Part shown: piece by piece, positions 1 to 64,000 of the stretch
Numbering within the stretch: the first letter of the stretch is position 1
Layout: every line of letters begins with the position of its first letter
Assembly (NCBI RefSeq): GCF_002215035.1
Contig: NZ_NKFP01000006.1
Location: forward strand, 3,377,080 to 3,441,079
DNA length: 64,000 nucleotides
Origin: Leptolyngbya ohadii IS1
GTDB taxonomy: Bacteria; Cyanobacteriota; Cyanobacteriia; Elainellales; Elainellaceae
Direction: 5' to 3'
Notes under the pieces: generated by a model
Seen by the model: only the letters and a program-made list of their open reading frames with translations
The model's database searches: none
Told to the model about the DNA's origin: nothing
Made by a program: the position numbers and the translations under genes

Positions 1-62
1 AACGCTGAATTCAAGGCAAGCGTGTTTGGGACTCTGATGAAGGGTTGTGTATTATTTTCAAA

Positions 63-268
63 TGTACATGTCCTTTAAATAATTAAACGACACTTTTAAA
101 GAATTAATTTCCATTTTTTCAGAGGAAGCCAGAGGCGTATAATCCTTACCCGAAAAGGGTTGTGCGCCTCTTAATCTTGCTAAATTTTCTCTGACCGCTT
201 TTAAAGCAAAATACTTCATTTTTACTTAGGGACTTGCTAAAGTGCTTTAAAGCAAAATACTTCCATTT
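63..268. repeat. CAST left end with TnsB-binding-type repeats
   Basis: The end starts with TGTACATGTCC at 63. Three related repeats follow: 92-113 (ACTTTTAAAGAATTAATTTC...), 197-222 and 243-267, the last two sharing TTTAAAGCAAAATACTTC. The first is nearly identical to the reverse complement of the two long repeats at the right end. The third repeat runs to within 20 bp of the tnsB start codon at 288, so TnsB binding could also repress tnsB. That regulatory role is inference. Confidence 0.8.
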
Positions 269-287
269 CGGTAAGCTGAGGAATGGT

Positions 288-2333
288 ATGGCTGCTCAAC
301 CAGAGGAAAATAATCAAGTCCCTGAGTCGTTAGATTCGGATTCGCAGGAAAAAACGCAGGAGCACCCTCCTCTCCTGCTCAACGAGATTTCACCAGAACT
401 GCAACGAAAGATTGATCTGATTGATGCGGTAATGCAGGCTTCCAATAAGAAGGCTCGCCAGGAAGCGATCGCCAGGGCAGCCCAGGAGCTAGGGCTAACA
501 GAGCGCACAATTCGGGGTCTAGTTCGGCGTGTCGAAAGCGGTGAAGGACCCGCCGTGCTTGCAGTGGGTCGTCAAGACAAAGGGCAGTTTCGCATTGCAG
601 AACATTGGTTCAAGTTTATTATTGCCACCTACGAATGGGGACAGAAGCAAGGTTCCCGAATGAATAAGCATCAGGTTCACAGGAAGCTGGGAACATTAGC
701 AAAGTTAGGTGAGAAGCTGCGAGACAAGAGGTATAGAAAGCTATTCATGGGTCATCGCAAGGCACGTGAAGACTTAGTTGCAGGCGAATACCCATCCCAT
801 GTCACTGTCTATAAAGTCATTGATTTCTACCTGAAGGGAAAGCACAAGAAGGTCCGTCACCCTGGCTCTCCGGCAGAAGGACAAATCATTCAAACGACCG
901 AAGGAATTTTGGAGATTACGCACAGTAATCAGATTTGGCAGTGCGATCACACCAAGTTAGATATTCTGGTAGTCGATGAGAAGGGTGACACGATATTAGA
1001 AATTGACGACGACGGCGAAGAGGTCTGGGGACGCCCTTACTTGACTCTGATTGCAGACAGCTACTCCGGGTGTGTCGTCGGCTTTCATCTTGGGCTAGAA
1101 CCCGCAGGCTCCCATGAAGTGGGTCTTGCGCTACGCCACGCAATGCTGCCCAAACAGTATGGACCGGAGTACGAACTTGAGGAGAAGGAGATTGTTTTTG
1201 GGAAACCAGAGTACTGGCTAACCGATCGCGCAAAGGAGTTCAAATCCAACCATCTTCAACAAATCTCAATGCAGGTCGGTTTCAAACGGCGGCTACGAGC
1301 GTTTCCTCAGGCAGGTGGCTTGATCGAGACGATCTTTGACACCCTGAATAAGGAATTGTTATCGCTGTTGCCAGGCTACACCGGGTCTAATGTTCAAGAT
1401 CGTCCTAAAGATGCAGAAAAATATGCCTGCATCACGCTTAAAGAGCTTGAGAAGCTTTTAGTACGGTACTTTTTCAATACTTACAACTGGCTGGACTACC
1501 CCAGAGTCGAGGGTCAAAAGCGACATGAACGTTGGCGTTCCATGTTGCTGTCAGAACCAGAAGTTTTAGACGAGCGGAGTCTGGACGTTTGCTTGATGAA
1601 AGTTTCTCACCGTAAGGTCGAAAAGTACGGCAGCGTTGAGTTTGCCCGTCTGATCTATCAGGGTGACTGTTTAATTCCCTATCAGGGTGAGGAAATCTCT
1701 CTGCGATATGACGAGCGGAACATCACCGCGCTCCTAGCTTACACCCGCCCCGCAGGAGGACAGCCCGGTCAGTACATTGGCGTTGTTCGTGCGCGTGATT
1801 TGAAGCAAGACCAAATTTCGCTGGAGGAACTGCGCTGGTACAAACGGAAACTGCGTAAGCGCGGTGTGAAGGTTGATCATGATTCGATCGTCGCCGAACG
1901 TATGGGACTGTATGAATTTATTGATGAGAAGCGGAAGTCCAAGCGACAGCGCCGCAAGCAGGCAAACCAGGAGCATCAGCAGCAAACGAACGCCTCCACA
2001 GTGGTTGAGCTTTTCCCTCAGAACCAGTCGGTTGAGACGCCTCCAGATTCTCAACCCGACGCCGAAGCCTTTGTCAGCGAGTCCCAAACTGAGGACAGGA
2101 CGAACCCTCCTCCACCATCGCAGTCAGTTCCTGAGCCATTGCCCCCGGTTGACGCTCCAGACAGTACAGTTGCGGACCTGGTGGGGGCTGAAGATGCCTC
2201 CGTGGTGATTGTGGACGAGGTGTCAACGCCTGACGAATCCTCTGATGACTCCTCTTTGTCTAATACTGTAGACTTTTCTCATGAGCCAGTCGTTGCTTAC
2301 GATTGGGACCAACTTCTAGCAGATAACTGGTAA
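288..2333 (+). CDS. tnsB: TnsB transposase (Mu/Tn7-type DDE integrase) of the CAST
   Basis: TnsB binds the transposon ends and catalyses strand transfer. The protein is 681 aa from the ATG at 288. An in-frame TTG at 234 would place the first codons inside the end repeat, so I prefer 288, which has GAGGA a few bases upstream. An N-terminal HTH region (about residues 40-80) is followed by the RNase H-like core with the three acidic residues visible: D220 in QCDHT, D313 in LTDRAKEF and E347 in GGLIETIF. The stretch SNHLQQI...LPGYTGSN is typical of V-K TnsB. The C-terminal 100 residues are acidic and Ser/Pro rich, as expected for the tail that contacts TnsC. There is no TnsA nearby, which is normal for V-K elements. 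tnsC begins 6 bp downstream. Confidence 0.93.
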   Translation: MAAQPEENNQVPESLDSDSQEKTQEHPPLLLNEISPELQRKIDLIDAVMQASNKKARQEAIARAAQELGLTERTIRGLVRRVESGEGPAVLAVGRQDKGQFRIAEHWFKFIIATYEWGQKQGSRMNKHQVHRKLGTLAKLGEKLRDKRYRKLFMGHRKAREDLVAGEYPSHVTVYKVIDFYLKGKHKKVRHPGSPAEGQIIQTTEGILEITHSNQIWQCDHTKLDILVVDEKGDTILEIDDDGEEVWGRPYLTLIADSYSGCVVGFHLGLEPAGSHEVGLALRHAMLPKQYGPEYELEEKEIVFGKPEYWLTDRAKEFKSNHLQQISMQVGFKRRLRAFPQAGGLIETIFDTLNKELLSLLPGYTGSNVQDRPKDAEKYACITLKELEKLLVRYFFNTYNWLDYPRVEGQKRHERWRSMLLSEPEVLDERSLDVCLMKVSHRKVEKYGSVEFARLIYQGDCLIPYQGEEISLRYDERNITALLAYTRPAGGQPGQYIGVVRARDLKQDQISLEELRWYKRKLRKRGVKVDHDSIVAERMGLYEFIDEKRKSKRQRRKQANQEHQQQTNASTVVELFPQNQSVETPPDSQPDAEAFVSESQTEDRTNPPPPSQSVPEPLPPVDAPDSTVADLVGAEDASVVIVDEVSTPDESSDDSSLSNTVDFSHEPVVAYDWDQLLADNW

Positions 2334-2339
2334 CTGAAA

Positions 2340-3275
2340 ATGGCTCAACCTGCTCCACAACCCAACGCACAATCGCAACCAGTCCCCAGCCAGTCCGCCA
2401 CTAAGCCAGCGCCACAACAATCTGTCCTGGCATTGCCCAAGCGATCGCCAGAAAACCAGGCTGAAGTTGAGCGAATTCGGGACAGCGAGACTTACAAAGA
2501 GGTTTCTCGTGATCAACTTTTGTTTAAGTGGTTGTCGTCACAGCAGGAATCGCGTGCCAGTGGCTTTGTGTACGGAGTCAATTTTGGAGATCTGAGGAAA
2601 TCCTGCCAATTTTATCAACTGCTATACGTGCGGAAACGGGGAAACCTGTTTCTCACTCCCACACCAGTTCTCTATGCTGAGGTTGAACAGTTTGGTTCCC
2701 CGACTGACCTTTTTATTGGAATCACTCAGGCAGGAGGCAATCCCTTCTCAGGTATGGGATCGTTACGAGATTTGAGGAAACAGGCGGTCGGCACACTTAA
2801 AAAACTTCAAACCAGCACACTGATTATTGGCTATGCAGAAGTTTTGTCCCCTGAGGCGCTCAAAGAACTTGTAAAAATGAGGCGAGATCTAAAAATCTCT
2901 ATTATTCTTGCGGGTTCTATGTGCTTATCTGAGTTCTTTGACAAGCTCGATAAGCAGCGTGGTCCAAAACACAAGGACATTAGAAACGCTTTTCTGGAGT
3001 CCCACCAATACCCCTGCTTCGAGAAGAATGAGACAGAAGCCATTCTCGAAGGCTGGGAGAATCAAGTCTTAAGCTCCTGGTCTAAAAAGCTTGATCTGAA
3101 GAAGATTCCTGGTGTTCCTAACTTCCTCTACACTCGCTGTGGCGGACAGGCTGAACCGCTGTACGAGATGCTCCGCAAGATAGCGATCCAAACGTTGGAC
3201 GATCCAAAGCTGCAAATTAGTACAACCACTCTCACAGAGCTATTTGCAGCAAGGCGGGTAGCGGTAAGCACGTAG
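2340..3275 (+). CDS. tnsC: TnsC-like AAA+ regulator with degenerate nucleotide-binding motifs
   Basis: Position between tnsB and tniQ, length (311 aa against about 276 for the Scytonema protein) and collinear similarity identify this as TnsC, which normally forms ATP-dependent filaments linking Cas12k/TniQ to TnsB. The catalytic landmarks are unusual. The Walker A region (residues about 79-88) reads GVNFGDLRKS, without the GxxxxGK[ST] spacing. The Walker B region (161-168) reads LIIGYAEV where LIIDEAD is expected, so both acidic residues are lost. The sensor-1 segment is LAGSMCL, and the segment expected to carry the arginine finger (FLESHQYPCF) has no Arg. The first 35 residues are a Pro/Gln/Ala-rich extension. 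The reading frame is intact, so this is not simple decay. It may be a pseudo-ATPase version. An inactive transposon is the alternative. Confidence 0.8.
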   Translation: MAQPAPQPNAQSQPVPSQSATKPAPQQSVLALPKRSPENQAEVERIRDSETYKEVSRDQLLFKWLSSQQESRASGFVYGVNFGDLRKSCQFYQLLYVRKRGNLFLTPTPVLYAEVEQFGSPTDLFIGITQAGGNPFSGMGSLRDLRKQAVGTLKKLQTSTLIIGYAEVLSPEALKELVKMRRDLKISIILAGSMCLSEFFDKLDKQRGPKHKDIRNAFLESHQYPCFEKNETEAILEGWENQVLSSWSKKLDLKKIPGVPNFLYTRCGGQAEPLYEMLRKIAIQTLDDPKLQISTTTLTELFAARRVAVST

Positions 3276-3338
3276 GCTCAGTATGACTACGGCGTAACGC
3301 TTTGTTTGTCTGCAACTTAAGATTTAAGGGTCAGGGCT

Positions 3339-3899
3339 ATGGTTGATGAGACAGACGAAGAATTTGAACTACCACGCTGGTGTCCAGAACCTTTTGAAGG
3401 CGAGAGTATCGGCAGTTATCTGGTGCGGTTTCGATCGCAAGAAATTAGCTCCATGTCTACTATCGGTAGTTTGAGTAGAGCACTAAAGCTGGGCACAACG
3501 TTAGGAAGATGGGAAAAGCTTCGCTTCAATCCTTCTCCCAGCATGGAGGAAATAGAGATCTTCTGTAACTACATAGGGCTGGCGGTAGAAAAACTCATTC
3601 CAACCTTTCCGGCAAAAGGGCGAAGGACGACGCCGGAACCGATTCGATTCTGTGCTTCCTGCTACGCAGAAGCCACCTATCACAGACTGGAGTGGCAGGA
3701 TAAAGCGATCGCCAATTGTCCCAAGCATCAAGAACCTTTGCTCCATCAATGTCCAGGTTGTGAAAGACCGTTCTCGATTCCTGAGCTACTCCAGGGTGAC
3801 CAATGTAAGTGTGGCTTGTACTTCAGACGAATGGCTGAACACCGAGAGCGGTTCCAAAGGAGAAAGCTTGCTAAGAGGCTCAACAGGCAAACTCATTAA
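3339..3899 (+). CDS. tniQ: TniQ, short V-K type
   Basis: This is the target-selection adaptor that bridges the Cas12k R-loop and the TnsC filament. At 186 aa it is close to the small TniQ of V-K CASTs and far shorter than TnsD. The N-terminal WCPEPFEGESIGSYLVRF is a TniQ hallmark. Zinc-binding pairs are visible: C105/C108, C127/H130, C138/C141 and C156/C158. The C-terminus is basic. It follows tnsC after about 60 bp, and the three genes are probably cotranscribed. Confidence 0.92.
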   Translation: MVDETDEEFELPRWCPEPFEGESIGSYLVRFRSQEISSMSTIGSLSRALKLGTTLGRWEKLRFNPSPSMEEIEIFCNYIGLAVEKLIPTFPAKGRRTTPEPIRFCASCYAEATYHRLEWQDKAIANCPKHQEPLLHQCPGCERPFSIPELLQGDQCKCGLYFRRMAEHRERFQRRKLAKRLNRQTH

Positions 3900-4085
3900 C
3901 ACAACTTTTGTCACCCTCAGGAAACTTAACTCATCCCGCTTTTCCCACTAAAGCTTGTTTATTGGCAAGGATGGAAGGTCTTTATTGATCATTAGGAGAC
4001 ATCCATAGACCATCGTGGGCGCATACTCTGAAAGACGAGGCTATTCCCCTCAACACACCCCTATTCTTTTGGCATTGAACCGTCT

Positions 4086-5468
4086 ATGGTCAGTACCTCT
4101 CCTCGAACACTGAATGGTCCTCCTAAAACCCCGACCTGGCAGCGCCGCCTCTGGGGCTTGCGTTTTCTTTTCCAACCGCTGGAAACGATCGAGGCACGCA
4201 GTCGAGCTTACGGGGACGATTACCGCATCTCTCAGCCCGATGCCAAAACGGCGATGGTCTACTTCAGCACTCCCCAGGCGTTAGAAGCCATTTTCACGGC
4301 AAGGCCAGAGCAGCTTAGCGCGGGACGAGGCAACCAAATCCTGAAAGAACTCATTGGAGAACACGGGATTGTCCTGCTGGAGGGGTCCGCCCACCAACGA
4401 CAGCGACAGCTTTTGATGCCGCCCTTTCATGGCGACCGAATGCGTTCCTATGGGCAGGTGATTCAGTCCATTACCGGCGAAGTTACCCGATCGTGGCAGA
4501 GCGGTACAAGATTTGCAGTGCGCCCAGCCATGCAGTCTATCTCCCTTCAGGTGATTCTGCGGGCGGTGTTTGGGCTGGAGGAAGGACAGCGGTATGAGCA
4601 GTTGCGCCTGACTCTGAGCCGGATGCTGGATGGCTTTGGTTCCCCGCTGGGCGCGATGTTTCTGTTCTACCCGTTCTTGCAGAAGGAATGGGGATGGACA
4701 CCCTGGGGTAAATTCTTGCAGCGACGACAGCAGGTGGATGATCTGCTCTATGCCGAAATTCACGACCGCCGCAACAATCCCGACAGCGGACGAACCGACA
4801 TTCTGGCACTGCTGATGGCTGCCCGTGATGCCGAAGGGCAACCGATGAGCGATGGGGAGTTACGGGATGAACTGATTACCCTGCTGTTTGCAGGACATGA
4901 AACGACTGCCTCTGCCTTAGCCTGGGCACTGTACTGGATTGTCTCTCTGCCCGATGCGCGAACGAAACTACTGGCAGAAATGCAGGCACTGGGTGACGAT
5001 GCTGACCCTATGACGATCGCCCGCTTACCCTACCTGCAAGCAATTTGTCAGGAGACGCTGCGACTGTATCCCATTGCCATCAGTGCCTTCCCACGGGTGG
5101 TGAAGCAGCCGATCGACATCGCAGGCTACTCGTTGGAACCGGGAACGGTAGTCATGCCATCCATTTACCTGGCGCATCATCGGGAGTCCGTCTACCCAGA
5201 ACCGAAGCAATTTAGACCGGAACGGTTTTTGGAGCGGCAGTATTCGCCCTACGAGTATTTACCCTTTGGTGGGGGCGATCGGCGCTGCATTGGTGCCGCT
5301 TTTGCCCTGTTTGAAATGAAACTCGTGCTGTTTCAAATGGTGTCTCGTTTTCAAATGTCGCTGGTCAATGCCGCACCCATCCGTCCGATTCGTCGCGGTC
5401 TCACCGTTGCTCCCTCCGATCGTCTGCGAATGAAAGTGACGGGGGTTCGTCATGCCAACAAAGCGTGA
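4086..5468 (+). CDS. Cytochrome P450
   Basis: A 460-aa heme-thiolate monooxygenase of the cyanobacterial soluble type (CYP110-like by eye, not verified). Visible motifs are the oxygen-binding helix AGHETT (269-274), ETLR (323-326) of the K helix, the PERF segment (378-381) and the heme-ligand loop FGGGDRRC with Cys401. No transmembrane anchor is present. It is the first cargo gene after tniQ. A nitroreductase lies about 350 bp downstream on the same strand, so the two could form a small oxidative metabolism pair, but no shared pathway can be read from sequence. Intact length argues for a working gene. Confidence 0.9.
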   Translation: MVSTSPRTLNGPPKTPTWQRRLWGLRFLFQPLETIEARSRAYGDDYRISQPDAKTAMVYFSTPQALEAIFTARPEQLSAGRGNQILKELIGEHGIVLLEGSAHQRQRQLLMPPFHGDRMRSYGQVIQSITGEVTRSWQSGTRFAVRPAMQSISLQVILRAVFGLEEGQRYEQLRLTLSRMLDGFGSPLGAMFLFYPFLQKEWGWTPWGKFLQRRQQVDDLLYAEIHDRRNNPDSGRTDILALLMAARDAEGQPMSDGELRDELITLLFAGHETTASALAWALYWIVSLPDARTKLLAEMQALGDDADPMTIARLPYLQAICQETLRLYPIAISAFPRVVKQPIDIAGYSLEPGTVVMPSIYLAHHRESVYPEPKQFRPERFLERQYSPYEYLPFGGGDRRCIGAAFALFEMKLVLFQMVSRFQMSLVNAAPIRPIRRGLTVAPSDRLRMKVTGVRHANKA

Positions 5469-5823
5469 AGTTACCAATCGATTTGACAAGAGTGACGACC
5501 CGCTTTGCGGCAGCGCCAAAGGCGACACTCCTGCGACGGCAGCGTGGAACGATCGCGCTCGAAGGAGCCATTCGCTTCATCGCTCAGTCGCCCTGGCGGA
5601 AGTTACAGGATTAGGCTGAACGGTTGGCATTAGTGTGCCTTTCGCTCGGTCAAGCACTCCAGCGTCTATTGAACTAAGGAGAAGGCGATCCACCGAAGGT
5701 GGCTGTGGGAAGGGTCGATGCAGAAACAAAGCATCCTGCTTTACCATACCTGTGTTCCGTTCACCCATCCTGCGCTCGATGCACCCACCCAGCCCAACAA
5801 ACCTGATTCAAGCCCGCTATGGC
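5469..5823. other. Intergenic stretch between P450 and nitroreductase
   Basis: About 355 bp. An open frame in phase with the nitroreductase continues upstream to a GTG at 5635, but the residues it would add are Arg/Ser/Cys rich and do not look like protein. I see no RNA gene or clear terminator. Confidence 0.5.
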
Positions 5824-6606
5824 ATGAGCACGTTCAATCCAGACTCCCTCTGCAACGAAACACTGACGACCCTACTGTCTCACTGCTCTGTGCGTGCCTA
5901 CCGACCCAATGCCCTACCGCCGAATACGCTCGAAATGCTGGTTGCAGCGGCTCAAGCCGCGTCAAGTTCCTCCAACCTGCAAACCTGGAGCATGGTAGCG
6001 GTTGAAGATCCAGCCCGGAAAGGCAAGTTGGCTCAGCTTGCAGGTAATCAGGCACATATCCGTCAGTGCCCCCTATTTCTGGTTTGGCTGGCTGACCTGG
6101 CGCGACTGCATCACCTTGCTAAGAAGCGAGGGCTACCTGCCGAGGGGTTAGATTACCTGGAGATGTTTCTGACCGCAACGATCGACGCAGCCCTGGCAGC
6201 CCAAAATGCGACGATCGCGGCTGAGTCGCTAGGATTAGGCACGGTCTATATTGGCGGTATGCGAAACCATCCTGAAGCGGTTGCTGAAACACTCCAACTG
6301 CCGCCTCACCTGTTTGCCGTCTTTGGGCTATGTGTAGGTTATCCCGATACGGCAAAACCGGCTGCCATCAAACCTCGACTGCCACAAGCGGCTGTCCTGC
6401 ACCGAGAAACCTACAACCTGGCGCAGCAGGAGGAAGCGATCGATCAGTACAACGAAATCATGCAGCAGTTTTATGAGTCGCAGCAGATGAATGTAGCTGG
6501 AGACTGGGTGGAGCATTCCCTCAAGCGAGTCGCAACGGCACAGGCATTAAATGGACGCGACAACCTGAAAGAGGTCCTCCAACGTCTTGGCTTTCCCCTG
6601 CGTTAG
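5824..6606 (+). CDS. NADPH-dependent nitroreductase family oxidoreductase
   Basis: A 260-aa flavin oxidoreductase resembling the NfsA/FRP group (FMN-dependent reduction of nitro compounds or quinones using NADPH). Visible signatures are SVRAYRP near the N-terminus, AAAQAASSSSNLQTWS (FMN phosphate region), DAALAAQNATIAAESLGLG and a central FGLCVGYP. The ATG at 5824 was chosen because the family starts just before the SVRAY segment. No partner gene is needed for this family. Its substrate here is unknown. Confidence 0.85.
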   Translation: MSTFNPDSLCNETLTTLLSHCSVRAYRPNALPPNTLEMLVAAAQAASSSSNLQTWSMVAVEDPARKGKLAQLAGNQAHIRQCPLFLVWLADLARLHHLAKKRGLPAEGLDYLEMFLTATIDAALAAQNATIAAESLGLGTVYIGGMRNHPEAVAETLQLPPHLFAVFGLCVGYPDTAKPAAIKPRLPQAAVLHRETYNLAQQEEAIDQYNEIMQQFYESQQMNVAGDWVEHSLKRVATAQALNGRDNLKEVLQRLGFPLR

Positions 6607-6766
6607 ATGAGATCGCCCTGCATTTGTCATCCTTACTAATATCGACATGCGATCGCAGCCGATTTGTATCCGAACCCCAAAAGCTTCCGTTCAGTCTGCT
6701 GCTGACAAGAAGCGTTACCCTGGCAATAGCAATCATGCAGGCACTTCAGGTATCCGGAGGTGGCAA

Positions 6767-6934
6767 ATGAACGAGCGAATCATTGGACTCGCTGAGATGA
6801 CGAAACTGGGAACCGTTGCACTCCTCTTGTGGGGCAGCATGGGGATAGGAAGCTCTGCTCGTGCAGAGTTTGCAGGGTCAGGATTTGACCAGCCTGGAAT
6901 GAGCGATGGGGCAGGAGTGGGAATCGACTTATAG
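6767..6934 (+). CDS. Short secreted-type peptide, possibly a gene remnant
   Basis: A 55-aa frame with a good GGAGGTGG ribosome site about 9 bp before the ATG. It has a signal peptide-like start (hydrophobic VALLLWGSMGIG, then SSARAEF as a cleavage-like site) and then only about 20 Gly/Asp-rich residues. Another frame of 57 aa (GTG 7000 to TAG 7173) follows and ends in a similar Asp/Gly/Arg-rich style, so the pair may be pieces of one broken secreted protein. I do not recognise a family. Confidence 0.4.
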   Translation: MNERIIGLAEMTKLGTVALLLWGSMGIGSSARAEFAGSGFDQPGMSDGAGVGIDL

Positions 6935-7828
6935 GTTAGTGGAGAAGTGAGTGACGCCAATTCACTTCCCCATCGACACCTGCTTCTCCAAGCCAGCCAG
7001 TGAATCCTCAACAGACTGACCTTGCCAATCCTACAGACCAAGACTTCCATGCTCCGATTGCTCAGCGTGAAGTACGCCTATTCGGGGATTCAGACCGATC
7101 GTTTGGAGTGGATATCCTGAACCGATCGGGTCAGGGGCAACAGCGAATCAGGATTGGTATTCCTTTCCTGTAGAGCTGCTATTGCTTGGAAGGCACTCAG
7201 CCTCGACAGACGGGTTATGATCAGTCCTAGATTAGCAATCTGTCGTTGAACTGGAGTCGTAGACCGTCACTGCTCCAGTTCGCTCAGTTCTATCCGCTGG
7301 TGTGCTGGGATTAAGATCCGATTCGCAACGGATTGGGCAACCGAATAAACCAAACAGAATCATAAGAACAAAGAAGATAGCCACCTTTGGAGCCGGATGT
7401 TTTTGGGGCGTGAAAGCTGCCTTTCGCAAGATGAACGGTGTGGTGTCTACCTCAGTTGGCAGAATAGCCGGATAGTTTGAGCATTCCAGCTATCTCGATG
7501 TCCTCTCGCTACTGGACATACAGAAGTTTACCCGATCGCATATGACCCGTTGCTAGTCAGCTACAGTAGACGGCTCAGTTTCTTCTGGCGCATCCCTGAC
7601 CCTATTAATGTTAATCTCGATCGCCAGGAACCAGATCGGGGAGAACGATTTCGCTCGGTCATTTTCTATCACACCTCGACAAGCGAAGTTTGCACGATAG
7701 TCTCGCTCGTCCCCACTAGGTCATCAGTGGTTGGCATCCCCTTCGCGTCAAGAACAGTCGTTCAATAGAAGTTATCCGAATCGTTTTGATCTCTATTATG
7801 ATTAATACCATTCTGCTCAATACAGAGG
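6935..7828. other. Long stretch without a convincing gene
   Basis: Apart from the 7000-7173 fragment, the only notable frame is a 65-residue minus-strand one (7429-7232) with a single hydrophobic segment [15 protein letters not shown], which could be a tiny membrane protein but has no visible ribosome site. The rest looks like decayed DNA. Confidence 0.5.
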
Positions 7829-8059
7829 ATGAAAGGACTTATGAACCCACAAGAAGCGGACGAGCACTCTGTCCAGCAGGGCGATAGTAATCTTCCTTTA
7901 AGCCCCAAGAAGAAAGATTTAGACTCTGAGACACTTCCGGTTCTGAATGCAGAGGGAACATCAGAACCACGTGAGCCTCAACCTTGCACTCAGGCTTTAA
8001 GCAATGAAATCTGGCAGATTGACCACACCGCAACAGACTTGTTAATAGTTGCTCCCTAG
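7829..8059 (+). pseudogene. Fragment resembling the TnsB N-terminus and first catalytic motif
   Basis: A 76-residue frame ends in LSNEIWQIDHTATDLLIV, which matches SNQIWQCDHTKLDILVV around the first catalytic Asp of TnsB at 288-2333. Its start (NPQEADEHSVQQGDSN...) is acidic and Gln/Ser rich like the TnsB N-terminus, and about 150 residues between are missing. The frame then stops. I read it as a scrap of a second tnsB, left by an earlier element or a failed duplication. A weaker echo (PEADEYS...VDHSAILMLF) is at 8121-8246. Confidence 0.45.
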
Positions 8060-8242
8060 ATTTGACTGATTTCTAGGACGGGTAAAGCAAACTGGCTATC
8101 GCATCAGGGACAGAGAAGTAATGGTCCTACCTGAAGCAGATGAGTATTCCGACAGGATAGCGGTGGATCATTCTGCAATTCTCATGCTTTTTCAACACGT
8201 GAGGTCGAGGAACACCATGTCCAGGCAAAGACAGACTGCGGG

Positions 8243-9214
8243 TTAATAGCAGCCCAGCAATCCCAGGGAAAGGGTTTGACACAGGGAAACTTGTCGTCGC
8301 TTTGCTTCGGCTCGATCAATGACTTGCTGCTTGCGTTCCCGCCAAGGCAAGGTGTCCGGTAACTGAGCCGCAGTTGCGATCGCATTTTCTGGTTCTCCCT
8401 GTGTGAGCAGACGTTCAGCCTGGTTCCAAATGTCTTCGTACTGCTGCTGAAGCCGTTTTTCCTGCACCATTTGGATAAGCGAGATCCGGTTATGCGTCCA
8501 GAAGGGGTGATCTTGGATTTGCTGGGCATGGGTTAGTGCGACATCGAACTGTTTCAGGGTTAAAGCTTCCTGAGCCGCAACCCAGTGCTGATTATTCTCA
8601 CTCCAGAGTTGCCGCCACGATTGTATCTGTGCCTGTGCTTCTGGATAAGATGGGCTGCTTGGTGGAATTGCGCCTGCGATCGTCAAAGCCTGATTAAGCT
8701 GGTCTACCGGCTGCCAGTAGTAGCTCCACGCAATTTCTAAAATCCGTTCCGACCATTGCTCGATGAGTTGCTGTGCTTCATTGTATTGCGCTGAACCAAC
8801 TGCAATCTGGTTCACAGTTTCGATCGCTTGAGCAAATTCTCCTTGTGCTGCCTGCTGTTTAGCTTGTTCAAGCTGAAAGGTTGCTAGATTCGTTTGGCAG
8901 TTTCTCAAGTAGACTTGTGCGGTCTGATAAACATTAGCCTGGGGTAATACCTGCGCTGTGTGGGTAACACACCCGTGATAATCGCCTGCTGTTGCCAGGG
9001 CAAAGGCAGTGTTTGCGATCGCCTGCTGTTCCTGCTCGAATTCCTGTTTGGACTGCTGGCGCAGGTAAGCATCTGTAGTGATCAGGCATCCTACGGCTCC
9101 CGGAATAACTGCCGCCGTCGTCGCGATCGTGAGTGCAGTTGCAATGCTGATTTTAAGGATTTTGGGTGCTGCATCAGAACTCATGTTCCCGTTTCCCTGG
9201 TCCGTTGAGATCAT
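8243..9214 (-). CDS. Membrane-anchored helical-repeat protein of unknown function
   Basis: 323 aa. One N-terminal transmembrane helix (about residues 18-50, ILKISIATALTIATTAAVIPGAVGCLI) is followed by a long, Gln/Ala-rich helical region with TPR-like pairs such as GDYHGCVTHTAQVL, GEFAQAIETVNQI, KQFDVALTHAQQI and GEPENAIATAAQLP. The architecture suggests a periplasm-facing or thylakoid-side scaffold. ATG codons at 9214 or 9184 (MSSDAAPK) could both start it. The gene runs opposite to the genes before it, and no operon partner is evident. Confidence 0.7.
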   Translation of the reverse strand: MISTDQGNGNMSSDAAPKILKISIATALTIATTAAVIPGAVGCLITTDAYLRQQSKQEFEQEQQAIANTAFALATAGDYHGCVTHTAQVLPQANVYQTAQVYLRNCQTNLATFQLEQAKQQAAQGEFAQAIETVNQIAVGSAQYNEAQQLIEQWSERILEIAWSYYWQPVDQLNQALTIAGAIPPSSPSYPEAQAQIQSWRQLWSENNQHWVAAQEALTLKQFDVALTHAQQIQDHPFWTHNRISLIQMVQEKRLQQQYEDIWNQAERLLTQGEPENAIATAAQLPDTLPWRERKQQVIDRAEAKRRQVSLCQTLSLGLLGCY

Positions 9215-9467
9215 GAGTCTTATTGGATGACGAAATCAGGTTGCCTTCCAGTGAAAATCCGGGAGTTTGAGACGAAGTTAGAGGAATTGCAACTGATAAA
9301 TGACAAATGGTGCTGTCGCTTGAGGTTTAGGGCGATCGTGCCTGAGCTTGGGTTGTTAGCGGAGAATTAGGCAAAAAAACTATCTTCCCGAAAATCAGCC
9401 CAAAATTAGATTTAACTTCAGGGAAGTGAAGTTAGCGTTTTCTAAAATCACAGTTGCTAGTACAGCT

Positions 9468-11831
9468 TCAGTTATTGGTATCTATCGCATCTATGTACAT
9501 CACCATTGATAGTCTCACTCGCTCTACTTGCTTTGGTGCTTCCATTTGAAGGAAGAGGTGAATTGCCTTTTGAAAGTATTTATTACTGTTCTCAACTTCA
9601 CCTATTGCTTGATAGCTTAATCCTAGCTGATAATAAGCTTCTGCTAAATCAGGCTTTGCTCCTATCTCACAGAATTTTTTTATTGCCTCTAAATTGTATA
9701 AAATTGATAATTCAAGATCTTTTTTCTCCCTATAAACCTCTGCTAGTCCTAGTAACGCAAGAGATTTAGAATGAGCTTTTCCACTAGCTTCGGCAAAAGA
9801 ATTTGCTTCAAAATAGAGTTCTGTAGCCCTTTCAAGCTCGCCTAAATTTTTATATGTATTTCCTAAATGGATTGGAGCATAACTTTTACGCCATGAGCCT
9901 TTAATTTCTGACATCTGGCTTTGAGCTTTGACGACAAACTCTCTAGCTCGGTCTTGAAAGCCCAAAAGCGAGTTTAAAGATGCTAAGCAAGTCCAGGCAC
10001 CTATAGTAAATTGATGATTGACTGTATTTTCTGTATCAACAACAAGTTGCTCAAAAATCCTTACTGCTTGCTCAAGCTCACCTAAAGAGATTACACATAA
10101 CCCTAAGTTAAATAGAGCATTTGCTTCAATCCCTTTAAGCTGGCTATAGTCATCGATATTAGTTGATTTAGATAGTAGGAGATTAACTACAAGTCTTCTA
10201 CTTTCACGAAGATACTCAATGCCTTTCTGAATATCTCCTGTTATCCAATGCAAATCGCCTAAAAGAAGATAGAGTTGCCCTAATAAAAGTTTGGAATTTA
10301 TATATTGTATAACGGTATTTACGGCAGTCCTAATTTTTAGAAGTAAGCCAAAGCCATACATCGCATAGCCAAGCGACCTTCCAAGAGAGAAACCTCCCTC
10401 CCATTTATGATGGCGTTCTCTAATAATTATACTTGTCGCTTCTTCAAAGTCGTTAATCTGTACATAGTGATAGTATGCTTCCATAGCCCTTAAAGCATCT
10501 TCCACAGACTCAATGGTTTTGACATTGCCCGTCCAAAAAGCTGCTGAATTAGAATATGTTATTTCCAAATCCTTACTCTTTCTTAAGCGATTGATCGCTT
10601 CTTCTCGAATTATTGGATGCAACCAATACTCTCTATCTTCAGACTCCACCAGCGATCGGTCCTGCAACGCCCTAACAATGCGCCCTTGTCGATTCTCTGG
10701 CACATCCCAAAGCAAGCAGAGAAGTCCCCCGATCGGCACAGTTGGAACGTCTTGATAGCGATAGCAACCCATTCGACAGAGTAAGTGATAGGCATCTAAA
10801 TCAATTTGTTGCAGGCGATCGAACTGCTGAGTAACTAAATCCTCCAGGTCTCGCTCGATGAAGAGGTCGTTCTGATTCGCATGCCAGTAGGCTGCAACAT
10901 CGCCGGAGTAATCTTCTAAAATTGCACCTCGAATAATTTCCATTGCTTTGGCATTTCCCCCATAGGCATTATGCAGAGCAGCGAAGGCAGGGGTATCGAT
11001 TTCCAAGTTACGGGACTGGAAGAACTGCTCCCAAGCTATGATGTCGAGGCTTTTAAGAATATAGTGTTCAACAGTAATGCTAGATTCCCGTAAGCGTTCG
11101 CGGGTCGTAATCAGGGTAGTAGACTGTACTGAAGGATCAGCAACGACGCGCAGCAGTTCAACATAGCGACGATGCGGCTCAATCAATTTTCCAGTCGAAT
11201 CGAGAGCAGGTTCAAGGTTATCGATGAGGATGCCAATTCGTTCAGCCTGGAGTTTGCGTTTGAGCCGATCGAGCGACACGAAAAACTCCCGTCCCGGCTC
11301 TTCCCCCAATTGCCGCAGCTTTTCCTCCAGCAGACTCTCGATCGAAGCAATGTCTTTGGTCTCTTTGGCGATCGGAAACTCCAGGTAGGAGCCGAACTCC
11401 TGTTGCAGGTACTTGCGTGCCAGCGTCGTCTTGCCGACACCCCCTCTAGCCTGGATCACAATCACTTTTGCGCCTCGCTCAACCAACAGGTTAAGGTCAG
11501 CGATCGCTCCTTCGCGTCCTACAAAATTCGGATCAGCTTGAACCTGAAGCCGTGCGGAGGAAATCAAGTCAGCCTCATCCAGTTGCAGCCCCAGCGTTTT
11601 GAACAAACAGCGAATTGATTTAGGGTCTACGCCCTTCTGTGCCTCTAAGATTTTGCCAATCGTCCCTGGGTCGAGTCCGTTCGGCGGTTTCTGGGCGATC
11701 GTTAGCTCCCTCAGCTTTTCCTGGGTGCAGCGGACTTCGTGTTGCAGTTCCCATGCGGCGATCGCCCGCTGAAGTCGGCTCAGCCCCTCAGGGGTCAGGA
11801 TACGACCGCGATTGCGCTGTTGAGAATTCAT
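9468..11831 (-). CDS. NB-ARC STAND ATPase with N-terminal HTH and C-terminal TPRs
   Basis: 787 aa. Residues about 10-90 form a cyanobacterial HTH-like module (GLDPGTIGKIL...DPKSIRCLF). An NB-ARC NTPase follows with P-loop GGVGKTT (130-136), Walker B-like IGILIDNLEP and STTLITTRER. A winged-helix stretch comes next, and then C-terminal TPRs (ANALFNLGLCVISLGELEQAVRIFEQL, APIHLGNTYKNLGELERATELYFEA, AEAYYQLGLSYQAIGEVENSNKYFQKA). Proteins of this build are signal-sensing switches, and many bacterial STAND proteins act in phage defence. No separate toxic effector domain is obvious, so defence is inference from fold and neighbourhood. The C-terminal half is AT-richer than the N-terminal half, as if domains of different origin were joined. 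Confidence 0.82.
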   Translation of the reverse strand: MNSQQRNRGRILTPEGLSRLQRAIAAWELQHEVRCTQEKLRELTIAQKPPNGLDPGTIGKILEAQKGVDPKSIRCLFKTLGLQLDEADLISSARLQVQADPNFVGREGAIADLNLLVERGAKVIVIQARGGVGKTTLARKYLQQEFGSYLEFPIAKETKDIASIESLLEEKLRQLGEEPGREFFVSLDRLKRKLQAERIGILIDNLEPALDSTGKLIEPHRRYVELLRVVADPSVQSTTLITTRERLRESSITVEHYILKSLDIIAWEQFFQSRNLEIDTPAFAALHNAYGGNAKAMEIIRGAILEDYSGDVAAYWHANQNDLFIERDLEDLVTQQFDRLQQIDLDAYHLLCRMGCYRYQDVPTVPIGGLLCLLWDVPENRQGRIVRALQDRSLVESEDREYWLHPIIREEAINRLRKSKDLEITYSNSAAFWTGNVKTIESVEDALRAMEAYYHYVQINDFEEATSIIIRERHHKWEGGFSLGRSLGYAMYGFGLLLKIRTAVNTVIQYINSKLLLGQLYLLLGDLHWITGDIQKGIEYLRESRRLVVNLLLSKSTNIDDYSQLKGIEANALFNLGLCVISLGELEQAVRIFEQLVVDTENTVNHQFTIGAWTCLASLNSLLGFQDRAREFVVKAQSQMSEIKGSWRKSYAPIHLGNTYKNLGELERATELYFEANSFAEASGKAHSKSLALLGLAEVYREKKDLELSILYNLEAIKKFCEIGAKPDLAEAYYQLGLSYQAIGEVENSNKYFQKAIHLFLQMEAPKQVERVRLSMVMYIDAIDTNN

Positions 11832-12012
11832 AGGCAGACAGCGACCTTCCTTCGGCAGGAACGGTAGAGGGCAACAACCTTATTCTCCGGCAGATAACCC
11901 TTCTTTTTTCCGATTTTAAGGAAATTTCTGGCTTGTCGCTAAAAAGAGCTTCATTCAACGTTACTCCGCTGCGATCAGCAGTGTGATCATTGCAGCATAG
12001 GTTTGGATTGAC

Positions 12013-12954
12013 CTATCGCGGTAACTCTGGACGAAGCTCGCTCTGCTGGAATTGCCTCCAGGCATCCTGCAACGCGGCAGGAGCAGCATTAGTCGTATCG
12101 TAAACCGCAATCACGTTCGTCAGATTTCGCCCTGTTGGATACAAAACGCTGCCTCGGTTCGCCAATGCCACCGAAGCACCCCCGTCTAAATTCATTGCCT
12201 GAGACGCTCCGATATCGCGCATGACTTCTGCTGCCCGCTGAAGCGATACCGAGTCAATGAACGTCACCATCAACAGTTGCTTCCCATCCTGCGAAAACCC
12301 GACAGCAGAGCGCGCCGCAGGTGTTTGAGGGTTTACCAGGTGAGCAGTGGTAAAGCCTTCAGCACGAACGCTCTCAGCCGTAACCGAGACTCGTCCATTC
12401 GTCACCAACCGAGGACCACAGGTGATCGAGAACCAGTATTGGCTCCACTCCCGCGATCGCTCCTCCAGGTTAGGCGTGATCATTTCGGGCTGGTTGTTCT
12501 GCCGTAGGCTGAGGGTTGTACCCCGTCTTTCCCAGGCACGGTAGCGCAGGAAGCGACCTCCAGCAATCATATTGCCCATCACTTCTCGGTGTGCCGCCGC
12601 CGTATTGAAGAACGTTCCATTCGCGACCACGGCGGCTTGTAAGCGTCTGACCATTTGCGGAAATGGTTCGTCCCCGTAGGTTCGCTCGGTGCTATTCGCT
12701 TGGAGAGCGTTATTGGCTAAAGCGATCGTGACCAGGGTTTGTGGATGACTCAGATCGACGCAGGTTTGATAGAACGCAATGCCCCGCAGCGATCGCTGAG
12801 TCGTTTGAACCGGAGCATTCGTCTGAGCAATCACTGTTTTTGTCATTGAGAATGCCGTCGTGAATGCTGCACCTCCTAGTAGGAGAAACGATCGCCTCGA
12901 TAGCTTGAAGCGTAGAGCGGCAGGAGTTAGAGGAGGCATCAGCACTGACCACAA
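12013..12954 (-). CDS. Phosphodiester glycosidase family protein, exported
   Basis: 313 aa, related to the NAGPA/DUF2233 family (cleaves sugar-phosphodiesters; often annotated exopolysaccharide biosynthesis protein). The N-terminus has a twin-arginine-like signal LSRRSFLLLGGAAFTTAFS. The family core is visible as ANGTFFN, ITCGPRLVTNGRV, SAVGFSQDGKQLLMVTF and the C-terminal MNLDGGASVALAN. It probably acts in the periplasm or outside the cell. It lies just downstream of the phosphorothioation island but has no evident link to it. Confidence 0.85.
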   Translation of the reverse strand: MWSVLMPPLTPAALRFKLSRRSFLLLGGAAFTTAFSMTKTVIAQTNAPVQTTQRSLRGIAFYQTCVDLSHPQTLVTIALANNALQANSTERTYGDEPFPQMVRRLQAAVVANGTFFNTAAAHREVMGNMIAGGRFLRYRAWERRGTTLSLRQNNQPEMITPNLEERSREWSQYWFSITCGPRLVTNGRVSVTAESVRAEGFTTAHLVNPQTPAARSAVGFSQDGKQLLMVTFIDSVSLQRAAEVMRDIGASQAMNLDGGASVALANRGSVLYPTGRNLTNVIAVYDTTNAAPAALQDAWRQFQQSELRPELPR

Positions 12955-13053
12955 TTAGTTTGGCAATAAAATTCATGGTATCGATCCCGACCGAAGGGAG
13001 CAGGCATCCCCCAATCCACTGCATCAGGACGATCGCGTGTATTACTGTACGGC

Positions 13054-14208
13054 TCAAGGAACAGTACACATTCTTTGTCGAACTTGCATTGCGGCATTAG
13101 ACAATAAGTGGCTTGCTTGCTCGATTTCTTCCTCTGTTGTAAATTTCCCCAGTCCAATCCGAAGTGCTCCCTCAATCAATGGCTCAGCTAGCTTAATTGC
13201 CTGAAGGACATGGGACGGTGCCTCGATCCCGGACGAACAGGCGGAACCTGTAGAAATGGCTAGCTGGTGACGAACCCTAGCGATAACTGCACTATTGGGA
13301 ATGCCAGGAATTGAGATGTGCAGATTTCCGGCTAAACGATGTTCTACATCTCCGTTAATCACTAGACCAGGAATTTTTGCTGACAGCATGTTCTGAAGCT
13401 GATCGCGCTTGGTTGCGATCGCCTGCTCATCGTCGTCCATCTCCAGCGATCGCAACCGACAAGCTTCACCCAGTCCCACAATTCCTGGAACGTTAAGAGT
13501 ACCCGATCGCATTCCCTTCTGATGTCCGCCTCCAAACATGAGCGGCTCTAGGTGATAACCTCGACGGACAACTAAAGCTCCGACTCCTTTGGGTCCATAG
13601 AGCTTATGGGCAGAAATTGCTAGATAAGTGATACCCCACTCCTCAAACTGCATAGGAATCTTCCCAACAGATTGAGAGCCATCGCAGAGGAAGGGAATGT
13701 TATGGCGTTGTGCGATTTGCCCGATCGCCTGAATGGGATAAATATTGCCGATTTCATTGTTGGCTGCCATGACACAGAGCAGGGACAGACCCTCAGCACA
13801 AACTCGCTCCAGGTGATTAAGATCGAGCCTTCCTTGGCGATCGACTTGCAAAAAAATTAGGTCTGTCTGACCTCGCTGTTGAAGGGCATGACAGGTATCA
13901 AGAACGGCTTTGTGTTCGAGCGGTAACAGGGCAATGCGATGAGGCTTTTCAGGATTCTGGGAAAGGCTTCCTTGAATTACGAGGTTGATACTTTCGGTCG
14001 CGCCCGATGTCCAGATGATTCCTCTGGAGGATGATCCGACTAAGTTAGCAACCTGCTTAGCGGCTTGCTTGACTGCTGCTTCAGCCCGATCGCCCCACTC
14101 ATGATCCGTGCTGCTGGCGTTGCCGAATTCTGTGGTCATGTAATGGTAAATGCGATCGGCAACTCTAAAATCGACAGGGGTTGTAGCGTGATAATCCAGA
14201 TAGATCAC
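13054..14208 (-). CDS. sspA: Cysteine desulfurase of the DNA phosphorothioation module (SspA/DndA-like)
   Basis: 384 aa, PLP-dependent class V aminotransferase fold that takes sulfur from cysteine. Motifs are YLDYHATTP at the start, SGATESINL, the PLP lysine in SAHKLYGPKGVG and the persulfide cysteine in STGSACSSG. Its start is only 5 bp downstream of the HNH gene stop, so the two are likely cotranscribed. In this setting it most likely supplies sulfur for phosphorothioate modification of DNA rather than general Fe-S assembly. The role is inferred from neighbours (PP-loop enzyme, DUF4007 and large ATPase). Confidence 0.85.
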   Translation of the reverse strand: MIYLDYHATTPVDFRVADRIYHYMTTEFGNASSTDHEWGDRAEAAVKQAAKQVANLVGSSSRGIIWTSGATESINLVIQGSLSQNPEKPHRIALLPLEHKAVLDTCHALQQRGQTDLIFLQVDRQGRLDLNHLERVCAEGLSLLCVMAANNEIGNIYPIQAIGQIAQRHNIPFLCDGSQSVGKIPMQFEEWGITYLAISAHKLYGPKGVGALVVRRGYHLEPLMFGGGHQKGMRSGTLNVPGIVGLGEACRLRSLEMDDDEQAIATKRDQLQNMLSAKIPGLVINGDVEHRLAGNLHISIPGIPNSAVIARVRHQLAISTGSACSSGIEAPSHVLQAIKLAEPLIEGALRIGLGKFTTEEEIEQASHLLSNAAMQVRQRMCTVP

Positions 14209-14213
14209 GTAAG

Positions 14214-15395
14214 TTAAGCTGCTGGTGAAGGTTGCCAGAGTTTAAAGCCCTGATTAGTTGCTATGGAGAGTAGCGGATTAATGACTGTATCATAGGAACT
14301 TCTTAATGTATCTATATCGAGTAGAGCGTCTTGATCAGGAATTCTGAGAGCGTCAATATAAGTTTCTGTTGTTTTGCGCCACTCCGCTTTAGCCATTTTC
14401 TCATGGGAAATTCTTAAGCTAAGATGCTGTGCCGAAACAAATTTATCAAAGAAGGTGGAAGGAGGTAAATCATTAGACTTTGAGGAATTAACTTCGGGTG
14501 TTGTTGGAACTAAATTCCATAACTGATCATGTGCAACGAATGACCAGGGCAAATAGTGATCAAGGGAAAATTTATCAGGTTCTATTTTTTGATTGGAATA
14601 GATACAATAAAAATCTGTATTTTCTAAAACTCTCCTCCAATAAGTTGTTTGCTTTGATAGTGACTCTCTCTTATTGGGTGCAAATAGCTTATGAATAATT
14701 CCGGGAGTGTTGGGATTACGTTTCTGCATATAACTCAGCCATTCCCAGGAAGCCCATCCTCGAACAATCGAGTAATGCTTTTCTAGATAATTAGCCCAGG
14801 ATGGATGCAAGATGATTGCATTACAAGAACTGTAGCTATCCGAATTAAAGCGGTAGAGGGGTTTAAGATCACCGAAATAAGTTTCTGCTACTTTGGGAAC
14901 TCTAATATCCAAATTGTTGCCCTGGCTTTTCTTTTCGATTCCCTGTAGCTCACTCTCTAAAAAAGGAACAATTAGACGAAACGGAACGTATCTCTTTAAT
15001 CTCTGGCTTATCTTTTTGAGATTTTGACCTTCGATGGTTGAGCGTAATAGCTTTTTATCCGTATCAGTAAACTTTAAAACAGGTTCTTCAACCTTCAAAT
15101 TTAACAAGTCAAGACTTTCGGCAATTTTATCTCGTGTTCCAAAAGATAATTTAAAGTAAGTATGTGGATACCAAGCATTCGCCAGCATTTCAACAATGAT
15201 TTCGTCTAAAGATACATCTTGAGAAACATCGAAATTGCGTCTTTTGAGAATATCTAGGATAGAAATAAAGAAAATATATTTATAGGAATTTGTTGTATCT
15301 GCAAATAATCTAGCGAGTGCAGCAATATTTACTTCCTCAGAAGCAGGAAGTTTTCTAGCGTCAGGGACGGAATATATTGAAGAATTCTCTGCCAT
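14214..15395 (-). CDS. HNH endonuclease domain protein, candidate effector of the phosphorothioation system
   Basis: 393 aa. The C-terminal third carries an HNH-like core: CIYSNQKIEPDKFSLDHYLPWSF (His after Asp), then WNLVPTTPEVNSSKSNDLP, the usual Asn-rich second half. The N-terminal 250 residues are helical and unfamiliar. It lies directly upstream of the cysteine desulfurase. Known Ssp systems use separate restriction effectors (SspE, with DUF262 and DUF1524, or SspFGH). None of these is seen here, so this nuclease may take that place. The restriction role is inference. Confidence 0.7.
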   Translation of the reverse strand: MAENSSIYSVPDARKLPASEEVNIAALARLFADTTNSYKYIFFISILDILKRRNFDVSQDVSLDEIIVEMLANAWYPHTYFKLSFGTRDKIAESLDLLNLKVEEPVLKFTDTDKKLLRSTIEGQNLKKISQRLKRYVPFRLIVPFLESELQGIEKKSQGNNLDIRVPKVAETYFGDLKPLYRFNSDSYSSCNAIILHPSWANYLEKHYSIVRGWASWEWLSYMQKRNPNTPGIIHKLFAPNKRESLSKQTTYWRRVLENTDFYCIYSNQKIEPDKFSLDHYLPWSFVAHDQLWNLVPTTPEVNSSKSNDLPPSTFFDKFVSAQHLSLRISHEKMAKAEWRKTTETYIDALRIPDQDALLDIDTLRSSYDTVINPLLSIATNQGFKLWQPSPAA

Positions 15396-15466
15396 AGAGA
15401 AAGAGCAAAGCTTGACTTAAACGAGATGTAAAGGAGCTAGGGGCTACACAGATTTTCTTCTCTACC

Positions 15467-15697
15467 TTATTCTCGTTCTGAGCGAAAGTCATCTGGTAGT
15501 TCATGAAGGGTTACACCTAGAGCCTCACAGAGTGCTTTCATCTGAGGAACCGTGAGACTGGCAGCATTCGTTCCTCGTTCCCAGTTACTCACAGTCTTGC
15601 TGCTAACCCCGACCAGGCGAGCTAAGGCTTCCTGAGACAATCCCGCCTTTTCTCGTAGTTGCTTAAGTGTGACTTTGGGGGTTTGCTCCTGCGCCAT
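15467..15697 (-). CDS. Xre-family HTH regulator of the phosphorothioation island
   Basis: 76 aa from the ATG at 15697. A TTG at 15727 is in frame, but it would put the start inside a likely operator. The classic Cro/C1 HTH is complete: LKQLREKAGLSQEALARLVGVSSKTVSNWERG. It lies just upstream of the HNH and desulfurase genes on the same strand. The promoter region carries three copies of a TTTTCTAGAA-type palindrome, so autorepression and control of the module are likely. Confidence 0.85.
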   Translation of the reverse strand: MAQEQTPKVTLKQLREKAGLSQEALARLVGVSSKTVSNWERGTNAASLTVPQMKALCEALGVTLHELPDDFRSERE

Positions 15698-15706
15698 CTG
15701 GAAAAC

Positions 15707-15758
15707 TTTTCTAGAACTACTTGACAATTACCCGCTTTTCTAGAAAACTTTTCTAGTA
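15707..15758. promoter_or_regulatory. Triple TTTTCTAG operator upstream of the Xre gene
   Basis: TTTTCTAGAA occurs at 15707-15716 and 15736-15745, and TTTTCTAGTA at 15749-15758. TTCTAGAA is self-complementary. TTGACA-like sequence lies between the first two copies (15721-15726 reads TTGACA). Such repeats just upstream of an HTH gene are typical binding sites for its own product. Confidence 0.65.
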
Positions 15759-15846
15759 AGAGGTTTACTTCAATCCTCATTAAACGTCTTCGAGAGGCAC
15801 TTTAGCTAGTGTCTCGCTCAGTTTTGCATAGAATTCAAGGAATATT

Positions 15847-16101
15847 ATGGACGTGACTCCCCTTCACATTTGGGCGGTAATTCGTTTACTGCCTAATATG
15901 CAGCGCGTTGTTATGCAGCGGTTTCGTCGTCGGAGTGATGCTGAAAACTACCTGTATGTTTTGCGGCGATACCTTCATGATGCCAAACTGATCATCGTAT
16001 TTGATCCGCCATCTAATCCCACTAATCCAGACACCCACTCTAAAAGCTTGGAAAAATCAGGTGTATCATCGTCACCGCTAAGAAGTGGCTCTAAAGACTG
16101 A
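15847..16101 (+). CDS. Small conserved-looking protein, function unknown
   Basis: 84 aa, with AAGGA 6 bp before the ATG. The first 55 residues (MDVTPLHIWAVIRLLPNMQR..., RRRSDAENYLYVLRRYL, KLIIVFDPP) look like a real small globular protein. The last 30 are Ser/Pro rich and overlap, on the opposite strand, the end of the convergent DUF4007 gene. The overlap suggests the original stop was lost or the 3' end was joined to the island. Confidence 0.5.
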   Translation: MDVTPLHIWAVIRLLPNMQRVVMQRFRRRSDAENYLYVLRRYLHDAKLIIVFDPPSNPTNPDTHSKSLEKSGVSSSPLRSGSKD

Positions 16102-16916
16102 ATGAGGGGTCTATTGGGGGTTGCAACATCGTGGTCATAGGCACTCTCTAATAGCTCGATTGCGGTTTCCCAACAGCGGTACACCTGATACGTTTGCTCA
16201 CCACCTTCCTTTCTTTTGGGTTTAGTGCCGACAAGATGGGGCGTTGCCGATCGTTGCTCAATAATTCCATGATTTTCGAGAATATCTAGATATTGTCGTA
16301 GCTGTTTCCTGTGAATTCCTAGAACGCTTGCAAGCCCCATTTCTGCAAAAAGAATTTGATCAACCAGTACAGATGACTGCAATCCAAAATCTCGCTTCCA
16401 GAGTTTAGCTAATAAATATCCAAGTGTATAAGGATTAGATAGATTTGAGATTCCTGCTGAATATAACTTGTGTTCCCGCTTTAGAAAGCTGTTTTTTGCA
16501 ATCGACTGAGGATCTAAATAGGTTCTAAGAAGTAAGCGAACACTCTTCTTTAACTGATTTGAGGATTCTTCTGCAAACGTTAAAATCAATTCTTCTAATA
16601 ATGCATTCTGTGTAAAGGATTGATGATTGGGTAGAAATTCATAGATAAAGTATCTCCACATACTCCAATCACTTACGCTGAGATGAAAATGTATAAACCA
16701 ATCTGTAACAACTGTTTCCAAATAAGGATCTCTTGTTGCAACGATCGTTCCTTCTGGAGTTAACCCCTTTTCATTGATCAAGTTAGCTACAATCGCCCAT
16801 CGCTCTACTCTGTTTGAAGAAGATAGCGATAATAAACCAGGACTACCTTGAAGCAAACTAGAGAGAAGCGATCGCAAGTCATCTTTAAGCAGCGGATCAG
16901 TTGGAAAAGTAGACAT
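15975..16916 (-). CDS. Second, divergent DUF4007 protein (SspB paralogue)
   Basis: 313 aa. It shares with the SspB-like protein at 21280-22212 the pattern DP[YF]LE...DWFIHFHL / LWLLHWQL, a following Trp/Tyr-Phe stretch, and a later [LF]xK[DS]VR[CL]LL[RK][TM]Y segment. Its C-terminal half has a winged-HTH look (MGLASVLGIHRKQLRQYLDILENHGIIEQ). It starts 12 bp after the SspD-like gene and is the last gene of that operon. In known Ssp systems SspB is the DUF4007 nickase. A second copy could be a specificity partner or a regulator. Function is inferred. Confidence 0.65.
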   Translation of the reverse strand: MSTFPTDPLLKDDLRSLLSSLLQGSPGLLSLSSSNRVERWAIVANLINEKGLTPEGTIVATRDPYLETVVTDWFIHFHLSVSDWSMWRYFIYEFLPNHQSFTQNALLEELILTFAEESSNQLKKSVRLLLRTYLDPQSIAKNSFLKREHKLYSAGISNLSNPYTLGYLLAKLWKRDFGLQSSVLVDQILFAEMGLASVLGIHRKQLRQYLDILENHGIIEQRSATPHLVGTKPKRKEGGEQTYQVYRCWETAIELLESAYDHDVATPNRPLIQSLEPLLSGDDDTPDFSKLLEWVSGLVGLDGGSNTMISLAS

Positions 16917-16928
16917 GAGAGATACAGG

Positions 16929-17732
16929 CTAGAGATGACAGGCTAAACAGGGTAAAGTTTCCTCCTCCTCGTCCAGCACGCTTTCTAGCACCTCTGCTAG
17001 AGGCTGATTTGGTTTCGTTCGCTGCTCCCGTGCCATCAATCGCTCATGGTCAGCGATAATCTCATCCTTCCGGGCTAGTAATTCCAGTAGCGTTTCTCCC
17101 TGAGTCCAGGTATAGGTTCGTCCGTCGCTGTGGTTTTGCTCATATTCGACTGCTTGAGCAAATAAATCTGGGTGTTCTTGCGCTAGCATCACCCACTCAT
17201 ACTTCCGCTGGAAGAAACAAAAATAACATCCTGAACGACTGCGCCAGCGGTAATAATCTGGCATACCGATTCCACTATCCTCAAGCAAACGGATGATGTC
17301 GGCTTTAACCAGATTATTTTCCTTAAATGGGTAAACGGGCTTGATGTTCTTTTTCGTAGAAATGTATCCATCTCTATTTTCGTCAGCACGTATCCCAATA
17401 TAGCTAATAGCCTGGTCAGTGCCAATAAACTCCTCTAAGGGCTTAATCTTCATTTGTTCAGTACACCATCTTTGCCTAGGAGAAGGAAGGTAGCCCCCAT
17501 GAATCGCAAGCCAATGGTCAAAACTGCGATCGGCACTTAAGCGCATAATTTTGATGCCGAGCCGAGCCTCAATCCGATCCAGATAGTCGTAAGTTTCCTG
17601 CAATTCCTTATGGGTATCACAGAAAAAATACTCCATTGGCAAATCGGGATGCTGCTGTCGCATGAACACGGCTAGGGCAGTGCTATCCTTGCCACCCGAA
17701 AGTCCCAATATATGCCGAACTTGTCTGCTCAT
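16929..17732 (-). CDS. sspD: PP-loop ATP pyrophosphatase (SspD/DndC-like, PAPS reductase family)
   Basis: 267 aa. The PP-loop SGGKDS is at residues 12-17, followed by RWCTEQMKIKPLEEFI and SGCYFCFFQRKYEW, as in DndC/SspD proteins that activate DNA for sulfur insertion. A further Cys pair closes the protein (LPCLACH). Its ATG overlaps the stop of the large ATPase gene by one base (TAATG), a sign of translational coupling. Confidence 0.87.
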   Translation of the reverse strand: MSRQVRHILGLSGGKDSTALAVFMRQQHPDLPMEYFFCDTHKELQETYDYLDRIEARLGIKIMRLSADRSFDHWLAIHGGYLPSPRQRWCTEQMKIKPLEEFIGTDQAISYIGIRADENRDGYISTKKNIKPVYPFKENNLVKADIIRLLEDSGIGMPDYYRWRSRSGCYFCFFQRKYEWVMLAQEHPDLFAQAVEYEQNHSDGRTYTWTQGETLLELLARKDEIIADHERLMAREQRTKPNQPLAEVLESVLDEEEETLPCLACHL

Positions 17733-20700
17733 TATGCTTCCTCCGCCTTTGCTCTCCGTCTGCCCGATCGCTTACGAGCCGCCTTAATTTCGTCCTGTGC
17801 CTCAACCTGCAACACCTCTTTAGCCAGCCTCGCAATTAAAGCTTGACGCATTTTGGGGTCATTGCGGAGGGTCGGCTTGCCCAATATCTCGTCAACCAAC
17901 CGATTCAGATGTTCCTCCTGGTCTTGATCGATCCAGACCACCCGATTCAGTTCATGCCCATCCGCCTCCGTTAACGTGAGCCGATAAGCCTCAAACCCTT
18001 CCTGGCTGGTTGCTGCCATGTCTTTCTGCAAGGCTTCCAACCGCTTGAACTGTTGAGCAACGTCATTCAGCTTCAGTTCAAATGCTGCTCGATCGTCATC
18101 GCTCCAGGTGTGAGCAGGCTTATCGACCAGGATCATCATTAAGGATTCCAGCCATTCTGTATCTGCCAGCAGGTTATCGGTCGCCGCCAGGGTGAAGCGT
18201 TTGAGCATTGGCTCCAGACAGCGATCGACCAAGTAGCTCGCCCGCACTCGCAGGTCTGCCCTCAAGTGTTCTGGACTGCTCCGGACTCCAAAAGCGGAGT
18301 GAAGCAATTGCCGACCCGTGCTGAGGAGATTTTCATAAGTAATCTCTAATTCATGCAGGGCTTTCACCAGGCGTTTGCGAAACGTCCGGGCAGCCATCTC
18401 GTCGTTCGGGTCAGTATGGCGAATCGGGGCGAGTCCGCAAGCCTGGGGAAGGCTAGTAAACAGTAGTTCGTCTGGTTCTTGAGCAGTTTGTAGCGTTTTG
18501 AGAACTGCCTGAGCCTCCGAACTAAGCTGTTGAGTTTTGAGCGTGTAGGCAGGAAGCTTCTTGACAAACTGAAATAGAGGTTTAGCGATCGCCAGCAGCG
18601 AAGAATTCCGCACTCCGGCAGGGACTCGGCTTCTCCAAATTGCCTCCAACTCCTGAAAGACCTGCGATCGCAGCCCTGCCATTTCAAAAGATTTAACAGC
18701 AAATCGTCCTGGATGTTTTACCAGCAGTTCAAAATGGGGAGCGGTCAGCACTGGCACGAATGTACCGTCCTGATATAGCCCGACATCATCAACGTGATAA
18801 AGCAGGATGGCAGCCAGCATTACAGGAATCACGCCAGATTTGACCCCATAGGGCGGAGCCGCGAGGTGATTGTATAAAAGGTCGAGGCTGCGAGGCTGGT
18901 CAGAAGATTCTAGACAGAAAGACTCGATCGATCGCCAAATCGGAGATAGATTCGTCTTGCCGTTGCTTGCCTCAGGAAATTTCTTCTCTGGAAGTGGAGG
19001 ATAAAATCCCCATTCCTCATCATCCTGACGGTGAATGCCTGACTCTACCAACACAGAATAGTAAATACTCACTTCAGGACCATAGCCCTGCAACCCTAAT
19101 TTCTCCTGGTTCCCATTCTTCAGCATGGCTTCAAGCAGTTCGCGCCGCGCCTTTGCCCCCTGGGACGTTAACTCGCGCCGATTGATCAATTCATTCCAGA
19201 GAATAGGGCTTTGATGATAGATGTCATCGCAGACGATCGATAATTCTGTGTTGAGGTCTGCGCTAGCTCGAATTTCCTTTTGTTTTCCGACAACCCAACA
19301 GAAGCTTTCGCTGTTACCCGGATCAAGTGCCTGCATGAGGGTTTCGTCCATCAGATTCTCTGCCTGCACCAGCCGCTGCCGGACTTCTCGACGGGCGACA
19401 CCATCGGTTTGCAGTTCCGAAGCACTCGATTGAATCTTTTTCAAAGCTGCGAATTCTACTGCTCGATCCCGCAGAGTTTTGACATGAGCCGTGTTCACGA
19501 CAATTAGCGGCTTACCGTCTTCTGTTTTGGCAGGCGGCTTCTGGGTGAGGGGGGTTGCCTCCATCCAGTACAGAATCAAGCCATCGAAATCGGGCTTAGA
19601 AACCTGGAGGGCAGATAGATCATGACTGGCATCCACATATCGCCGCTCAAAATACCGCAGCGTCCCTGTTCGGTAGCTGTGACGTTGAGCAACAAAGGGC
19701 TTCAGCGGACGCACCTTCGATAAAATCTCGACCAGCGACCCCCGCTCCTGCTCAAAATACTGGTCGATCGCCACCTGCACATTGAAGTCAGACCCTTCCC
19801 AAATCCGCAGTTCATCTCGCTGCTTGCGGTAGGTAATAAGATTCTTCTCCAGCAAAGTCTGGATTGCCGCCTGCCAGGGATTGCCCTCGACGACCTCATC
19901 AGGCAGTTCGCACATTGGCAAAATTGATAGGCTCTGGGTTGCCCGTAATGCCCCTGTCGATGTGATCAGATTGAGCGTTCCGATCGTCTTGAGCGTCTGG
20001 ATGACTTCAGGGGACAAGTCAACCCGGCGACTGGCATCCGCGACGACCCCCTGAACCTCCAGCCACTTTTGAATATTCGGGCGTGAAGACAGCCCCATCC
20101 CCACCGACTCTACAAAATAGTCATATACCTCATGGATTTTCAGGGTTGGGACTACCTTTCCAATCAGGTTAGTAGAGTCTAGAAATTGCTTGAAGGAGTG
20201 TGGCTCAGAGCTAGTTAGGAAGGTAAATAGAGAGCGATCGTTTTGAGCATATCGGGTACAAAGCTGGGGCAGCACCAGCGATGTCAGAGGATGGAGCGGG
20301 TAGGCATCTGCCAGAACCGCAGACGACAGATCGCTTAATTCCAGGTATCGGGCTAAATGCTCAAACCACAGAGCCGCGCGCTGCTGAATTCCAAGTTTTT
20401 CGGTATGGCTGTGAGTAATTGCCTGCCCAATCAGGCGAGTCATCTGCTCCGGTGACTCTGTGAAGGGAATATCCTCAAAGCGTCCGTGAATTTTTGCCCA
20501 CTCTTTCCGTTCGCTGGATGCCAGCCGTTCTCCATAGTCCGAAAACGATTGGTGCAGCACACCGACGAGATAGACCTGATAAGGAGCCTTACGAGGGAGT
20601 TCCGCAATCTGCTGCAACAGATATAAATCAGCCGCCCCTTGATGCTGAGCCGCAAACTCTAGCGTTTTGCCCAACTCATCAATCATCAGCAGGACATCCG

Positions 20701-21274
20701 TTTTTGCTGCCTGTGCGACTGCCTGAATCAGGCGCGGAATCTGCCGCTCTTCAATGGAGTGACCCGCAGCGATCGCCGACTCTAAATCCACCAAATCAGC
20801 AAACACCTCTGGCTTACTGCGACTCTTGCGCCAGAATATTTCCGCTCCGCGTGTCAGTGCCCGGACGATCGTATGGCTGAGCGGCTCTCGCTGAGCAGTG
20901 CCGATCGCTAGAACAAACCCACGCTTGGGCAATCCATTTCTTAGCTCTTGAAGCTCAGGACTTGCTGCTCCGAGTGCCCGTTCTGCAATCTCCAATGCCT
21001 TTTGCCGGACAGGGCTAGTTTCCGCTGCACAAAGGGCTGCCCAAAAGTGAGCGAAGGCTGACTTACCCGTACCGTAAACACCAGTCAGTGTCCAGGCACG
21101 GTGGGAGCCGTTCTTCGTGAAGGCAGGCAGCATTCGCCGTAAGGCATCGACAGCGCGTTCGGTGAGGATGTAACCCTCTACTGCATCGGGCGATTCTAAG
21201 TCCCGCTCCAGGTTGACTGAGCGAGCATAGCGACGGTTGAGGCTGAAGTACTGTGAAAGCAGATTTTGAGCCAT
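17732..21274 (-). CDS. sspC: Large ATPase of the phosphorothioation operon (SspC-like)
   Basis: About 1180 aa from the ATG at 21274. A GTG at 21283 overlaps the upstream stop, and the ATG follows the GGGGAGG site better. The N-terminal P-loop WTLTGVYGTGKSAFAHFW (about residues 60-78) and a Walker B-like VLLMIDELGKTLEF mark an AAA-like ATPase. The rest is long, helical and without recognised domains. Size, P-loop and place between the DUF4007 and PP-loop genes fit SspC. In the characterised system SspC works with SspB and SspD to install phosphorothioate on one DNA strand. Confidence 0.8.
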   Translation of the reverse strand: MAQNLLSQYFSLNRRYARSVNLERDLESPDAVEGYILTERAVDALRRMLPAFTKNGSHRAWTLTGVYGTGKSAFAHFWAALCAAETSPVRQKALEIAERALGAASPELQELRNGLPKRGFVLAIGTAQREPLSHTIVRALTRGAEIFWRKSRSKPEVFADLVDLESAIAAGHSIEERQIPRLIQAVAQAAKTDVLLMIDELGKTLEFAAQHQGAADLYLLQQIAELPRKAPYQVYLVGVLHQSFSDYGERLASSERKEWAKIHGRFEDIPFTESPEQMTRLIGQAITHSHTEKLGIQQRAALWFEHLARYLELSDLSSAVLADAYPLHPLTSLVLPQLCTRYAQNDRSLFTFLTSSEPHSFKQFLDSTNLIGKVVPTLKIHEVYDYFVESVGMGLSSRPNIQKWLEVQGVVADASRRVDLSPEVIQTLKTIGTLNLITSTGALRATQSLSILPMCELPDEVVEGNPWQAAIQTLLEKNLITYRKQRDELRIWEGSDFNVQVAIDQYFEQERGSLVEILSKVRPLKPFVAQRHSYRTGTLRYFERRYVDASHDLSALQVSKPDFDGLILYWMEATPLTQKPPAKTEDGKPLIVVNTAHVKTLRDRAVEFAALKKIQSSASELQTDGVARREVRQRLVQAENLMDETLMQALDPGNSESFCWVVGKQKEIRASADLNTELSIVCDDIYHQSPILWNELINRRELTSQGAKARRELLEAMLKNGNQEKLGLQGYGPEVSIYYSVLVESGIHRQDDEEWGFYPPLPEKKFPEASNGKTNLSPIWRSIESFCLESSDQPRSLDLLYNHLAAPPYGVKSGVIPVMLAAILLYHVDDVGLYQDGTFVPVLTAPHFELLVKHPGRFAVKSFEMAGLRSQVFQELEAIWRSRVPAGVRNSSLLAIAKPLFQFVKKLPAYTLKTQQLSSEAQAVLKTLQTAQEPDELLFTSLPQACGLAPIRHTDPNDEMAARTFRKRLVKALHELEITYENLLSTGRQLLHSAFGVRSSPEHLRADLRVRASYLVDRCLEPMLKRFTLAATDNLLADTEWLESLMMILVDKPAHTWSDDDRAAFELKLNDVAQQFKRLEALQKDMAATSQEGFEAYRLTLTEADGHELNRVVWIDQDQEEHLNRLVDEILGKPTLRNDPKMRQALIARLAKEVLQVEAQDEIKAARKRSGRRRAKAEEA

Positions 21275-21279
21275 TGACC

Positions 21280-22212
21280 TCACCTCCCCCGGTAGTAATC
21301 TTGCAAGATTTGTTCTGCCAGAATCAGAGGATTTTCTGTGAAAGAGAACTGGATTAAACCAGCCGTGTCTGACAGAGTAACCTCATCGTGTCTTTGGGAA
21401 ATTCGTTCAATGGCATCACACAAAGCACTTTCTGAGAGCTTGAAGGCTAGCCCTGGACTCCCCGCTTCGTAGAGTAGGCGAGATACAGCGATCGTGCCCT
21501 GTCCCTGTCGATCCTGCGCTGCAAACTCTAAACAAGCAGCGACAACAATGGCTGGAGGCAAATTGCTTTTTGCTCCAACCCGAAAGGTGTAGATTCGGGC
21601 ATCCCCTGCCGTATGCAGCAGCCCCAATTCGGTGAAGGGGCAATCAATCGAATCTTCTGTAAATCCTGACTTGCTCTGCTGCTCTACATACATTTTTAAT
21701 AAGCAGCGAACATCCTTCTGAAATGAGGACGAGGCAATCCGCAGACCTTGCTGCTCCTGGTAGTAGTTCTCCAGGGCTATCAGCAAGTCCTGCTCTGTAA
21801 ACTCCACTGGACGGAACAGGTTGAAGGTGTAATACCAGGCAGTCGCATAGCAAGGAAGCTTAAGTAGCTGCCAATGGAGTAGCCAGAGTGAGGCAGTATC
21901 TTCTAGAAATGGGTCCCAACCTGTATCGCTTAGTAGTCGTTGTCCAAATTCTGTTGGCTCATCATCCTGTAGCAGCTTAAAAGCCTGCTCCCAATAGCGA
22001 ATGGAGCGCACCATATTCTTCCCAACGCCAAGACGAATCGGCGCGTCATCATGCAGGAAGACTTTTGGGTCTTGAGCAGCCCGATCGAACCCCTTCTTCA
22101 GCCAGCCAAAGCGTGGGTGGAATGTCTCATGGCGAGCAAAGACATTGACTGCCTGTATTTCAGCTTTACCTATTTCAGCTTTGCCTAAGTCGAGGCTAAT
22201 CTGCTTTACCAT
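21280..22212 (-). CDS. sspB: DUF4007 protein (SspB-like DNA nickase of phosphorothioation)
   Basis: 310 aa. The opening FARHETFHPRFGWLKKGFDRA is the DUF4007 signature, followed by RLGVGKNMVRSIRYW and later FQKDVRCLLKMYV. SspB, the DUF4007 member studied experimentally, nicks DNA at the modification site. This is the first gene of the four-gene minus-strand operon. The methyltransferase-like gene starts 248 bp away in the opposite direction, giving a divergent promoter region. Confidence 0.83.
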   Translation of the reverse strand: MVKQISLDLGKAEIGKAEIQAVNVFARHETFHPRFGWLKKGFDRAAQDPKVFLHDDAPIRLGVGKNMVRSIRYWEQAFKLLQDDEPTEFGQRLLSDTGWDPFLEDTASLWLLHWQLLKLPCYATAWYYTFNLFRPVEFTEQDLLIALENYYQEQQGLRIASSSFQKDVRCLLKMYVEQQSKSGFTEDSIDCPFTELGLLHTAGDARIYTFRVGAKSNLPPAIVVAACLEFAAQDRQGQGTIAVSRLLYEAGSPGLAFKLSESALCDAIERISQRHDEVTLSDTAGLIQFSFTENPLILAEQILQDYYRGR

Positions 22213-22459
22213 AAGACGAAACAGAACGATTGTACTTATTGTCTAAGATTAGGAGGAAAATGAACAGACCCAACATTTAGACTTAGCATAAGAGGATAAC
22301 ACCATATCTAGGATGACTGTACGATCGCCCATCGCCATCTATCCCCAGCAGTAGCAGAAATTTTTGTCAGGGAAGGGTCAGAACCCTTTATCCAGACAGC
22401 TTCGGTAGCATAATAAGTTTTAGTAAGGAAGGATTGGCATCCTTCAAGCCTTTTGCTTA

Positions 22460-24523
22460 ATGTTTTGTAGCTTTGACGACTTTAGCGCGATCGCCATGAC
22501 CTGCCAACGGAGTAAGGTAGGGAAACTCTTGCCGGATGCGCTCTACGTCCATGTCTCAGCCCTACAAGCGTTAGATCCCCTCCTGCAAGATTACGAGAGC
22601 GAGGCGAGGCAGATTGCTGCCCATCCAGAAGACATCACGCTGGTCAAGTTCAGCCTAGAGAAGCCTAGTATCTCTTATCTGGTCTATCCAGAATTTGATA
22701 ATGACCCACACCCTGCGCTGCAAGCTAGCATTCAAATTAACCTGCAAAGCCGCGAGGTCAACCACCGCGATTACGGAGATGCAGGCAACCCATTCATTCT
22801 TCATCGAAAGGAAACTTTCGTCACGCCTGATTATCCTCACTATCAGCAGTTTGCTGCGCTGACTCGACAGGAACAAGCTTTGGGGTTGCTCGATAATCCG
22901 CGATCGATCGGGACGCGCTTAGCCTGGGAAGAACGGCTTGCCCAGTTCAAGGTGGCATTTCAGGGACATGCGCTGGTTCATCGATCGCTCCTTAATGCCC
23001 AATCCACTCAGGTTAAGATCGATCGCCACAAAGCAGCTATCAGCCGTAATGATTTCTCTAAACCCGTCCGTCTGGCATTGGAGGCAGGACTGCTGAACCA
23101 GAGCACCACGTTTTTTGACTACGGCTGTGGACAGGGTGGGGACATTGAGCGGATCACCAAGCTGGGCTATGTGAGTGCTGGTTGGGACCCCTATTACCGC
23201 CCCGATGAATCTCTGGTTGCTGCCGATGTGGTGAACCTGGGTTATGTCATCAACGTGATTGAGTCTCAGGCAGAACGGCGCGAGGCATTGATCAAAGCAT
23301 GGGAGCTAACACAGCAAGTGCTGATCGTCGCAGCCCAGGTTCTCATTGCCCAGGGGAATAGCCAGATTGCCTACGGCGATGGCGTGATCACGAGCCGCAA
23401 TACATTTCAGAAGTACTATGACCAGGAAGAACTGAAGATTTACATTGACCAGGTGCTTGGAGTCGATGCAGTTCCAGCAGGGCTAGGTATTTACTTTGTC
23501 TTTCGGGACGAGGCACAAGCGCAGACCTTTCGGGCATCTCGGTTTCGATCGCGCGTCAGTGTTCCGAAAGTTCAACTAGCGAATAAACGGTTTGAAGACT
23601 ACAAGGAATTGTTGACTCCTTTGATGGCGTTCTTTACGGAACGAGGACGATTGCCAACTTTGGAGGAACTGCCTGAGACAGAGGCACTCAGCACCGAATT
23701 TGGCAATCTACGACGGGCATTCCAGATTGTCCTGCAAGCTACGAACCCACAGGAGTGGGATGCAATTAGCGATCGCCGTCGGCAGGATTTGCTGGTTTAT
23801 CTGGCGTTGAGTCACTTTGGTCGTCGTCCGAAGATGCGGGACTTAACGCCTGTGGTTCAGAACGACATAAAGAGCCTGTTTGGTAGCTACCAGCAAGCCT
23901 GCGCTGCGGCAGATCTGATGCTGATGAGCTTAGGCAATTTAGAAGTGGTTGAGGAACGCTGCAAGAGTAGTGCGATCGGGCAGAAGCGACCGAATTCACT
24001 GTGGGTTCATGTGTCGGCGATCGAAGCTCTTGATCCCTTGCTGCGACTTTATGAAGGATGTGCTTCTCGGACGATCGGTCGTCCTCAGGAAGCCAATGTG
24101 GTTAAGTTCCACTTCCGCAAGCCCAAGATTACCTACCTGTTCTATCCAGGCTTTGATACCGACCCCCATCCTGCGCTACAGACCAGTATGCAAATCGATT
24201 TGCGGGATCTGCACGTTCATTACCGAGATTACGACTCAGACGACAATCTCCCCCTCCTGCACCAGAAAAATCTGATGGTGACAGCCGACTATCCGCTCTA
24301 CGAGAAGTTTGCTAAGTTGACTCGCCAGGAAGAGGATTGGGGGCTGCTGGATGATTTGGGAGCCATTTTCGATCGTCGGGGATGGCAGAAATGCTTGGAG
24401 GATCACTGTGCTGAATTGAAGGGGCATCGCGTGGTTTGGCGGAAAGATGCTGATCCCTACAAAGTTAAGCTAATCCAGGCAACTCGGCGGCAAGCCTCTT
24501 TGAGCAAGGCGTCTGAAAGGTAA
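22460..24523 (+). CDS. DNA phosphorothioation-associated putative methyltransferase with duplicated flanking domain
   Basis: 687 aa (or 675 from the ATG at 22496, where the family usually begins: TCQRSKVGKLLPD). The centre carries a SAM-type motif TFFDYGCGQGGDIERI. On both sides lies the same domain: KLLPDALYVHVSALQALDP...YPEFDNDPHPALQ near residue 30 and RPNSLWVHVSAIEALDP...YPGFDTDPHPALQ near residue 510, each followed by a YPxYxxFAxLTRQE segment. I recognise this protein type next to Dnd genes of cyanobacteria, but its activity is not known. It is divergent from the sspBCD operon. Confidence 0.8.
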   Translation: MFCSFDDFSAIAMTCQRSKVGKLLPDALYVHVSALQALDPLLQDYESEARQIAAHPEDITLVKFSLEKPSISYLVYPEFDNDPHPALQASIQINLQSREVNHRDYGDAGNPFILHRKETFVTPDYPHYQQFAALTRQEQALGLLDNPRSIGTRLAWEERLAQFKVAFQGHALVHRSLLNAQSTQVKIDRHKAAISRNDFSKPVRLALEAGLLNQSTTFFDYGCGQGGDIERITKLGYVSAGWDPYYRPDESLVAADVVNLGYVINVIESQAERREALIKAWELTQQVLIVAAQVLIAQGNSQIAYGDGVITSRNTFQKYYDQEELKIYIDQVLGVDAVPAGLGIYFVFRDEAQAQTFRASRFRSRVSVPKVQLANKRFEDYKELLTPLMAFFTERGRLPTLEELPETEALSTEFGNLRRAFQIVLQATNPQEWDAISDRRRQDLLVYLALSHFGRRPKMRDLTPVVQNDIKSLFGSYQQACAAADLMLMSLGNLEVVEERCKSSAIGQKRPNSLWVHVSAIEALDPLLRLYEGCASRTIGRPQEANVVKFHFRKPKITYLFYPGFDTDPHPALQTSMQIDLRDLHVHYRDYDSDDNLPLLHQKNLMVTADYPLYEKFAKLTRQEEDWGLLDDLGAIFDRRGWQKCLEDHCAELKGHRVVWRKDADPYKVKLIQATRRQASLSKASER

Positions 24524-24648
24524 CCTGTAGCTCTTAAGCGATAGATTTTTTGTTGAGTTTCTTGAACCTCTTGGGAACTCTAAGGGACAACTGAAAAAGC
24601 AAGCATTGCCCTACTCAGAAGTCTCTACAGTAACCCAAGGATGTATCC

Positions 24649-26865
24649 ATGATGAGATCTCAGCAGATCGCTAATATTATTGAGAAACGCCAGCCTTTGG
24701 TTAAGCGGATTGAGAACGCTGAGATTCAGCTACAAAGATTGGGTCTGGAGTTGCAAACTCTTGAGCAGGAAAGGAATGATTTATCGCTGAGGGGTGAGCT
24801 AGATGACCCTGAGATTCGGACGCAACTGAAGCAAATTAATTTCACAGCCATTCAGCTTCAGATTAAGGATGAGTTGGAAGTTCTCCGCAAATTGAAGCAA
24901 AGATTTTCACGTGCGACATTGAATATTGGTGTAGTTGGACGGGCAAGACAGGGCAAAAGTCGTCTTCTGCAAAGCCTTACAGGGCTATCTACAGTTGAAA
25001 TTCCTGACGGTGAATTACTTCAATGTACTGGAGTAAGAAGTACAATCTATCACGACCCCGATACAACAACTTATGCAGAGGTCGTTTTCCATAGCGAACA
25101 ATCATTTTTAGAAGAGATTATTGCTCCTTATTACAAGCAGCTAGGCTTAGGAATTGAGCCTAAAAGCTTACAGGCTTTTGCTTCTAACCCTCCGCAAGCC
25201 CCTTCACAGAAAAGCTCTGAGTCTAATGCGAAGTATGAGCATCTGTGCAAATATTATCAGCACCTTGATAAATATCAGAGTCTTATCTCTTCCGGTTCCA
25301 TCAAAATTGAGTCTAGTCAGATACGTGAGTATGTTGCTCAAGACACTATTGATGGAAAAGGGGTGTATTACAACTACCTAGCAGTTAAAGAAGTTAGAAT
25401 CTTCTGTCCCTTTCCAAACGAAGAAGTTGGACGGCTCGCTTTAGTGGATATGCCGGGTTTAGGAGACACCGGGATCGGCGATTCTGAGAGAATGATCCGA
25501 ACACTAGGACAGGATATTGATTTTGTTCTATTCGTTCGACGACCGAGAATGGGAGGCGATGACTGGTTTGACTTTGATACACAGCTTTACGATACGGCGA
25601 ATAAAGCCCTTGTAGAGCTACCAATCGAGGATTGGTCATTCATGGTGCTAAACCGAGACGCTAATAACTCTGTCTTATGCGAGATTTTTGCTGAGAAGAT
25701 GCAGGTTAAGCACATTAAAGTCAAGCGAACAATCATTGCTAACTGTGCTGATGCGAGAGAGGCAAATGATGAGATCTTGAGTGCTGTATTAGACTATCTA
25801 GTTAATCGAATTGATGTTTTAGACTATCGATATTCCACAGCTTGTTTTGATCGAGTAAGTCTTCTCCAACAGCAAACGGATGCTGCTATCTCAAAGTTTT
25901 CTAATATCATAGAATCCTTCAAGAGCGAAGATGGTATGGAAGAATTCAATGAGAGATTCAGTGCCTTCTGGGATGCGTTTCCAATCTGTCTTGAGGACTT
26001 ACTGACTGAGTTGATTGAAAAAAGGGATTGCGAGGATTACCATTTTCGTCAAGATGTAGAAAAACTGATTCAGAGTTGCCGGAACGATCGCACAATAGTG
26101 CCTGATCAGGAAGAAATTGAGAGAATGAACAAGCGATATGAGGGGTATAGGACAGCCTATGAAAAAAGCCTCCAAAACATTCGTACACAGCTTTCTATTC
26201 GTTTCCTTTCCCTAGAAATTGGTCTCAATCGTTCCCTGGAAGAAATAAAAATGCAGGTCGTTGGTGCTTTAGCCGACCAGGGTTTAGGTGGTTTAGCAGC
26301 TATGGACAGTAATGGAACTGTAGCTGCTAGTGAATTTCTAAAAGCTGTTGCAGATTTAATCCCTGAGAAACAACAAAAAATTAAATTCGGATTTCAGCTT
26401 TTAGCAGACTTCGACCTGGTTTATCGCGGTCTTATTCAGCACAGAATTCGTAAGCATCTAGACGTGCTCACGCCCAACAAGACAAAATATAAGCTTGAGG
26501 CTAACTTCTTTGATGGGCTACTCGGAAAAGGGCAGTCTCCAACTGAGAGAATTGTTAGCAATCTAACCCAAGCCTATACTGAAGCTGTCAACAACTGTGA
26601 GGAAGAATTAAAAAAACTATTGAGAGAACCAAGCCAAGCTGGATTTGCAATTGTTGAGGAGTTTGTTGATCGAGTAATTCGGGCTAAGGGTGTTGAAAAT
26701 GAATGGCGGGATTTTCTGTGGCGGGAACGTTCTAAAGTATGGGTGGATGCTTTTCGCCGTATGAAAACACTACAGGAACTCCAGAGGAATGCCAGAGATT
26801 TAGCTGAACGTGTGAAAGCGACAAATAATGCTAACCATTTAAGCGAACTGCACACGATTGGGTAG
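24649..26865 (+). CDS. Dynamin-like GTPase
   Basis: 738 aa. An N-terminal coiled coil (about 10-85) precedes a GTPase domain with G1 VVGRARQGKSRL (95-106), G3 LVDMPGLGDTG (about 270-280) and a G4-like VLNRDANN. A long helical stalk follows, with a second coiled coil at the C-terminus. Bacterial dynamin-like proteins remodel membranes, and some act in phage resistance. It lies 125 bp after the phosphorothioation-associated gene on the same strand, so it may be a further part of that island or a separate defence gene. No transmembrane anchor is seen. Confidence 0.78.
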   Translation: MMRSQQIANIIEKRQPLVKRIENAEIQLQRLGLELQTLEQERNDLSLRGELDDPEIRTQLKQINFTAIQLQIKDELEVLRKLKQRFSRATLNIGVVGRARQGKSRLLQSLTGLSTVEIPDGELLQCTGVRSTIYHDPDTTTYAEVVFHSEQSFLEEIIAPYYKQLGLGIEPKSLQAFASNPPQAPSQKSSESNAKYEHLCKYYQHLDKYQSLISSGSIKIESSQIREYVAQDTIDGKGVYYNYLAVKEVRIFCPFPNEEVGRLALVDMPGLGDTGIGDSERMIRTLGQDIDFVLFVRRPRMGGDDWFDFDTQLYDTANKALVELPIEDWSFMVLNRDANNSVLCEIFAEKMQVKHIKVKRTIIANCADAREANDEILSAVLDYLVNRIDVLDYRYSTACFDRVSLLQQQTDAAISKFSNIIESFKSEDGMEEFNERFSAFWDAFPICLEDLLTELIEKRDCEDYHFRQDVEKLIQSCRNDRTIVPDQEEIERMNKRYEGYRTAYEKSLQNIRTQLSIRFLSLEIGLNRSLEEIKMQVVGALADQGLGGLAAMDSNGTVAASEFLKAVADLIPEKQQKIKFGFQLLADFDLVYRGLIQHRIRKHLDVLTPNKTKYKLEANFFDGLLGKGQSPTERIVSNLTQAYTEAVNNCEEELKKLLREPSQAGFAIVEEFVDRVIRAKGVENEWRDFLWRERSKVWVDAFRRMKTLQELQRNARDLAERVKATNNANHLSELHTIG

Positions 26866-26909
26866 CATTGCTGAGCTTACAGCAAATTCTACTGATTGGT
26901 TGCTTCATT

Positions 26910-27569
26910 CTAACTAGCCTCATGCTCCTCGCTGTTGAAAATGGAGTTTGCCACGATCGCCACCTGAGCGCGATTCTTGCAGTTGAGCCGCTCGAACAGG
27001 TGGGCGACGTGCGTCTTCACCGTTCCCTCGGAGATAAACAGCCGCTCTGCGATTTGCTTGTTCGTTGCTCCTTCTGCTAGCAAGCGGAGAACCTGCTGTT
27101 CGCGACGAGTCAGCATAGCTAGCTCTGGTGCAGCGGGTCTAGGAGCGTCCGATCGCCACGCATTTTGCATTAGCCGATCGAGCAAGCCGGGAGCCAGTTG
27201 AGCGTATCCCTGATGTGCCAGTCGAATTGTATGCACCAGTTCTGCGGCGGGCATTGCTTTTAGCAGGTATCCCTTTGCGCCCGCTCGAATTGAATCCACG
27301 ATGTACTCATCATCATCAAAGGTACTCAGTACCAGTACCTTGACGTGGGGAAATCGATCGCAAATGACCTTTGTCGCGGCTCGACCATCCATCAGCGGCA
27401 TCTGCACATCCATCAGCACTAGATCGGGCTGAAGTGCCTCCACTAGTTCGATCGCCCTATGCCCGTCGCCTGCCATACCCACAACTTCGATATCGGGCTG
27501 CAAGTTCAGCACCGCCTTGAACCCCTCGCAGACCAAGCTTTGATCATCGACTAATAATACCCGGATCAT
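26910..27569 (-). CDS. NarL/FixJ-type response regulator
   Basis: 219 aa. Receiver domain with VDDQ (7-10), phospho-acceptor Asp in LVLMDVQMP (about residue 54) and the conserved Lys in AKGYLLK, then a LuxR-type HTH (LTRREQQVLRLLAEGATNKQIAERLFISEGTVKTHV). It starts 21 bp after the kinase gene stop, so the pair is one operon. Targets are unknown. Confidence 0.93.
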   Translation of the reverse strand: MIRVLLVDDQSLVCEGFKAVLNLQPDIEVVGMAGDGHRAIELVEALQPDLVLMDVQMPLMDGRAATKVICDRFPHVKVLVLSTFDDDEYIVDSIRAGAKGYLLKAMPAAELVHTIRLAHQGYAQLAPGLLDRLMQNAWRSDAPRPAAPELAMLTRREQQVLRLLAEGATNKQIAERLFISEGTVKTHVAHLFERLNCKNRAQVAIVANSIFNSEEHEAS

Positions 27570-27590
27570 GGATACACCCCTGTAAATTTG

Positions 27591-28829
27591 TCACCCTGAA
27601 ATTGCCATCGACCGGACAACGGTTGCTGAGCAGACGGGAATTCCAACTCTGATACAGCAGCCACCTCCCGACTCAGCTACTAGGTCAAACTGACCGCCCA
27701 GTGCTGCGACTCGCTCCTGAATCCCCTGTAGCCCGAATCCGTTTGAGGTAGAACCGCTTTGACCAAACCCACAGCCGTTATCACTCACCCGAATCGCAAT
27801 CTTCTCAGGGCATCCCACTAAACTGACATCAACCCTAGTGGCTTCTGCGTGCTTGTAGATATTGGTTAACGTCTCCTGCACAATGCAATAAACCGCGTGA
27901 GCGATCGGGGCAGGTAATGTGACATTAAGGTTCGCCTCCAGGCTGGTTTCAATTCCAGTTCCCTGGCGGAAATCTTCCACCAATTCGGCGATTGCCTCAG
28001 TGATGCTCTGTTCAGGATGAGTCTCTTCCCTCAGCGTGCTAACGGACTTTCGCACTTCTTGCATAGCAGTTTGTCCAAGCCGCTGCGCTTGCTCCAGAAA
28101 TGGCTCTACCCGATTGCGGTCATGCCGCCAAAGCTCGATCGCTGCCTGAAGCTGCACATTTAATGCGGTCAATGCGTGTCCCAGAGAGTCATGGATGTTG
28201 CGGGCGATGCGGTTGCGCTCTTGCAGGGTGGCGAGTTCCTTGTCCTGTTGAGCGTAGTGCTGAAGCTGCTTGTGCGCCATCAGCAGGTCAGTTCGCAAAT
28301 CCCGCTCGGTCAACAGGGCATTTGCCAACTTGATGACCAAAAATAGCCCTAATCCAAACATGAGGGTTTCTGCAATTAGGTGCATCCAGAAACGCTGCTG
28401 ATATTCCACAGGCACAAGGCGCGTAATGCTCCTGACGTAGTTCACTTGATGTAGCAGATAGAGCAGAAAGGTAAAACCTGCGACCGTCCAGCGTCCGGGA
28501 GCTTTAAACAGAAAGCAACTCCGAATCACGACGATCAGGTACAGCATGGGCAGGATATGCAGATATCCCAGGAGTGCCCCATAGAAAATCAAGCTGATTT
28601 CCAGTGCCGTGTAGAGCAACTTGAGCAATCGACTTCCGGCAGGTAGCCGCAGTCCTAAGACACCCAGCGTTAGCAGGATCAGAATGTGCTGGAGCGGAAT
28701 TTCCTGCTCCTTAAAGGCTTCAACGATCGCCAGCGATCCGCAGCTAGCCAGCAGCACCCACTCGGTGTAGAGCAGGAACGGAAACGGATTCGACTGAAAC
28801 TTGAGCGGCAGTCGCATAGGCAATCGCAT
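27591..28829 (-). CDS. Membrane sensor histidine kinase (HisKA_3 type)
   Basis: 412 aa. About five or six transmembrane helices in residues 15-185 form the sensor part. The dimerisation/phosphoacceptor box is ERNRIARNIHDSLGHALTALN, and the ATPase domain has VSDNGCGF and GFGLQGIQERVAALGG. It is the partner of the response regulator immediately downstream. No extracytoplasmic domain is visible, so the signal is probably sensed in or near the membrane. Confidence 0.92.
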   Translation of the reverse strand: MRLPMRLPLKFQSNPFPFLLYTEWVLLASCGSLAIVEAFKEQEIPLQHILILLTLGVLGLRLPAGSRLLKLLYTALEISLIFYGALLGYLHILPMLYLIVVIRSCFLFKAPGRWTVAGFTFLLYLLHQVNYVRSITRLVPVEYQQRFWMHLIAETLMFGLGLFLVIKLANALLTERDLRTDLLMAHKQLQHYAQQDKELATLQERNRIARNIHDSLGHALTALNVQLQAAIELWRHDRNRVEPFLEQAQRLGQTAMQEVRKSVSTLREETHPEQSITEAIAELVEDFRQGTGIETSLEANLNVTLPAPIAHAVYCIVQETLTNIYKHAEATRVDVSLVGCPEKIAIRVSDNGCGFGQSGSTSNGFGLQGIQERVAALGGQFDLVAESGGGCCIRVGIPVCSATVVRSMAISG

Positions 28830-29114
28830 AGGTTTACGGCGATCGAGTGTTTCTTTTTATTAGAACTAGGGCTGCTCTATCCTGCTATGTGTCTTTCGTC
28901 GGAACTTTCTAGCTCCCATCCACGAAAGTATGAGTTTTGCTCCCCTGTTCGAGGATGAGAAAGAATAGACGTTTTTCAGACGCTTTCTAACAAGCAGATT
29001 CGTAGGATAAATCCATTGCGGTCATCACCGCTAAGAGAAGCATTCTGAATAGGACGTTTTATTTCAAAATTTGCTTCTTTGGGGGAATTTCAGTTAGTTA
29101 AGCAGGTCAAGATT

Positions 29115-29645
29115 ATGCAGACAAAGACACGGAAACTTTTCGCTCGGAAGTTGGCATTTCCCAAGGCAGTTGTAATCCTGGGGCTATCTACTGGAATTGC
29201 AGTTGTGGGTTTTACAAGCTCTGGAACTGCTCAAGTCAATTTGGGACTGGAATCACAGCAATGTGTGATGAACGGAGTACAGCGGTGGTCGCGTGATATA
29301 TCGGTCGGAAATGAACTGCGAACCAGTGCCTTGAGGATTAGTACTCACCCCAGAGCGGGCGGTAGGCGTTCCCAAATGACCTGTAACCTTCGCTCCGCCA
29401 GCACAAGACCCTTCACAACTTTGCAATTGGATCTGGGGCTGCCGGATGACGAATATCGCGCTGCAACCGTATTTGTATTTCTCGATGGCAACCTTGTCAG
29501 AACCGAGCAATTGCAGCCAGGTATGTCCAAACAGCTAGCTCTCGACGTGCGATCGAGTCGCAATGTGTCGATCGAGGCGACAGGGGAATCGAGCTACGGA
29601 ATGTATCCTTACCTCTACATCCTGAACGCCACACTCGTTCAATAA
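29115..29645 (+). CDS. Secreted protein of unknown function
   Basis: 176 aa from the ATG at 29115. The signal peptide spans about 1-40 (AVVILGLSTGIAVVGFTSSGTAQ). The mature part is beta-rich (TTLQLDLGLPDDEYRAATVFVFLDGNLVRTEQLQPGMSKQLALDV), resembling the carbohydrate-binding-like NPCBM fold, though I cannot confirm it. It has two Cys that could pair. It stands alone between the divergent kinase gene and the helicase fragment. Confidence 0.65.
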   Translation: MQTKTRKLFARKLAFPKAVVILGLSTGIAVVGFTSSGTAQVNLGLESQQCVMNGVQRWSRDISVGNELRTSALRISTHPRAGGRRSQMTCNLRSASTRPFTTLQLDLGLPDDEYRAATVFVFLDGNLVRTEQLQPGMSKQLALDVRSSRNVSIEATGESSYGMYPYLYILNATLVQ

Positions 29646-29672
29646 CTACACCAGAACACAGGGTGCTTTGCA

Positions 29673-30356
29673 ATGCAAAAACTTAATAAGGCGATCGTCC
29701 TCCAGTTTTGGTGCGTCCTGGAACAACTGATCCCGTTGGATTTAACCCAAACAATTCAGCAGTCACAGTACACAGATAAAATCCATTTTTCAGATACAGA
29801 CTCAGGTCTGCCGTGGCTGAATCCAGAAATTCTCCATCATCTCTTCAATCTGCCGAATTCCGAGAAGAAAAAGCCTCCAAAGTACACCTACCAAGTGTTC
29901 TTGGGAATTTTTCCAATGCAGTGTGCCTTTGATTTCCTACAATCGCTGCTTGAGCCAGAGAAGGACTATTTTGAGAACCTGGCACTAGCTATTGACGCTT
30001 CAAGTTGCATTGCCTCAGTTTTGATCGATTCAGATGGTTTCTTTGTCGCCGATTCATTGCTTTTCTCTAGAGTTCCTTGGGCAGTTAAGCAACTGGAGGC
30101 AATATTTACGTCTGGACTCCAGCCTGAACTCCATGCTCTGACAGCCCAGTATCAGAGGACTGTAGCTGATTTGAACGAGCATTTTGCTGACTGGTTGCAA
30201 GTAAGAGCGCAAACTAATCGTCGAGTAACGGTTAATGATCTGAAAAATCTTCTAAAGCGGGTTCAGCGCGACTGCTGGCAACCTGACAACTTCACGTCCC
30301 TCGCCTGCTACACCGTGAAACCGGAGGATTTTATGCATGGTGACGGGTACGCTTGA
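29673..30356 (+). pseudogene. Probable N-terminal fragment of a large AAA/helicase protein
   Basis: A 227-residue frame starting LNKAIVLQFWCVLEQLIPLDL and containing YQVFLGIFPMQCAFDFL and LAIDASSCIASVLIDSDGFFVADSLLFSRVPWAV. I associate this N-terminus with long cyanobacterial AAA_11-type helicases of more than 1000 residues. No ATPase motif follows before the stop, so it looks like a truncated copy. If a stand-alone short version exists, this could be a complete gene. Confidence 0.5.
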
Positions 30357-30466
30357 AGGAATCCCATATTTCTTGCATAGCCTTAAAGCGGCAACGGATA
30401 TTAGGCGAGAGGCAACGAACTGATGGTAAAGATCCACTTAACGAATGCGACTTTGCCAAGCCCCAA

Positions 30467-31042
30467 CTATGTTTCTGCTCGCATAACAGTTTTTCTCCAT
30501 TGTTCTGTGCCTTGCTTTGTAGGTGTTCCTCCTTTAAACGCCCAAATATCTCGCCTCTGCTTCGGACCATAGCTGATATGAATTGGGCGATCGCCTCCAT
30601 AAAAATACAGCGAGTCAAATGGCAATTGCTGCTCCAGAATCCATTCCACGAGGCGATCGCTTTCCAAGCCTACAATCCGAAAATCACAGGCGGCTCCGAG
30701 GCGATCGCAGTAGTACTTGCCATTCCGGTTCTTCTCATGTGCCATGTGCTGATCGCGGCTCGGATCAACTCGCCCATTTTTGATTCCCGTCTCTGGGTCT
30801 TTCTGGCTCAGGAATCGCTTTAAATCCTTTGAACAGAATCCATACGTCAACTGAAACCGCTCCCGACCAAAGTGTTCAATCACAGGGTCAAGGATGTGTT
30901 CACACAATCCCTGTATTGCCGGGATTGTCTCTTGTGGATTGGTGGGGTAGGGGTCAATCTGGTCGGCGTACTTCCGGTACGTCTGAGTGCAAGTGCAAAA
31001 TTCCTGCAAAGTCAGGTACTTCCCCAACAAGATTTCATGCAT
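30467..31042 (-). CDS. Peptidase M15A-like protein
   Basis: 191 aa. An N-terminal helical LTLQEFCTCTQTYRKY is followed by a M15-like metal site pattern: DQHMAHEKN (His), GAACDFRI (Asp, as in SxHxxGxAxD) and PIHISYGP (second His). M15 enzymes cut peptidoglycan cross-bridges, and phage endolysins use the same fold. No signal peptide is visible, which leaves room for an intracellular or phage-linked role. It lies convergent with the helicase fragment, and the two may be remains of one lost cluster. Confidence 0.6.
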   Translation of the reverse strand: MHEILLGKYLTLQEFCTCTQTYRKYADQIDPYPTNPQETIPAIQGLCEHILDPVIEHFGRERFQLTYGFCSKDLKRFLSQKDPETGIKNGRVDPSRDQHMAHEKNRNGKYYCDRLGAACDFRIVGLESDRLVEWILEQQLPFDSLYFYGGDRPIHISYGPKQRRDIWAFKGGTPTKQGTEQWRKTVMRAET

Positions 31043-31111
31043 TCAATCCTCAACCTCCTGAAGCGGGAATCCTAGCATTGAACGGTGATTCAAACCCTTC
31101 CAGTACAGAGT

Positions 31112-32297
31112 ATGTCTACCATCTTGACGAAATCAAACTTCATGAGCGGGCTGCAATGCCATAAGCAGCTTTGGCTCCAAGTCAAGAAACTGCACAGAGC
31201 GACAAAATTAACTCAGGCTCAACAGCGGATTATTGACTAGGGTGAGGAAGTCGGGCAGTATGCGCGTCGGCTATTTCCTGAAGGGCAGCTTATTCATGCC
31301 ACTGGAACAGAAGCAGTTCAAGCAACTCAGGAGGCGATTGCCGCTGGTGCATCCTGCCTGTTTGAAGCTGCATTCCGCTTCGATGATTTGCTGATTCGAT
31401 GCGACATCCTGCACGCGACTTCAGCAGGGGACTGGGAACTCATTGAGGTCAAATCTTCCAGTAGGGTTAAGGATGAGCATTATTGGGACGTTGCGGTTCA
31501 AAAATACGTTCTGATGCAGGTCGGGCTACCCATCTGTTCAACCCAATTGATGTACATCAATACTGAAACGTGCTTTTTTCCGCATCTAGACAATCTGTTT
31601 ACGATCGCAGATATTACCGCAGAGGTCGATCGTCTCCTGCCTGAAGTACCCAGTAGAATCAATCAGTTCAGGATGATTCTGGCTGAGACGGTAGAACCGA
31701 CCCTAGCGATCGGCAAACACTGCGATAAGCCGAATCGCTGCACCTTTTGGGAGGATTGCTGGAAGCACGTTCCTGAAGTCTCCATTTTTAGTATCCCTCG
31801 GCTGGATTGGAAGAAGAAAGAAGGATTGATTGCTCAAGGCATTCTAGCGATCGCCGAACTGCCAACCGATTATCAGCTATCGGACAATCAGCGTAGCTAC
31901 GTTAGCAGCGTCCTTGCCAATCAGCCACAAATCGGTCGAGAAGCGATTGCGGCTAGCCTTGCCGAACTTGAGTATCCCATTCAATTTTTCGATTTTGAAG
32001 CCCAAAATCCAGCTATCCCGTGGTTTCATGAACTAAAGCCCTATGAACAGTTTCCCTTATCAATTTATCAATACAGTTGCCAAGTTCTTCAAGCAGACGG
32101 TTCGATCCAGCATCACGAATATCTGCACACTGATCAGTCCGACCCTAGACCAAAATTGATTGCAGCCCTGACGACAGACATTAGCCCCGACAGGCTCGGT
32201 TGTCATGTACCACAGATCCTTTGAAGCCAGCCTGCTGAGAAAACTTGCCGCAGATTCTAGCAATAGTAAAATTTACCAAGCCTTTCTTGATTCGTAA
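31112..32297 (+). pseudogene. Decayed DUF2779 protein gene
   Basis: The reading frame opens at ATG 31112 (MSTILTKSNFMSGLQCHKQLWL, a DUF2779 start) but is cut by TAG at 31238-31240. It resumes as CLFEAAFRFDDLLIRCDIL...WELIEVKSS (a nuclease-like core), then has cysteines CDKPNRCTFWEDCWKH. Near 32190 the frame shifts: the sense continues in another frame as SVVMYHRSFEASLLRKLAAD and ends at 32297. The normal C-terminus is missing. Three lesions show this is no longer a functional gene. Confidence 0.8.
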
Positions 32298-32923
32298 TCT
32301 GATCAATGTTGAGCTAATCGTGCGTCAGGATAACCAACAGCGCATTAAGCAGCAGGTTATATGTCCGTTTGCCTACCTATATTAAGCAGCGATAAATGTA
32401 TAAAATACTACAAATATCTATGTACTCTACTTACTTTGGTTCAAATGCTTTCGGGTCTAATTTCTAAACCGTAGTGGAGAAGTATCTTAACCCAAGCCAA
32501 GACAATAGTAACTATTGATTAGCTTCGATAATCTTGAAAGAAAAAAACTAAAGCTTACTTTTGTCTCTCTGTACTGTAGTGATGCAATAATTGTCTAGAC
32601 CAAGTGATGCGGATTGCTCCTCAAAAAATCATATCGAAAGGCTTGGCACATTAAGTAAAAAGTTTTACTCTGAAGAAAACGCTCTAGGGCACAGTTGTAG
32701 TTAAAACTGATCTTCAGCTTTAAACTAGATTTTTCTGTATAGTATCTGACAACAGCGACACTAATGACATACCTAGTTTGCATTTATTACCTAAGGCGAG
32801 TACAAACACTTACTCTTTCGTCGAGTTTGCTACACATGCTAGAGTTCATACTCCATAGTAGTTCAAAGAAGTCCACAAATGCTGTAGTTGGTACTTAGGA
32901 ATGTTGCGTGGAGCAAGATTGAA
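32298..32923. other. AT-rich spacer before the EACC1-caspase module
   Basis: About 625 bp of AT-rich sequence with no coding pattern on either strand and no RNA gene that I recognise. The AT content rises here and stays higher through about 41.6 kb, suggesting a separate origin for the following modules. Confidence 0.5.
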
Positions 32924-33301
32924 ATGGCGCACGACCAAAATGTAAAACTTTTAATTGCCATAAAGAACTCTGACCTGGATGAGGAAGAACTAGAAAAAGC
33001 AGTTCAAACCCTCTTCCTTCAGATTCGCGAGATGAACGAGGTCGAGTCAGTTAACCGAGTATTCGATTCAGCGCCCCCAGAAGGAAACAAATCATTGGGA
33101 GGTTTCATAGTTGGAGTTCTAACTGCTGAAGTTAACTTTGCTAATGCAAAAGCAGTGTTTAGATTCTTAGGAGATCGACTAGGAGGCAAAGACATTGAAT
33201 TAGAGGTAGAAGCTAACGGTAAAAAACTAAAGGTTAAGGCAAGTAGCCGAGAAGAGCTAGATTATGCAATTCGAGCAGCACAGGATTTCATCAAAGAGTA
33301 A
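32924..33301 (+). CDS. EACC1 (effector-associated constant component) protein
   Basis: 125 aa from the ATG at 32924. It has the compact layout of EACC1: a beta-alpha start (MAHDQNVKLLIAIKNSD), DEEELEKAVQTLFLQIREMNEV, then SLGGFIVGVLTAEV and a C-terminal IELEVEANGKKLKVKASSREEL. EACC1 proteins are small partners of conflict-system effectors, as described by comparative genomics. The gene is 108 bp upstream of a caspase-like protease on the same strand, exactly the expected association. Confidence 0.75.
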   Translation: MAHDQNVKLLIAIKNSDLDEEELEKAVQTLFLQIREMNEVESVNRVFDSAPPEGNKSLGGFIVGVLTAEVNFANAKAVFRFLGDRLGGKDIELEVEANGKKLKVKASSREELDYAIRAAQDFIKE

Positions 33302-33409
33302 TTCTATTTACTTCTCTTGGAGAACTAGCTTAGAAGAAGCAGATAGAGATGCCTTTTTCCTCATCTGTTTATAGACATCATTAGCTGTTGTTAGAGGTAG
33401 TAGCTTACT

Positions 33410-35185
33410 ATGACAGGGCAGAGGTATCTAAAGTCAGCCTTATTGATAGGAGTAAGCGAGTACGATTCAAGTTTTAATCCGCTGCCTAGTGCCGTGAGAG
33501 ATGTAACAGCATTGCATCGGGTTCTAAAGCATTCAGATATGGGCAGCTTTGATGAAGTTGAACAATTGCTAAATCCAAATCGACAGATAATGGAGGAGAG
33601 AATTGAAACTTGGTTCAGAAATCATGGCAGAGATGACTTACTATTACTATTCTTTTCGGGGCATGGAGTTATAGATGAAAATGGCAAACTTTACCTAGCA
33701 ACTACCCAAACCCGAAAGGATAGAGGGGGATTAATTACGACAACAGCCGTTGCTGCAAGCACAATACATGAGTGCATGAAAAAGTACCGTTCAAAGCGAC
33801 AAGTAATTATTTTAGATTGTTGTTTTAGCGGAGCGTTTGCTGAAGGGTGGTCAATCAAGAATGGTGGCTCTTTAAATATAAAGAGCGAGCTAGGAGCAGA
33901 AGGTCGAGTTGTCCTTACATCCTCAACCTCAACTCAATACTCCTTCGAGCAAACTTCTGGTTTATCCATATATACTCAATACTTAGTAGAAGGAATTGAA
34001 ACTGGTGCTGCTGATAGAGACAAGGACGGATTGATTTCCGTTGATGAGCTACATGAATATGCTAGTAGTAAGGTTCATGAAGCTGCACCAAGTATGAGTC
34101 CTAAAATTATAGTTTTAAAGGATGAGGGCTTCAAGATTCTAATTGCTAAAGCGCCAGTAAATGATCCAGGACTGATATTCCGTAGAGAAGTAGAGAACCG
34201 TGTTAAACCCATCGCAATATCCGCAACTGGATTCAGGACGCATGGAATTTCTAAAACTGGACGCAAAATACTTGATCAATTGCGAGATCAGTTAGGTTTA
34301 GAGCATCAAGAAGCTCGTAGGATTGAGGCTTCTGTTCTGGAGCCTTTACGAATTTATGAAAGAAAGTTGTACGAATACGAACAGGCACATCGAGAAGCTA
34401 TAGAGTTAGAGTATCCTTTGCTGCAACATAGTCTTCAAGAGTTGAAGCGTCTTCAGCAAATTTTAGGGCTTCGAGATCAAGATATTGAATTGATTGCTAC
34501 TCAGCTAGAAATAGAGTACTGCGAAAGAAGCGAAGAATATCAGAAGAAGTTGCAACAGTATGAGAAAACCTTCTTAGAAGCAGGGAAAAAAGAGTACCCA
34601 TTTAGCTACTATACAAGGCAAATTCTCAAGAAGTTACAGAAGGAACTACTGCTGAGTGATCAAGATGTTGAAGCAATTGAGGCTAGAAACGCTTCTATTC
34701 TTGATGTGCAAAAGAGAAGTTATCAGCAAAACCTACAGCAGTATGAGAGGGCATTCGCGCAGCTTATTGCTCGCGATGATTCTGTAAATGATGAAATGCG
34801 ACAGCAACTTAAACAACTCCAGCTATCTCTTAATCTATATAAGGAAGACATAGATATTCTTGAAAATAAAGTTGCTTCTCAAATATTTATAGAGAGAAGA
34901 GAGTATCAGAGGAAATTAACTCAATACGAGCAGGAGTTCTCAAAGTTAGCTCATCAGGGGTTCCCACTAAGTAGTAGCTCTCGCAATCAACTAATAGAAC
35001 TGCAACGTGCCTTGAATCTCAAGAATGAAGATATTATCATTATTGAAGGAAAAGCTGTACCAAAAGGAAGCAGTACCAACCTTCTAGCGGAGAATGACGA
35101 AACTTTGGATAACGTCTTATTTGAGAACCCCAAACCCAAGCCTAAGGTGATGAAGTTTCTCCGTTCCATACTGGACGATAACTAA
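33410..35185 (+). CDS. Caspase-like protease (C14/metacaspase type) with tandem helical repeats
   Basis: 591 aa. Residues 1-250 are the caspase fold with catalytic His85 in FFSGHG and Cys138 in LDCCFSG. A D-x-D-x-D-like loop DRDKDGLISVDE (about 205-216) could bind calcium. From about residue 275 on, four or five repeats of roughly 62 residues follow, each with YERKLYEYEQA / YQKKLQQYEKT / YQQNLQQYERA / YQRKLTQYEQE and a LxLxxxDIxxIE helix. These probably form an elongated sensor or protein-binding arm. With EACC1 upstream, this is a likely suicide-type defence effector (inference). Confidence 0.85.
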   Translation: MTGQRYLKSALLIGVSEYDSSFNPLPSAVRDVTALHRVLKHSDMGSFDEVEQLLNPNRQIMEERIETWFRNHGRDDLLLLFFSGHGVIDENGKLYLATTQTRKDRGGLITTTAVAASTIHECMKKYRSKRQVIILDCCFSGAFAEGWSIKNGGSLNIKSELGAEGRVVLTSSTSTQYSFEQTSGLSIYTQYLVEGIETGAADRDKDGLISVDELHEYASSKVHEAAPSMSPKIIVLKDEGFKILIAKAPVNDPGLIFRREVENRVKPIAISATGFRTHGISKTGRKILDQLRDQLGLEHQEARRIEASVLEPLRIYERKLYEYEQAHREAIELEYPLLQHSLQELKRLQQILGLRDQDIELIATQLEIEYCERSEEYQKKLQQYEKTFLEAGKKEYPFSYYTRQILKKLQKELLLSDQDVEAIEARNASILDVQKRSYQQNLQQYERAFAQLIARDDSVNDEMRQQLKQLQLSLNLYKEDIDILENKVASQIFIERREYQRKLTQYEQEFSKLAHQGFPLSSSSRNQLIELQRALNLKNEDIIIIEGKAVPKGSSTNLLAENDETLDNVLFENPKPKPKVMKFLRSILDDN

Positions 35186-35239
35186 AAATATAAAAATCTC
35201 TATCTTGGTAAAGCAAAAATTAAAGGACTTCACGACTAT

Positions 35240-35845
35240 ATGATGCAATCGCAAAACATATCGAAGGGTGAGATTAGAATCGAGACTAGTTTGCTTCAAA
35301 GAGCAGTCGAAGACGATCAACAAGCTTTGATAGTCATGTTCAAGCAATTTATCTCAGAGGATGAGCAATGTTATTTCCTTCAATATCTTGGTATTGAAGG
35401 CTTCTGGGGATTTGGAGTGCGGAGTTTTGGATGCCTAACCGATCGCAGGGTTGCTACAATACAAGTCGGTTTTCTGGGGGAGGTAACCTATCAAGACGGC
35501 TTTTTGGAGTTCATCAATAGTTGCGTCATTTATCAACCCTCCAAGCTATATCTCTACATATATGTCTTACTTATAGCTTCTCTTCCCTTATGGTCTTTCC
35601 TCCTCCCTACTGGTTTCCCAGCAAACGTAGTTGCTTTTCTCATTACTTCTGCTTTGTCAATACTTCTTTTTCCTCTTGCGGTAAGGCTGTATTATCGATT
35701 CTTTAAATGTGGTCTTGTTTTCTGGGTCAGAGAGGGAGTTCCTGTGTATATATTTGCTAATCGCAAATTTCTGAGAAGAGCTAACTCTCTATTCCGAAAT
35801 TCTGTTATTGCAAGGGAACAGCGTATTAAACAATTAAGAAATTAA
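35240..35845 (+). CDS. Two-helix membrane protein downstream of the caspase
   Basis: 201 aa. Residues about 60-110 form a soluble PH-like beta segment (FWGFGVRSFGCLTDRRVATIQVGFLGEVTY), then two transmembrane helices (LYIYVLLIASLPLWSFLLP and VVAFLITSALSILLFPLAVRLYY), then a basic tail. It starts 54 bp after the caspase gene on the same strand and may be cotranscribed with it. A membrane partner or substrate of the protease is possible. I do not recognise the family. Confidence 0.65.
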   Translation: MMQSQNISKGEIRIETSLLQRAVEDDQQALIVMFKQFISEDEQCYFLQYLGIEGFWGFGVRSFGCLTDRRVATIQVGFLGEVTYQDGFLEFINSCVIYQPSKLYLYIYVLLIASLPLWSFLLPTGFPANVVAFLITSALSILLFPLAVRLYYRFFKCGLVFWVREGVPVYIFANRKFLRRANSLFRNSVIAREQRIKQLRN

Positions 35846-35917
35846 AGAGACGGTAATCATATATGGTTGTTTTGAAAGCTTTTGAAATCAGACCAATATC
35901 TTAGTGTTTAGAGGGCT

Positions 35918-36511
35918 ATGACTAAGAGAATATTAAACCACTCCTTTAATTTTCTTCTGAAAGCAGTCTTTTTTACGATTCTTACTCAGCTTGAATTAAT
36001 AGCTCAAGCATTGCCTCAAAGCACTATATCAATCGAACAGCAGGCAACTACAAGAGTTTCGTTAGATCTCCCGATTGTTATTCCAGACTTACCCCCTCTG
36101 CAACTGACCTTGCCTGAATCTGAGGAAGTTCGGCTGCTACTGCGGTTACGTGAACGGAAGGTATATGTATATCGCGGAAAAGCATTGATATCCAGATACC
36201 CTGTGGCTGTTGGTAGAGCGGGATGGGAAACGCCAACTGGAAGCTTTAGGGTAATTCAAATGTTAGAAAATCCAGGATGGACCAATCCATTTACTGGAGA
36301 AGTTGTTTCTCCGGGTCCTCAAAATCCCTTAGGAGAAAGGTGGATTGCATTCTGGACTAATGGCGAACAGTACATAGGATTTCACGGAACTCCTGATAGA
36401 GAATCAGTTGGTAGAGCAGCCTCTCATGGATGTGTTCGCATGTTCAACGAACATATTCGAGATTTATATTCCTTAGTAGCTATCGGAACATCTGTAACGG
36501 TTGAACCTTAA
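35918..36511 (+). CDS. L,D-transpeptidase (YkuD family), exported
   Basis: 197 aa with an N-terminal signal helix (LLKAVFFTILTQLELIAQALPQ). The catalytic domain has VAVGRAGWETPTGSFRV, YIGFHGT and the active-site motif ASHGCVRM. It forms 3-3 cross-links or anchors proteins in peptidoglycan. It is about 72 bp after the membrane protein on the same strand, but a link to the caspase module is not established. Confidence 0.88.
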   Translation: MTKRILNHSFNFLLKAVFFTILTQLELIAQALPQSTISIEQQATTRVSLDLPIVIPDLPPLQLTLPESEEVRLLLRLRERKVYVYRGKALISRYPVAVGRAGWETPTGSFRVIQMLENPGWTNPFTGEVVSPGPQNPLGERWIAFWTNGEQYIGFHGTPDRESVGRAASHGCVRMFNEHIRDLYSLVAIGTSVTVEP

Positions 36512-37149
36512 GAGTACTGTGACCTTGCCATTGTACATACTTAAATTGATCAACTAGTAATATTCAAAATTGCATATTAAACTTTATACAATCTCCACTA
36601 AATTCCAGTTTCAACTGCCATTTTTAAAGTTTCTCTAGGTTTTTCAAGGATTAGTTCGCAATATTGTTAGAGAATCTGTAAACCTACGGAATGGTAGATA
36701 AAACCAAAGTTTCCACTGACAGCCTTATGTCGTTGGTATTCAAATCATTACAGAATGCTCAGAAGCGATAATTACGGATTCGCGAGTTCAAAAGATTAGA
36801 TCAGGTATAGTACTTTTGCGGTACGTGAGGTACGAAGCGATGTATAAAACCCCTTCAGAATTAGCTTCTGCTATACCTTGTCTAGCTCGAAACCACTGTA
36901 CTTGATATGAAGTTTAAGAATGGCAGCAACAAGGCGATTTAAAGCTAAGCCAGGAAGCTGTTTAATGCTTCTGCGTACAACAGATTTGACAATAGTTTCT
37001 ATAAGTAAATTGATGACTATCTTGATCAGCCGAACTCAGTGTGAACTAACATAGTGCGATTTCACAAGATAGCGCCAATAGGAGAGAGCCTTGGTTCTCC
37101 AAAACATGTTCAGTAGCAACCAAAGCTCTCAATCCCATTAACCATCTAG
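36512..37149. other. Intergenic stretch, nothing recognised
   Basis: About 640 bp of AT-rich DNA. I see short tandem echoes such as GGTACGTGAGGTACG near 36822 but no gene, hairpin or RNA that I can support. Confidence 0.5.
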
Positions 37150-37521
37150 CTACCACAGTGCTGGAGGATTTGTGTTAGGCGCAGGAGTAGGTGCTGGTGC
37201 AGGTGCTGGTGCAGGCGCAGGAGTAGGTGCAGGTGCTGGTGCAGGCGCAGGAGTAGGTGCAGGTGCTGGTGCTGGTGCAGGCGCAGGAGTAGGTGCAGGC
37301 GCTGGTGCTGGTGCTGGTGCTGGTGCTGGTGCTGGTGCAGGCGCAGGAGTAGGTGCAGGCGCAGGTGCAGGTGCAGGTGCAGGCGCAGGAGTAGGTGGCA
37401 CTTCTGGTTGTGCAACAGCAACTTCAGTAATGGTAGGACTTAACCCTGTAACAAGAATTGAAGCAACAGCAAAGGTTAAACGTACAACGAGCTTAGTAGA
37501 TTTCTGATTTCTATACATCAC
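37150..37521 (-). CDS. Exported Pro-Ala repeat protein
   Basis: 123 aa. A signal peptide (VVRLTFAVASILVTGLSPTITEVAVA) is followed by about 75 residues of almost pure Pro-Ala dipeptides with regular Thr (PAPAPTPAPAP), ending PNTNPPALW. Pro-Ala arms usually act as extended spacers in the cell envelope. Here the spacer is attached to nothing, so the gene may have lost a C-terminal domain or be a stand-alone wall peptide. Confidence 0.65.
   Translation of the reverse strand: MMYRNQKSTKLVVRLTFAVASILVTGLSPTITEVAVAQPEVPPTPAPAPAPAPAPAPTPAPAPAPAPAPAPAPAPAPTPAPAPAPAPAPTPAPAPAPAPTPAPAPAPAPAPTPAPNTNPPALW
37173..37395. repeat. Short tandem repeat coding the Pro-Ala tract
   Basis: Units of GGTGCA, GGTGCT and GGCGCAGGAGTA repeat over about 220 bp. 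The higher-order unit GCAGGCGCAGGAGTAGGTGC recurs several times. Such a tract can change length by slippage in steps of 6 or 12 bases, keeping the frame. Confidence 0.8.
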
Positions 37522-37679
37522 TCACACCTTGAATCGTAGAGGGCACTTGTCGAACAACTTTAAACTATTCCTTCACTAAGGAAACATCAAGTTTTTATTA
37601 ATGTCAAGTATTATGTAGCATTGAAATCTAAATAGACTTCAATGAATTTTACTAGTTCAATTCAATAAATAAAATCCCT

Positions 37680-39290
37680 TTAGCCACCATAATTACAAGT
37701 TAGATTACTTCCAACTTTGTCACCGTATCGCCACTCGCCGCTTGTAAATGTTTTATCAGCAAATATATATGTTCCTCGACCATGACATTTACCGTTCTCA
37801 AATTCTCCTACATACCGATCGCCATTCTTCCAAGTAAGTTCTCCCAATCCAGAGAATTTGTCATTGCGAAATTCCCCTACATAACGAGTACCACTTGCAA
37901 AAGTTAAGGTTCCACATCCATTTCGTTCCGAGTTAAGAAATTCACCATCGTAACGAGCAACATAAAGTCCGGTACTATTGTATAGATTAGTGCTCCCTCG
38001 TCCGCTAGCAGGTGGTCGATTAAGATCCTCATTAAGCGCAAGGCGGTTATCCTCGAAATCCGAGGGAGGCAAAGGCTCATTTCGGCATGGTAGTGTAGGT
38101 AGCTGTAAAGTTTCTGCTGTTTGAAATGATGACAGATTGAGAGTAACTATTAACCCAGCAGCCGAAGTTAGTGCCACTCCTGCTCCAATCAATGCCTTTA
38201 CAGGTATAGAGTTCTTCTTGGGTGCAGGGAAATGTATTTCTTTAGAAGGTGTGAACTTTGGACCCAGAGGGACAAAGATATCATGCCCGCCTAACTTCTG
38301 ACGCATCTCACACCAGTAACATCTCCCATAGTGCTTAGAATACTGGTGGTTAATTTCTGCTCCACAGTCCGCTAAGTCTTCATAAGCTTCCTTTAATACT
38401 CTAAACCATGCTTCTGCACCGGGTCTTGCATTAGGATTCGAGTGTCCCTGGGTAAAGCATTGATGAAAGTATTCTTGAACTTTAGGGTGCAAGATTTCTA
38501 GTGGAATTGTTCCTGATGTAACTTGTAGTTTTGAATTCGGTGCGTAAAGCCAGCTTCCCTGATGTATGAGGTCATCTATTGAAGGATCTGCTCCTTCACC
38601 AGTCCATCTTCCTGAGAATGGATGCTTACCCCCTAAAAGAAGATGATAGATAATAACTGCTAGTCCAAAATTATCATGTGCCTGTAGGCGAATAGAGTCT
38701 ATGAAAGAGGCTCCTATAAGTTCAGGAGGAGTAAACTCCTTAGAACCAACGGGGCATCGATAAACTTCTAATAATTCACCCTCTGTAAGCTTTGGAATTT
38801 GAAATGAATCCGTGTCAATTACAGAGACAAGAGCTTCAGAATTTACTAAGAAGTTTTCGGGTTTTATGTCTCCGACTACATACTGTTTTGCATGTAGTGC
38901 TTTTACAATTAGAGCAGTATTCGCTGCTACACCGTATAAGTAACGCCAATTGACACCTCTTGCTTCCTTTTCTCTCTTTATAGGATTGTAAACATTAACA
39001 AGGGTTTTGCCATCCACGTAAGGCATTAGAAATCCAACACATCTTTCTTCTTCATCTACCAAAATCTCATCTGGCCATGCTATCGAGATATGTTTGCTAG
39101 ATAATGTTGAAATATCAGGTTTATTAGCTACCATCGTATTTAGCTTTTCGATTTGCTCTGGCATCATGGAATGATAAATCTTTGCAACCAGATTAGAAAT
39201 GTTTGTTTCCCATATTGATGCCTCACCACTTTTTTTTAATTGTTTCCTGAGTTCGATCTTACGGTCGGTTTTCAAGCTCCTTAAATTCAT
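37680..39290 (-). CDS. Protein kinase-like protein with C-terminal MORN repeats (TerY-P triad kinase)
   Basis: 536 aa from the ATG at 39290 (an upstream in-frame start at 39374 adds an unlikely leader). The kinase domain has VVGDIKPENFLVN (HRD replaced by VGD) and SVIDTDSFQ (DFG replaced by DTD), as is common in this triad family. A Cys-containing segment (CYWCEMRQK), a transmembrane helix (about 395-420) and three to four MORN repeats (YVGEFRNDKFSGLGELTWKNG...) follow. It is the third gene of a vWA-PP2C-kinase cluster on one strand. Confidence 0.83.
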   Translation of the reverse strand: MNLRSLKTDRKIELRKQLKKSGEASIWETNISNLVAKIYHSMMPEQIEKLNTMVANKPDISTLSSKHISIAWPDEILVDEEERCVGFLMPYVDGKTLVNVYNPIKREKEARGVNWRYLYGVAANTALIVKALHAKQYVVGDIKPENFLVNSEALVSVIDTDSFQIPKLTEGELLEVYRCPVGSKEFTPPELIGASFIDSIRLQAHDNFGLAVIIYHLLLGGKHPFSGRWTGEGADPSIDDLIHQGSWLYAPNSKLQVTSGTIPLEILHPKVQEYFHQCFTQGHSNPNARPGAEAWFRVLKEAYEDLADCGAEINHQYSKHYGRCYWCEMRQKLGGHDIFVPLGPKFTPSKEIHFPAPKKNSIPVKALIGAGVALTSAAGLIVTLNLSSFQTAETLQLPTLPCRNEPLPPSDFEDNRLALNEDLNRPPASGRGSTNLYNSTGLYVARYDGEFLNSERNGCGTLTFASGTRYVGEFRNDKFSGLGELTWKNGDRYVGEFENGKCHGRGTYIFADKTFTSGEWRYGDKVGSNLTCNYGG

Positions 39291-39424
39291 AATTACAAAC
39301 ACTCGCTTAATTCTTCTGGTGAATTTGATACACGATGCAAATGAATGACAGGATAAAAACGTGAAAGAGTGCAAAAGTGATACAGGAATTGACTTTCGCA
39401 GAGAATTGCAATTGTCTTCTTGAG

Positions 39425-40885
39425 CTATAAAGCTGAAAAATTTGAAATTCTATAATTCTGCTTAGAATTTTGATCTAGAGAAGTGAGTTTTAGAATATAT
39501 TGCTTATTAGGGAAAAGTGAAATAATCACAGAGTTATTTATATTTTGCTGTGATTTATTAATAACAGTAGACGAGGAAAGAATTTCTTCACCTTCCTTCA
39601 ATGTCACTTTAATTCCTGTGCCTTGTAAATCAATGGTCAGGTTCTGCTTCTGTCTTGTTGTTAAAAAGTATTCAACGCTACCTCCAGCTTCTATGGTTCC
39701 GGCACATATGACAGGTCTACCACCATCAATCTGTGAGTATTGTCCTGTGGATAAATTCTTTATGTTGCAAATATCTAAACCGCTAGTTATTGATCTTTGA
39801 GAAGTCGTAGAATTTTGGAAGGGTTGAAGCCATAAATCGTCTTGAGCCTGTTGCTTTCTGTTTGCTCTATAATCTAATAGTTTATGTGCAGTTATAAAGC
39901 CTACCAGCAGCAATAAACAAGTCAGTAGAAATAACTTAACTGGGGCGGCTGCAAGGGGCTTATTATTCCCTTTTTTCCTTTGAATCTTTACCTGCGATTC
40001 ACGCGATGCTTTTTGAGAGTATCTTGGGAAGAAATCAGAATGCTCATGCTGAACCTGGGAAGTCTCTGCTACTTGCTGCTCAAGTTCAATATGAGCAGGT
40101 GTGAAGTTATGATTCAAAGCATTTTCATAACTGCATAATAACAGTGCTTTGTCGTCATCTGTTGCGTCATTGAGCCTATCTGAGTTCAAAAAATCATCAA
40201 GCTCCTGCTGTTTTTGTAAGTAGCTTTTTATTGAATAAAGATGAGTTTCAAGGGGTCGAAAAAACTTGCTAGAAGGTTGCCAGTCATCCTGTTTAAAGAG
40301 AGAAATATTCTCTATCCCGTCTGTTGCTGCACAAATGAACAAGGGAGAAATCGCCTCTGAACAAATTTTTACTCTATCTAAAGCATCTAATGATGTAACA
40401 AAAGAAGTTTCATTAATATATTCACCTTTATCAGGCAAAAAGAGTAGTTTATAATTATTGGAACTCCTCATACGTACAACTATTAAACCGTCACCAAGTT
40501 GCATAGCAACAAGCCATTGAGGAGACGCCGCAAAAACTAGTAAGGTACAGGCTAAGTCATGAAGAGGAAAGCCGCTACTTTTTGCCTGACTGTCTAACTT
40601 CAGTAGAACAATTCTTAAAAGATTTTGAAAAAGTTTCTTCGCCTGATCCTTTGTTAAAGCTTCCCTACAGTTCCATTGTTGACTCTTAAGGTATTCTAGT
40701 GCAACTCTCACTGCGATATCAGAACCGACATGTGAGTGTGGAGCACTTCCAGCACCATCAGATACGGCTCCTATGACAACTTCATCTTTCAGTAAAGTTT
40801 CATAAGCCACGTTATCCTGGCAAGGGATACCTCCAGCTACATGCTTGCTTCCAATAGCCCTTGCCTTTATTGCCAACCAAGGCAT
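39425..40885 (-). CDS. PP2C-type protein phosphatase of the TerY-P triad
   Basis: 486 aa. The N-terminal PP2C_2 domain has GIPCQDNVAYETL, VIGAVSDGAGSAPHSHVGS (metal-binding DG) and LFICAATDGIENI. A transmembrane helix lies near 310-335 (PVKLFLLTCLLLLVGFITA), followed by a C-terminal beta domain outside the membrane. It lies 17 bp downstream of the vWA gene and presumably reverses phosphorylation by the kinase gene that follows. Confidence 0.87.
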   Translation of the reverse strand: MPWLAIKARAIGSKHVAGGIPCQDNVAYETLLKDEVVIGAVSDGAGSAPHSHVGSDIAVRVALEYLKSQQWNCREALTKDQAKKLFQNLLRIVLLKLDSQAKSSGFPLHDLACTLLVFAASPQWLVAMQLGDGLIVVRMRSSNNYKLLFLPDKGEYINETSFVTSLDALDRVKICSEAISPLFICAATDGIENISLFKQDDWQPSSKFFRPLETHLYSIKSYLQKQQELDDFLNSDRLNDATDDDKALLLCSYENALNHNFTPAHIELEQQVAETSQVQHEHSDFFPRYSQKASRESQVKIQRKKGNNKPLAAAPVKLFLLTCLLLLVGFITAHKLLDYRANRKQQAQDDLWLQPFQNSTTSQRSITSGLDICNIKNLSTGQYSQIDGGRPVICAGTIEAGGSVEYFLTTRQKQNLTIDLQGTGIKVTLKEGEEILSSSTVINKSQQNINNSVIISLFPNKQYILKLTSLDQNSKQNYRISNFSAL

Positions 40886-40902
40886 AATGTTATTTTCCTA
40901 AT

Positions 40903-41577
40903 TCAAATCGTTGTTTGTGCCCATCCACTTACTGGCGCGAGCCGAATCATTTGGTCCTGACCAGGCTGGCTTTCAGAAACTTTCTGAACAGATGATGAGA
41001 GCCAGAGGAAGAACTCTCGAAATTTGAGACCGTCGAGTTTGAGGGGAGGAGTGTTAGGAGAAGCTATCTGGCTTAATTTCTCCATGTTTGCCCCCTGAAC
41101 TCCTACTATGAAAAAGCTGAGCCTACGGTCAGCCTCAGCCTGTCTTATATGTTGAGATGCTACTCTCCATCGATCACCATCTGTAGGTTCTCCGTCGGTT
41201 ATTAGGAAAACCCAAGGACGGTAGTAGCTCACTCCATTGCTTTTGTAGGTCTGCTTTCGATTTTCCACAAGCTCTATTGCTTTTTCTATTGCTCCTCCCA
41301 TAGGAGTACTTCCGCTGACCCCTAAACGGTGTGGCTCAAACTGATCAATAGTTACAAAATTCTGCGCTACCCTTACAGACTCACCGAACGTGATAATTGC
41401 TACTTCAACCCTTAAAGACGCTTTTTCGTCTTTTTGCACCTCCTCTTTAAAGGCAAGGACTCCTTCATTCAATGAATTAATTGGGTTTCCTGTCATAGAG
41501 GCTGACGTGTCAAGTACCAAAACTACTGGACACCGGGGTTCAGGATTTCTAACAAACTCGATTGTTTCTAAACTCAT
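40903..41577 (-). CDS. TerY-like vWA protein of the phosphorylation triad
   Basis: 224 aa, a single von Willebrand factor A domain with the complete MIDAS motif DTSASM, GGAIEKAIELV and LITDGEPTDGD. TerY-P triads (vWA, PP2C, kinase) were defined by comparative genomics and linked to stress and conflict systems. It is the first gene of the operon. PP2C follows after 17 bp. Confidence 0.88.
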   Translation of the reverse strand: MSLETIEFVRNPEPRCPVVLVLDTSASMTGNPINSLNEGVLAFKEEVQKDEKASLRVEVAIITFGESVRVAQNFVTIDQFEPHRLGVSGSTPMGGAIEKAIELVENRKQTYKSNGVSYYRPWVFLITDGEPTDGDRWRVASQHIRQAEADRRLSFFIVGVQGANMEKLSQIASPNTPPLKLDGLKFREFFLWLSSSVQKVSESQPGQDQMIRLAPVSGWAQTTI

Positions 41578-42112
41578 AGATTTTGTTCAATAGTAAAGCT
41601 AACAAAAACATGTAGTTGACCCAATTCCGAGACAGATAAGCCTTTCAAGAAGAGAATAAGCCTATCCTATTCTAAATAGCATCAGAATCTAAATATTGTA
41701 AACAGCGTGCCCTTGTACTTCTACTAAATCTACGTTCCAATTTTGCAATATTAAGCAACGTGCTTGTGATATTGCTGCTTCTGACAACCCGTGTTAAGTG
41801 GCAAACACTGTATAAACTTGATTCCAACAACATCTAGTCTGGCAATGCGGTCGTCAACAAACTACTCTTCGCACTCGTCGTCTGCGCGCCACGGCTTGGG
41901 AGTCAGTCGCGCTCAGAGGCAAACCTAGATTTTGTCCTGGCTGGGCACGGCAATGCCCACATTAATGATCAATATTCGATCGCATAACACTGCTCGTACT
42001 CTTGCCATTGGCTGATCAGTTGCAGTCAGCGACCGTGGAGTATCCCTGGTATGTCTGATTCCCTAACGGTTGGGATTTGAATTGAGCTAGGAACGACGGA
42101 ACCTGATGTGAC
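41578..42112. other. Non-coding stretch holding a tiny gene remnant
   Basis: At 41862-41912, minus strand, the codons read ARLTPKPWRADDECEE then stop. This closely matches ARLTPKPWRVDDEYRQ inside the gene at 42924-43838. This is a scrap of a second copy of that gene. Elsewhere in the stretch I see nothing. Confidence 0.6.
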
Positions 42113-42838
42113 TCAAAGCTCGTTGATCCACACCACAAATTGCTCCGTATCCCCCAGATTCTTCCAGCATTCGCCCCCGTATTCGGCACTCCAGTATGGC
42201 GCGATCGGATGATCATGATTCCCGTTCTGCCACACTTGCCACTTATAGACGCTCTCCTCGACCTGCACGATCGCATGCATGACCCACTCCCAGCGGTACG
42301 CAACTCTCACGATGTGCCAGCTTCGCCCCCTACTGCTGGAATGGGCAGCTAATGCCTGTTCCAGAACTTCCAGGGCGATCGTCAGATCGACGGGTTCCCA
42401 GTCCCGACAGGTATTAGGTTCCGTAATGCCCACACCCGCTCCGGCTGGACAAACCGCGCAGACGACAGCAGGCTTGTAGTCCTGGTTCAGGTAGCGGCAG
42501 GTGACGCAGCAGCGGGATAAGGGCGAGGACTGCTGCTGCGTCACCTGCCACTCCTCCTGTTCAGCGAGTTGGGAGAGGCGGAGCACTTTCTCCTCATGAG
42601 ATAAGGCGTCCAGCCAGTCTTCTACATCAAACTTGTGTTCTGGCTCGATCGGAGTCAGGTCTCCCTGGAGCAGCGACTCGTCCAGATCGACATCCACATC
42701 GATCGCATAGTGGGAAAAACACATATCCACGCCTTCCTGTTCCCTCGCAGTCGGTGAACTCCCAAACACTTCCTCAAAGCTCAACGTATCCGGCTTCCAA
42801 GAGTTCTGTCTCGATCTAAGTAAAGCTTCTGCTGGCAT
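42113..42838 (-). CDS. Hypothetical protein with Cys cluster
   Basis: 241 aa, not recognised. The N-terminal third is acidic (FSHYAIDVDVDLDESLL...), and the centre holds CCVTCRYLNQD...VVCAVCPAGAG...CRDWEP, a possible metal site with five or more cysteines. The C-terminal 70 residues are Trp-rich. It lies 85 bp downstream of the 313-aa gene below and may share an operon with it. Confidence 0.55.
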   Translation of the reverse strand: MPAEALLRSRQNSWKPDTLSFEEVFGSSPTAREQEGVDMCFSHYAIDVDVDLDESLLQGDLTPIEPEHKFDVEDWLDALSHEEKVLRLSQLAEQEEWQVTQQQSSPLSRCCVTCRYLNQDYKPAVVCAVCPAGAGVGITEPNTCRDWEPVDLTIALEVLEQALAAHSSSRGRSWHIVRVAYRWEWVMHAIVQVEESVYKWQVWQNGNHDHPIAPYWSAEYGGECWKNLGDTEQFVVWINEL

Positions 42839-42923
42839 CTACCAGACAAATGGGCGGATTGTTACTGAATTGACGCACGACCCCTTGCGGGTAACGCGAA
42901 GCTGAAGCGAGCGGAGACCATCC

Positions 42924-43838
42924 CTAAGCTAACTCCAATCCCAGACGACTGACCCGACAGTAGGAATCATGGATCTGCACCAGTGGCTCGAATTCGGGCA
43001 GGATTTCAGGCTCGCCAATGATTTCGATCAGGTGACAAACTGCGTAGCGACTCGATTCTGGAATGACTGCTCCAGTGATGCGATCGTAGATAAATTTCTG
43101 CCTGTATTCATCGTCCACGCGCCACGGCTTAGGGGTGAGCCGTGCTCTGAAGGTTGCCTGGAATTGACAGAGACGAGCATAGAGAGGGTCAACATACAGG
43201 TTAGCCATCAACCGATGCGTGGCAGTATCCTGGGGATCGAAAGGCTGAGTGACGCAGAGATGGCGGAGTCCGTTCCGCGTCCGGTAGACCCGAAATCCCA
43301 GATGGGAAAACTGCTCTGCCAGGTTCTCGACTGCGGCGATCGCCTGCTTCTGGCTCAGAGCAACCTGGGAGTTTCGGGCACAGTCCTGGGTCTCTTCATG
43401 CTCCGGCGCACAGATGTCAACATCCACAATCATCATGGAGTCGCAGTTCAAAACCAAGCAGTCATAGCGGTTCCGCGTGACAATGCCCTGCGGCTGACCG
43501 TCGTGGCTGATCTCGTGGACGATCGGTTCGTCTGCCACAGAGTATTCGCCATTTTCTAACCCGTACCATTGTTTTGCAAACTGTGAGTCCCCGATTGGAA
43601 CCCGGCTGAGATATGCCAGCGCGTTCCGCTCCTGAAGAGACAGCCTGGCAGTCCACCTGACCAGCACCTCGCTATCATCCTGAGCGGTGCTCGCCTCAAC
43701 AATTAAATCGGTAAGGTAGTCCCGAACCTCTGCCGGGGCGTCCTCCACTCCCCGTTTACCTGCCCAGAAACAGAACTTCCGGTACAGGAGCGGATGTTCC
43801 TGGATGAATTGTTCCAGAGTCAGGATTTGAGCCGTCAT
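42924..43838 (-). CDS. Hypothetical protein, possibly primase-polymerase-like
   Basis: 304 aa from the ATG at 43838, which has GAGGAGG just upstream. A TTG at 43865 overlapping the previous stop is the alternative. The middle reads LVLNCDSMMIVDVDIC (paired acidic residues on a beta strand), then HLGFRVYRTRNGLRHLCVT, a pattern like that of prim-pol folds. I could not match a family with confidence. A remnant of a second copy lies at 41862-41912, so this gene family has been duplicated or rearranged here. Confidence 0.5.
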   Translation of the reverse strand: MTAQILTLEQFIQEHPLLYRKFCFWAGKRGVEDAPAEVRDYLTDLIVEASTAQDDSEVLVRWTARLSLQERNALAYLSRVPIGDSQFAKQWYGLENGEYSVADEPIVHEISHDGQPQGIVTRNRYDCLVLNCDSMMIVDVDICAPEHEETQDCARNSQVALSQKQAIAAVENLAEQFSHLGFRVYRTRNGLRHLCVTQPFDPQDTATHRLMANLYVDPLYARLCQFQATFRARLTPKPWRVDDEYRQKFIYDRITGAVIPESSRYAVCHLIEIIGEPEILPEFEPLVQIHDSYCRVSRLGLELA

Positions 43839-43861
43839 GTATATATCCTCCTCTCTCTGCG

Positions 43862-44698
43862 TCAATTGTTCATTCCTCTAACTTCTGCGTCTGAGAGCAC
43901 CCTCCCCTCATCGCAGTACAGCCTGAAGCCATCTCTAAACTCGATCGCAGGTCTTCCGACTGCATGGAAAACTGCATCGTTGGTGTGATCGTCTGTACAG
44001 GAGAGGAAGCTGGGACGATCGCACATCAGGCAGACCCGCTCAAATGGAAAGAGCCAGCCGCACTCCTGAGCCACCAGTCGATGGGCTGTCCAGAGTTCCG
44101 CATCAGGTGTGCAGTCCAGAACAGAGATACAAAAGTCTAGCAGGGCACTCTCGACAGTCCAGGCAGCAGGATATGTGGACTTTGGCACCAGTCGTCGGAG
44201 GGGCTTGATGATTGGGCGCATTAAGGAGGGGCGTAATGCCAGCACAGAGTTAACCAGTTGATCGCTGATGTTGAACCACAGGCGTGCTCCGAGGTACAGA
44301 TGCAGTTCCAGCTTCAACCCCTGCCAGAGATATGGCGCAATCTCACTCTCTAGCTGGATCACCAGCTTCTGCTCAAACTGCTGCTCAAAGGGACGTTTGA
44401 GCGATCGCCCTAACTGCTGTGACAGGAGATTCAGATGCCGAACTGAGGGGTCGGACACTCGATGCAACAGATGTTGCTCCCACAGCTTTGGGGCAAAAAA
44501 CTGGAGCAGTGCTGCCCAGGGACTGTCAAAAAAGAGGACTTGCGGGGCAGCCAGACCGAGAGCAGTGTAAGCAACCTCGATCGCATCGATTGCTCTGGCG
44601 CGATCAATCGGGTCTGTGGACAGGCAGATCGATCGCCACTTTTTCCGGAACTCTGGAATTAAATCGTCCTGTTCGGGCGGTAACTGTGTAAACGTCAT
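43862..44698 (-). CDS. DUF6745-like protein
   Basis: 278 aa from the ATG at 44698 (a GTG at 44746 is an alternative start). Features I associate with this cyanobacterial family are WRSICLSTDPIDRARAIDAIEVAY, VLFFDSPWAAL, a central repetitive helical part, and LDFCISVLDC...CGWLFPFERVCLMCDRPSFLS near the end. The function of the family is not known. Its stop overlaps the possible TTG start of the next gene. Confidence 0.6.
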   Translation of the reverse strand: MTFTQLPPEQDDLIPEFRKKWRSICLSTDPIDRARAIDAIEVAYTALGLAAPQVLFFDSPWAALLQFFAPKLWEQHLLHRVSDPSVRHLNLLSQQLGRSLKRPFEQQFEQKLVIQLESEIAPYLWQGLKLELHLYLGARLWFNISDQLVNSVLALRPSLMRPIIKPLRRLVPKSTYPAAWTVESALLDFCISVLDCTPDAELWTAHRLVAQECGWLFPFERVCLMCDRPSFLSCTDDHTNDAVFHAVGRPAIEFRDGFRLYCDEGRVLSDAEVRGMNN

Positions 44699-44841
44699 GG
44701 CATGAAACTCTGTCAGAGCAATCGAGCCTGTACTGTCACCTTCCACGTTGAACTGTTGCAGGGAAGTAAGTTCAACCGTGTTAGTACAGCAGTGCTAGTT
44801 TAGGGGAGTTTTCTCGTTTCTGACAGGCGTCACTTGAACTT

Positions 44842-44857
44842 ACTGTCGTGGCGACGG
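44842..44857. repeat. Shared hairpin GTCGTGGCGACGGT, copy 1
   Basis: The 14-mer GTCGTGGCGACGGT occurs here (within ACTGTCGTGGCGACGGTA) and again at 52447-52460. It is an inverted repeat around TGG. Here the flanks extend the imperfect pairing (ACTTGAACTTACTGTCG against CGACGGTAATTTGAAAC). It sits between divergent genes. Confidence 0.6.
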
Positions 44858-44879
44858 TAATTTGAAACTGCTGGAAGGC

Positions 44880-45731
44880 ATGATTGAGACCACAGGTGAT
44901 AGACAGGGGACGAAAAGGGTGGCTGCACTGGTTGATATTGGGGTAAATCTGACTCATGCCGCTTTCGATGCCGATCGTCCTCAGGTGATTGAGCGGGCAA
45001 TCGCAGCGGGCGTGTCTACCCTGATCCTGACCGGAACGACAGTTGAGGAGAGTCAGAAAGCAATCACGCTTGCCCGGCAGTATCCAGACATCCTGTACTC
45101 CACCGCAGGGGTGCATCCCCATGACGTGAAGCACTGCGATCTCCAGACAATTCCCCGGTTGCGAGAGCTTGCAGCCCATCCCCCTGTTGTGGCGATCGGG
45201 GAGTGCGGGCTGGATTTTAACCGGCACTATTCACCGCGCCCTGAGCAGGAATACTGGTTTGAAGCGCAGCTACAACTCGCTTGTGATCTGGGACTGCCCG
45301 TATTTCTGCACGAGCGGGACGCCCACGTTCGCTTCCTGGAAATTCTCAAACCGTACCGCGATCGACTCGTCGCAGGAGTGGTACATTGCTTCACCGGAAG
45401 TGAGGCTGAACTCAAAGCCTATCTGGACTGGGACTTACATATCGGCATCACAGGCTGGATCTGTGATGAGCGGCGGGGACTGCATCTTCAGGAACTGGTG
45501 CGATCGATCCCACTCGATCGACTGATGCTGGAGACCGACGCCCCTTACCTGACTCCCCGTACCCTGCGTCCCAAGCCGAAGGGGGGACGAAATGAACCTG
45601 CGTTCCTGCCTCACGTCTTGCAAACGGTAGCACACAGTCTGGACCAAGCACCTGAAGCAGTTGCTCACACTACGACTCAGACTGCGCGTCAATTCTTCAG
45701 GCTGCCAGAATATCAGGTGCCACAGGGATAG
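44880..45731 (+). CDS. TatD family metal-dependent hydrolase
   Basis: About 283 aa from the ATG at 44880 (an in-frame TTG at 44862 is possible). TIM-barrel amidohydrolase of the TatD DNase group. Visible are VDIGVNLTH (an unusual form of the first metal site), [43 protein letters not shown] and [10 protein letters not shown]. TatD enzymes are 3'-5' exonucleases of repair or turnover. It is alone on its strand in this region, directly upstream of an insertion sequence. Confidence 0.9.
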
Positions 45732-45834
45732 CCATTGGGTTCAGGCAACTAGGGTTACAGAAGCTGAAAAGTGTGCCTTGCCTTGAGGAGGTAGGGGAGT
45801 GATCAATGCCTTTTGATTGAGCCGTTCACTCTTA

Positions 45835-46746
45835 GAGGACGTTTGAAAAGTCTGGGAAGGAGTAAAAAAGCTCACTCAGTGTAAGCTGCGAATAGAAAAG
45901 AACACAGCACCGAGCGAGCCATGACTAAAGCATACTCCAGCAATTTGACAGCTTGTGAGTTTGAATTGATTAAACCCTTGATTCCTGCCGCTAAACCCGG
46001 TGGACGACCCCGAACTATTGAGATGCTGGATGTATTGAATGCGTTGTTATACGTGCTGGTGCAAGGGTGCAAATGGCGAGATTTACCGGGTGACTTTCCC
46101 GCTTGGCAGACCGTGTACACCTATTTCCGAAACTGGCGCAAGGACGGAACCTGGATTGCGATTCATGACCGCTTAAACGCATGGACGCGCCTGGACGCTG
46201 ACCGCCCGCCAAGTCCATCGGAAGGAATTGTAGATTCGCAAAGCGTCAAAACGGCAGCAGGTGTGAGTGAGAGCGTCGGATTCGACAGCGGCAAAGCGAT
46301 CAAAGGGCGGAAGCGGTTTGCCACGGTGGATACGTTAGGGCTGGTGTTGCGTGTGTTTGTGACAGCGGCAAGTGTGGGTGAGCGGGAGGGGGGCAAACAA
46401 GTCCTTAAGCGAGTCAAGCAGATGGGTCAAGCGGTGTCTCGCTTAACGACGATTTGGGTCGATGGTGGGTTTGATGGCGCACCGTTTCTAATGTGGGTGA
46501 TGGATGTTTGCCGTTGGGTCGTGCAAGTCGTCTTGCGCCCCGAACAGACCAAGGGCTTCGTGTTGCTCAAAAAGCGGTGGGTCGTGGAACGAACCTTTGG
46601 CTGGCTCATGGGGTGTCGCCGATTGGTCCGCGATTATGAGTTGTTGCCAGAAACCTCAGAAACCTTCATCTACCTTGCCATGATCCGTATCATGCTCAAG
46701 CGATTGGCAGCATAGTTGACACACCCCATACTTTTAAAACACCCTC
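45835..46746 (+). mobile_element. IS5-family insertion sequence, complete, with TTA duplication
   Basis: Imperfect terminal inverted repeats of about 22 bp: left GAGGACGTTTGAAAAGTCTG and right (reverse complement) GAGGGTGTTTTAAAAGTATG. The element is flanked by TTA on both sides (45832-45834 and 46747-46749), a 3-bp duplication as in the TNA-type IS5 subgroups. The single transposase gene fills it. Intact ends and frame suggest a recent insertion. Confidence 0.88.
45921..46715 (+). CDS. IS5-family DDE transposase
   Basis: 264 aa, single frame. It starts with a typical N-terminal domain (LTACEFELIKPLIPAAKPGGRPRT...ALLYVLVQGCKWRDLP). The catalytic acids are in GIVDSQSVK, TIWVDGGFDG and VVERTFGWL (D, D, E). 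The gene covers most of the element at 45835-46746. Confidence 0.93.
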   Translation: MTKAYSSNLTACEFELIKPLIPAAKPGGRPRTIEMLDVLNALLYVLVQGCKWRDLPGDFPAWQTVYTYFRNWRKDGTWIAIHDRLNAWTRLDADRPPSPSEGIVDSQSVKTAAGVSESVGFDSGKAIKGRKRFATVDTLGLVLRVFVTAASVGEREGGKQVLKRVKQMGQAVSRLTTIWVDGGFDGAPFLMWVMDVCRWVVQVVLRPEQTKGFVLLKKRWVVERTFGWLMGCRRLVRDYELLPETSETFIYLAMIRIMLKRLAA

Positions 46747-46968
46747 TTACAAGGTTGTATGGGACGTAGAGGCACACAAGACAAAAAATAGGAGGTTTAT
46801 AAAGCCTAACTTTGCAAAAATGCATCCAGACTCCTTCTCTTAGCACAAACGGCTGTTTCCCGTTTCCCAATTGCGCTGCACCTGCGGTCTAACGGCTTAA
46901 ATTAGCGGCGGCAAATAACCTCAAACTCAGCACCAGCAGCTTTCGCCCGCCCGCTGCATTTGAATTGT

Positions 46969-48905
46969 GTACGCCCGGCATGGGCGTGAACTAATGGGGT
47001 GAAAGTCCCCTGGAGGAGAACCAACGTCCAAATGCTCGAAAGTCCTTGGAGCCGAGTGACGACAACTCCTAGCTTAAGGCAAGGGCACTTCCGCGAGGAA
47101 GGGTCTGAAGGAAGCCAGCGGCAAACCTGCAAGCCGACGAACAGAAACGTCATAGAAGGCTGAGATAGTCCTGGGGCGAGTTGGCACAACACAACAAAGC
47201 CCTCTGGTTCAAGGAACACAGTAAATGACGCGGTTGTGCAGGGACAGTTCACGTCCTTATCCGGGGAGGTCTGTGCGGTTGCGGTCTGGAGGTCTATGGG
47301 AGTCTGACTGAGGTCTCGCGGGAAACGGCGAGGGAGCCACAGAACCCTAAGGAGAACCAGACAGCGCGGTTGAGGGCAACTTCAAGCGTTCACCGTGCAG
47401 AAGTCAGCAGAGTCCATAGTAGTTCCCGCAGGGGAACGAAGGGACGAACATGAACGAACTAAGGAGGAGCGATGAACAACTCAAACACATTTATGAACCC
47501 GGAGGGGGGAGATGGCGTTTGGCGTGCTGACAGAGAGCCAGCCTTAGACAACCTGATGGCGCGAGTCTTAGAGCGCGACAATGTGCAACGAGCCTGGCAA
47601 CGGGTGAAGTCCAACCAGGGTGCACCCGGCAGTGACGGGATGAGCCTAGAGGAATTCCCGTCTTATGCTCGCGAACATTGGTATGAGATTCGCCAATCCC
47701 TGATGGAGGGCAGCTATCAACCTCGTCCGGTGCGGCGGGTTGTAATCCCCAAGCCGAAAGGCAAGGGAGAGCGCAAGTTGGGTGTCCCTTGTGTCCTAGA
47801 CCGGGTAATCCAGCAAGCCATCCTCCAAGTGCTGACGCCTCTGTTTGACCCTGGATTCTCCGAGTCAAGCTATGGGTGTCGCCCAAATCGCTCGGCTCAC
47901 AGCGCTATCCGACAGGTGAAAACGATCCTGAAGGCGGGTTATCGCATCTGTGTCGATCTGGATCTGGAGAAATTCTTTGATACGGTCAACCACGATGTCT
48001 TGATGTCCCGCGTTGCCCGCAAAGTCGCTGATAAAGTGCTGTTGCAGCTAATTGGTCGTTACCTGCGAGCCGTGGTTTTGGTGGGAAGCACCGTTGAACC
48101 GACCGAATGGGGAACACCGCAAGGGTCTCCGCTTTCACCCCTGTTGTCCAACATCCTGCTGGATGACTTGGATAAGGAACTGGAAGCAAGAGGGCATCGC
48201 TTTGTTCGCTATGTAGACGACCTGGTGATCCTGGTCAAAAGTAGACGGGCAGGGCGACGGGTGATGGTGAAAATTAGCCGTTACCTCACTCAAGTGCTCA
48301 AGCTGAAAGTGAATCGGGAAAAGAGCCGAGTGGTCAAGATCGAGGATCTGAATTATCTGGGATTCACGTTTCGGGGAATTCGTATCTTCGCCTCTGATGC
48401 TGCCATGCAAGCGTTCAAGCACCGACTGCGCGGCTTCACCTCACGCAGTTGGGGTGTCTCAATGGCAGAACGATTCGAGCGATTGAACCGATACTTGCGC
48501 GGGTGGATGAATTACTTTGGCATTTCCCAGCATTACAGCCCAATCGAAGAGCTAGACGGTTGGTTGAGGCGACGGATTCGGATGTGCTATTGGAAGCAGT
48601 GGCGCAGACCGAGAACCCGCATTGCTAACTTGCTCAAGCTTGGAACCAGTAAGCGTCACGCGATTTTGACCGGCATTAGTCGCAAAGGCTATTGGCGGTT
48701 GTCGAAAACGTTGGCGACGCAAACGGGAATGACGAATGAATGGTTGGAGCAACAGGGTTTGTTATCGATTCGGCAGCTTTGGATGAAAGTTCAAGGATAC
48801 GCTTGAGTCATCAATGTTGTTTGCGCATCTTCATGAACCGCCTGTTGCGGAGCCGCATGGCAGGTGGTGTGGGAGGGAAGGGTTAAACACCCTTCTCGAC
48901 CCGAT
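46969..48905 (+). mobile_element. Group IIC intron inserted in an attC site
   Basis: The 5' end region reads GTACGCCCGGCATGGGCG, the start type of class C introns (GT at 46967 belongs to the exon if the attC site is to be rebuilt). It is followed by GGGGTGAAAGTCCCC and a structured 500-nt leader before the maturase gene. The 3' end has GGAGCCGCATGG..., then a hairpin GAAGGGTTAAACACCCTTC and CGACCCGAT. The intron runs opposite to the attC orientation, as known for IIC-attC introns. The boundary may be off by two bases. Confidence 0.8.
47472..48806 (+). CDS. Group II intron reverse transcriptase/maturase
   Basis: 444 aa. AAGGAGGAGCG precedes the ATG. The RT domain holds GVPCVLDRVIQQAI, SYGCRPNRSAHSAI, WGTPQGSPLSPLLSN and the catalytic YVDD (247-250). 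The maturase domain has FRGIRIF...RLRGFTSRSW and LRRRIRMCYWKQW. There is no HNH endonuclease domain, consistent with class C introns that insert at DNA hairpins. It is encoded inside the intron at 46969-48905. Confidence 0.93.
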   Translation: MNNSNTFMNPEGGDGVWRADREPALDNLMARVLERDNVQRAWQRVKSNQGAPGSDGMSLEEFPSYAREHWYEIRQSLMEGSYQPRPVRRVVIPKPKGKGERKLGVPCVLDRVIQQAILQVLTPLFDPGFSESSYGCRPNRSAHSAIRQVKTILKAGYRICVDLDLEKFFDTVNHDVLMSRVARKVADKVLLQLIGRYLRAVVLVGSTVEPTEWGTPQGSPLSPLLSNILLDDLDKELEARGHRFVRYVDDLVILVKSRRAGRRVMVKISRYLTQVLKLKVNREKSRVVKIEDLNYLGFTFRGIRIFASDAAMQAFKHRLRGFTSRSWGVSMAERFERLNRYLRGWMNYFGISQHYSPIEELDGWLRRRIRMCYWKQWRRPRTRIANLLKLGTSKRHAILTGISRKGYWRLSKTLATQTGMTNEWLEQQGLLSIRQLWMKVQGYA

Positions 48906-49059
48906 TAGACCATGCCTCACCGATCGCTTCCAACCAACTTTCCTGTCTTCATTTCTACATTCGTTTAGGACATCGCATCCACAGCCTAAAGTGTGCTCCC
49001 GCTTTTAGTCAGTGCAACCGAAGAAAAGTAATGCTGGGTTTCCTAGTGCCAACCCAGCC

Positions 49060-49126
49060 TACGGGGATAAATGAGCGCACTCGGTCAACCGAACTGGTAC
49101 GTTCCGGAGCAGCGCGATTGTTAAAC
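49060..49126 (-). other. Possible attC site after the cassette-like gene
   Basis: On the minus strand, just beyond the stop of the 49134-50231 gene, the sequence GTTTAACAATCGCG fits the start of an attC (RYYYAAC then AA). Partial complementarity to GAGTGCGCTCATTTAT follows about 45 bp on, and a small hairpin GAACGTACCAGTTC lies between. I could not find a clean GTTRRRY partner, so the site may be decayed. Confidence 0.4.
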
Positions 49127-49133
49127 CGCTTCT

Positions 49134-50231
49134 TTACTGACAAGCACCTGTGTATCTCATAAACCTATCTGCACCTACAACACGCCCGAAATCGGTGAAT
49201 CCCGGTCTAGAACGTCTATGTGAGGCAAGTGCTTCTGGATTTGGAAATGCACAGAAGGTTCCATTTCCGGCTGAGTAAAATACACCAGCTCCATCGTCAA
49301 AATACCCGCTTGGCGCGACGCAAGCGCCAGTAAATTCGCCAAAACCGTTATTTGAGTCTCGTCGTCCTAAATCTGGTGCAGAATTTACCCGTCGAAAAAA
49401 TTGCAAATGTCCTGGACTTGCAAAACCGCAATATGACGATCCGTTGGAATAAAAAACTCCCCTTCCATCATCAAAATATCCTCTAGCGGATCTGGCTGGT
49501 AAAGTAGCTGGTAAATCTATTCCCCATCCGTTGTAATTTGGATAATGTTGAACTGAGCGTGTACAGCCCACCTGAGTACAGATAACATTTCTAGTAAAAT
49601 CCCTTGCTGTATTTTCAGCATCCACCTCCATACTGTTAGTTGCATAGTTTTGACCGGCTCTCTTGTACTCTCTGAAGTAGTGAAAACCAAAGCTACCCTC
49701 ACCGCCTCGTTCTCTACATTGTTGAGAGTGCCTAATCTCGTGTGTCAGCAGAACTAGCTGATCTGTATCGTTAGGTCTATAAGAGTTGCTAACATAGATG
49801 CGATCACAATAAGTTTGAGCAGCCGAATCAACTCCTCCCAAGTTGACACATTTACCAAGAGCGCACCACTCACTCATCATTCGGGAACCATATATAACGC
49901 TTACTTGGTCTACAAGTCCTCCAAAACGGAGTCGTAAAAGTTGCTTCTGGGTTTCGTCTAGTCCTTGACCACTTCCATTTCTCTCTCTCATAATTCGAGC
50001 CGATGCTTGGTAAGCTACGCTACCCGCTTCTCCCCACGCTCGTTCGGCAAAGTCAGCAGAACCAGGAATAGGACGTGTTGGATCTAAGTCTTGGTGACAG
50101 ACTTCTCTGCCCAACACTGTTACACATACTGCTTGAGCAGGTAAAGACCAGAACACACTAATGAGTGGAGAAATGAAAAAAACCAATGCAAGAGTCAAGA
50201 CGAATAGAAACGAACTTCGCCAAATCTTCAT
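49134..50231 (-). CDS. Secreted protein with HEIRH metallopeptidase-like site, candidate integron cassette
   Basis: 365 aa. Signal peptide 1-34 (LFVLTLALVFFISPLISVF...AQAV). The middle has LVLLTHEIRHSQQCRERGGEGSFGFHYFREY, a His-Glu-x-x-His zinc-type motif resembling DUF4157-like proteins, then NSMEVDAENTARDF. The last 110 residues are two copies of a GYFDDGxGVFYSxGxxxxCxF repeat. It is flanked by a GTTAGAC-type junction on its 5' side (50403-50409) and an attC-like start on its 3' side, so it looks like a gene cassette oriented away from the integrase remnant. Confidence 0.7.
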   Translation of the reverse strand: MKIWRSSFLFVLTLALVFFISPLISVFWSLPAQAVCVTVLGREVCHQDLDPTRPIPGSADFAERAWGEAGSVAYQASARIMRERNGSGQGLDETQKQLLRLRFGGLVDQVSVIYGSRMMSEWCALGKCVNLGGVDSAAQTYCDRIYVSNSYRPNDTDQLVLLTHEIRHSQQCRERGGEGSFGFHYFREYKRAGQNYATNSMEVDAENTARDFTRNVICTQVGCTRSVQHYPNYNGWGIDLPATLPARSARGYFDDGRGVFYSNGSSYCGFASPGHLQFFRRVNSAPDLGRRDSNNGFGEFTGACVAPSGYFDDGAGVFYSAGNGTFCAFPNPEALASHRRSRPGFTDFGRVVGADRFMRYTGACQ

Positions 50232-50402
50232 GGAATCAACCTTTTTGTCATTTTGTCGGTGCTATTTTGACTACGCACAGATGCCAATTTACTCTTTACT
50301 TCCCTAAATCCTCAGTTTGAAGAGATTAGGGAAAGGTCGGAGAGAAGTCAGATGCACCTACAAATCACCTTGAAGCACTGTCTCAACACATAACCTCGAG
50401 CG

Positions 50403-50643
50403 GTCTAACTACACATTCAACGTCAAATGTGTCAGATAGCACCTCTGCTTAAGGCTGTTATATAGCAGATATGCGAGATAACACCGAATTCTCAGGAATT
50501 AAACAGAAAATTTGTAGTCTAAATCCTGGATTTCAGGGTGTTATCCGTCAGGTTTGATCGTTAATCCTGGTAGGCAGGGATGTTATCTATAGACAATGCT
50601 GGATAACACCCTCAGTTCCAATATTATCCAGACTCTACCCCTG
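50403..50643. promoter_or_regulatory. attI-like region with inverted repeats
   Basis: GTCTAAC at 50403-50409 (GTTAGAC on the minus strand) is the expected cassette crossover sequence. Between it and the integrase remnant lie GATAACACC (near 50494), AGGGTGTTATCC (near 50557) and GGATAACACCCT (near 50610). The latter two are perfect inverted copies of 12 bp. They could be integrase-binding or promoter elements. The recombination role is inferred from position. Confidence 0.5.
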
Positions 50644-50950
50644 ATGACCCAACCTTAACCTCCTCGCCTGCTTGACCAAGTACGGCAGTGCATTCGGCTC
50701 CGGCACTTCAGCTTAAAGACCGAGAAATCTTACATTTACTACATTCGCGATTTCATTCTGTTTCACAACAAGAGACATCCCAAGGGAATGGGTGCTGACG
50801 AAATCCAATCGTATTTGTCTCATGTCGCGATCGAGCGACGAGCCGCTGCTTCCACCCAAACTGTCGCGTTGATCGCCCTGCTGCTCCTTCAATAAGCAGA
50901 AGTTACAGATCGAATTACCCTACATTGACAGGACTGAGCGAGCCAAATAA
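50644..50950 (+). pseudogene. Integron integrase (IntI-type tyrosine recombinase) N-terminal remnant
   Basis: From the ATG at 50644 the frame reads MTQP, stop (TAA 50656-50658), PPRLLDQVRQCIRLRHFSLKTEKSYIYYIRDFILFHNKRHPKGMG, and later ERRAAASTQTVALIALLLL. That is the N-terminal core-binding domain typical of integron integrases. Another stop follows near 50893, and a frameshift leads to LQIELPYIDRTERAK. The catalytic domain is gone. It points away from the cassette-like gene on the opposite strand, which is the normal integron arrangement. Confidence 0.75.
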
Positions 50951-50956
50951 ACCTGG

Positions 50957-51634
50957 CTAGGGGAAGGTAAAGGAGTTGACCAGCAATGAAGTGTGGAGTA
51001 CCTGAGCGACAAAACAAACCAGGCAACCTATTTCACGCCGCAGAACTGCCTGCTGAGGTGGCTCCAATTGGGGAAATTCAAGAGGGGCAGTTTCTTGCTG
51101 TTTCGTCACGCTCCCCAACTGGTAGAGGATGTCCCAGCCATCCTTAGCCTGAGCTTGCGGAGGTGCTGCTGGAACCTGGAGAATCTGGAGTCGCCCGTCC
51201 AGCTTCAGTTCCAGGCTGTAGCAGTAGGCATTGTCAGCCTGACTATCTCGAAAATTGACGAGCTTCAACGGAAAAGGCAACGACAGGAGTAACCAGTTTG
51301 CTGTGTTACTTCCCAGGCTGGAGTCAGACACAGTGGCGACCAACGGATTTTCTATATTTTCCTGGACAAATTGCCGGAACTGGAGGAGGAAAAGTACACA
51401 GCGGGCATCCTCCTCCAGCAGCGATCGAATTTCGCCAGTGACCAGATGCCGCGCTTCCAGCCAAGTATTTTCCTGGAGTTTAATGTCCTTGAGGGTGTCC
51501 GCAAGATAACCTGTGAGCAATTGCAGCCTATGCTCAACTTCCTCTTCCTGTTTGCGATCGATCGCCTGCTGAACCGAGAGCAGACGCCTCAGGACGGGTG
51601 TCAAAGCTGAAAACTGAGGCTCTTGATCAGACAT
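50957..51634 (-). CDS. Hypothetical protein, paralogue of the next gene
   Basis: 225 aa from the ATG at 51634, which overlaps the previous stop (ATGTCTGA). Not recognised. Its C-terminus REIGCLVCFVAQVL matches QEISCLVCFAAQIF in the neighbouring 51627-52409 product, so the two are diverged tandem paralogues. Its central part is rich in Leu and Gln and helical. Confidence 0.55.
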   Translation of the reverse strand: MSDQEPQFSALTPVLRRLLSVQQAIDRKQEEEVEHRLQLLTGYLADTLKDIKLQENTWLEARHLVTGEIRSLLEEDARCVLFLLQFRQFVQENIENPLVATVSDSSLGSNTANWLLLSLPFPLKLVNFRDSQADNAYCYSLELKLDGRLQILQVPAAPPQAQAKDGWDILYQLGSVTKQQETAPLEFPQLEPPQQAVLRREIGCLVCFVAQVLHTSLLVNSFTFP

Positions 51635-52409
51635 CCTGCACCCTTCCTTTTTCTTCAGCACTGTGAGCCATCTCAAGCCTCCGGGCGAGATCAAAAATTT
51701 GTGCTGCGAAGCAAACCAGACAGCTAATTTCCTGCACTAGCTGCTCCGGTGTTGCTGCGGGCACAGCCTGTTTAAGCTGTTCAACGATCTCTTCCTGCTG
51801 CTCTTTCAGTCGCAGCGGCATGGTTACTTTCCCGTAACAGCGGCTGGCATGAATAACGACTGGGACTGTCGCTGTCCCCAGATTGACTGAGAGAGCGTAG
51901 CGCCAGGCAGTGTAAGTTTCTCCTTCCTCATCGGTCGCTTTCTCAATCAGGAGCCTGAACCCGGAAAGACGAAGTGGTACTCTCAACTGTGCTGCCAGCC
52001 ATCGGGTCGGGTTTTCGTCAACTTCCAGCCTGGTTCGCTCCTGAAGCCAGTCCTGGCGGGCACTCTCCGACAAAGCACCTGTGTCTTTACAAAAGGCAGT
52101 TGGCGGAGGTGAATTCTTCAACAGAAAAACAGCAGCCTGAAAATCTTTGTCCTCCAGCAACCAGTAGGCATCCGTTTCTAGCTGCTCTGCCCACTGTCGG
52201 AACTGATACAGGTAAGGCTCATTGGGGACAAAGTAGTGCTCAGGGAGGGGAGCAAGTTGCCAGAGTGCCTCAAGGTGAGGCAGATAGCGGTTTGTCGAAA
52301 TTCGCAGAAGTGACAGGTAGACCAGAAACAGGCGATTCACTGAATTAGAGGAAAAGTAAGCGGAGACAGAAACTTTGCCCTGTCGGTGGACTGTACAACT
52401 GGAACTCAC
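51627..52409 (-). CDS. Hypothetical protein, first of a paralogous pair
   Basis: 260 aa, not recognised. The N-terminal half has aromatic-rich YLPHLEALWQLAPLPEHYFVPNEPYLYQF, and the C-terminal half is beta-rich then helical, ending with the shared EISCLVCFAAQIFDLARRL motif. It lies after an HTH gene and a strong hairpin, and is coupled to the downstream paralogue by an 8-bp overlap. Confidence 0.55.
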   Translation of the reverse strand: MSSSCTVHRQGKVSVSAYFSSNSVNRLFLVYLSLLRISTNRYLPHLEALWQLAPLPEHYFVPNEPYLYQFRQWAEQLETDAYWLLEDKDFQAAVFLLKNSPPPTAFCKDTGALSESARQDWLQERTRLEVDENPTRWLAAQLRVPLRLSGFRLLIEKATDEEGETYTAWRYALSVNLGTATVPVVIHASRCYGKVTMPLRLKEQQEEIVEQLKQAVPAATPEQLVQEISCLVCFAAQIFDLARRLEMAHSAEEKGRVQDV

Positions 52410-52415
52410 AATAAA

Positions 52416-52435
52416 GCCCCCTGACTCAAGGGGGC
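52416..52435 (-). terminator. GC-rich hairpin between the HTH gene and the paralogue pair
   Basis: GCCCCC (52416-52421), an 8-base loop and GGGGGC (52430-52435) form a perfect 6-bp stem. On the minus strand it lies after the HTH gene stop at 52461 and before the next start at 52409. There is no clean T-run, so it may be a terminator, an attenuator or an mRNA stabiliser. Confidence 0.45.
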
Positions 52436-52446
52436 AAACAGATCCC

Positions 52447-52460
52447 GTCGTGGCGACGGT
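52447..52460. repeat. Shared hairpin GTCGTGGCGACGGT, copy 2
   Basis: Here the inverted repeat is perfect (CCGTCG TGG CGACGG). The same 14-mer is at 44843-44856, 7.6 kb away. It touches the stop of the HTH gene. Confidence 0.6.
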
Positions 52461-52784
52461 TCATGACCGGGTAGATTGATCCGGGGGTGGACAGAGGTGC
52501 TGACGTATGCTGTCCGGGATTTCTTCGTAGTGCTCCCATAAAAAGTTCATTTCAGCCAGCTTCCTCATGTGATCCCTTCGCGGCAGGCTCTGGAGGGCTG
52601 TGGTTGTGAACCAGCGATCGACCGTGGTAGTTGAGCAGCCACAGATCTGAGCGATTTGAGCATGAGTCACATCCCAGCGCGAGTAAAACTGTTGTGGTGT
52701 CATGCTTAACTGGCAATTCCTGTAGAGGTTGTAGAGTGCCAGTTCCCTTGGTCCTAAATTCTGGGGCGTGCTTCTGCCTGTCAT
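52461..52784 (-). CDS. Small HTH protein
   Basis: 107 aa. LGPRELALYNLYRNCQLSMTPQQFYSRW is followed by a helix-turn-helix TQAQ-type core THAQIAQICGCSTTTVDRWFT. Probably a DNA-binding regulator of its own cluster. Its start overlaps the end of the 110-aa gene upstream by 4 bp, so both are one transcription unit. Confidence 0.7.
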   Translation of the reverse strand: MTGRSTPQNLGPRELALYNLYRNCQLSMTPQQFYSRWDVTHAQIAQICGCSTTTVDRWFTTTALQSLPRRDHMRKLAEMNFLWEHYEEIPDSIRQHLCPPPDQSTRS

Positions 52785-53113
52785 TGCTCCGATTCCTCCG
52801 CACTGCCATCGACCAGACCAGTTGCCTGAGAACCTGAATCTACCAGTAGCTCAAGATCGGCTTCCCATGCCACTTCGCTGTTCATCCAGGCACGGGAAGG
52901 ACTGTCTGCATCCAGCCAGACCAAATACTGCCAGTGCCATTCCGTCAGGTGAGGGGCTGGTGCGTAGTTCAGTCCAACAATGACCCCAAAATCCTCAGCA
53001 GGAATGGGATGCCACCGCACGCGATCGCCGATCTGAAACCTGGGAGTCGGAAGAGAGCCTGGAAAGTTTCCTGGAAGAGATGGAAGTCTGGCATCAGCCT
53101 GAGAACCATACAT
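52781..53113 (-). CDS. Small SH3-like hypothetical protein
   Basis: 110 aa. The core PRFQIGDRVRWHPIPAEDFGVIVGLNYAP...WQYLVWLD resembles small beta-barrel (KOW/SH3-like) domains, followed by AWEADLELL. Not assigned to a family. It is the first gene of the minus-strand cluster and divergent from the Xre gene, with the GCTATAGCC operators between. Confidence 0.6.
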   Translation of the reverse strand: MYGSQADARLPSLPGNFPGSLPTPRFQIGDRVRWHPIPAEDFGVIVGLNYAPAPHLTEWHWQYLVWLDADSPSRAWMNSEVAWEADLELLVDSGSQATGLVDGSAEESEQ

Positions 53114-53148
53114 AGGAATTAATTGTGTAGCTTGCTCTCCTAATTGTA

Positions 53149-53181
53149 TGCTATAGCCGACAAAATGTTGGCTATAGCCGA
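53149..53181. promoter_or_regulatory. Twin GCTATAGCC operator between divergent genes
   Basis: TGCTATAGCCGA (53149-53160) and TGGCTATAGCCGA (53169-53181) lie 20 bp apart. The second contains the perfect palindrome GGCTATAGCC. It ends at the start codon of the Xre gene, so binding there could block its expression and that of the divergent cluster. Confidence 0.65.
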
Positions 53182-53474
53182 TGGATTTGTCATCTGCACT
53201 CCGTGACTATAGTGCAGTGACCCAAAACAGCAAACTGAATGTCAAACAGCGGTTTGGCAGGGCTATCCGGAGGCGGAGGCGAGAACTCGACCTCTCCCAG
53301 GAAGAACTGGCTGAACGTGCTGAGTTAAATCGAACCTACCTCTCTGACATAGAACGCGGGGAGGTCAATCCGTCATTGGAAATTATCGATAAGCTGGCAA
53401 ATGCACTGGGCATCTCAGTGTCCGGACTGTTTGCTGACTACGAGATTGATTTAACTCAGAAATCGAATGGCTAA
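53181..53474 (+). CDS. Xre-family transcriptional regulator
   Basis: 97 aa. It has a complete Cro/C1 HTH: FGRAIRRRRRELDLSQEELAERAELNRTYLSDIERGEVNPSLEIIDKLANALGI. The GCTATAGCC palindromes at its start suggest autoregulation. Such regulators commonly control restriction or mobile genes. It is the regulator nearest to the tyrosine recombinase. Confidence 0.88.
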   Translation: MDLSSALRDYSAVTQNSKLNVKQRFGRAIRRRRRELDLSQEELAERAELNRTYLSDIERGEVNPSLEIIDKLANALGISVSGLFADYEIDLTQKSNG

Positions 53475-53753
53475 GCTTGAGGGTCGGTCTATTTCCAATC
53501 TGGCAGCCTACCTGCCATAGAAGGCGATCGATGAAGCAAGGCAACAGGAACTTATGAAAAACAAGCCGGATTCATCCTCTTCGTCATTCGTGAGTTTGCT
53601 GCTGTGCCCGATAAGCTCTGGGCAACTGGGCAGATTTAGCAGCTAACGGCAGGTGGCAGGTACTTTCGCGGGTTCTTGGTAAAGGGGCAATGGTGCTCAG
53701 TTTAGAACCATAATTCTGGGTTGAACTGTTGCTTTCTCGTCTTACAATCGTCT

Positions 53754-53783
53754 TATTCGAGAGAAGATTGGTTATCTCGAATA
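53754..53783. repeat. TATTCGAG/CTCGAATA inverted repeat upstream of the recombinase
   Basis: TATTCGAG at 53754-53761 and CTCGAATA at 53776-53783 are perfect inverted copies 14 bp apart, about 22 bp before the recombinase start. They could be an operator or the arms of a recombination site. Confidence 0.5.
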
Positions 53784-53804
53784 GCCATCTGGGGAGGTTT
53801 GCCG

Positions 53805-54812
53805 ATGCCCCGCTCCGAGCACGTTCCTGAACCTGTTTTGATTCAACTGCACGGGCAGTCCCCCAACGCTTCAGGAGGGCAATTACCCGCTCCTCCAACC
53901 GACCTTCGTCTGCTCAGAATTGACGAGTACTTGCAGGCGCGATCGCTTTCTCCGAAGACGCAAAGTGCCTATCGACAGGACTTTCAGCACTTTCTTCGCT
54001 GGACAAATCTTGCCTGGACGGACGTGACACCAAGACAAGTGACGCAGTTTAAGCAGCACCTCATGCGAACTGAGGAGGGCAGGCGCGTTCTGTCAGATGC
54101 CAGCGTGAAACGAGTTCTAGGAACATTGAAGGCGTTCTACGGCTGGCTCTGGCGCAGTGGCTATATCGATCGCAATCCGACGCTGGAGGTGCAGTTACCC
54201 AAACTGAGTGAACCAGAAGCCGGGAATTTGACCGATGAGCAAGTGAGCCGGATTTTGGCGGCAGCAGCCGAAACGCGATTGCGAGAGCGGAATCTAGCCC
54301 TGATCGCAGTTCTCCAACATGGGATTCGAGCAGAAGCAGCCACTCTACTCAATATCGAAGATTTTGATGGCGCGCGGCTGCATGTGCATCAAGACAAGGC
54401 AGACAGTAAGGGGGTTGTACCGCTAGATCAGGATGGGCAGCAGAAAATCGCAGCTTATCTGGCTTGGCGTCAGGAGCGAGGGGAAGTGATACTGCCTCAG
54501 GCTCCTCTATTCATTTCTTATTCACATCGGAATGCTGGCGTGCGGATTGGCTATGACACGATCGAGAAGCTGGTGACGCGATTGCGGAAAGCAACTGGAA
54601 TACAGTTCCATGCTCATCAGTTCCGTCATACTTACGCAACGAATCTGGTGCTGGACGGCATGAATCCATATCATGTGATGACTCTGACACGGCACAAATC
54701 TGTGCAGACCTTTCGCCGCTACACGAAAGCAGCGGATCAGAAAGCCGCAGAGGCGGCATTCTATGAGACGCAGCAGCGCAGGAAGGATAAACTGCCGCAA
54801 ACGGAGCAGTAA
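53805..54812 (+). CDS. Tyrosine recombinase (XerC/D-type integrase)
   Basis: 335 aa from the ATG at 53805, with GGGAGG upstream (an in-frame start at 53721 would add a poor leader). Core-binding domain: RIDEYLQARSLSPKTQSAYRQDFQHFLRWT. Catalytic domain: Arg in QHGIRAEAATLL, His-x-x-Arg in HQFRHTYATNL, then TRHKSVQTFRRYTKA with the nucleophilic Tyr. It may move a nested element covering part of the 41-55 kb region. It could also resolve transposon cointegrates, which V-K CASTs produce because they lack TnsA. Both roles are inference. Confidence 0.88.
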   Translation: MPRSEHVPEPVLIQLHGQSPNASGGQLPAPPTDLRLLRIDEYLQARSLSPKTQSAYRQDFQHFLRWTNLAWTDVTPRQVTQFKQHLMRTEEGRRVLSDASVKRVLGTLKAFYGWLWRSGYIDRNPTLEVQLPKLSEPEAGNLTDEQVSRILAAAAETRLRERNLALIAVLQHGIRAEAATLLNIEDFDGARLHVHQDKADSKGVVPLDQDGQQKIAAYLAWRQERGEVILPQAPLFISYSHRNAGVRIGYDTIEKLVTRLRKATGIQFHAHQFRHTYATNLVLDGMNPYHVMTLTRHKSVQTFRRYTKAADQKAAEAAFYETQQRRKDKLPQTEQ

Positions 54813-55747
54813 TACACATTACTGTCCTAGAGCTTGAGCCATCAGGAAGCGACATGATGTCTGAAATAGAGCTTGATTGGTACAGCTTCGCATATTGATC
54901 CCAATCGTGCGGTGACTATACGCTTCTTACGTTCAAGCAGAATAAGGGTTGATACAGATTTCACCAACTAGGGCAATTCAGGCTGAGAAATTAGGAGAGC
55001 TTCTGCTCCGTTGGCTTCCCCTTAGGTAAGTGGAAGACATTGAGCACCTAGTGCTAGGGAAGGAAATTAGCTCCGTATAATCGAGCTTTTCCGCCAGTTC
55101 AGGTACATAAACTATGGACAGAGAATAGCTTAGCCATTCATGCTGAGAGCAGTGGCGTCTATCCCCCTTTTCCATGAGGAACAGATAAAAGCTATCTCAA
55201 TGGATATTTAAGAATTGCATAGTGTACGACCTTGAGCCAGAACAAATTTCCTTTGGCTCCCTCACGGGAAAGGAAGTCATCGCGGACATTCCGTAGGTTT
55301 CTTTAGATTTTCTGAAGGCTAGTTCATATGAATCAGAATACTTCTGACTAACCAGTTTATCTCTGTATTTTAAACTGAAGAAAGTCTTAAAATATACAAG
55401 AGTCTACCGCTCAGAATCAGTGTTAATACATAGTGTGCAAGAAACTCTTTAAATCTGCGGATTTATGGTTGACGTAGCACCTCTCTTTAAACATTTTCAA
55501 GGATTCACCACAAAGTCAAATTCTTGAAAATGGCGCCCAGAGTAGATTTGAGGAAATTATGAATCAGTCTGAAAACTTCTAAAACTATACAATCTCGCGT
55601 GAAATCCACATTATTTGTTTTTGAGAAGATATCTCTTGATCACGCAAGATTATATAAATTTTTCATCAACGTTTCTATTATTCTTTTACTAAGTAGCTTT
55701 CAATTTTGCATATTTTTTAGTTAAAAAAACTGTTAAAAGGGATTGAC
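54813..55747. other. Long AT-rich stretch before the cas12k region
   Basis: About 935 bp with no convincing gene. I see a short inverted or repeated segment TTTCCTTTGGCTCCCTCACGGG near 55250, but nothing I can name. Confidence 0.5.
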
Positions 55748-55945
55748 GTGTTTTGGTTTAAACGCTATCTATTGAAATATAAAGTTCAGTCCAATTTCCT
55801 TGTTCATCTTGAAAGAGCAATCATAGCCCAACAAAGCATTGAAGCTCTTCAGGATAAGGTAGCCACAGATGGTCACACCACAGGAATTTTCAGTTCCGTC
55901 CCCTCTGATCGATGCAGCACTTTTAGACTTGCTATCTACTGTTAG
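55748..55945 (+). CDS. Small ORF upstream of cas12k (first of an overlapping pair)
   Basis: 65 aa from a GTG. FWFKRYLLKYKVQSNFLVHLERAIIAQQSIEALQDK looks like a real helical start. The last 25 residues, which overlap the next frame, do not. AAAAGGGATT precedes it. It may have been one gene with the next frame, separated by a frameshift. Confidence 0.4.
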   Translation: MFWFKRYLLKYKVQSNFLVHLERAIIAQQSIEALQDKVATDGHTTGIFSSVPSDRCSTFRLAIYC

Positions 55946-56105
55946 TCAACTTTCAGATGATTCTTTCGATTACTATTGGCTAAACCTAACAGCAAGAGAA
56001 GTAGAACTTTTGGTGGTCGCATTGATCAGGGATTTGGCTAGCAATCTTAAGGGTGAATATTTGAAATCGTTGCTTGAGAGAATTCGCCATGATACTCCGG
56101 ATTGA
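55869..56105 (+). CDS. Small helical protein upstream of cas12k
   Basis: 78 aa. DAALLDLLSTVSQLSDDSFDYYWLNLTAREVELLVVALIRDL is a believable helical protein core. It overlaps the previous frame by 77 bp. It is the last gene before cas12k (237 bp gap). It shows no MerR-type HTH, so it is not a CvkR-like regulator. Function unknown. Confidence 0.5.
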   Translation: MVTPQEFSVPSPLIDAALLDLLSTVSQLSDDSFDYYWLNLTAREVELLVVALIRDLASNLKGEYLKSLLERIRHDTPD

Positions 56106-56341
56106 AGTCTAGCTCTAGCTTCTGGTCATTTAAAGAGGTTAAATAGTTGAAACTTATGCGGTGAAAGAACGGAATTTGAGAAGAACAATCTGAATTTTCT
56201 TCAATTGTACAAGACTATGTGCTTGTGTTAGCTTGTTCTTTATTCTTTTGATTAGCTAGTAGATAACAAGAATCCAGGCTTTCAATAATTGTTTTCCTAA
56301 TTTCTATGGACAGTTGAGACAAACAACTTGGAGAAAAGGAA

Positions 56342-58744
56342 ATGAGGACAATTACATTTCGACTCTGCGCCAGTGAAGAAACACGCAAGATTTTCTGGTA
56401 CCTCTGCCAAGAACATACCCTTCTTGTCAATGCTCTTTCTCATAAAGTACAACAGAGTAAAGAGTTTCAGACTTGGCAAGAAAAGGGATGGCTTCCTAAT
56501 AAGAAATTGAAACTACTGAACAAAGAGGTACTCGAAGAAAAGACAGCCTTTCAAGTCCAAGTACTAGACCAAACAAAGTTGCCAGACCTACCTTCCAGAT
56601 TCATTGCCTCTGCAATTCGGGCTAACCAGCAGACGTGGGGATCTTGGATTGCACAGCAAAGGAGGCGTTATATGAGCCTGACTGGTAAACAGGACTGGTT
56701 GCAGTTGCAGGAATGCGATCTTGATTTGTCACAGACGACCGATTTTACGTTTGCTCAAATTTGTACTGAAGTGCGAGAGGTGCTGGCAAGCGTCACAGCA
56801 CAAATCGCGGCAGAGGAACAGAAGAAGCAAAACCAGAAGAAGCGATCGCGTCAAACAACGAAGGCAAAGCGTACGGTCAAAAAGCAGAAAAAAGTATCTG
56901 AATCCCGCCGCATTACAGAGGCTCTCTTCAAATTGCTTAAAAAGAAGCAGAACGCGCTAACTATGCGTGCAATAGCGTATTTGTTGCGGAACAATGCAAC
57001 TGTGCAGGAGGACGAAGAGAATCCTCAAGAAATTGCACTGAAACTAGACCAGAAGCGGATCGAGATTGAGCGACTCAAAACTCAGTTGCAAAGTCAATTT
57101 CCTAAACCGCGTGATCCTACGGGTGCAATTGCGGATCGTTACATTAATGAAGCACTGGAGAAGCCAAGTTTTGCTACTTCCTGGAAAATCTTGGTACTGT
57201 TCTGTCTGCTGATAACTAACCAGGAGCTTCCTGGACTCAGTCTGCAATTTCACAGTCATCTACTTCAACAACTGCAACATCCCGATTTATCAAGAGAAGC
57301 ACAGCAAGCTGAGTTCAAGTCTTGGGAAGAGGGCTGCTTGGAGCGGATGACTAAACTGGCGACCGTTCTCAAGTCATTACCTCTACCCATCAGCTTTGAT
57401 AGCAGTGACGATCTCTACTGGTCAGTTGAGCCAAAGCAGCAGAAAGCTGTTGAACCCAAGGAGACAACACCTGCGCCTACTGACGGTCAACCCCGGCGAT
57501 CGCCAAAACGAAAACGCAAAAATCGCCGCAAGATTCAGGTTCAAGAGCGGATCGTGGTACGTTTTAAGGGGCTAAGAGAACACAAGTTTGGTGTGCAGTG
57601 CAGCCATCGTGATCTCGCAATTCTTCAGCAGTGCCAGCGTGAGTGGGAAAGATATGGGTCATTGCCGGACGACAAGAAGTTTAGTTTAGGACTCTTCCCG
57701 GCACGAGCGGCACGTCTCCTCTGGCGTAAGGATAAGCAGCAGCGTAAACCCTCTGCTAACTCACCTGGTGAGAAGTCACAGGTTGAAGAATGGCGACAGT
57801 ACCGGCTCTACCTGCACATCACGATCGATGATAGGTTACTCTCTGCTGAGGGAACCGAGGAAGTGCGGCAGGAGAAGCTCATTAAAGCGCAGGATGACCA
57901 GAAAACGATGCGAAAGCGCAAGTCACCTCGCAAGAAGCTTGAGGAAGCGGAGTTAACCCAGGAACAGAAAGAGAAGAAGGCTAAGGATGGTGCCATTGCC
58001 AAAAAACGAGTAGCTTCAACGCAAGCTCGTTTAAGCGATCCTACCAGATTAAAGCGTCCCAGTCGAAAGCCCTATCAGGGGCAGTCTCATATTCAGGTAC
58101 GGGTATGTTTTAACCAGCAGGAGCGTGTCAGTCTTGCTGTGTTCGATACTCAGCAGCAGCAGGTCTTAGAGTATGTGAGCGTGCGAGATTTGCTGTACGA
58201 CCACAGTGCCGAGAAACATCATCAGCACTTCATCAGTAACCCAAAGCGTAAAGGTAAGCGCACGCTTGAGCAAATGCAACTGGAGCAGTACCACCTGCTC
58301 GATCGCTTAAGGAAACAGCAGGTCAAAAATCACCAACGGCGGATGCGGGCACAAAAGCAGGGTTACTACAAATACAGCAAATCAGAATCGAATTTGGGCG
58401 AGTACCTAGATCGTCTTTTAGCTGCCCGTATTGGTCAACTCGCTGTTCAGTGGCAAGCTAGCTCAGTCGTCATTCCAGATTTAGGGAATCTCCGCGAGAG
58501 CGTTGAGGCAAAGTTGCAAGCCTGGGCAGATCTAATTTTTCCCAAAATGGAGGAAGTTCAACAAAAGACAACCAAAAAAATTCGCGTCAGTTTTCATGGC
58601 TGGAGCTATGGTCGATTAGCACGCTGTATTCGCAGTCGAGCCGCTCGTGACGGGTTGGCGATCGTGATCGGTCAGCAGCCACAACAGGGAAGTTTGCAAG
58701 AAAAAGCAAGAGCAGTAGCACCTGCCAATTCGACAACAGCCTGA
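56342..58744 (+). CDS. cas12k: Cas12k effector, naturally nuclease-dead, enlarged
   Basis: 800 aa, against about 640 for Scytonema Cas12k. The N-terminus TITFRLCASEETRKIFWYLCQEHTLLVNALSHKV is typical of the family. Extra length lies in basic, low-complexity inserts: about 165-190 (EEQKKQNQKKRSRQTTKAKRT...), about 370-405 (PRRSPKRKRKNRRK) and about 515-560 (RKRKSPRKKLEEAELTQEQKEKKAK). The C-terminal part has RuvC-like segments, LAVFDTQQQQVLEY and SSVVIPDLGNLRESV, without a full catalytic set, as expected for Cas12k. GGAG lies 8-9 bp before the ATG. It binds crRNA/tracrRNA and marks the target for TniQ/TnsC. tracrRNA and array follow on the same strand. Confidence 0.92.
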   Translation: MRTITFRLCASEETRKIFWYLCQEHTLLVNALSHKVQQSKEFQTWQEKGWLPNKKLKLLNKEVLEEKTAFQVQVLDQTKLPDLPSRFIASAIRANQQTWGSWIAQQRRRYMSLTGKQDWLQLQECDLDLSQTTDFTFAQICTEVREVLASVTAQIAAEEQKKQNQKKRSRQTTKAKRTVKKQKKVSESRRITEALFKLLKKKQNALTMRAIAYLLRNNATVQEDEENPQEIALKLDQKRIEIERLKTQLQSQFPKPRDPTGAIADRYINEALEKPSFATSWKILVLFCLLITNQELPGLSLQFHSHLLQQLQHPDLSREAQQAEFKSWEEGCLERMTKLATVLKSLPLPISFDSSDDLYWSVEPKQQKAVEPKETTPAPTDGQPRRSPKRKRKNRRKIQVQERIVVRFKGLREHKFGVQCSHRDLAILQQCQREWERYGSLPDDKKFSLGLFPARAARLLWRKDKQQRKPSANSPGEKSQVEEWRQYRLYLHITIDDRLLSAEGTEEVRQEKLIKAQDDQKTMRKRKSPRKKLEEAELTQEQKEKKAKDGAIAKKRVASTQARLSDPTRLKRPSRKPYQGQSHIQVRVCFNQQERVSLAVFDTQQQQVLEYVSVRDLLYDHSAEKHHQHFISNPKRKGKRTLEQMQLEQYHLLDRLRKQQVKNHQRRMRAQKQGYYKYSKSESNLGEYLDRLLAARIGQLAVQWQASSVVIPDLGNLRESVEAKLQAWADLIFPKMEEVQQKTTKKIRVSFHGWSYGRLARCIRSRAARDGLAIVIGQQPQQGSLQEKARAVAPANSTTA

Positions 58745-58789
58745 ACCTCAGTTCAACTCGTACCTTGACAATAGAATGACTACGTAAAA

Positions 58790-59060
58790 GCTATTGAAAG
58801 ATCGATGGTTTTCACGCGGGGGTCAGTTTTACTGCTTTCCGGTCCCGAAACTACCGCTTCTGCTGCAAGGATGGCTTGGGCGTCCTTACAGGACTGGGTC
58901 GCGCCAGGTTCAGGGAGAATTCTTAGGGAAGAGATCTTGGTGTCTTCTCTAAGGATACAGATTACTGTGGTAGTAATCAAAATCGCCCCAAGCATGGGTT
59001 GAGCCTACCCAAACCATCGATTTGGCAAACCAAAGCGGGTGCAAAATTCCTGGTGGGTTT
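58790..59060 (+). ncRNA. Cas12k tracrRNA region
   Basis: Located between cas12k and the array, as in other V-K loci. A TTGACA box is at 58765-58770. Segments resembling the Scytonema tracrRNA appear in order: ACTGCTTTCCGGTCCCG, ACTACCGCT, and GGTAGTAATCAAAATCGCCCC followed by a small CCCC/GGGG hairpin. The anti-repeat AGCCTACCCA at 59002-59011 can pair with the repeat end GGGTGGGTT (two G-U pairs) and pairs without wobble with TGGGTAGGCT of the detached guide repeat. Ends are approximate. Confidence 0.8.
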
Positions 59061-59223
59061 GCCAAAACACCTCAAACTCGCTCACCGCCTGCCCTATTCT
59101 GATTTGAGTGATTGGAAACTAGGGGTATTTCGGGCAGTAGACAGAGTAATTTTGCTCAAGCTCAAGCAGGTTTGGCAAAAGGTTTTCTAGAAGCTAGGTT
59201 GTAGGAAGCATTGAACTGCTGGA

Positions 59224-59475
59224 GTCGCAATCGCCCTCTCAGCAGTGGGTGGGTTGAAAGACGATTCAGGATCTCAATGAGGTGCAGCCTGGGTTTGTCG
59301 CAATCGCCCTCTCAGCAGTGAGTGGGTTGAAAGGGATTTGCATATTTCTTCCAATGCAATCAGTCAGGTCGCAATCGCCCTCTCAGCAGTGGGTGGGTTG
59401 AAAGTACGGTGCTCTGCTTTTGCTACTTCAGTGTCGTAGTCGTAATTGCCCTCTTGGCAGTAGGTTAAGATGTCA
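59224..59475 (+). CRISPR. Short type V-K CRISPR array (three repeats plus a degenerate one)
   Basis: 37-nt repeats start GTCGCAATCGCCCTCTCAGC and end GGGTGGGTTGAAAG, at 59224-59260, 59297-59333 (one change, GTGAGTGGG) and 59368-59404. A degenerate repeat begins at 59439 (GTCGTAATTGCCCTCTTGGC). Spacers are 36, 34 and 34 nt. I found no match for the three spacers within this window by eye. The first spacer contains no tRNA sequence. Confidence 0.93.
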
Positions 59476-59479
59476 CGGT

Positions 59480-59516
59480 AGTAGTGGGTAGGCTGAAAGG
59501 CGCGTTGCGATCGCAC
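59480..59516 (+). CRISPR. Detached homing guide: truncated repeat plus 17-nt tRNA-matching spacer
   Basis: A 20-nt partial repeat AGTAGTGGGTAGGCTGAAAG (59480-59499) is followed by GCGCGTTGCGATCGCAC (59500-59516). The latter equals 17 nt of the tRNA-Ala gene on the minus strand (59864-59848). After base 17 the match ends (TTC against CGC). Short-spacer, separated guides of this kind are known to direct V-K elements to tRNA genes. Confidence 0.93.
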
Positions 59517-59643
59517 TTCGCAAGGCGTAGACGCAACACTTGTAGAATGATGAGCTTCTGTTTAGGGGAAAACTTTCTGCTCCCGTAACTCAGGATTGCT
59601 TGAACTCCGAAGACCTTTGCTGGTCTTCTAAGAGCCTCCCGCT

Positions 59644-59804
59644 AAATTTTGGAAATTAATTCTTTAAAACTGGTTTTCAGGATGAATGCGAAGCATTCTC
59701 TTACGAAGAATTTACTGAGTCACGGAGGAATCAGCATTCCAGCAAATTTTGGAAATTAATTCTTTAAAACTGCTGTTTAATTCTTTAATGTACATTAATG
59801 TACA
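59644..59804. repeat. CAST right end with TnsB-binding-type repeats
   Basis: Two copies of AAATTTTGGAAATTAATTCTTTAAAACTG-like sequence lie at 59644-59672 and 59743-59772, with a shorter TTTAATTCTTTAATGTACA at 59776-59794. The terminal TGTACATTAA unit is doubled (59789 and 59799). The end is 8 bp from the 3' end of the tRNA gene. Confidence 0.85.
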
Positions 59805-59812
59805 AGGATCAA

Positions 59813-59885
59813 TGGAGAGTAGGAGATTCGAACTCCTGACCTTTGCGGTGCGATCGCAACGCGCTACCAACTGCGCTAACTCCCC
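59813..59885 (-). tRNA. tRNA-Ala(CGC)
   Basis: 73 nt, full cloverleaf on the minus strand. The acceptor pairs GGGGAGT with ACTCTCC, including the G3-U70 pair that identifies alanine. D-arm GCGC...GCGC. Anticodon stem TTGCG/CGCAA with loop ATCGCAC, anticodon CGC. T-arm AGGAG/CTCCT with TTCGAAT. CCA is not encoded. The anticodon arm is the target of the homing guide. The gene itself is intact because insertion occurred 8 bp beyond its 3' end. Confidence 0.95.
59848..59867 (-). other. Protospacer and PAM for the homing guide
   Basis: Protospacer 59848-59864 (minus-strand sense) with GTA directly 5' of it (59865-59867), fitting the GTN PAM of Cas12k. The distance from PAM to the transposon end (59805-59864) is 60 bp. 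Confidence 0.92.
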
Positions 59886-59958
59886 GTATTCTTTATTTTA
59901 CTACGTTTGGCATTCTAGCAAATCCCCACGTCCCGATTATCGCGCTCAAAGGACTCTC

Positions 59959-62061
59959 CTACAAATGCAGCAGTTTTCTCAGACGCGATTCCAGCTCAGA
60001 TGTAATAATCCGATCGCCCCGCTCCAGTTTGCCGATATAGTCCGCGCTCAGATCTAGAAATCCGCCCAGTTCCTTGCGGCTCCAGCCCAACTGCTCTCTG
60101 GCAATCCGCACTTGATCGCCCGTTAACTCCTCCACGGGGGGAAGCTCAAGCTGTTTGGGCTTGCGGGGTTCCTTCATCTTTGCCAGCAGTCCCGGAATTG
60201 GGTGAGGTGGTTTAATCGTGAGTTTGGCTTGCAGGAGGCGATCGATCACCTTCACTTTGCGCCAGTCCTCCGGTTTCGGGGCAGTGCTGCTTGGTTGCAG
60301 CCAGTCGGGATAGGTGGCGGGGTCATACTCAATTTGCCAGCCCAGGCTGAGGAGTAGCTTGAGGGCACGGTTCCAGCGATTTTTTAGATCCCGTGCCCGG
60401 TGTTTGTCCTGCAATGCCTTGTCGATTTCTGTGCGGGGCAAAACTTCCTCCAGCAGGCTAATCACGCGATAGTCGTAGGGGTTTTGATTGTGGACACGAA
60501 TCCGCGCATCGAGCGTAAGCTGAATTGCCAGCCGCAGTGCCATCTCATGATGGTAGGGATCGATTTTCAGGATATCCTTCGCCAGATAGCCAAACTGATG
60601 CAGCGCCTCCTTTGCCCGACTGCCCGCCCGATTTAGAAAATGCTTTGTCCAGAGTCCCGGACTGACCGTGATATAAACTTCATCCGGCTTTTCGATCTTG
60701 CCGCTCACCCAATCAAACTGACCGTGCAAATCGATCAGCACATCCCACATTCGACCGATCGGCGTACTGGCGTCAATTTGGCGTTTCCCCCGCCCCTCGA
60801 TCCAAACCGATTTTACCAGCAAACAGGACAGCGCATAAGCCGTCGTTGCCACCGCATTGCGTTTATCCGGCAGGCTGGTGCTGTGGTTGCGATCCCAGCC
60901 CAACAGCGGAATCATATCGCTGGCTTTGAGGGTAAAGGTACTCTTCCAGGGTTCTTCCTCTTCCATTGTGCGGGCAGCAAAAATCAGCTGAAGCTTCACC
61001 GTGTCAAAGCCAAACTTGTTGATAATTTGCTCCGCCGCTTCCCAGGGCAGTAGCGCAATGTCACCGGGATTCGTGATGTAGTGTTCGATGTAGTTATTTG
61101 GATTGGTTTTGCTGCGGTAGCGAAAGACGGCGAGCTGCTCGGCATTTTCTTCCCATAGGTCGGGGCGTAGCTGGGCGCGAATACTGCTGGCGATCGGGAT
61201 TGCTGTGGGAATGACCGAAATCGGGTCAAGCGTCAGACTGGTGCTGGTCATGGAGATTGGCTTTTGCCGCAGACCCAGCAATTTATCCATTTCTTGCAGG
61301 GAGCAGTTGGGCAAATTAAATCCCTGCAAAATCTTCTTGGTAATATCCTGACAGTAAATTTGCGCGAGCAGGCTAATGCGTTCCTGAAGGGGCGGCGGGC
61401 ATTCTTCGAGCTGATGCTGAATCTGCTGCACAAGCTGATCCTGTTCGGTAATCGCAGGTTTTCCCAGCTTGTCTAAGTTTTCGGCAATCCAGATAATTAA
61501 ACTATTACCGATCGTCCTGGCAAACTCTTCCCAAAAGCCTGCGTAATCAAAGAATCCATCCAGTGAACTTTTTAGATACGATCGAATCTTCTCCTGATTC
61601 AAATTAAGTTCAACTTTCTTTTCCCCCGTCTTCTTCTGAGTTATCACCTTAAACTGAGGCAAACTGGTATCGATCGCCTCAATTCCCTGACCCTGGAGCG
61701 TCACCTCAACTTTGTGCTGATAAATTCGCAAAAGCTGCTGCAAAAGCTGCTCCGTCACCAGATCCGGCAAAGCAGATCGATCGCGCAGCAAGGCAATGAG
61801 TTGATTCAGCGTCTCCGTCGTCAGTACATCCTGCGTCAGGCTTACCCAATCAATTCCAGAAGCTTGCTCTGTCTGACAAGATGTGGCTGTGTCAGCCTTT
61901 TCTAAAGGCACGATCGCCGTTTCTTCAGAATAGCCACCGTGACCGATCGCAGAAAATTCCCCAGCCCATGCATCCAGGTTAACCGTCCCCTCTGGATCAA
62001 AAATATAAAGGCTTTCCCCTAACTCATTAGCGGTATTCTGCGACATACCAATCTCTTTCAT
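59959..62061 (-). CDS. Large protein with C-terminal Xre HTH, chromosomal flank
   Basis: 700 aa (695 if the second ATG at 62046 is used, which has the better spaced purine-rich site). The last 60 residues form a Cro/C1 HTH (GDQVRIAREQLGWSRKELGGFLDLSADYIGKLERGDRIIT). The rest is an unfamiliar, mostly helical cyanobacterial protein. It follows the kinase gene on the same strand after only a few bases, so the two probably form an operon. It lies outside the transposon. Confidence 0.75.
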   Translation of the reverse strand: MKEIGMSQNTANELGESLYIFDPEGTVNLDAWAGEFSAIGHGGYSEETAIVPLEKADTATSCQTEQASGIDWVSLTQDVLTTETLNQLIALLRDRSALPDLVTEQLLQQLLRIYQHKVEVTLQGQGIEAIDTSLPQFKVITQKKTGEKKVELNLNQEKIRSYLKSSLDGFFDYAGFWEEFARTIGNSLIIWIAENLDKLGKPAITEQDQLVQQIQHQLEECPPPLQERISLLAQIYCQDITKKILQGFNLPNCSLQEMDKLLGLRQKPISMTSTSLTLDPISVIPTAIPIASSIRAQLRPDLWEENAEQLAVFRYRSKTNPNNYIEHYITNPGDIALLPWEAAEQIINKFGFDTVKLQLIFAARTMEEEEPWKSTFTLKASDMIPLLGWDRNHSTSLPDKRNAVATTAYALSCLLVKSVWIEGRGKRQIDASTPIGRMWDVLIDLHGQFDWVSGKIEKPDEVYITVSPGLWTKHFLNRAGSRAKEALHQFGYLAKDILKIDPYHHEMALRLAIQLTLDARIRVHNQNPYDYRVISLLEEVLPRTEIDKALQDKHRARDLKNRWNRALKLLLSLGWQIEYDPATYPDWLQPSSTAPKPEDWRKVKVIDRLLQAKLTIKPPHPIPGLLAKMKEPRKPKQLELPPVEELTGDQVRIAREQLGWSRKELGGFLDLSADYIGKLERGDRIITSELESRLRKLLHL

Positions 62062-62064
62062 TCC

Positions 62065-64000
62065 CTACGTTGGCAGCTGCCAGATCCTGACCGTCTTATC
62101 CGAACTGCCGCTCACCAGCAATTTGCCATCGACGCTAACCGCCAGCGAATTTACCGCATCCGCATGATCCGCCCAGGTTAAAAGCACTCGACCACTTGCC
62201 AGATCCCAGATCCGGATCGTCGTATCGCTACTGCCGCTTATCAACAGCCGATCGTTGGGCGTCAGGGCAATAGCATTCACATCCCGCGTATGTTCCGAAA
62301 GGGTTCGCAGCAGTTCCCCGGTCTGGTAATTCCAGATCCGAATCGATTTATCCTTGCTGCCCGTCACCAGAGTTTTGCCATCCCCACAGAAGGCAATCGC
62401 GTTAATCGAGTTGAGATGCCCCGACAGCACTTGTAGCGGACTGCCTGTTGCCAGATTCCACAGCCGCACCTTGTTGTCTAACCCGCCACCTGCCAGCAGC
62501 TTACCGTCCGGACTAATCGCCAAAGTCCGAATCATACTGGCAGCATCGCTGAGGCTCCGCATCATGGCACCCGTCGTCAGGCTCCAGATCCGGATCGTCC
62601 GATCTTCGCCACCGCTGACAAACAGCTTGCTATCGGGACTGACCGCCACCGCATTCACATCGCGACTATGCCCTGTCAGTGTCCCCAGTAATGCTCCCGA
62701 ATTGACGTTCCAGATCTTCAGCGTGTAATCATCGCTGCCGCTAATCAGGGTTTTGCCATCTGGACTGATGGCGATCGTATTTACGCCTCGGCTATGTCCC
62801 TTCAAAATAGAAACCGCTTCTCCCGTTGTGGCATTCCATAGGCGTACCGTATCATCCAGGCTGCTGCTGGCGATCGTCTGGGCATTCGGGCTAATTGCAA
62901 CGCATGTTACCCAGGAAGCGTGTCCGGTGAGAATATGCAGCGCACGGGACGATCGATTAGCTGCCCGTCCAGAAACGATGCCCGGCGAACTGGGAACAGG
63001 GGGCGCACTGGGGCGAGGCGGTTGGGAAACAGGCGGTCTGGAAGCCGGAGGACGAGAAACGGGCGTTTTAGGAGGCTGGGAGGCAGGCGGTTTGGAGGGC
63101 GGAGCCACCGCAGGCGGAATGCTGGCTCTCCGGGGAGGGGAAGACTGCCCTGCGCCAGGAGACTGAATCGCACGCGGCACACTGGGCAGGAAGGAATCAG
63201 CATTCAGGTCGCGCATCACCTCATCGGCAGACTGATAGCGTTCGCTAACCAGATCCTTCAGCAGATAGTTGAGAATGTGCGCTAGCTGATCGCTGACCAG
63301 TTTCTTTTTCTCGTCGCGCAAATATTCTCGCCAGATCCAGCAGCCGTTTAGCGGGTCGTACAGATTATCCGGTCGGGTGCCCGTGAGTAGATGCAGGCAG
63401 GTCGCCCCCAGGCTGTAGAGATCGCTAGCGGGATATGCCTTGCCACCGCGAAACTGCTCCATCGGTGCGTATCCTTCTGTACCAATCCGGGTGCCTGGCT
63501 CTGCGGCAGACTCTTCGTTCACCTGCTTGGCAACGCCAAAATCAATCAGCACGAGGCGATCGTCCGACTGGCGGCGCAGAATATTGGCAGGCGTAATGTC
63601 CCGGTGAATCACCTGCTGACGATGGATAAAGCGCAGCACGGGCAGCACATCAGACAACACATCGCGAATTTGCCGCTCGGAAAAGGTGCCGTTTTGCTTC
63701 ATTTCCTGGAGCAGGCTTTGACCCTCCACAAACTGCTGCACCAGATACAAATAGCGCTCCTGCTCAAAATACGCCAGCAGCCTGGGAATCTGCGAATGTT
63801 CGCCTAGTTCATCCAGCCGCACTGCTTCCTGATAGAAAAGCTGAACTGCCTTCTCCAGGGACTTGGTGCCCTGCACCTGGGGAGAAAACTGCTTAATCAC
63901 ACATTTGCTGTTCAGCCGATCTTCGTCCACTGCCAGGTAGGTCTTTCCAAAGCCACCCTGTCCCAGCGGCTCCACTGCCCGATACCGATCGCGCAAGCGA
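62065..64000 (-). CDS. Ser/Thr protein kinase with WD40 repeats, 5' end beyond the window
   Basis: At least 644 aa. The kinase domain has GQGGFGKTYLAVD (glycine loop), VIKQF (Lys), VIHRDITPANILR and LIDFGVAK. A Pro/Ser-rich linker (about 270-340) is followed by seven WD40 repeats with xWxxATG / IRIWxxxxG signatures forming one propeller. The open frame runs off the window edge upstream of the glycine loop, so the true start is not included. Common cyanobacterial signalling protein with an unknown target. Confidence 0.9.
   Translation of the reverse strand, partial: RLRDRYRAVEPLGQGGFGKTYLAVDEDRLNSKCVIKQFSPQVQGTKSLEKAVQLFYQEAVRLDELGEHSQIPRLLAYFEQERYLYLVQQFVEGQSLLQEMKQNGTFSERQIRDVLSDVLPVLRFIHRQQVIHRDITPANILRRQSDDRLVLIDFGVAKQVNEESAAEPGTRIGTEGYAPMEQFRGGKAYPASDLYSLGATCLHLLTGTRPDNLYDPLNGCWIWREYLRDEKKKLVSDQLAHILNYLLKDLVSERYQSADEVMRDLNADSFLPSVPRAIQSPGAGQSSPPRRASIPPAVAPPSKPPASQPPKTPVSRPPASRPPVSQPPRPSAPPVPSSPGIVSGRAANRSSRALHILTGHASWVTCVAISPNAQTIASSSLDDTVRLWNATTGEAVSILKGHSRGVNTIAISPDGKTLISGSDDYTLKIWNVNSGALLGTLTGHSRDVNAVAVSPDSKLFVSGGEDRTIRIWSLTTGAMMRSLSDAASMIRTLAISPDGKLLAGGGLDNKVRLWNLATGSPLQVLSGHLNSINAIAFCGDGKTLVTGSKDKSIRIWNYQTGELLRTLSEHTRDVNAIALTPNDRLLISGSSDTTIRIWDLASGRVLLTWADHADAVNSLAVSVDGKLLVSGSSDKTVRIWQLPT

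Follow-up and report, generated by a model that had tools for sequence, protein, structure and literature searches.

In a type V-K CAST of the cyanobacterium Leptolyngbya ohadii IS1, the AAA+ protein TnsC is replaced by a variant, from now on referred to as TnsC', in which the sequence elements of the ATP site are missing. We consider it probable that TnsC' is a V-K CAST TnsC that has lost ATP binding and hydrolysis together with most of the known DNA contacts and that it still acts as a protein scaffold for TnsB at the place marked by TniQ and the Cas12k-guide RNA complex. TnsC' belongs to a clade of site-less proteins that is under purifying selection, and close relatives of the element have transposed very recently. 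All positions refer to the window, meaning the whole stretch of 64,000 nucleotides that was analysed.

As read from its sequence, the element in the window is a type V-K CAST consisting of cas12k, a tnsB-tnsC-tniQ operon, a CRISPR array and a homing spacer, and it extends from about position 63 to about 59804, or about 59.7 kb (Table 1). TnsB, TniQ and Cas12k, which looked intact in the initial annotation, indeed have reading frames that are open throughout and match their ShCAST counterparts. The first ATG of tnsB lies at position 288, the open reading frame itself opens with a TTG at 234, and the protein ends in the hook-like motif YDWDQLLADNW. Cas12k has 800 amino acids compared with 639 in the ShCas12k chain; a relative of 797 amino acids is found at L029. 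With two candidate ends per side, the 5-bp flanks read TCAAA or GTACA on one side and TTAAT or AGGAT on the other, and do not match. The two TGTACA motifs at 59789-59804, taken together with the missing target duplication, possibly reflect insertion beside an older element end. An Rfam scan of the window at gathering threshold returned the tRNA and group II intron parts only, the latter being intron domains with a reverse transcriptase-maturase in the cargo at 47087-48806. Further, a short open reading frame at 7976-8059 ends in SNEIWQIDHTATDLLIV, which on visual inspection resembles part of a TnsB-like catalytic domain, a putative remnant of another element. When an empty site was sought in the same-genus genome G026, the right flank matched from window position 59959 on, with no left-flank match and no tRNA gene in the 16 kb around.

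Table 1. Positions of features of the element in the window and of related 4-kb elements.
Feature	Position	Strand	Evidence or remark
Left transposon end	63..73	+	TGTACATGTCC; conserved terminus among relatives TGTCCATTAAA; read directly and compared with left ends of relatives
tnsB, transposase	288..2333	+	phmmer vs ShTnsB 7svw, E 2.7e-105
tnsC', pseudo-AAA+ TnsC, 311 aa, ATG start	2340..3275	+	Open frame to stop
Degenerate Walker A, GVNFGDLRKS	2574..2603	+	Alignment with ShTnsC
Degenerate Walker B, LIIGYAEV	2820..2843	+	Alignment with ShTnsC
Arginine-finger stretch IRNAFLE, Ala at finger position	2979..2999	+	Alignment with ShTnsC
tniQ, 186 aa	3339..3899	+	Pfam TniQ 38.4 bits; ShTniQ E 5.6e-34
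cas12k, 800 aa	56342..58744	+	phmmer vs Cas12k 7n3o, E 3.8e-63
CRISPR array, three 37-nt repeats	59224..59404	+	Repeat search; start-to-start spacing 73 and 71
Homing (anchor) spacer, 3' of degenerate repeat	59500..59516	+	17/17 to tRNA gene, PAM GTA
Right transposon end, two TGTACA motifs (inner end 59794, outer 59804)	59789..59804	+	
tRNA-Ala(CGC), homing target; protospacer 59848-59864	59813..59885	-	ARAGORN, Rfam tRNA
Small-element copies in G485	C1:2291164-2295136, 3116140-3120114, 4250444-4254418		
4-kb element of T. variabilis	NC_007410 132928-136932 (L216 3001-7005)		

The reading frame of tnsC' is intact and its product is collinear with TnsC, as initially proposed, residues 40-300 aligning with residues 22-270 of the ShTnsC chain (phmmer, E 1.3e-9). 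The ShTnsC P-loop GESRTGKT aligns with GVNFGDLR, where Lys is replaced by Leu and Thr by Arg, Walker B IIDEAD aligns with IIGYAE, where Asp-Glu is replaced by Gly-Tyr, and the finger residue R189 aligns with Ala. With these residues at the key positions, the description of a TnsC without recognisable Walker A, Walker B and arginine finger holds. One detail needs correction: the finger stretch had been said to contain no Arg, and KDIRNAFLE does hold one, while the finger position itself is not Arg. The Pfam AAA_22 match begins past the P-loop (protein 99-193, profile 32-123 of 130). An AlphaFold model calculated from 13 aligned sequences (pLDDT 75.2, pTM 0.58; no ligand in the model) has ShTnsC 7plh as its best PDB match (Foldseek, E 5.7e-11), with Z 15.4 and rmsd 14.9 over 245 aligned residues in VIA-align. 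Judging from sequence and predicted structure, the window encodes a full-length TnsC-family protein with an AAA+ fold. From the missing motifs, we infer that TnsC' no longer binds ATP and has no ATP-driven filament turnover.

Relatives of the window protein were searched for in the order, with any match in 12 of 36 genomes, in genome contigs (13 loci), in the phylum, where 32 of 386 genomes match at E <= 1e-10, and in the family of G076, where 101 of 217 genomes match at E <= 1e-30. In eleven of the 13 loci tnsC' is open and has the degenerate site, which is also visible at L051 despite a broken frame; L052 has no readable tnsC reading frame. In the family of G076, 25 of the 217 genomes pass a cut of E <= 1e-80, chosen because no match falls between 3.3e-85 and 9.2e-70, and all those with readable motifs show the degenerate site. 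As a count of genomes with the clade, 25 is a lower bound because, among five matches read below the gap, four are canonical and one (L182) is a broken clade member. Named-locus genomes and family-search genomes overlap under different G numbers, so that this count and the 19-genome count given below are not additive.

The main tree contains 54 rows, of which 25 lack the site (window included), 22 are canonical and 7 have Walker A but no Walker B Glu. The labels canonical, DN and dead were set by motif ahead of tree building, and the searches were seeded with clade members. Broken tnsC' (L030, L051, L052, L054, L058), truncated canonical genes (L061, L065, L067) and repeats of one locus were left out, and eight open clade members from the family search were added (L163-L166, L170 and the small elements of T. 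variabilis, G485 and G517). All 25 site-less open-frame rows fall on one side of a branch with support 100/97, and the question raised initially, namely whether a clade shares these substitutions, can thus be answered in the affirmative. In a 45-row tree with 16 site-less rows the clade has support 99/98, and 98/94 once the motif columns are removed. The Walker A Lys is found in none of the 25 clade rows (Leu in 23, Val in 2), Walker B Asp is kept in two and Glu in none, and finger Arg in 0/25 compared with 22/22 canonical rows, which, being labelled canonical by motif, all keep Walker A Lys, Walker B Asp and Glu and finger Arg. The replacements are regular, with Leu for Lys in 23, Gly for Asp in 21 and Asn for Glu in 17 of 25 rows. 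Two basal rows (L033 of G003 and L057 of G204) have lost the Lys and kept the Walker B Asp that is lost in the other 23, and site loss therefore looks stepwise. Apart from the clade, seven V-K-like TnsCs (L036, L037, L038, L039, L080, L081, L082) keep Walker A, lack the finger Arg and read Asp-Asn (six) or Asp-His (one) at Walker B; they form no single clade in the tree, and L036 and L037 come from the window genome.

Among the 16 clade rows of the 45-row tree, a TnsB-like reading frame lies just upstream in all and a TniQ-like one downstream in 13, with none in the DNA read at L042, L048 and L056. Cas12k follows the operon on the same strand in the window, G009:C58, G177, G204 (frameshifted), Scytonema sp. 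NIES-4073 and Dendronalium; Gloeothece verrucosa PCC 7822 carries Cas12k on a plasmid, annotated as two reading frames.

Conservation of the former site bears on whether TnsC' might still bind ATP through other residues. Besides the predicted AAA+ fold, such binding would be in keeping with the Nostocales sequences, in which the former site is strongly conserved (Walker A region mean entropy 0.13 bits vs 0.31 elsewhere). Clade-wide, however, this region is at 1.28 bits vs 1.27 elsewhere, compared with 0.99 vs 1.40 in canonical TnsC, and all three catalytic elements have been lost jointly, even the arginine that a neighbouring subunit would offer, which makes residual ATP binding very unlikely. 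In the clade, conservation is still a little higher in the Walker B region (0.90 bits) and the finger region (1.05 bits) than elsewhere.

The initial annotation had also considered a dead-end copy that keeps its frame, and had proposed a dN/dS near 1 as its mark. Instead, eight Nostocales tnsC' genes give dN/dS values of 0.083 to 0.308 with a median of 0.125 (28/28 pairs). At five of these eight loci tnsB gives a median of 0.168 (10 pairs), and at four of them tniQ gives a median of 0.096 (6 pairs); canonical tnsC gives 0.084 (12/21 pairs computable, the others saturated), and five tnsC' outside Nostocales have a median of 0.157 (4/10 pairs computable). The window tnsC' compared with L029 gives 0.128, an unreliable value since dS is saturated (3.2). 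Clade members are under purifying selection, and decay of the clade as a whole is ruled out by the clade search, the tree and dN/dS. A dead copy that keeps its frame by chance is extremely improbable for the window element itself: some relatives are broken and the window copy has no clear target duplication, but the changes are shared by one clade, dN/dS is far below 1 wherever it can be measured (dS being saturated for the window), relatives jumped recently, and all four window genes, the array and the homing spacer are in order.

Besides the ATP site, most of the lysines that touch DNA in ShTnsC are, by alignment, lost in clade TnsC'. In the ShCAST transpososome, K103, K119, T121, K150 and R182 are described as touching DNA (PMC9876797). 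The position of K103 is basic in 0/25 clade rows, 22 of which have Thr, vs 19/22 canonical rows; that of K119 is basic in 0/25 vs 16/22, and that of K150 in 4/25 vs 21/22. Thr is found at the T121 position in 11/25 clade rows, and the R182 position is basic in 10/25, although it adjoins an insertion that makes the alignment unsure. Median core net charge is -7 in the clade (range -12 to 8) compared with +12 (2 to 14) in canonical TnsC (Mann-Whitney p 2e-8, relatedness ignored), the six rows of the window subclade ranging from +2 to +8 and 13 Nostocales rows from -7 to -12. A basic loop before the finger was considered as a substitute DNA contact; it looked promising for the subclade of the window protein, but is not shared by the acidic Nostocales rows and was rejected as a general explanation. 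For ShCAST it is reported that a K103A/T121A double mutant transposes more and R182A less (PMC9876797), and loss of K103 alone is therefore tolerated there.

The contact to the transposase appears to be kept. ShCAST TnsB is described as docking on TnsC via a 15-residue C-terminal hook (PMC9371665). Most canonical TnsB proteins end like DYEQMREDYGW and most of those beside tnsC' like DWNQFMRDNW or YDWDQLLADNW, with exceptions on both sides, the tail beside tnsC' following mostly D-W-N/D-Q/E...W. The persistence of the tail, altered in its own way, points to TnsC' as the place where TnsB still docks.

RNA-guided homing can be followed in the elements that retain Cas12k. The PAM of type V-K systems is GTN. 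In 5/6 tnsC' elements whose Cas12k end was read, a homing spacer matches the adjacent tRNA gene next to a GTA PAM, with 17/17 positions in the window, Dendronalium and G177 and 16/17 in G009:C58 and Scytonema NIES-4073; the targets are tRNA-Ala(CGC) three times, tRNA-Ala(GGC) and tRNA-Pro(CGG). In G204, no tRNA gene was found within 3.2 kb, and G076 and G016 were left out of the count due to a second tns set in between. The distance from transposon end to PAM edge is 54 bp in Scytonema and Dendronalium, 59 bp in G009, 54 or 61 bp in G177 and 60 bp (outer TGTACA) or 70 bp (inner) in the window, compared with 59, 61 and 64 bp in elements with canonical TnsC and 57 bp in one with a Walker-A-only TnsC. 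For this comparison nine further regions were read and four were usable; G600c, G426_224, G426_187 and G426_57 (three candidate ends) were not, and in G519 the spacer has two mismatches and no tRNA gene was found. That the spacing is unchanged speaks for a conserved geometry of the finished complex in tnsC' elements. Matching 5-bp flanks are found on both sides in Dendronalium (TATGG) and G009:C58 (AGTAA). When 13 upstream flanks were compared with one another, similarity was confined to about the first 210 bp upstream of tnsB, apart from a single 42-bp stretch; the elements are therefore probably separate insertions, and by parsimony the ATP site was lost before them.

Evidence of very recent movement comes from small elements that encode tnsB (614 aa), tnsC' (302-306 aa) and, on the opposite strand, a reading frame of ~180 aa. 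Profile searches found neither tniQ nor cas12k in them, and the ~180-aa frame has no Pfam match; it might be a regulator or target selector. Their tnsC' motifs read VVAVSCADLRKACQF, LI[IV]GNAHYL and VANTFLDWH, and in the 54-row tree they fall in the window's own six-row subclade with support 100/99. Genome G485 holds three copies of a 3,975-bp element that are 99.95-100% identical. One has the duplication ACTTG, while copies 1 and 3 have no matching flank duplication; in copy 1 tnsB is split, and in copy 3 the right end is tandemly repeated. Trichormus variabilis 0441 (G600) has two identical copies of a 4,005-bp version with duplications AATGC and CCAGG, and in T. variabilis ATCC 29413 two further copies are found, one each on plasmids A and C. 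The four copies do not differ at any of their 4005 bp and represent three sites, because the plasmid C copy and the 0441 plasmid copy share flanks. The plasmid A insertion in ATCC 29413 has TCAAC on both sides, and the matching 0441 plasmid has the same 3,490 bp without the element, with a single TCAAC and identical flanks, which is an exact empty site. A close relative carrying tnsB and tnsC' without tniQ or cas12k has thus transposed very recently, and the 4-kb element would have moved in Anabaena/Trichormus variabilis after the two strains parted. Around five copies of G485 and G600, the 34-36 kb examined contained no tRNA gene. The T. variabilis TnsC' (WP_011316413.1) is annotated as an ATP-binding protein, an annotation that its sequence does not support. 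T. variabilis 0441 (L221, L222) also contains 487-bp MITE-like copies, two identical ones with 5-bp duplications and a third without; their ends are only 82-88% like those of the 4-kb element, so that another element may drive them.

The absence of TniQ and Cas12k from the small elements might mean that TnsC' is losing its job too, being dispensable or only regulatory while TnsB transposes alone. We regard this as unlikely, since selection on tnsC' resembles that on tnsB (between T. variabilis and G485, dN/dS is about 0.165 for both genes; in the pairs with G517, tnsC' gives about 0.25 and 0.17) and the TnsB tail, which contacts TnsC in ShCAST, retains its form.

Alternatively, the canonical TnsC of another element could provide the ATPase in trans, TnsC' being a subunit or adaptor in a mixed assembly. 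Five V-K TnsC copies at other loci of the window genome are canonical; T. variabilis 0441 likewise encodes V-K TnsCs with canonical motifs, which might help in trans; and in Phormidium tenue FACHB-886 (L050) tnsB'-tnsC' and a short tniQ are immediately followed by a canonical tnsB-tnsC. Intact-motif V-K TnsC occurs in 7 of 19 clade genomes and an intact-Walker-A-only form in 2 more, but 10/19 show neither kind at E <= 1e-8; several of these ten are drafts or MAGs, some with broken tnsC'. G425, one of the ten, has one Tn7-like TnsC elsewhere in the genome, and the nearly complete Scytonema sp. NIES-4073 has, besides tnsC', one Tn7-like TnsC (GVPGVGKT) on another contig. G485, rated 100% complete in 3 contigs, has its three near-identical tnsB-tnsC' copies and no other V-K TnsC (E <= 1e-5), no match to the window TniQ (E <= 0.01) and no Cas12k (E <= 1e-5). 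Help in trans is therefore unlikely. As side observations, the order on one strand of the L050 region (7945-14610) is tnsB'-tnsC', the short tniQ piece and a canonical tnsB-tnsC-tniQ set, an arrangement of tandem or nested elements, and in the window genome L034 (G000:C7, 4587-10796) holds two canonical tnsB-tnsC-tniQ sets in tandem.

The favored reading, an ATP-independent scaffold, can be set against what is described for ShCAST. There, ATP-bound TnsC coats DNA and TnsB-stimulated hydrolysis trims the filament to the part held by TniQ-Cas12k, while a non-hydrolysable analogue leads to untargeted insertion (PMC9876797). In the proposed logic, this clearing is what gives specificity. TnsC', in contrast, would no longer spread everywhere on DNA to be cleared afterwards. 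It would assemble only where TniQ-Cas12k holds it or, in the small elements, where TnsB itself does so, and as a scaffold it would keep TnsB at the place marked by TniQ and the Cas12k-guide RNA. If TnsC no longer grips DNA alone, clearing would be unneeded. Sequence, phylogeny and the mobility of relatives thus support the earlier suggestion of a non-ATPase TnsC with a different assembly logic, in which loss of ATP binding would follow from the sequence; mobility is taken from relatives because the window copy has no recognisable target duplication. We counted several points against the scaffold: the ShCAST Walker B Glu mutant is reported to be severely compromised (PMC11406308), tnsC' is broken at L030, L051, L052, L054 and L058, tnsB is frameshifted at L045, L049 and G485 copy 1, and L048 and L056 have no tniQ despite room for it. 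More tentatively, and with somewhat less than even likelihood, a whole Tn7-like lineage might transpose without an ATP cycle, using a nucleotide-free TnsC scaffold that does not grip DNA and that lets guided targeting be specific without clearing, one branch having shed TniQ and Cas12k as well and spreading as a 4-kb TnsB plus pseudo-TnsC element.

Among known proteins, ShCAST TnsC (7plh/7m99) is one of the closest, being collinear along its length with 23-24% identity in the structure alignment and sharing the AAA+ fold and an operon tnsB-tnsC-tniQ with cas12k. Unlike it, TnsC' lacks the Walker A Lys, the Walker B Asp-Glu, the arginine finger and most DNA-contact lysines, and carries extra residues at the N terminus as well as a loop preceding the finger that is longer and variable. 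MuB and Tn7-family TnsC are likewise AAA+ adaptors between target and DDE transposase, and MuB comes third in the structure alignment of the TnsC' model, with other TnsCs next; both are ATP-dependent, and their ATP cycle controls target choice. The T. variabilis 4-kb elements share the window's own subclade and similar ends, and differ from the window element in the absence of tniQ and cas12k and in the extra ~180-aa frame.

The bare observation is already known. A 2024 review states that multiple V-K TnsCs lack canonical Walker motifs, some being without the Walker B Glu and some without a typical Walker A, so that they may not even bind ATP (PMC11406308, section 2.5). The window TnsC' fits this description; the section cited does not name members and says nothing of a clade, of selection, of DNA contacts being lost or of mobility. 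In our data the two kinds are separate, Walker A plus Asp-Asn/His rows on one hand and the clade without Walker A on the other. A description of 118 cyanobacterial V-K CASTs and their anchor spacers does not contain the word Walker (PMC9938897). Literature screened by title and abstract opening, with most subscription journals outside its scope, contained nothing on the function of such TnsCs or of the small elements, and no published account turned up of the clade, of the selection on it, of the DNA contacts it has lost or of the recent mobility.

In ShCAST, as in Mu and Tn7, target choice is partly governed by the ATP cycle of the AAA+ protein. The elements described here may insert DNA without needing the ATP cycle thought to control insertion. 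A natural lineage without the ATP site that shows RNA-guided homing geometry and recent jumps represents a direct test of the real need for ATP, and since the small element, with no more than two core genes, resides in a named culture strain, T. variabilis ATCC 29413, the ATP question is testable at once. Elements carrying tnsC' may further offer simpler integration tools.
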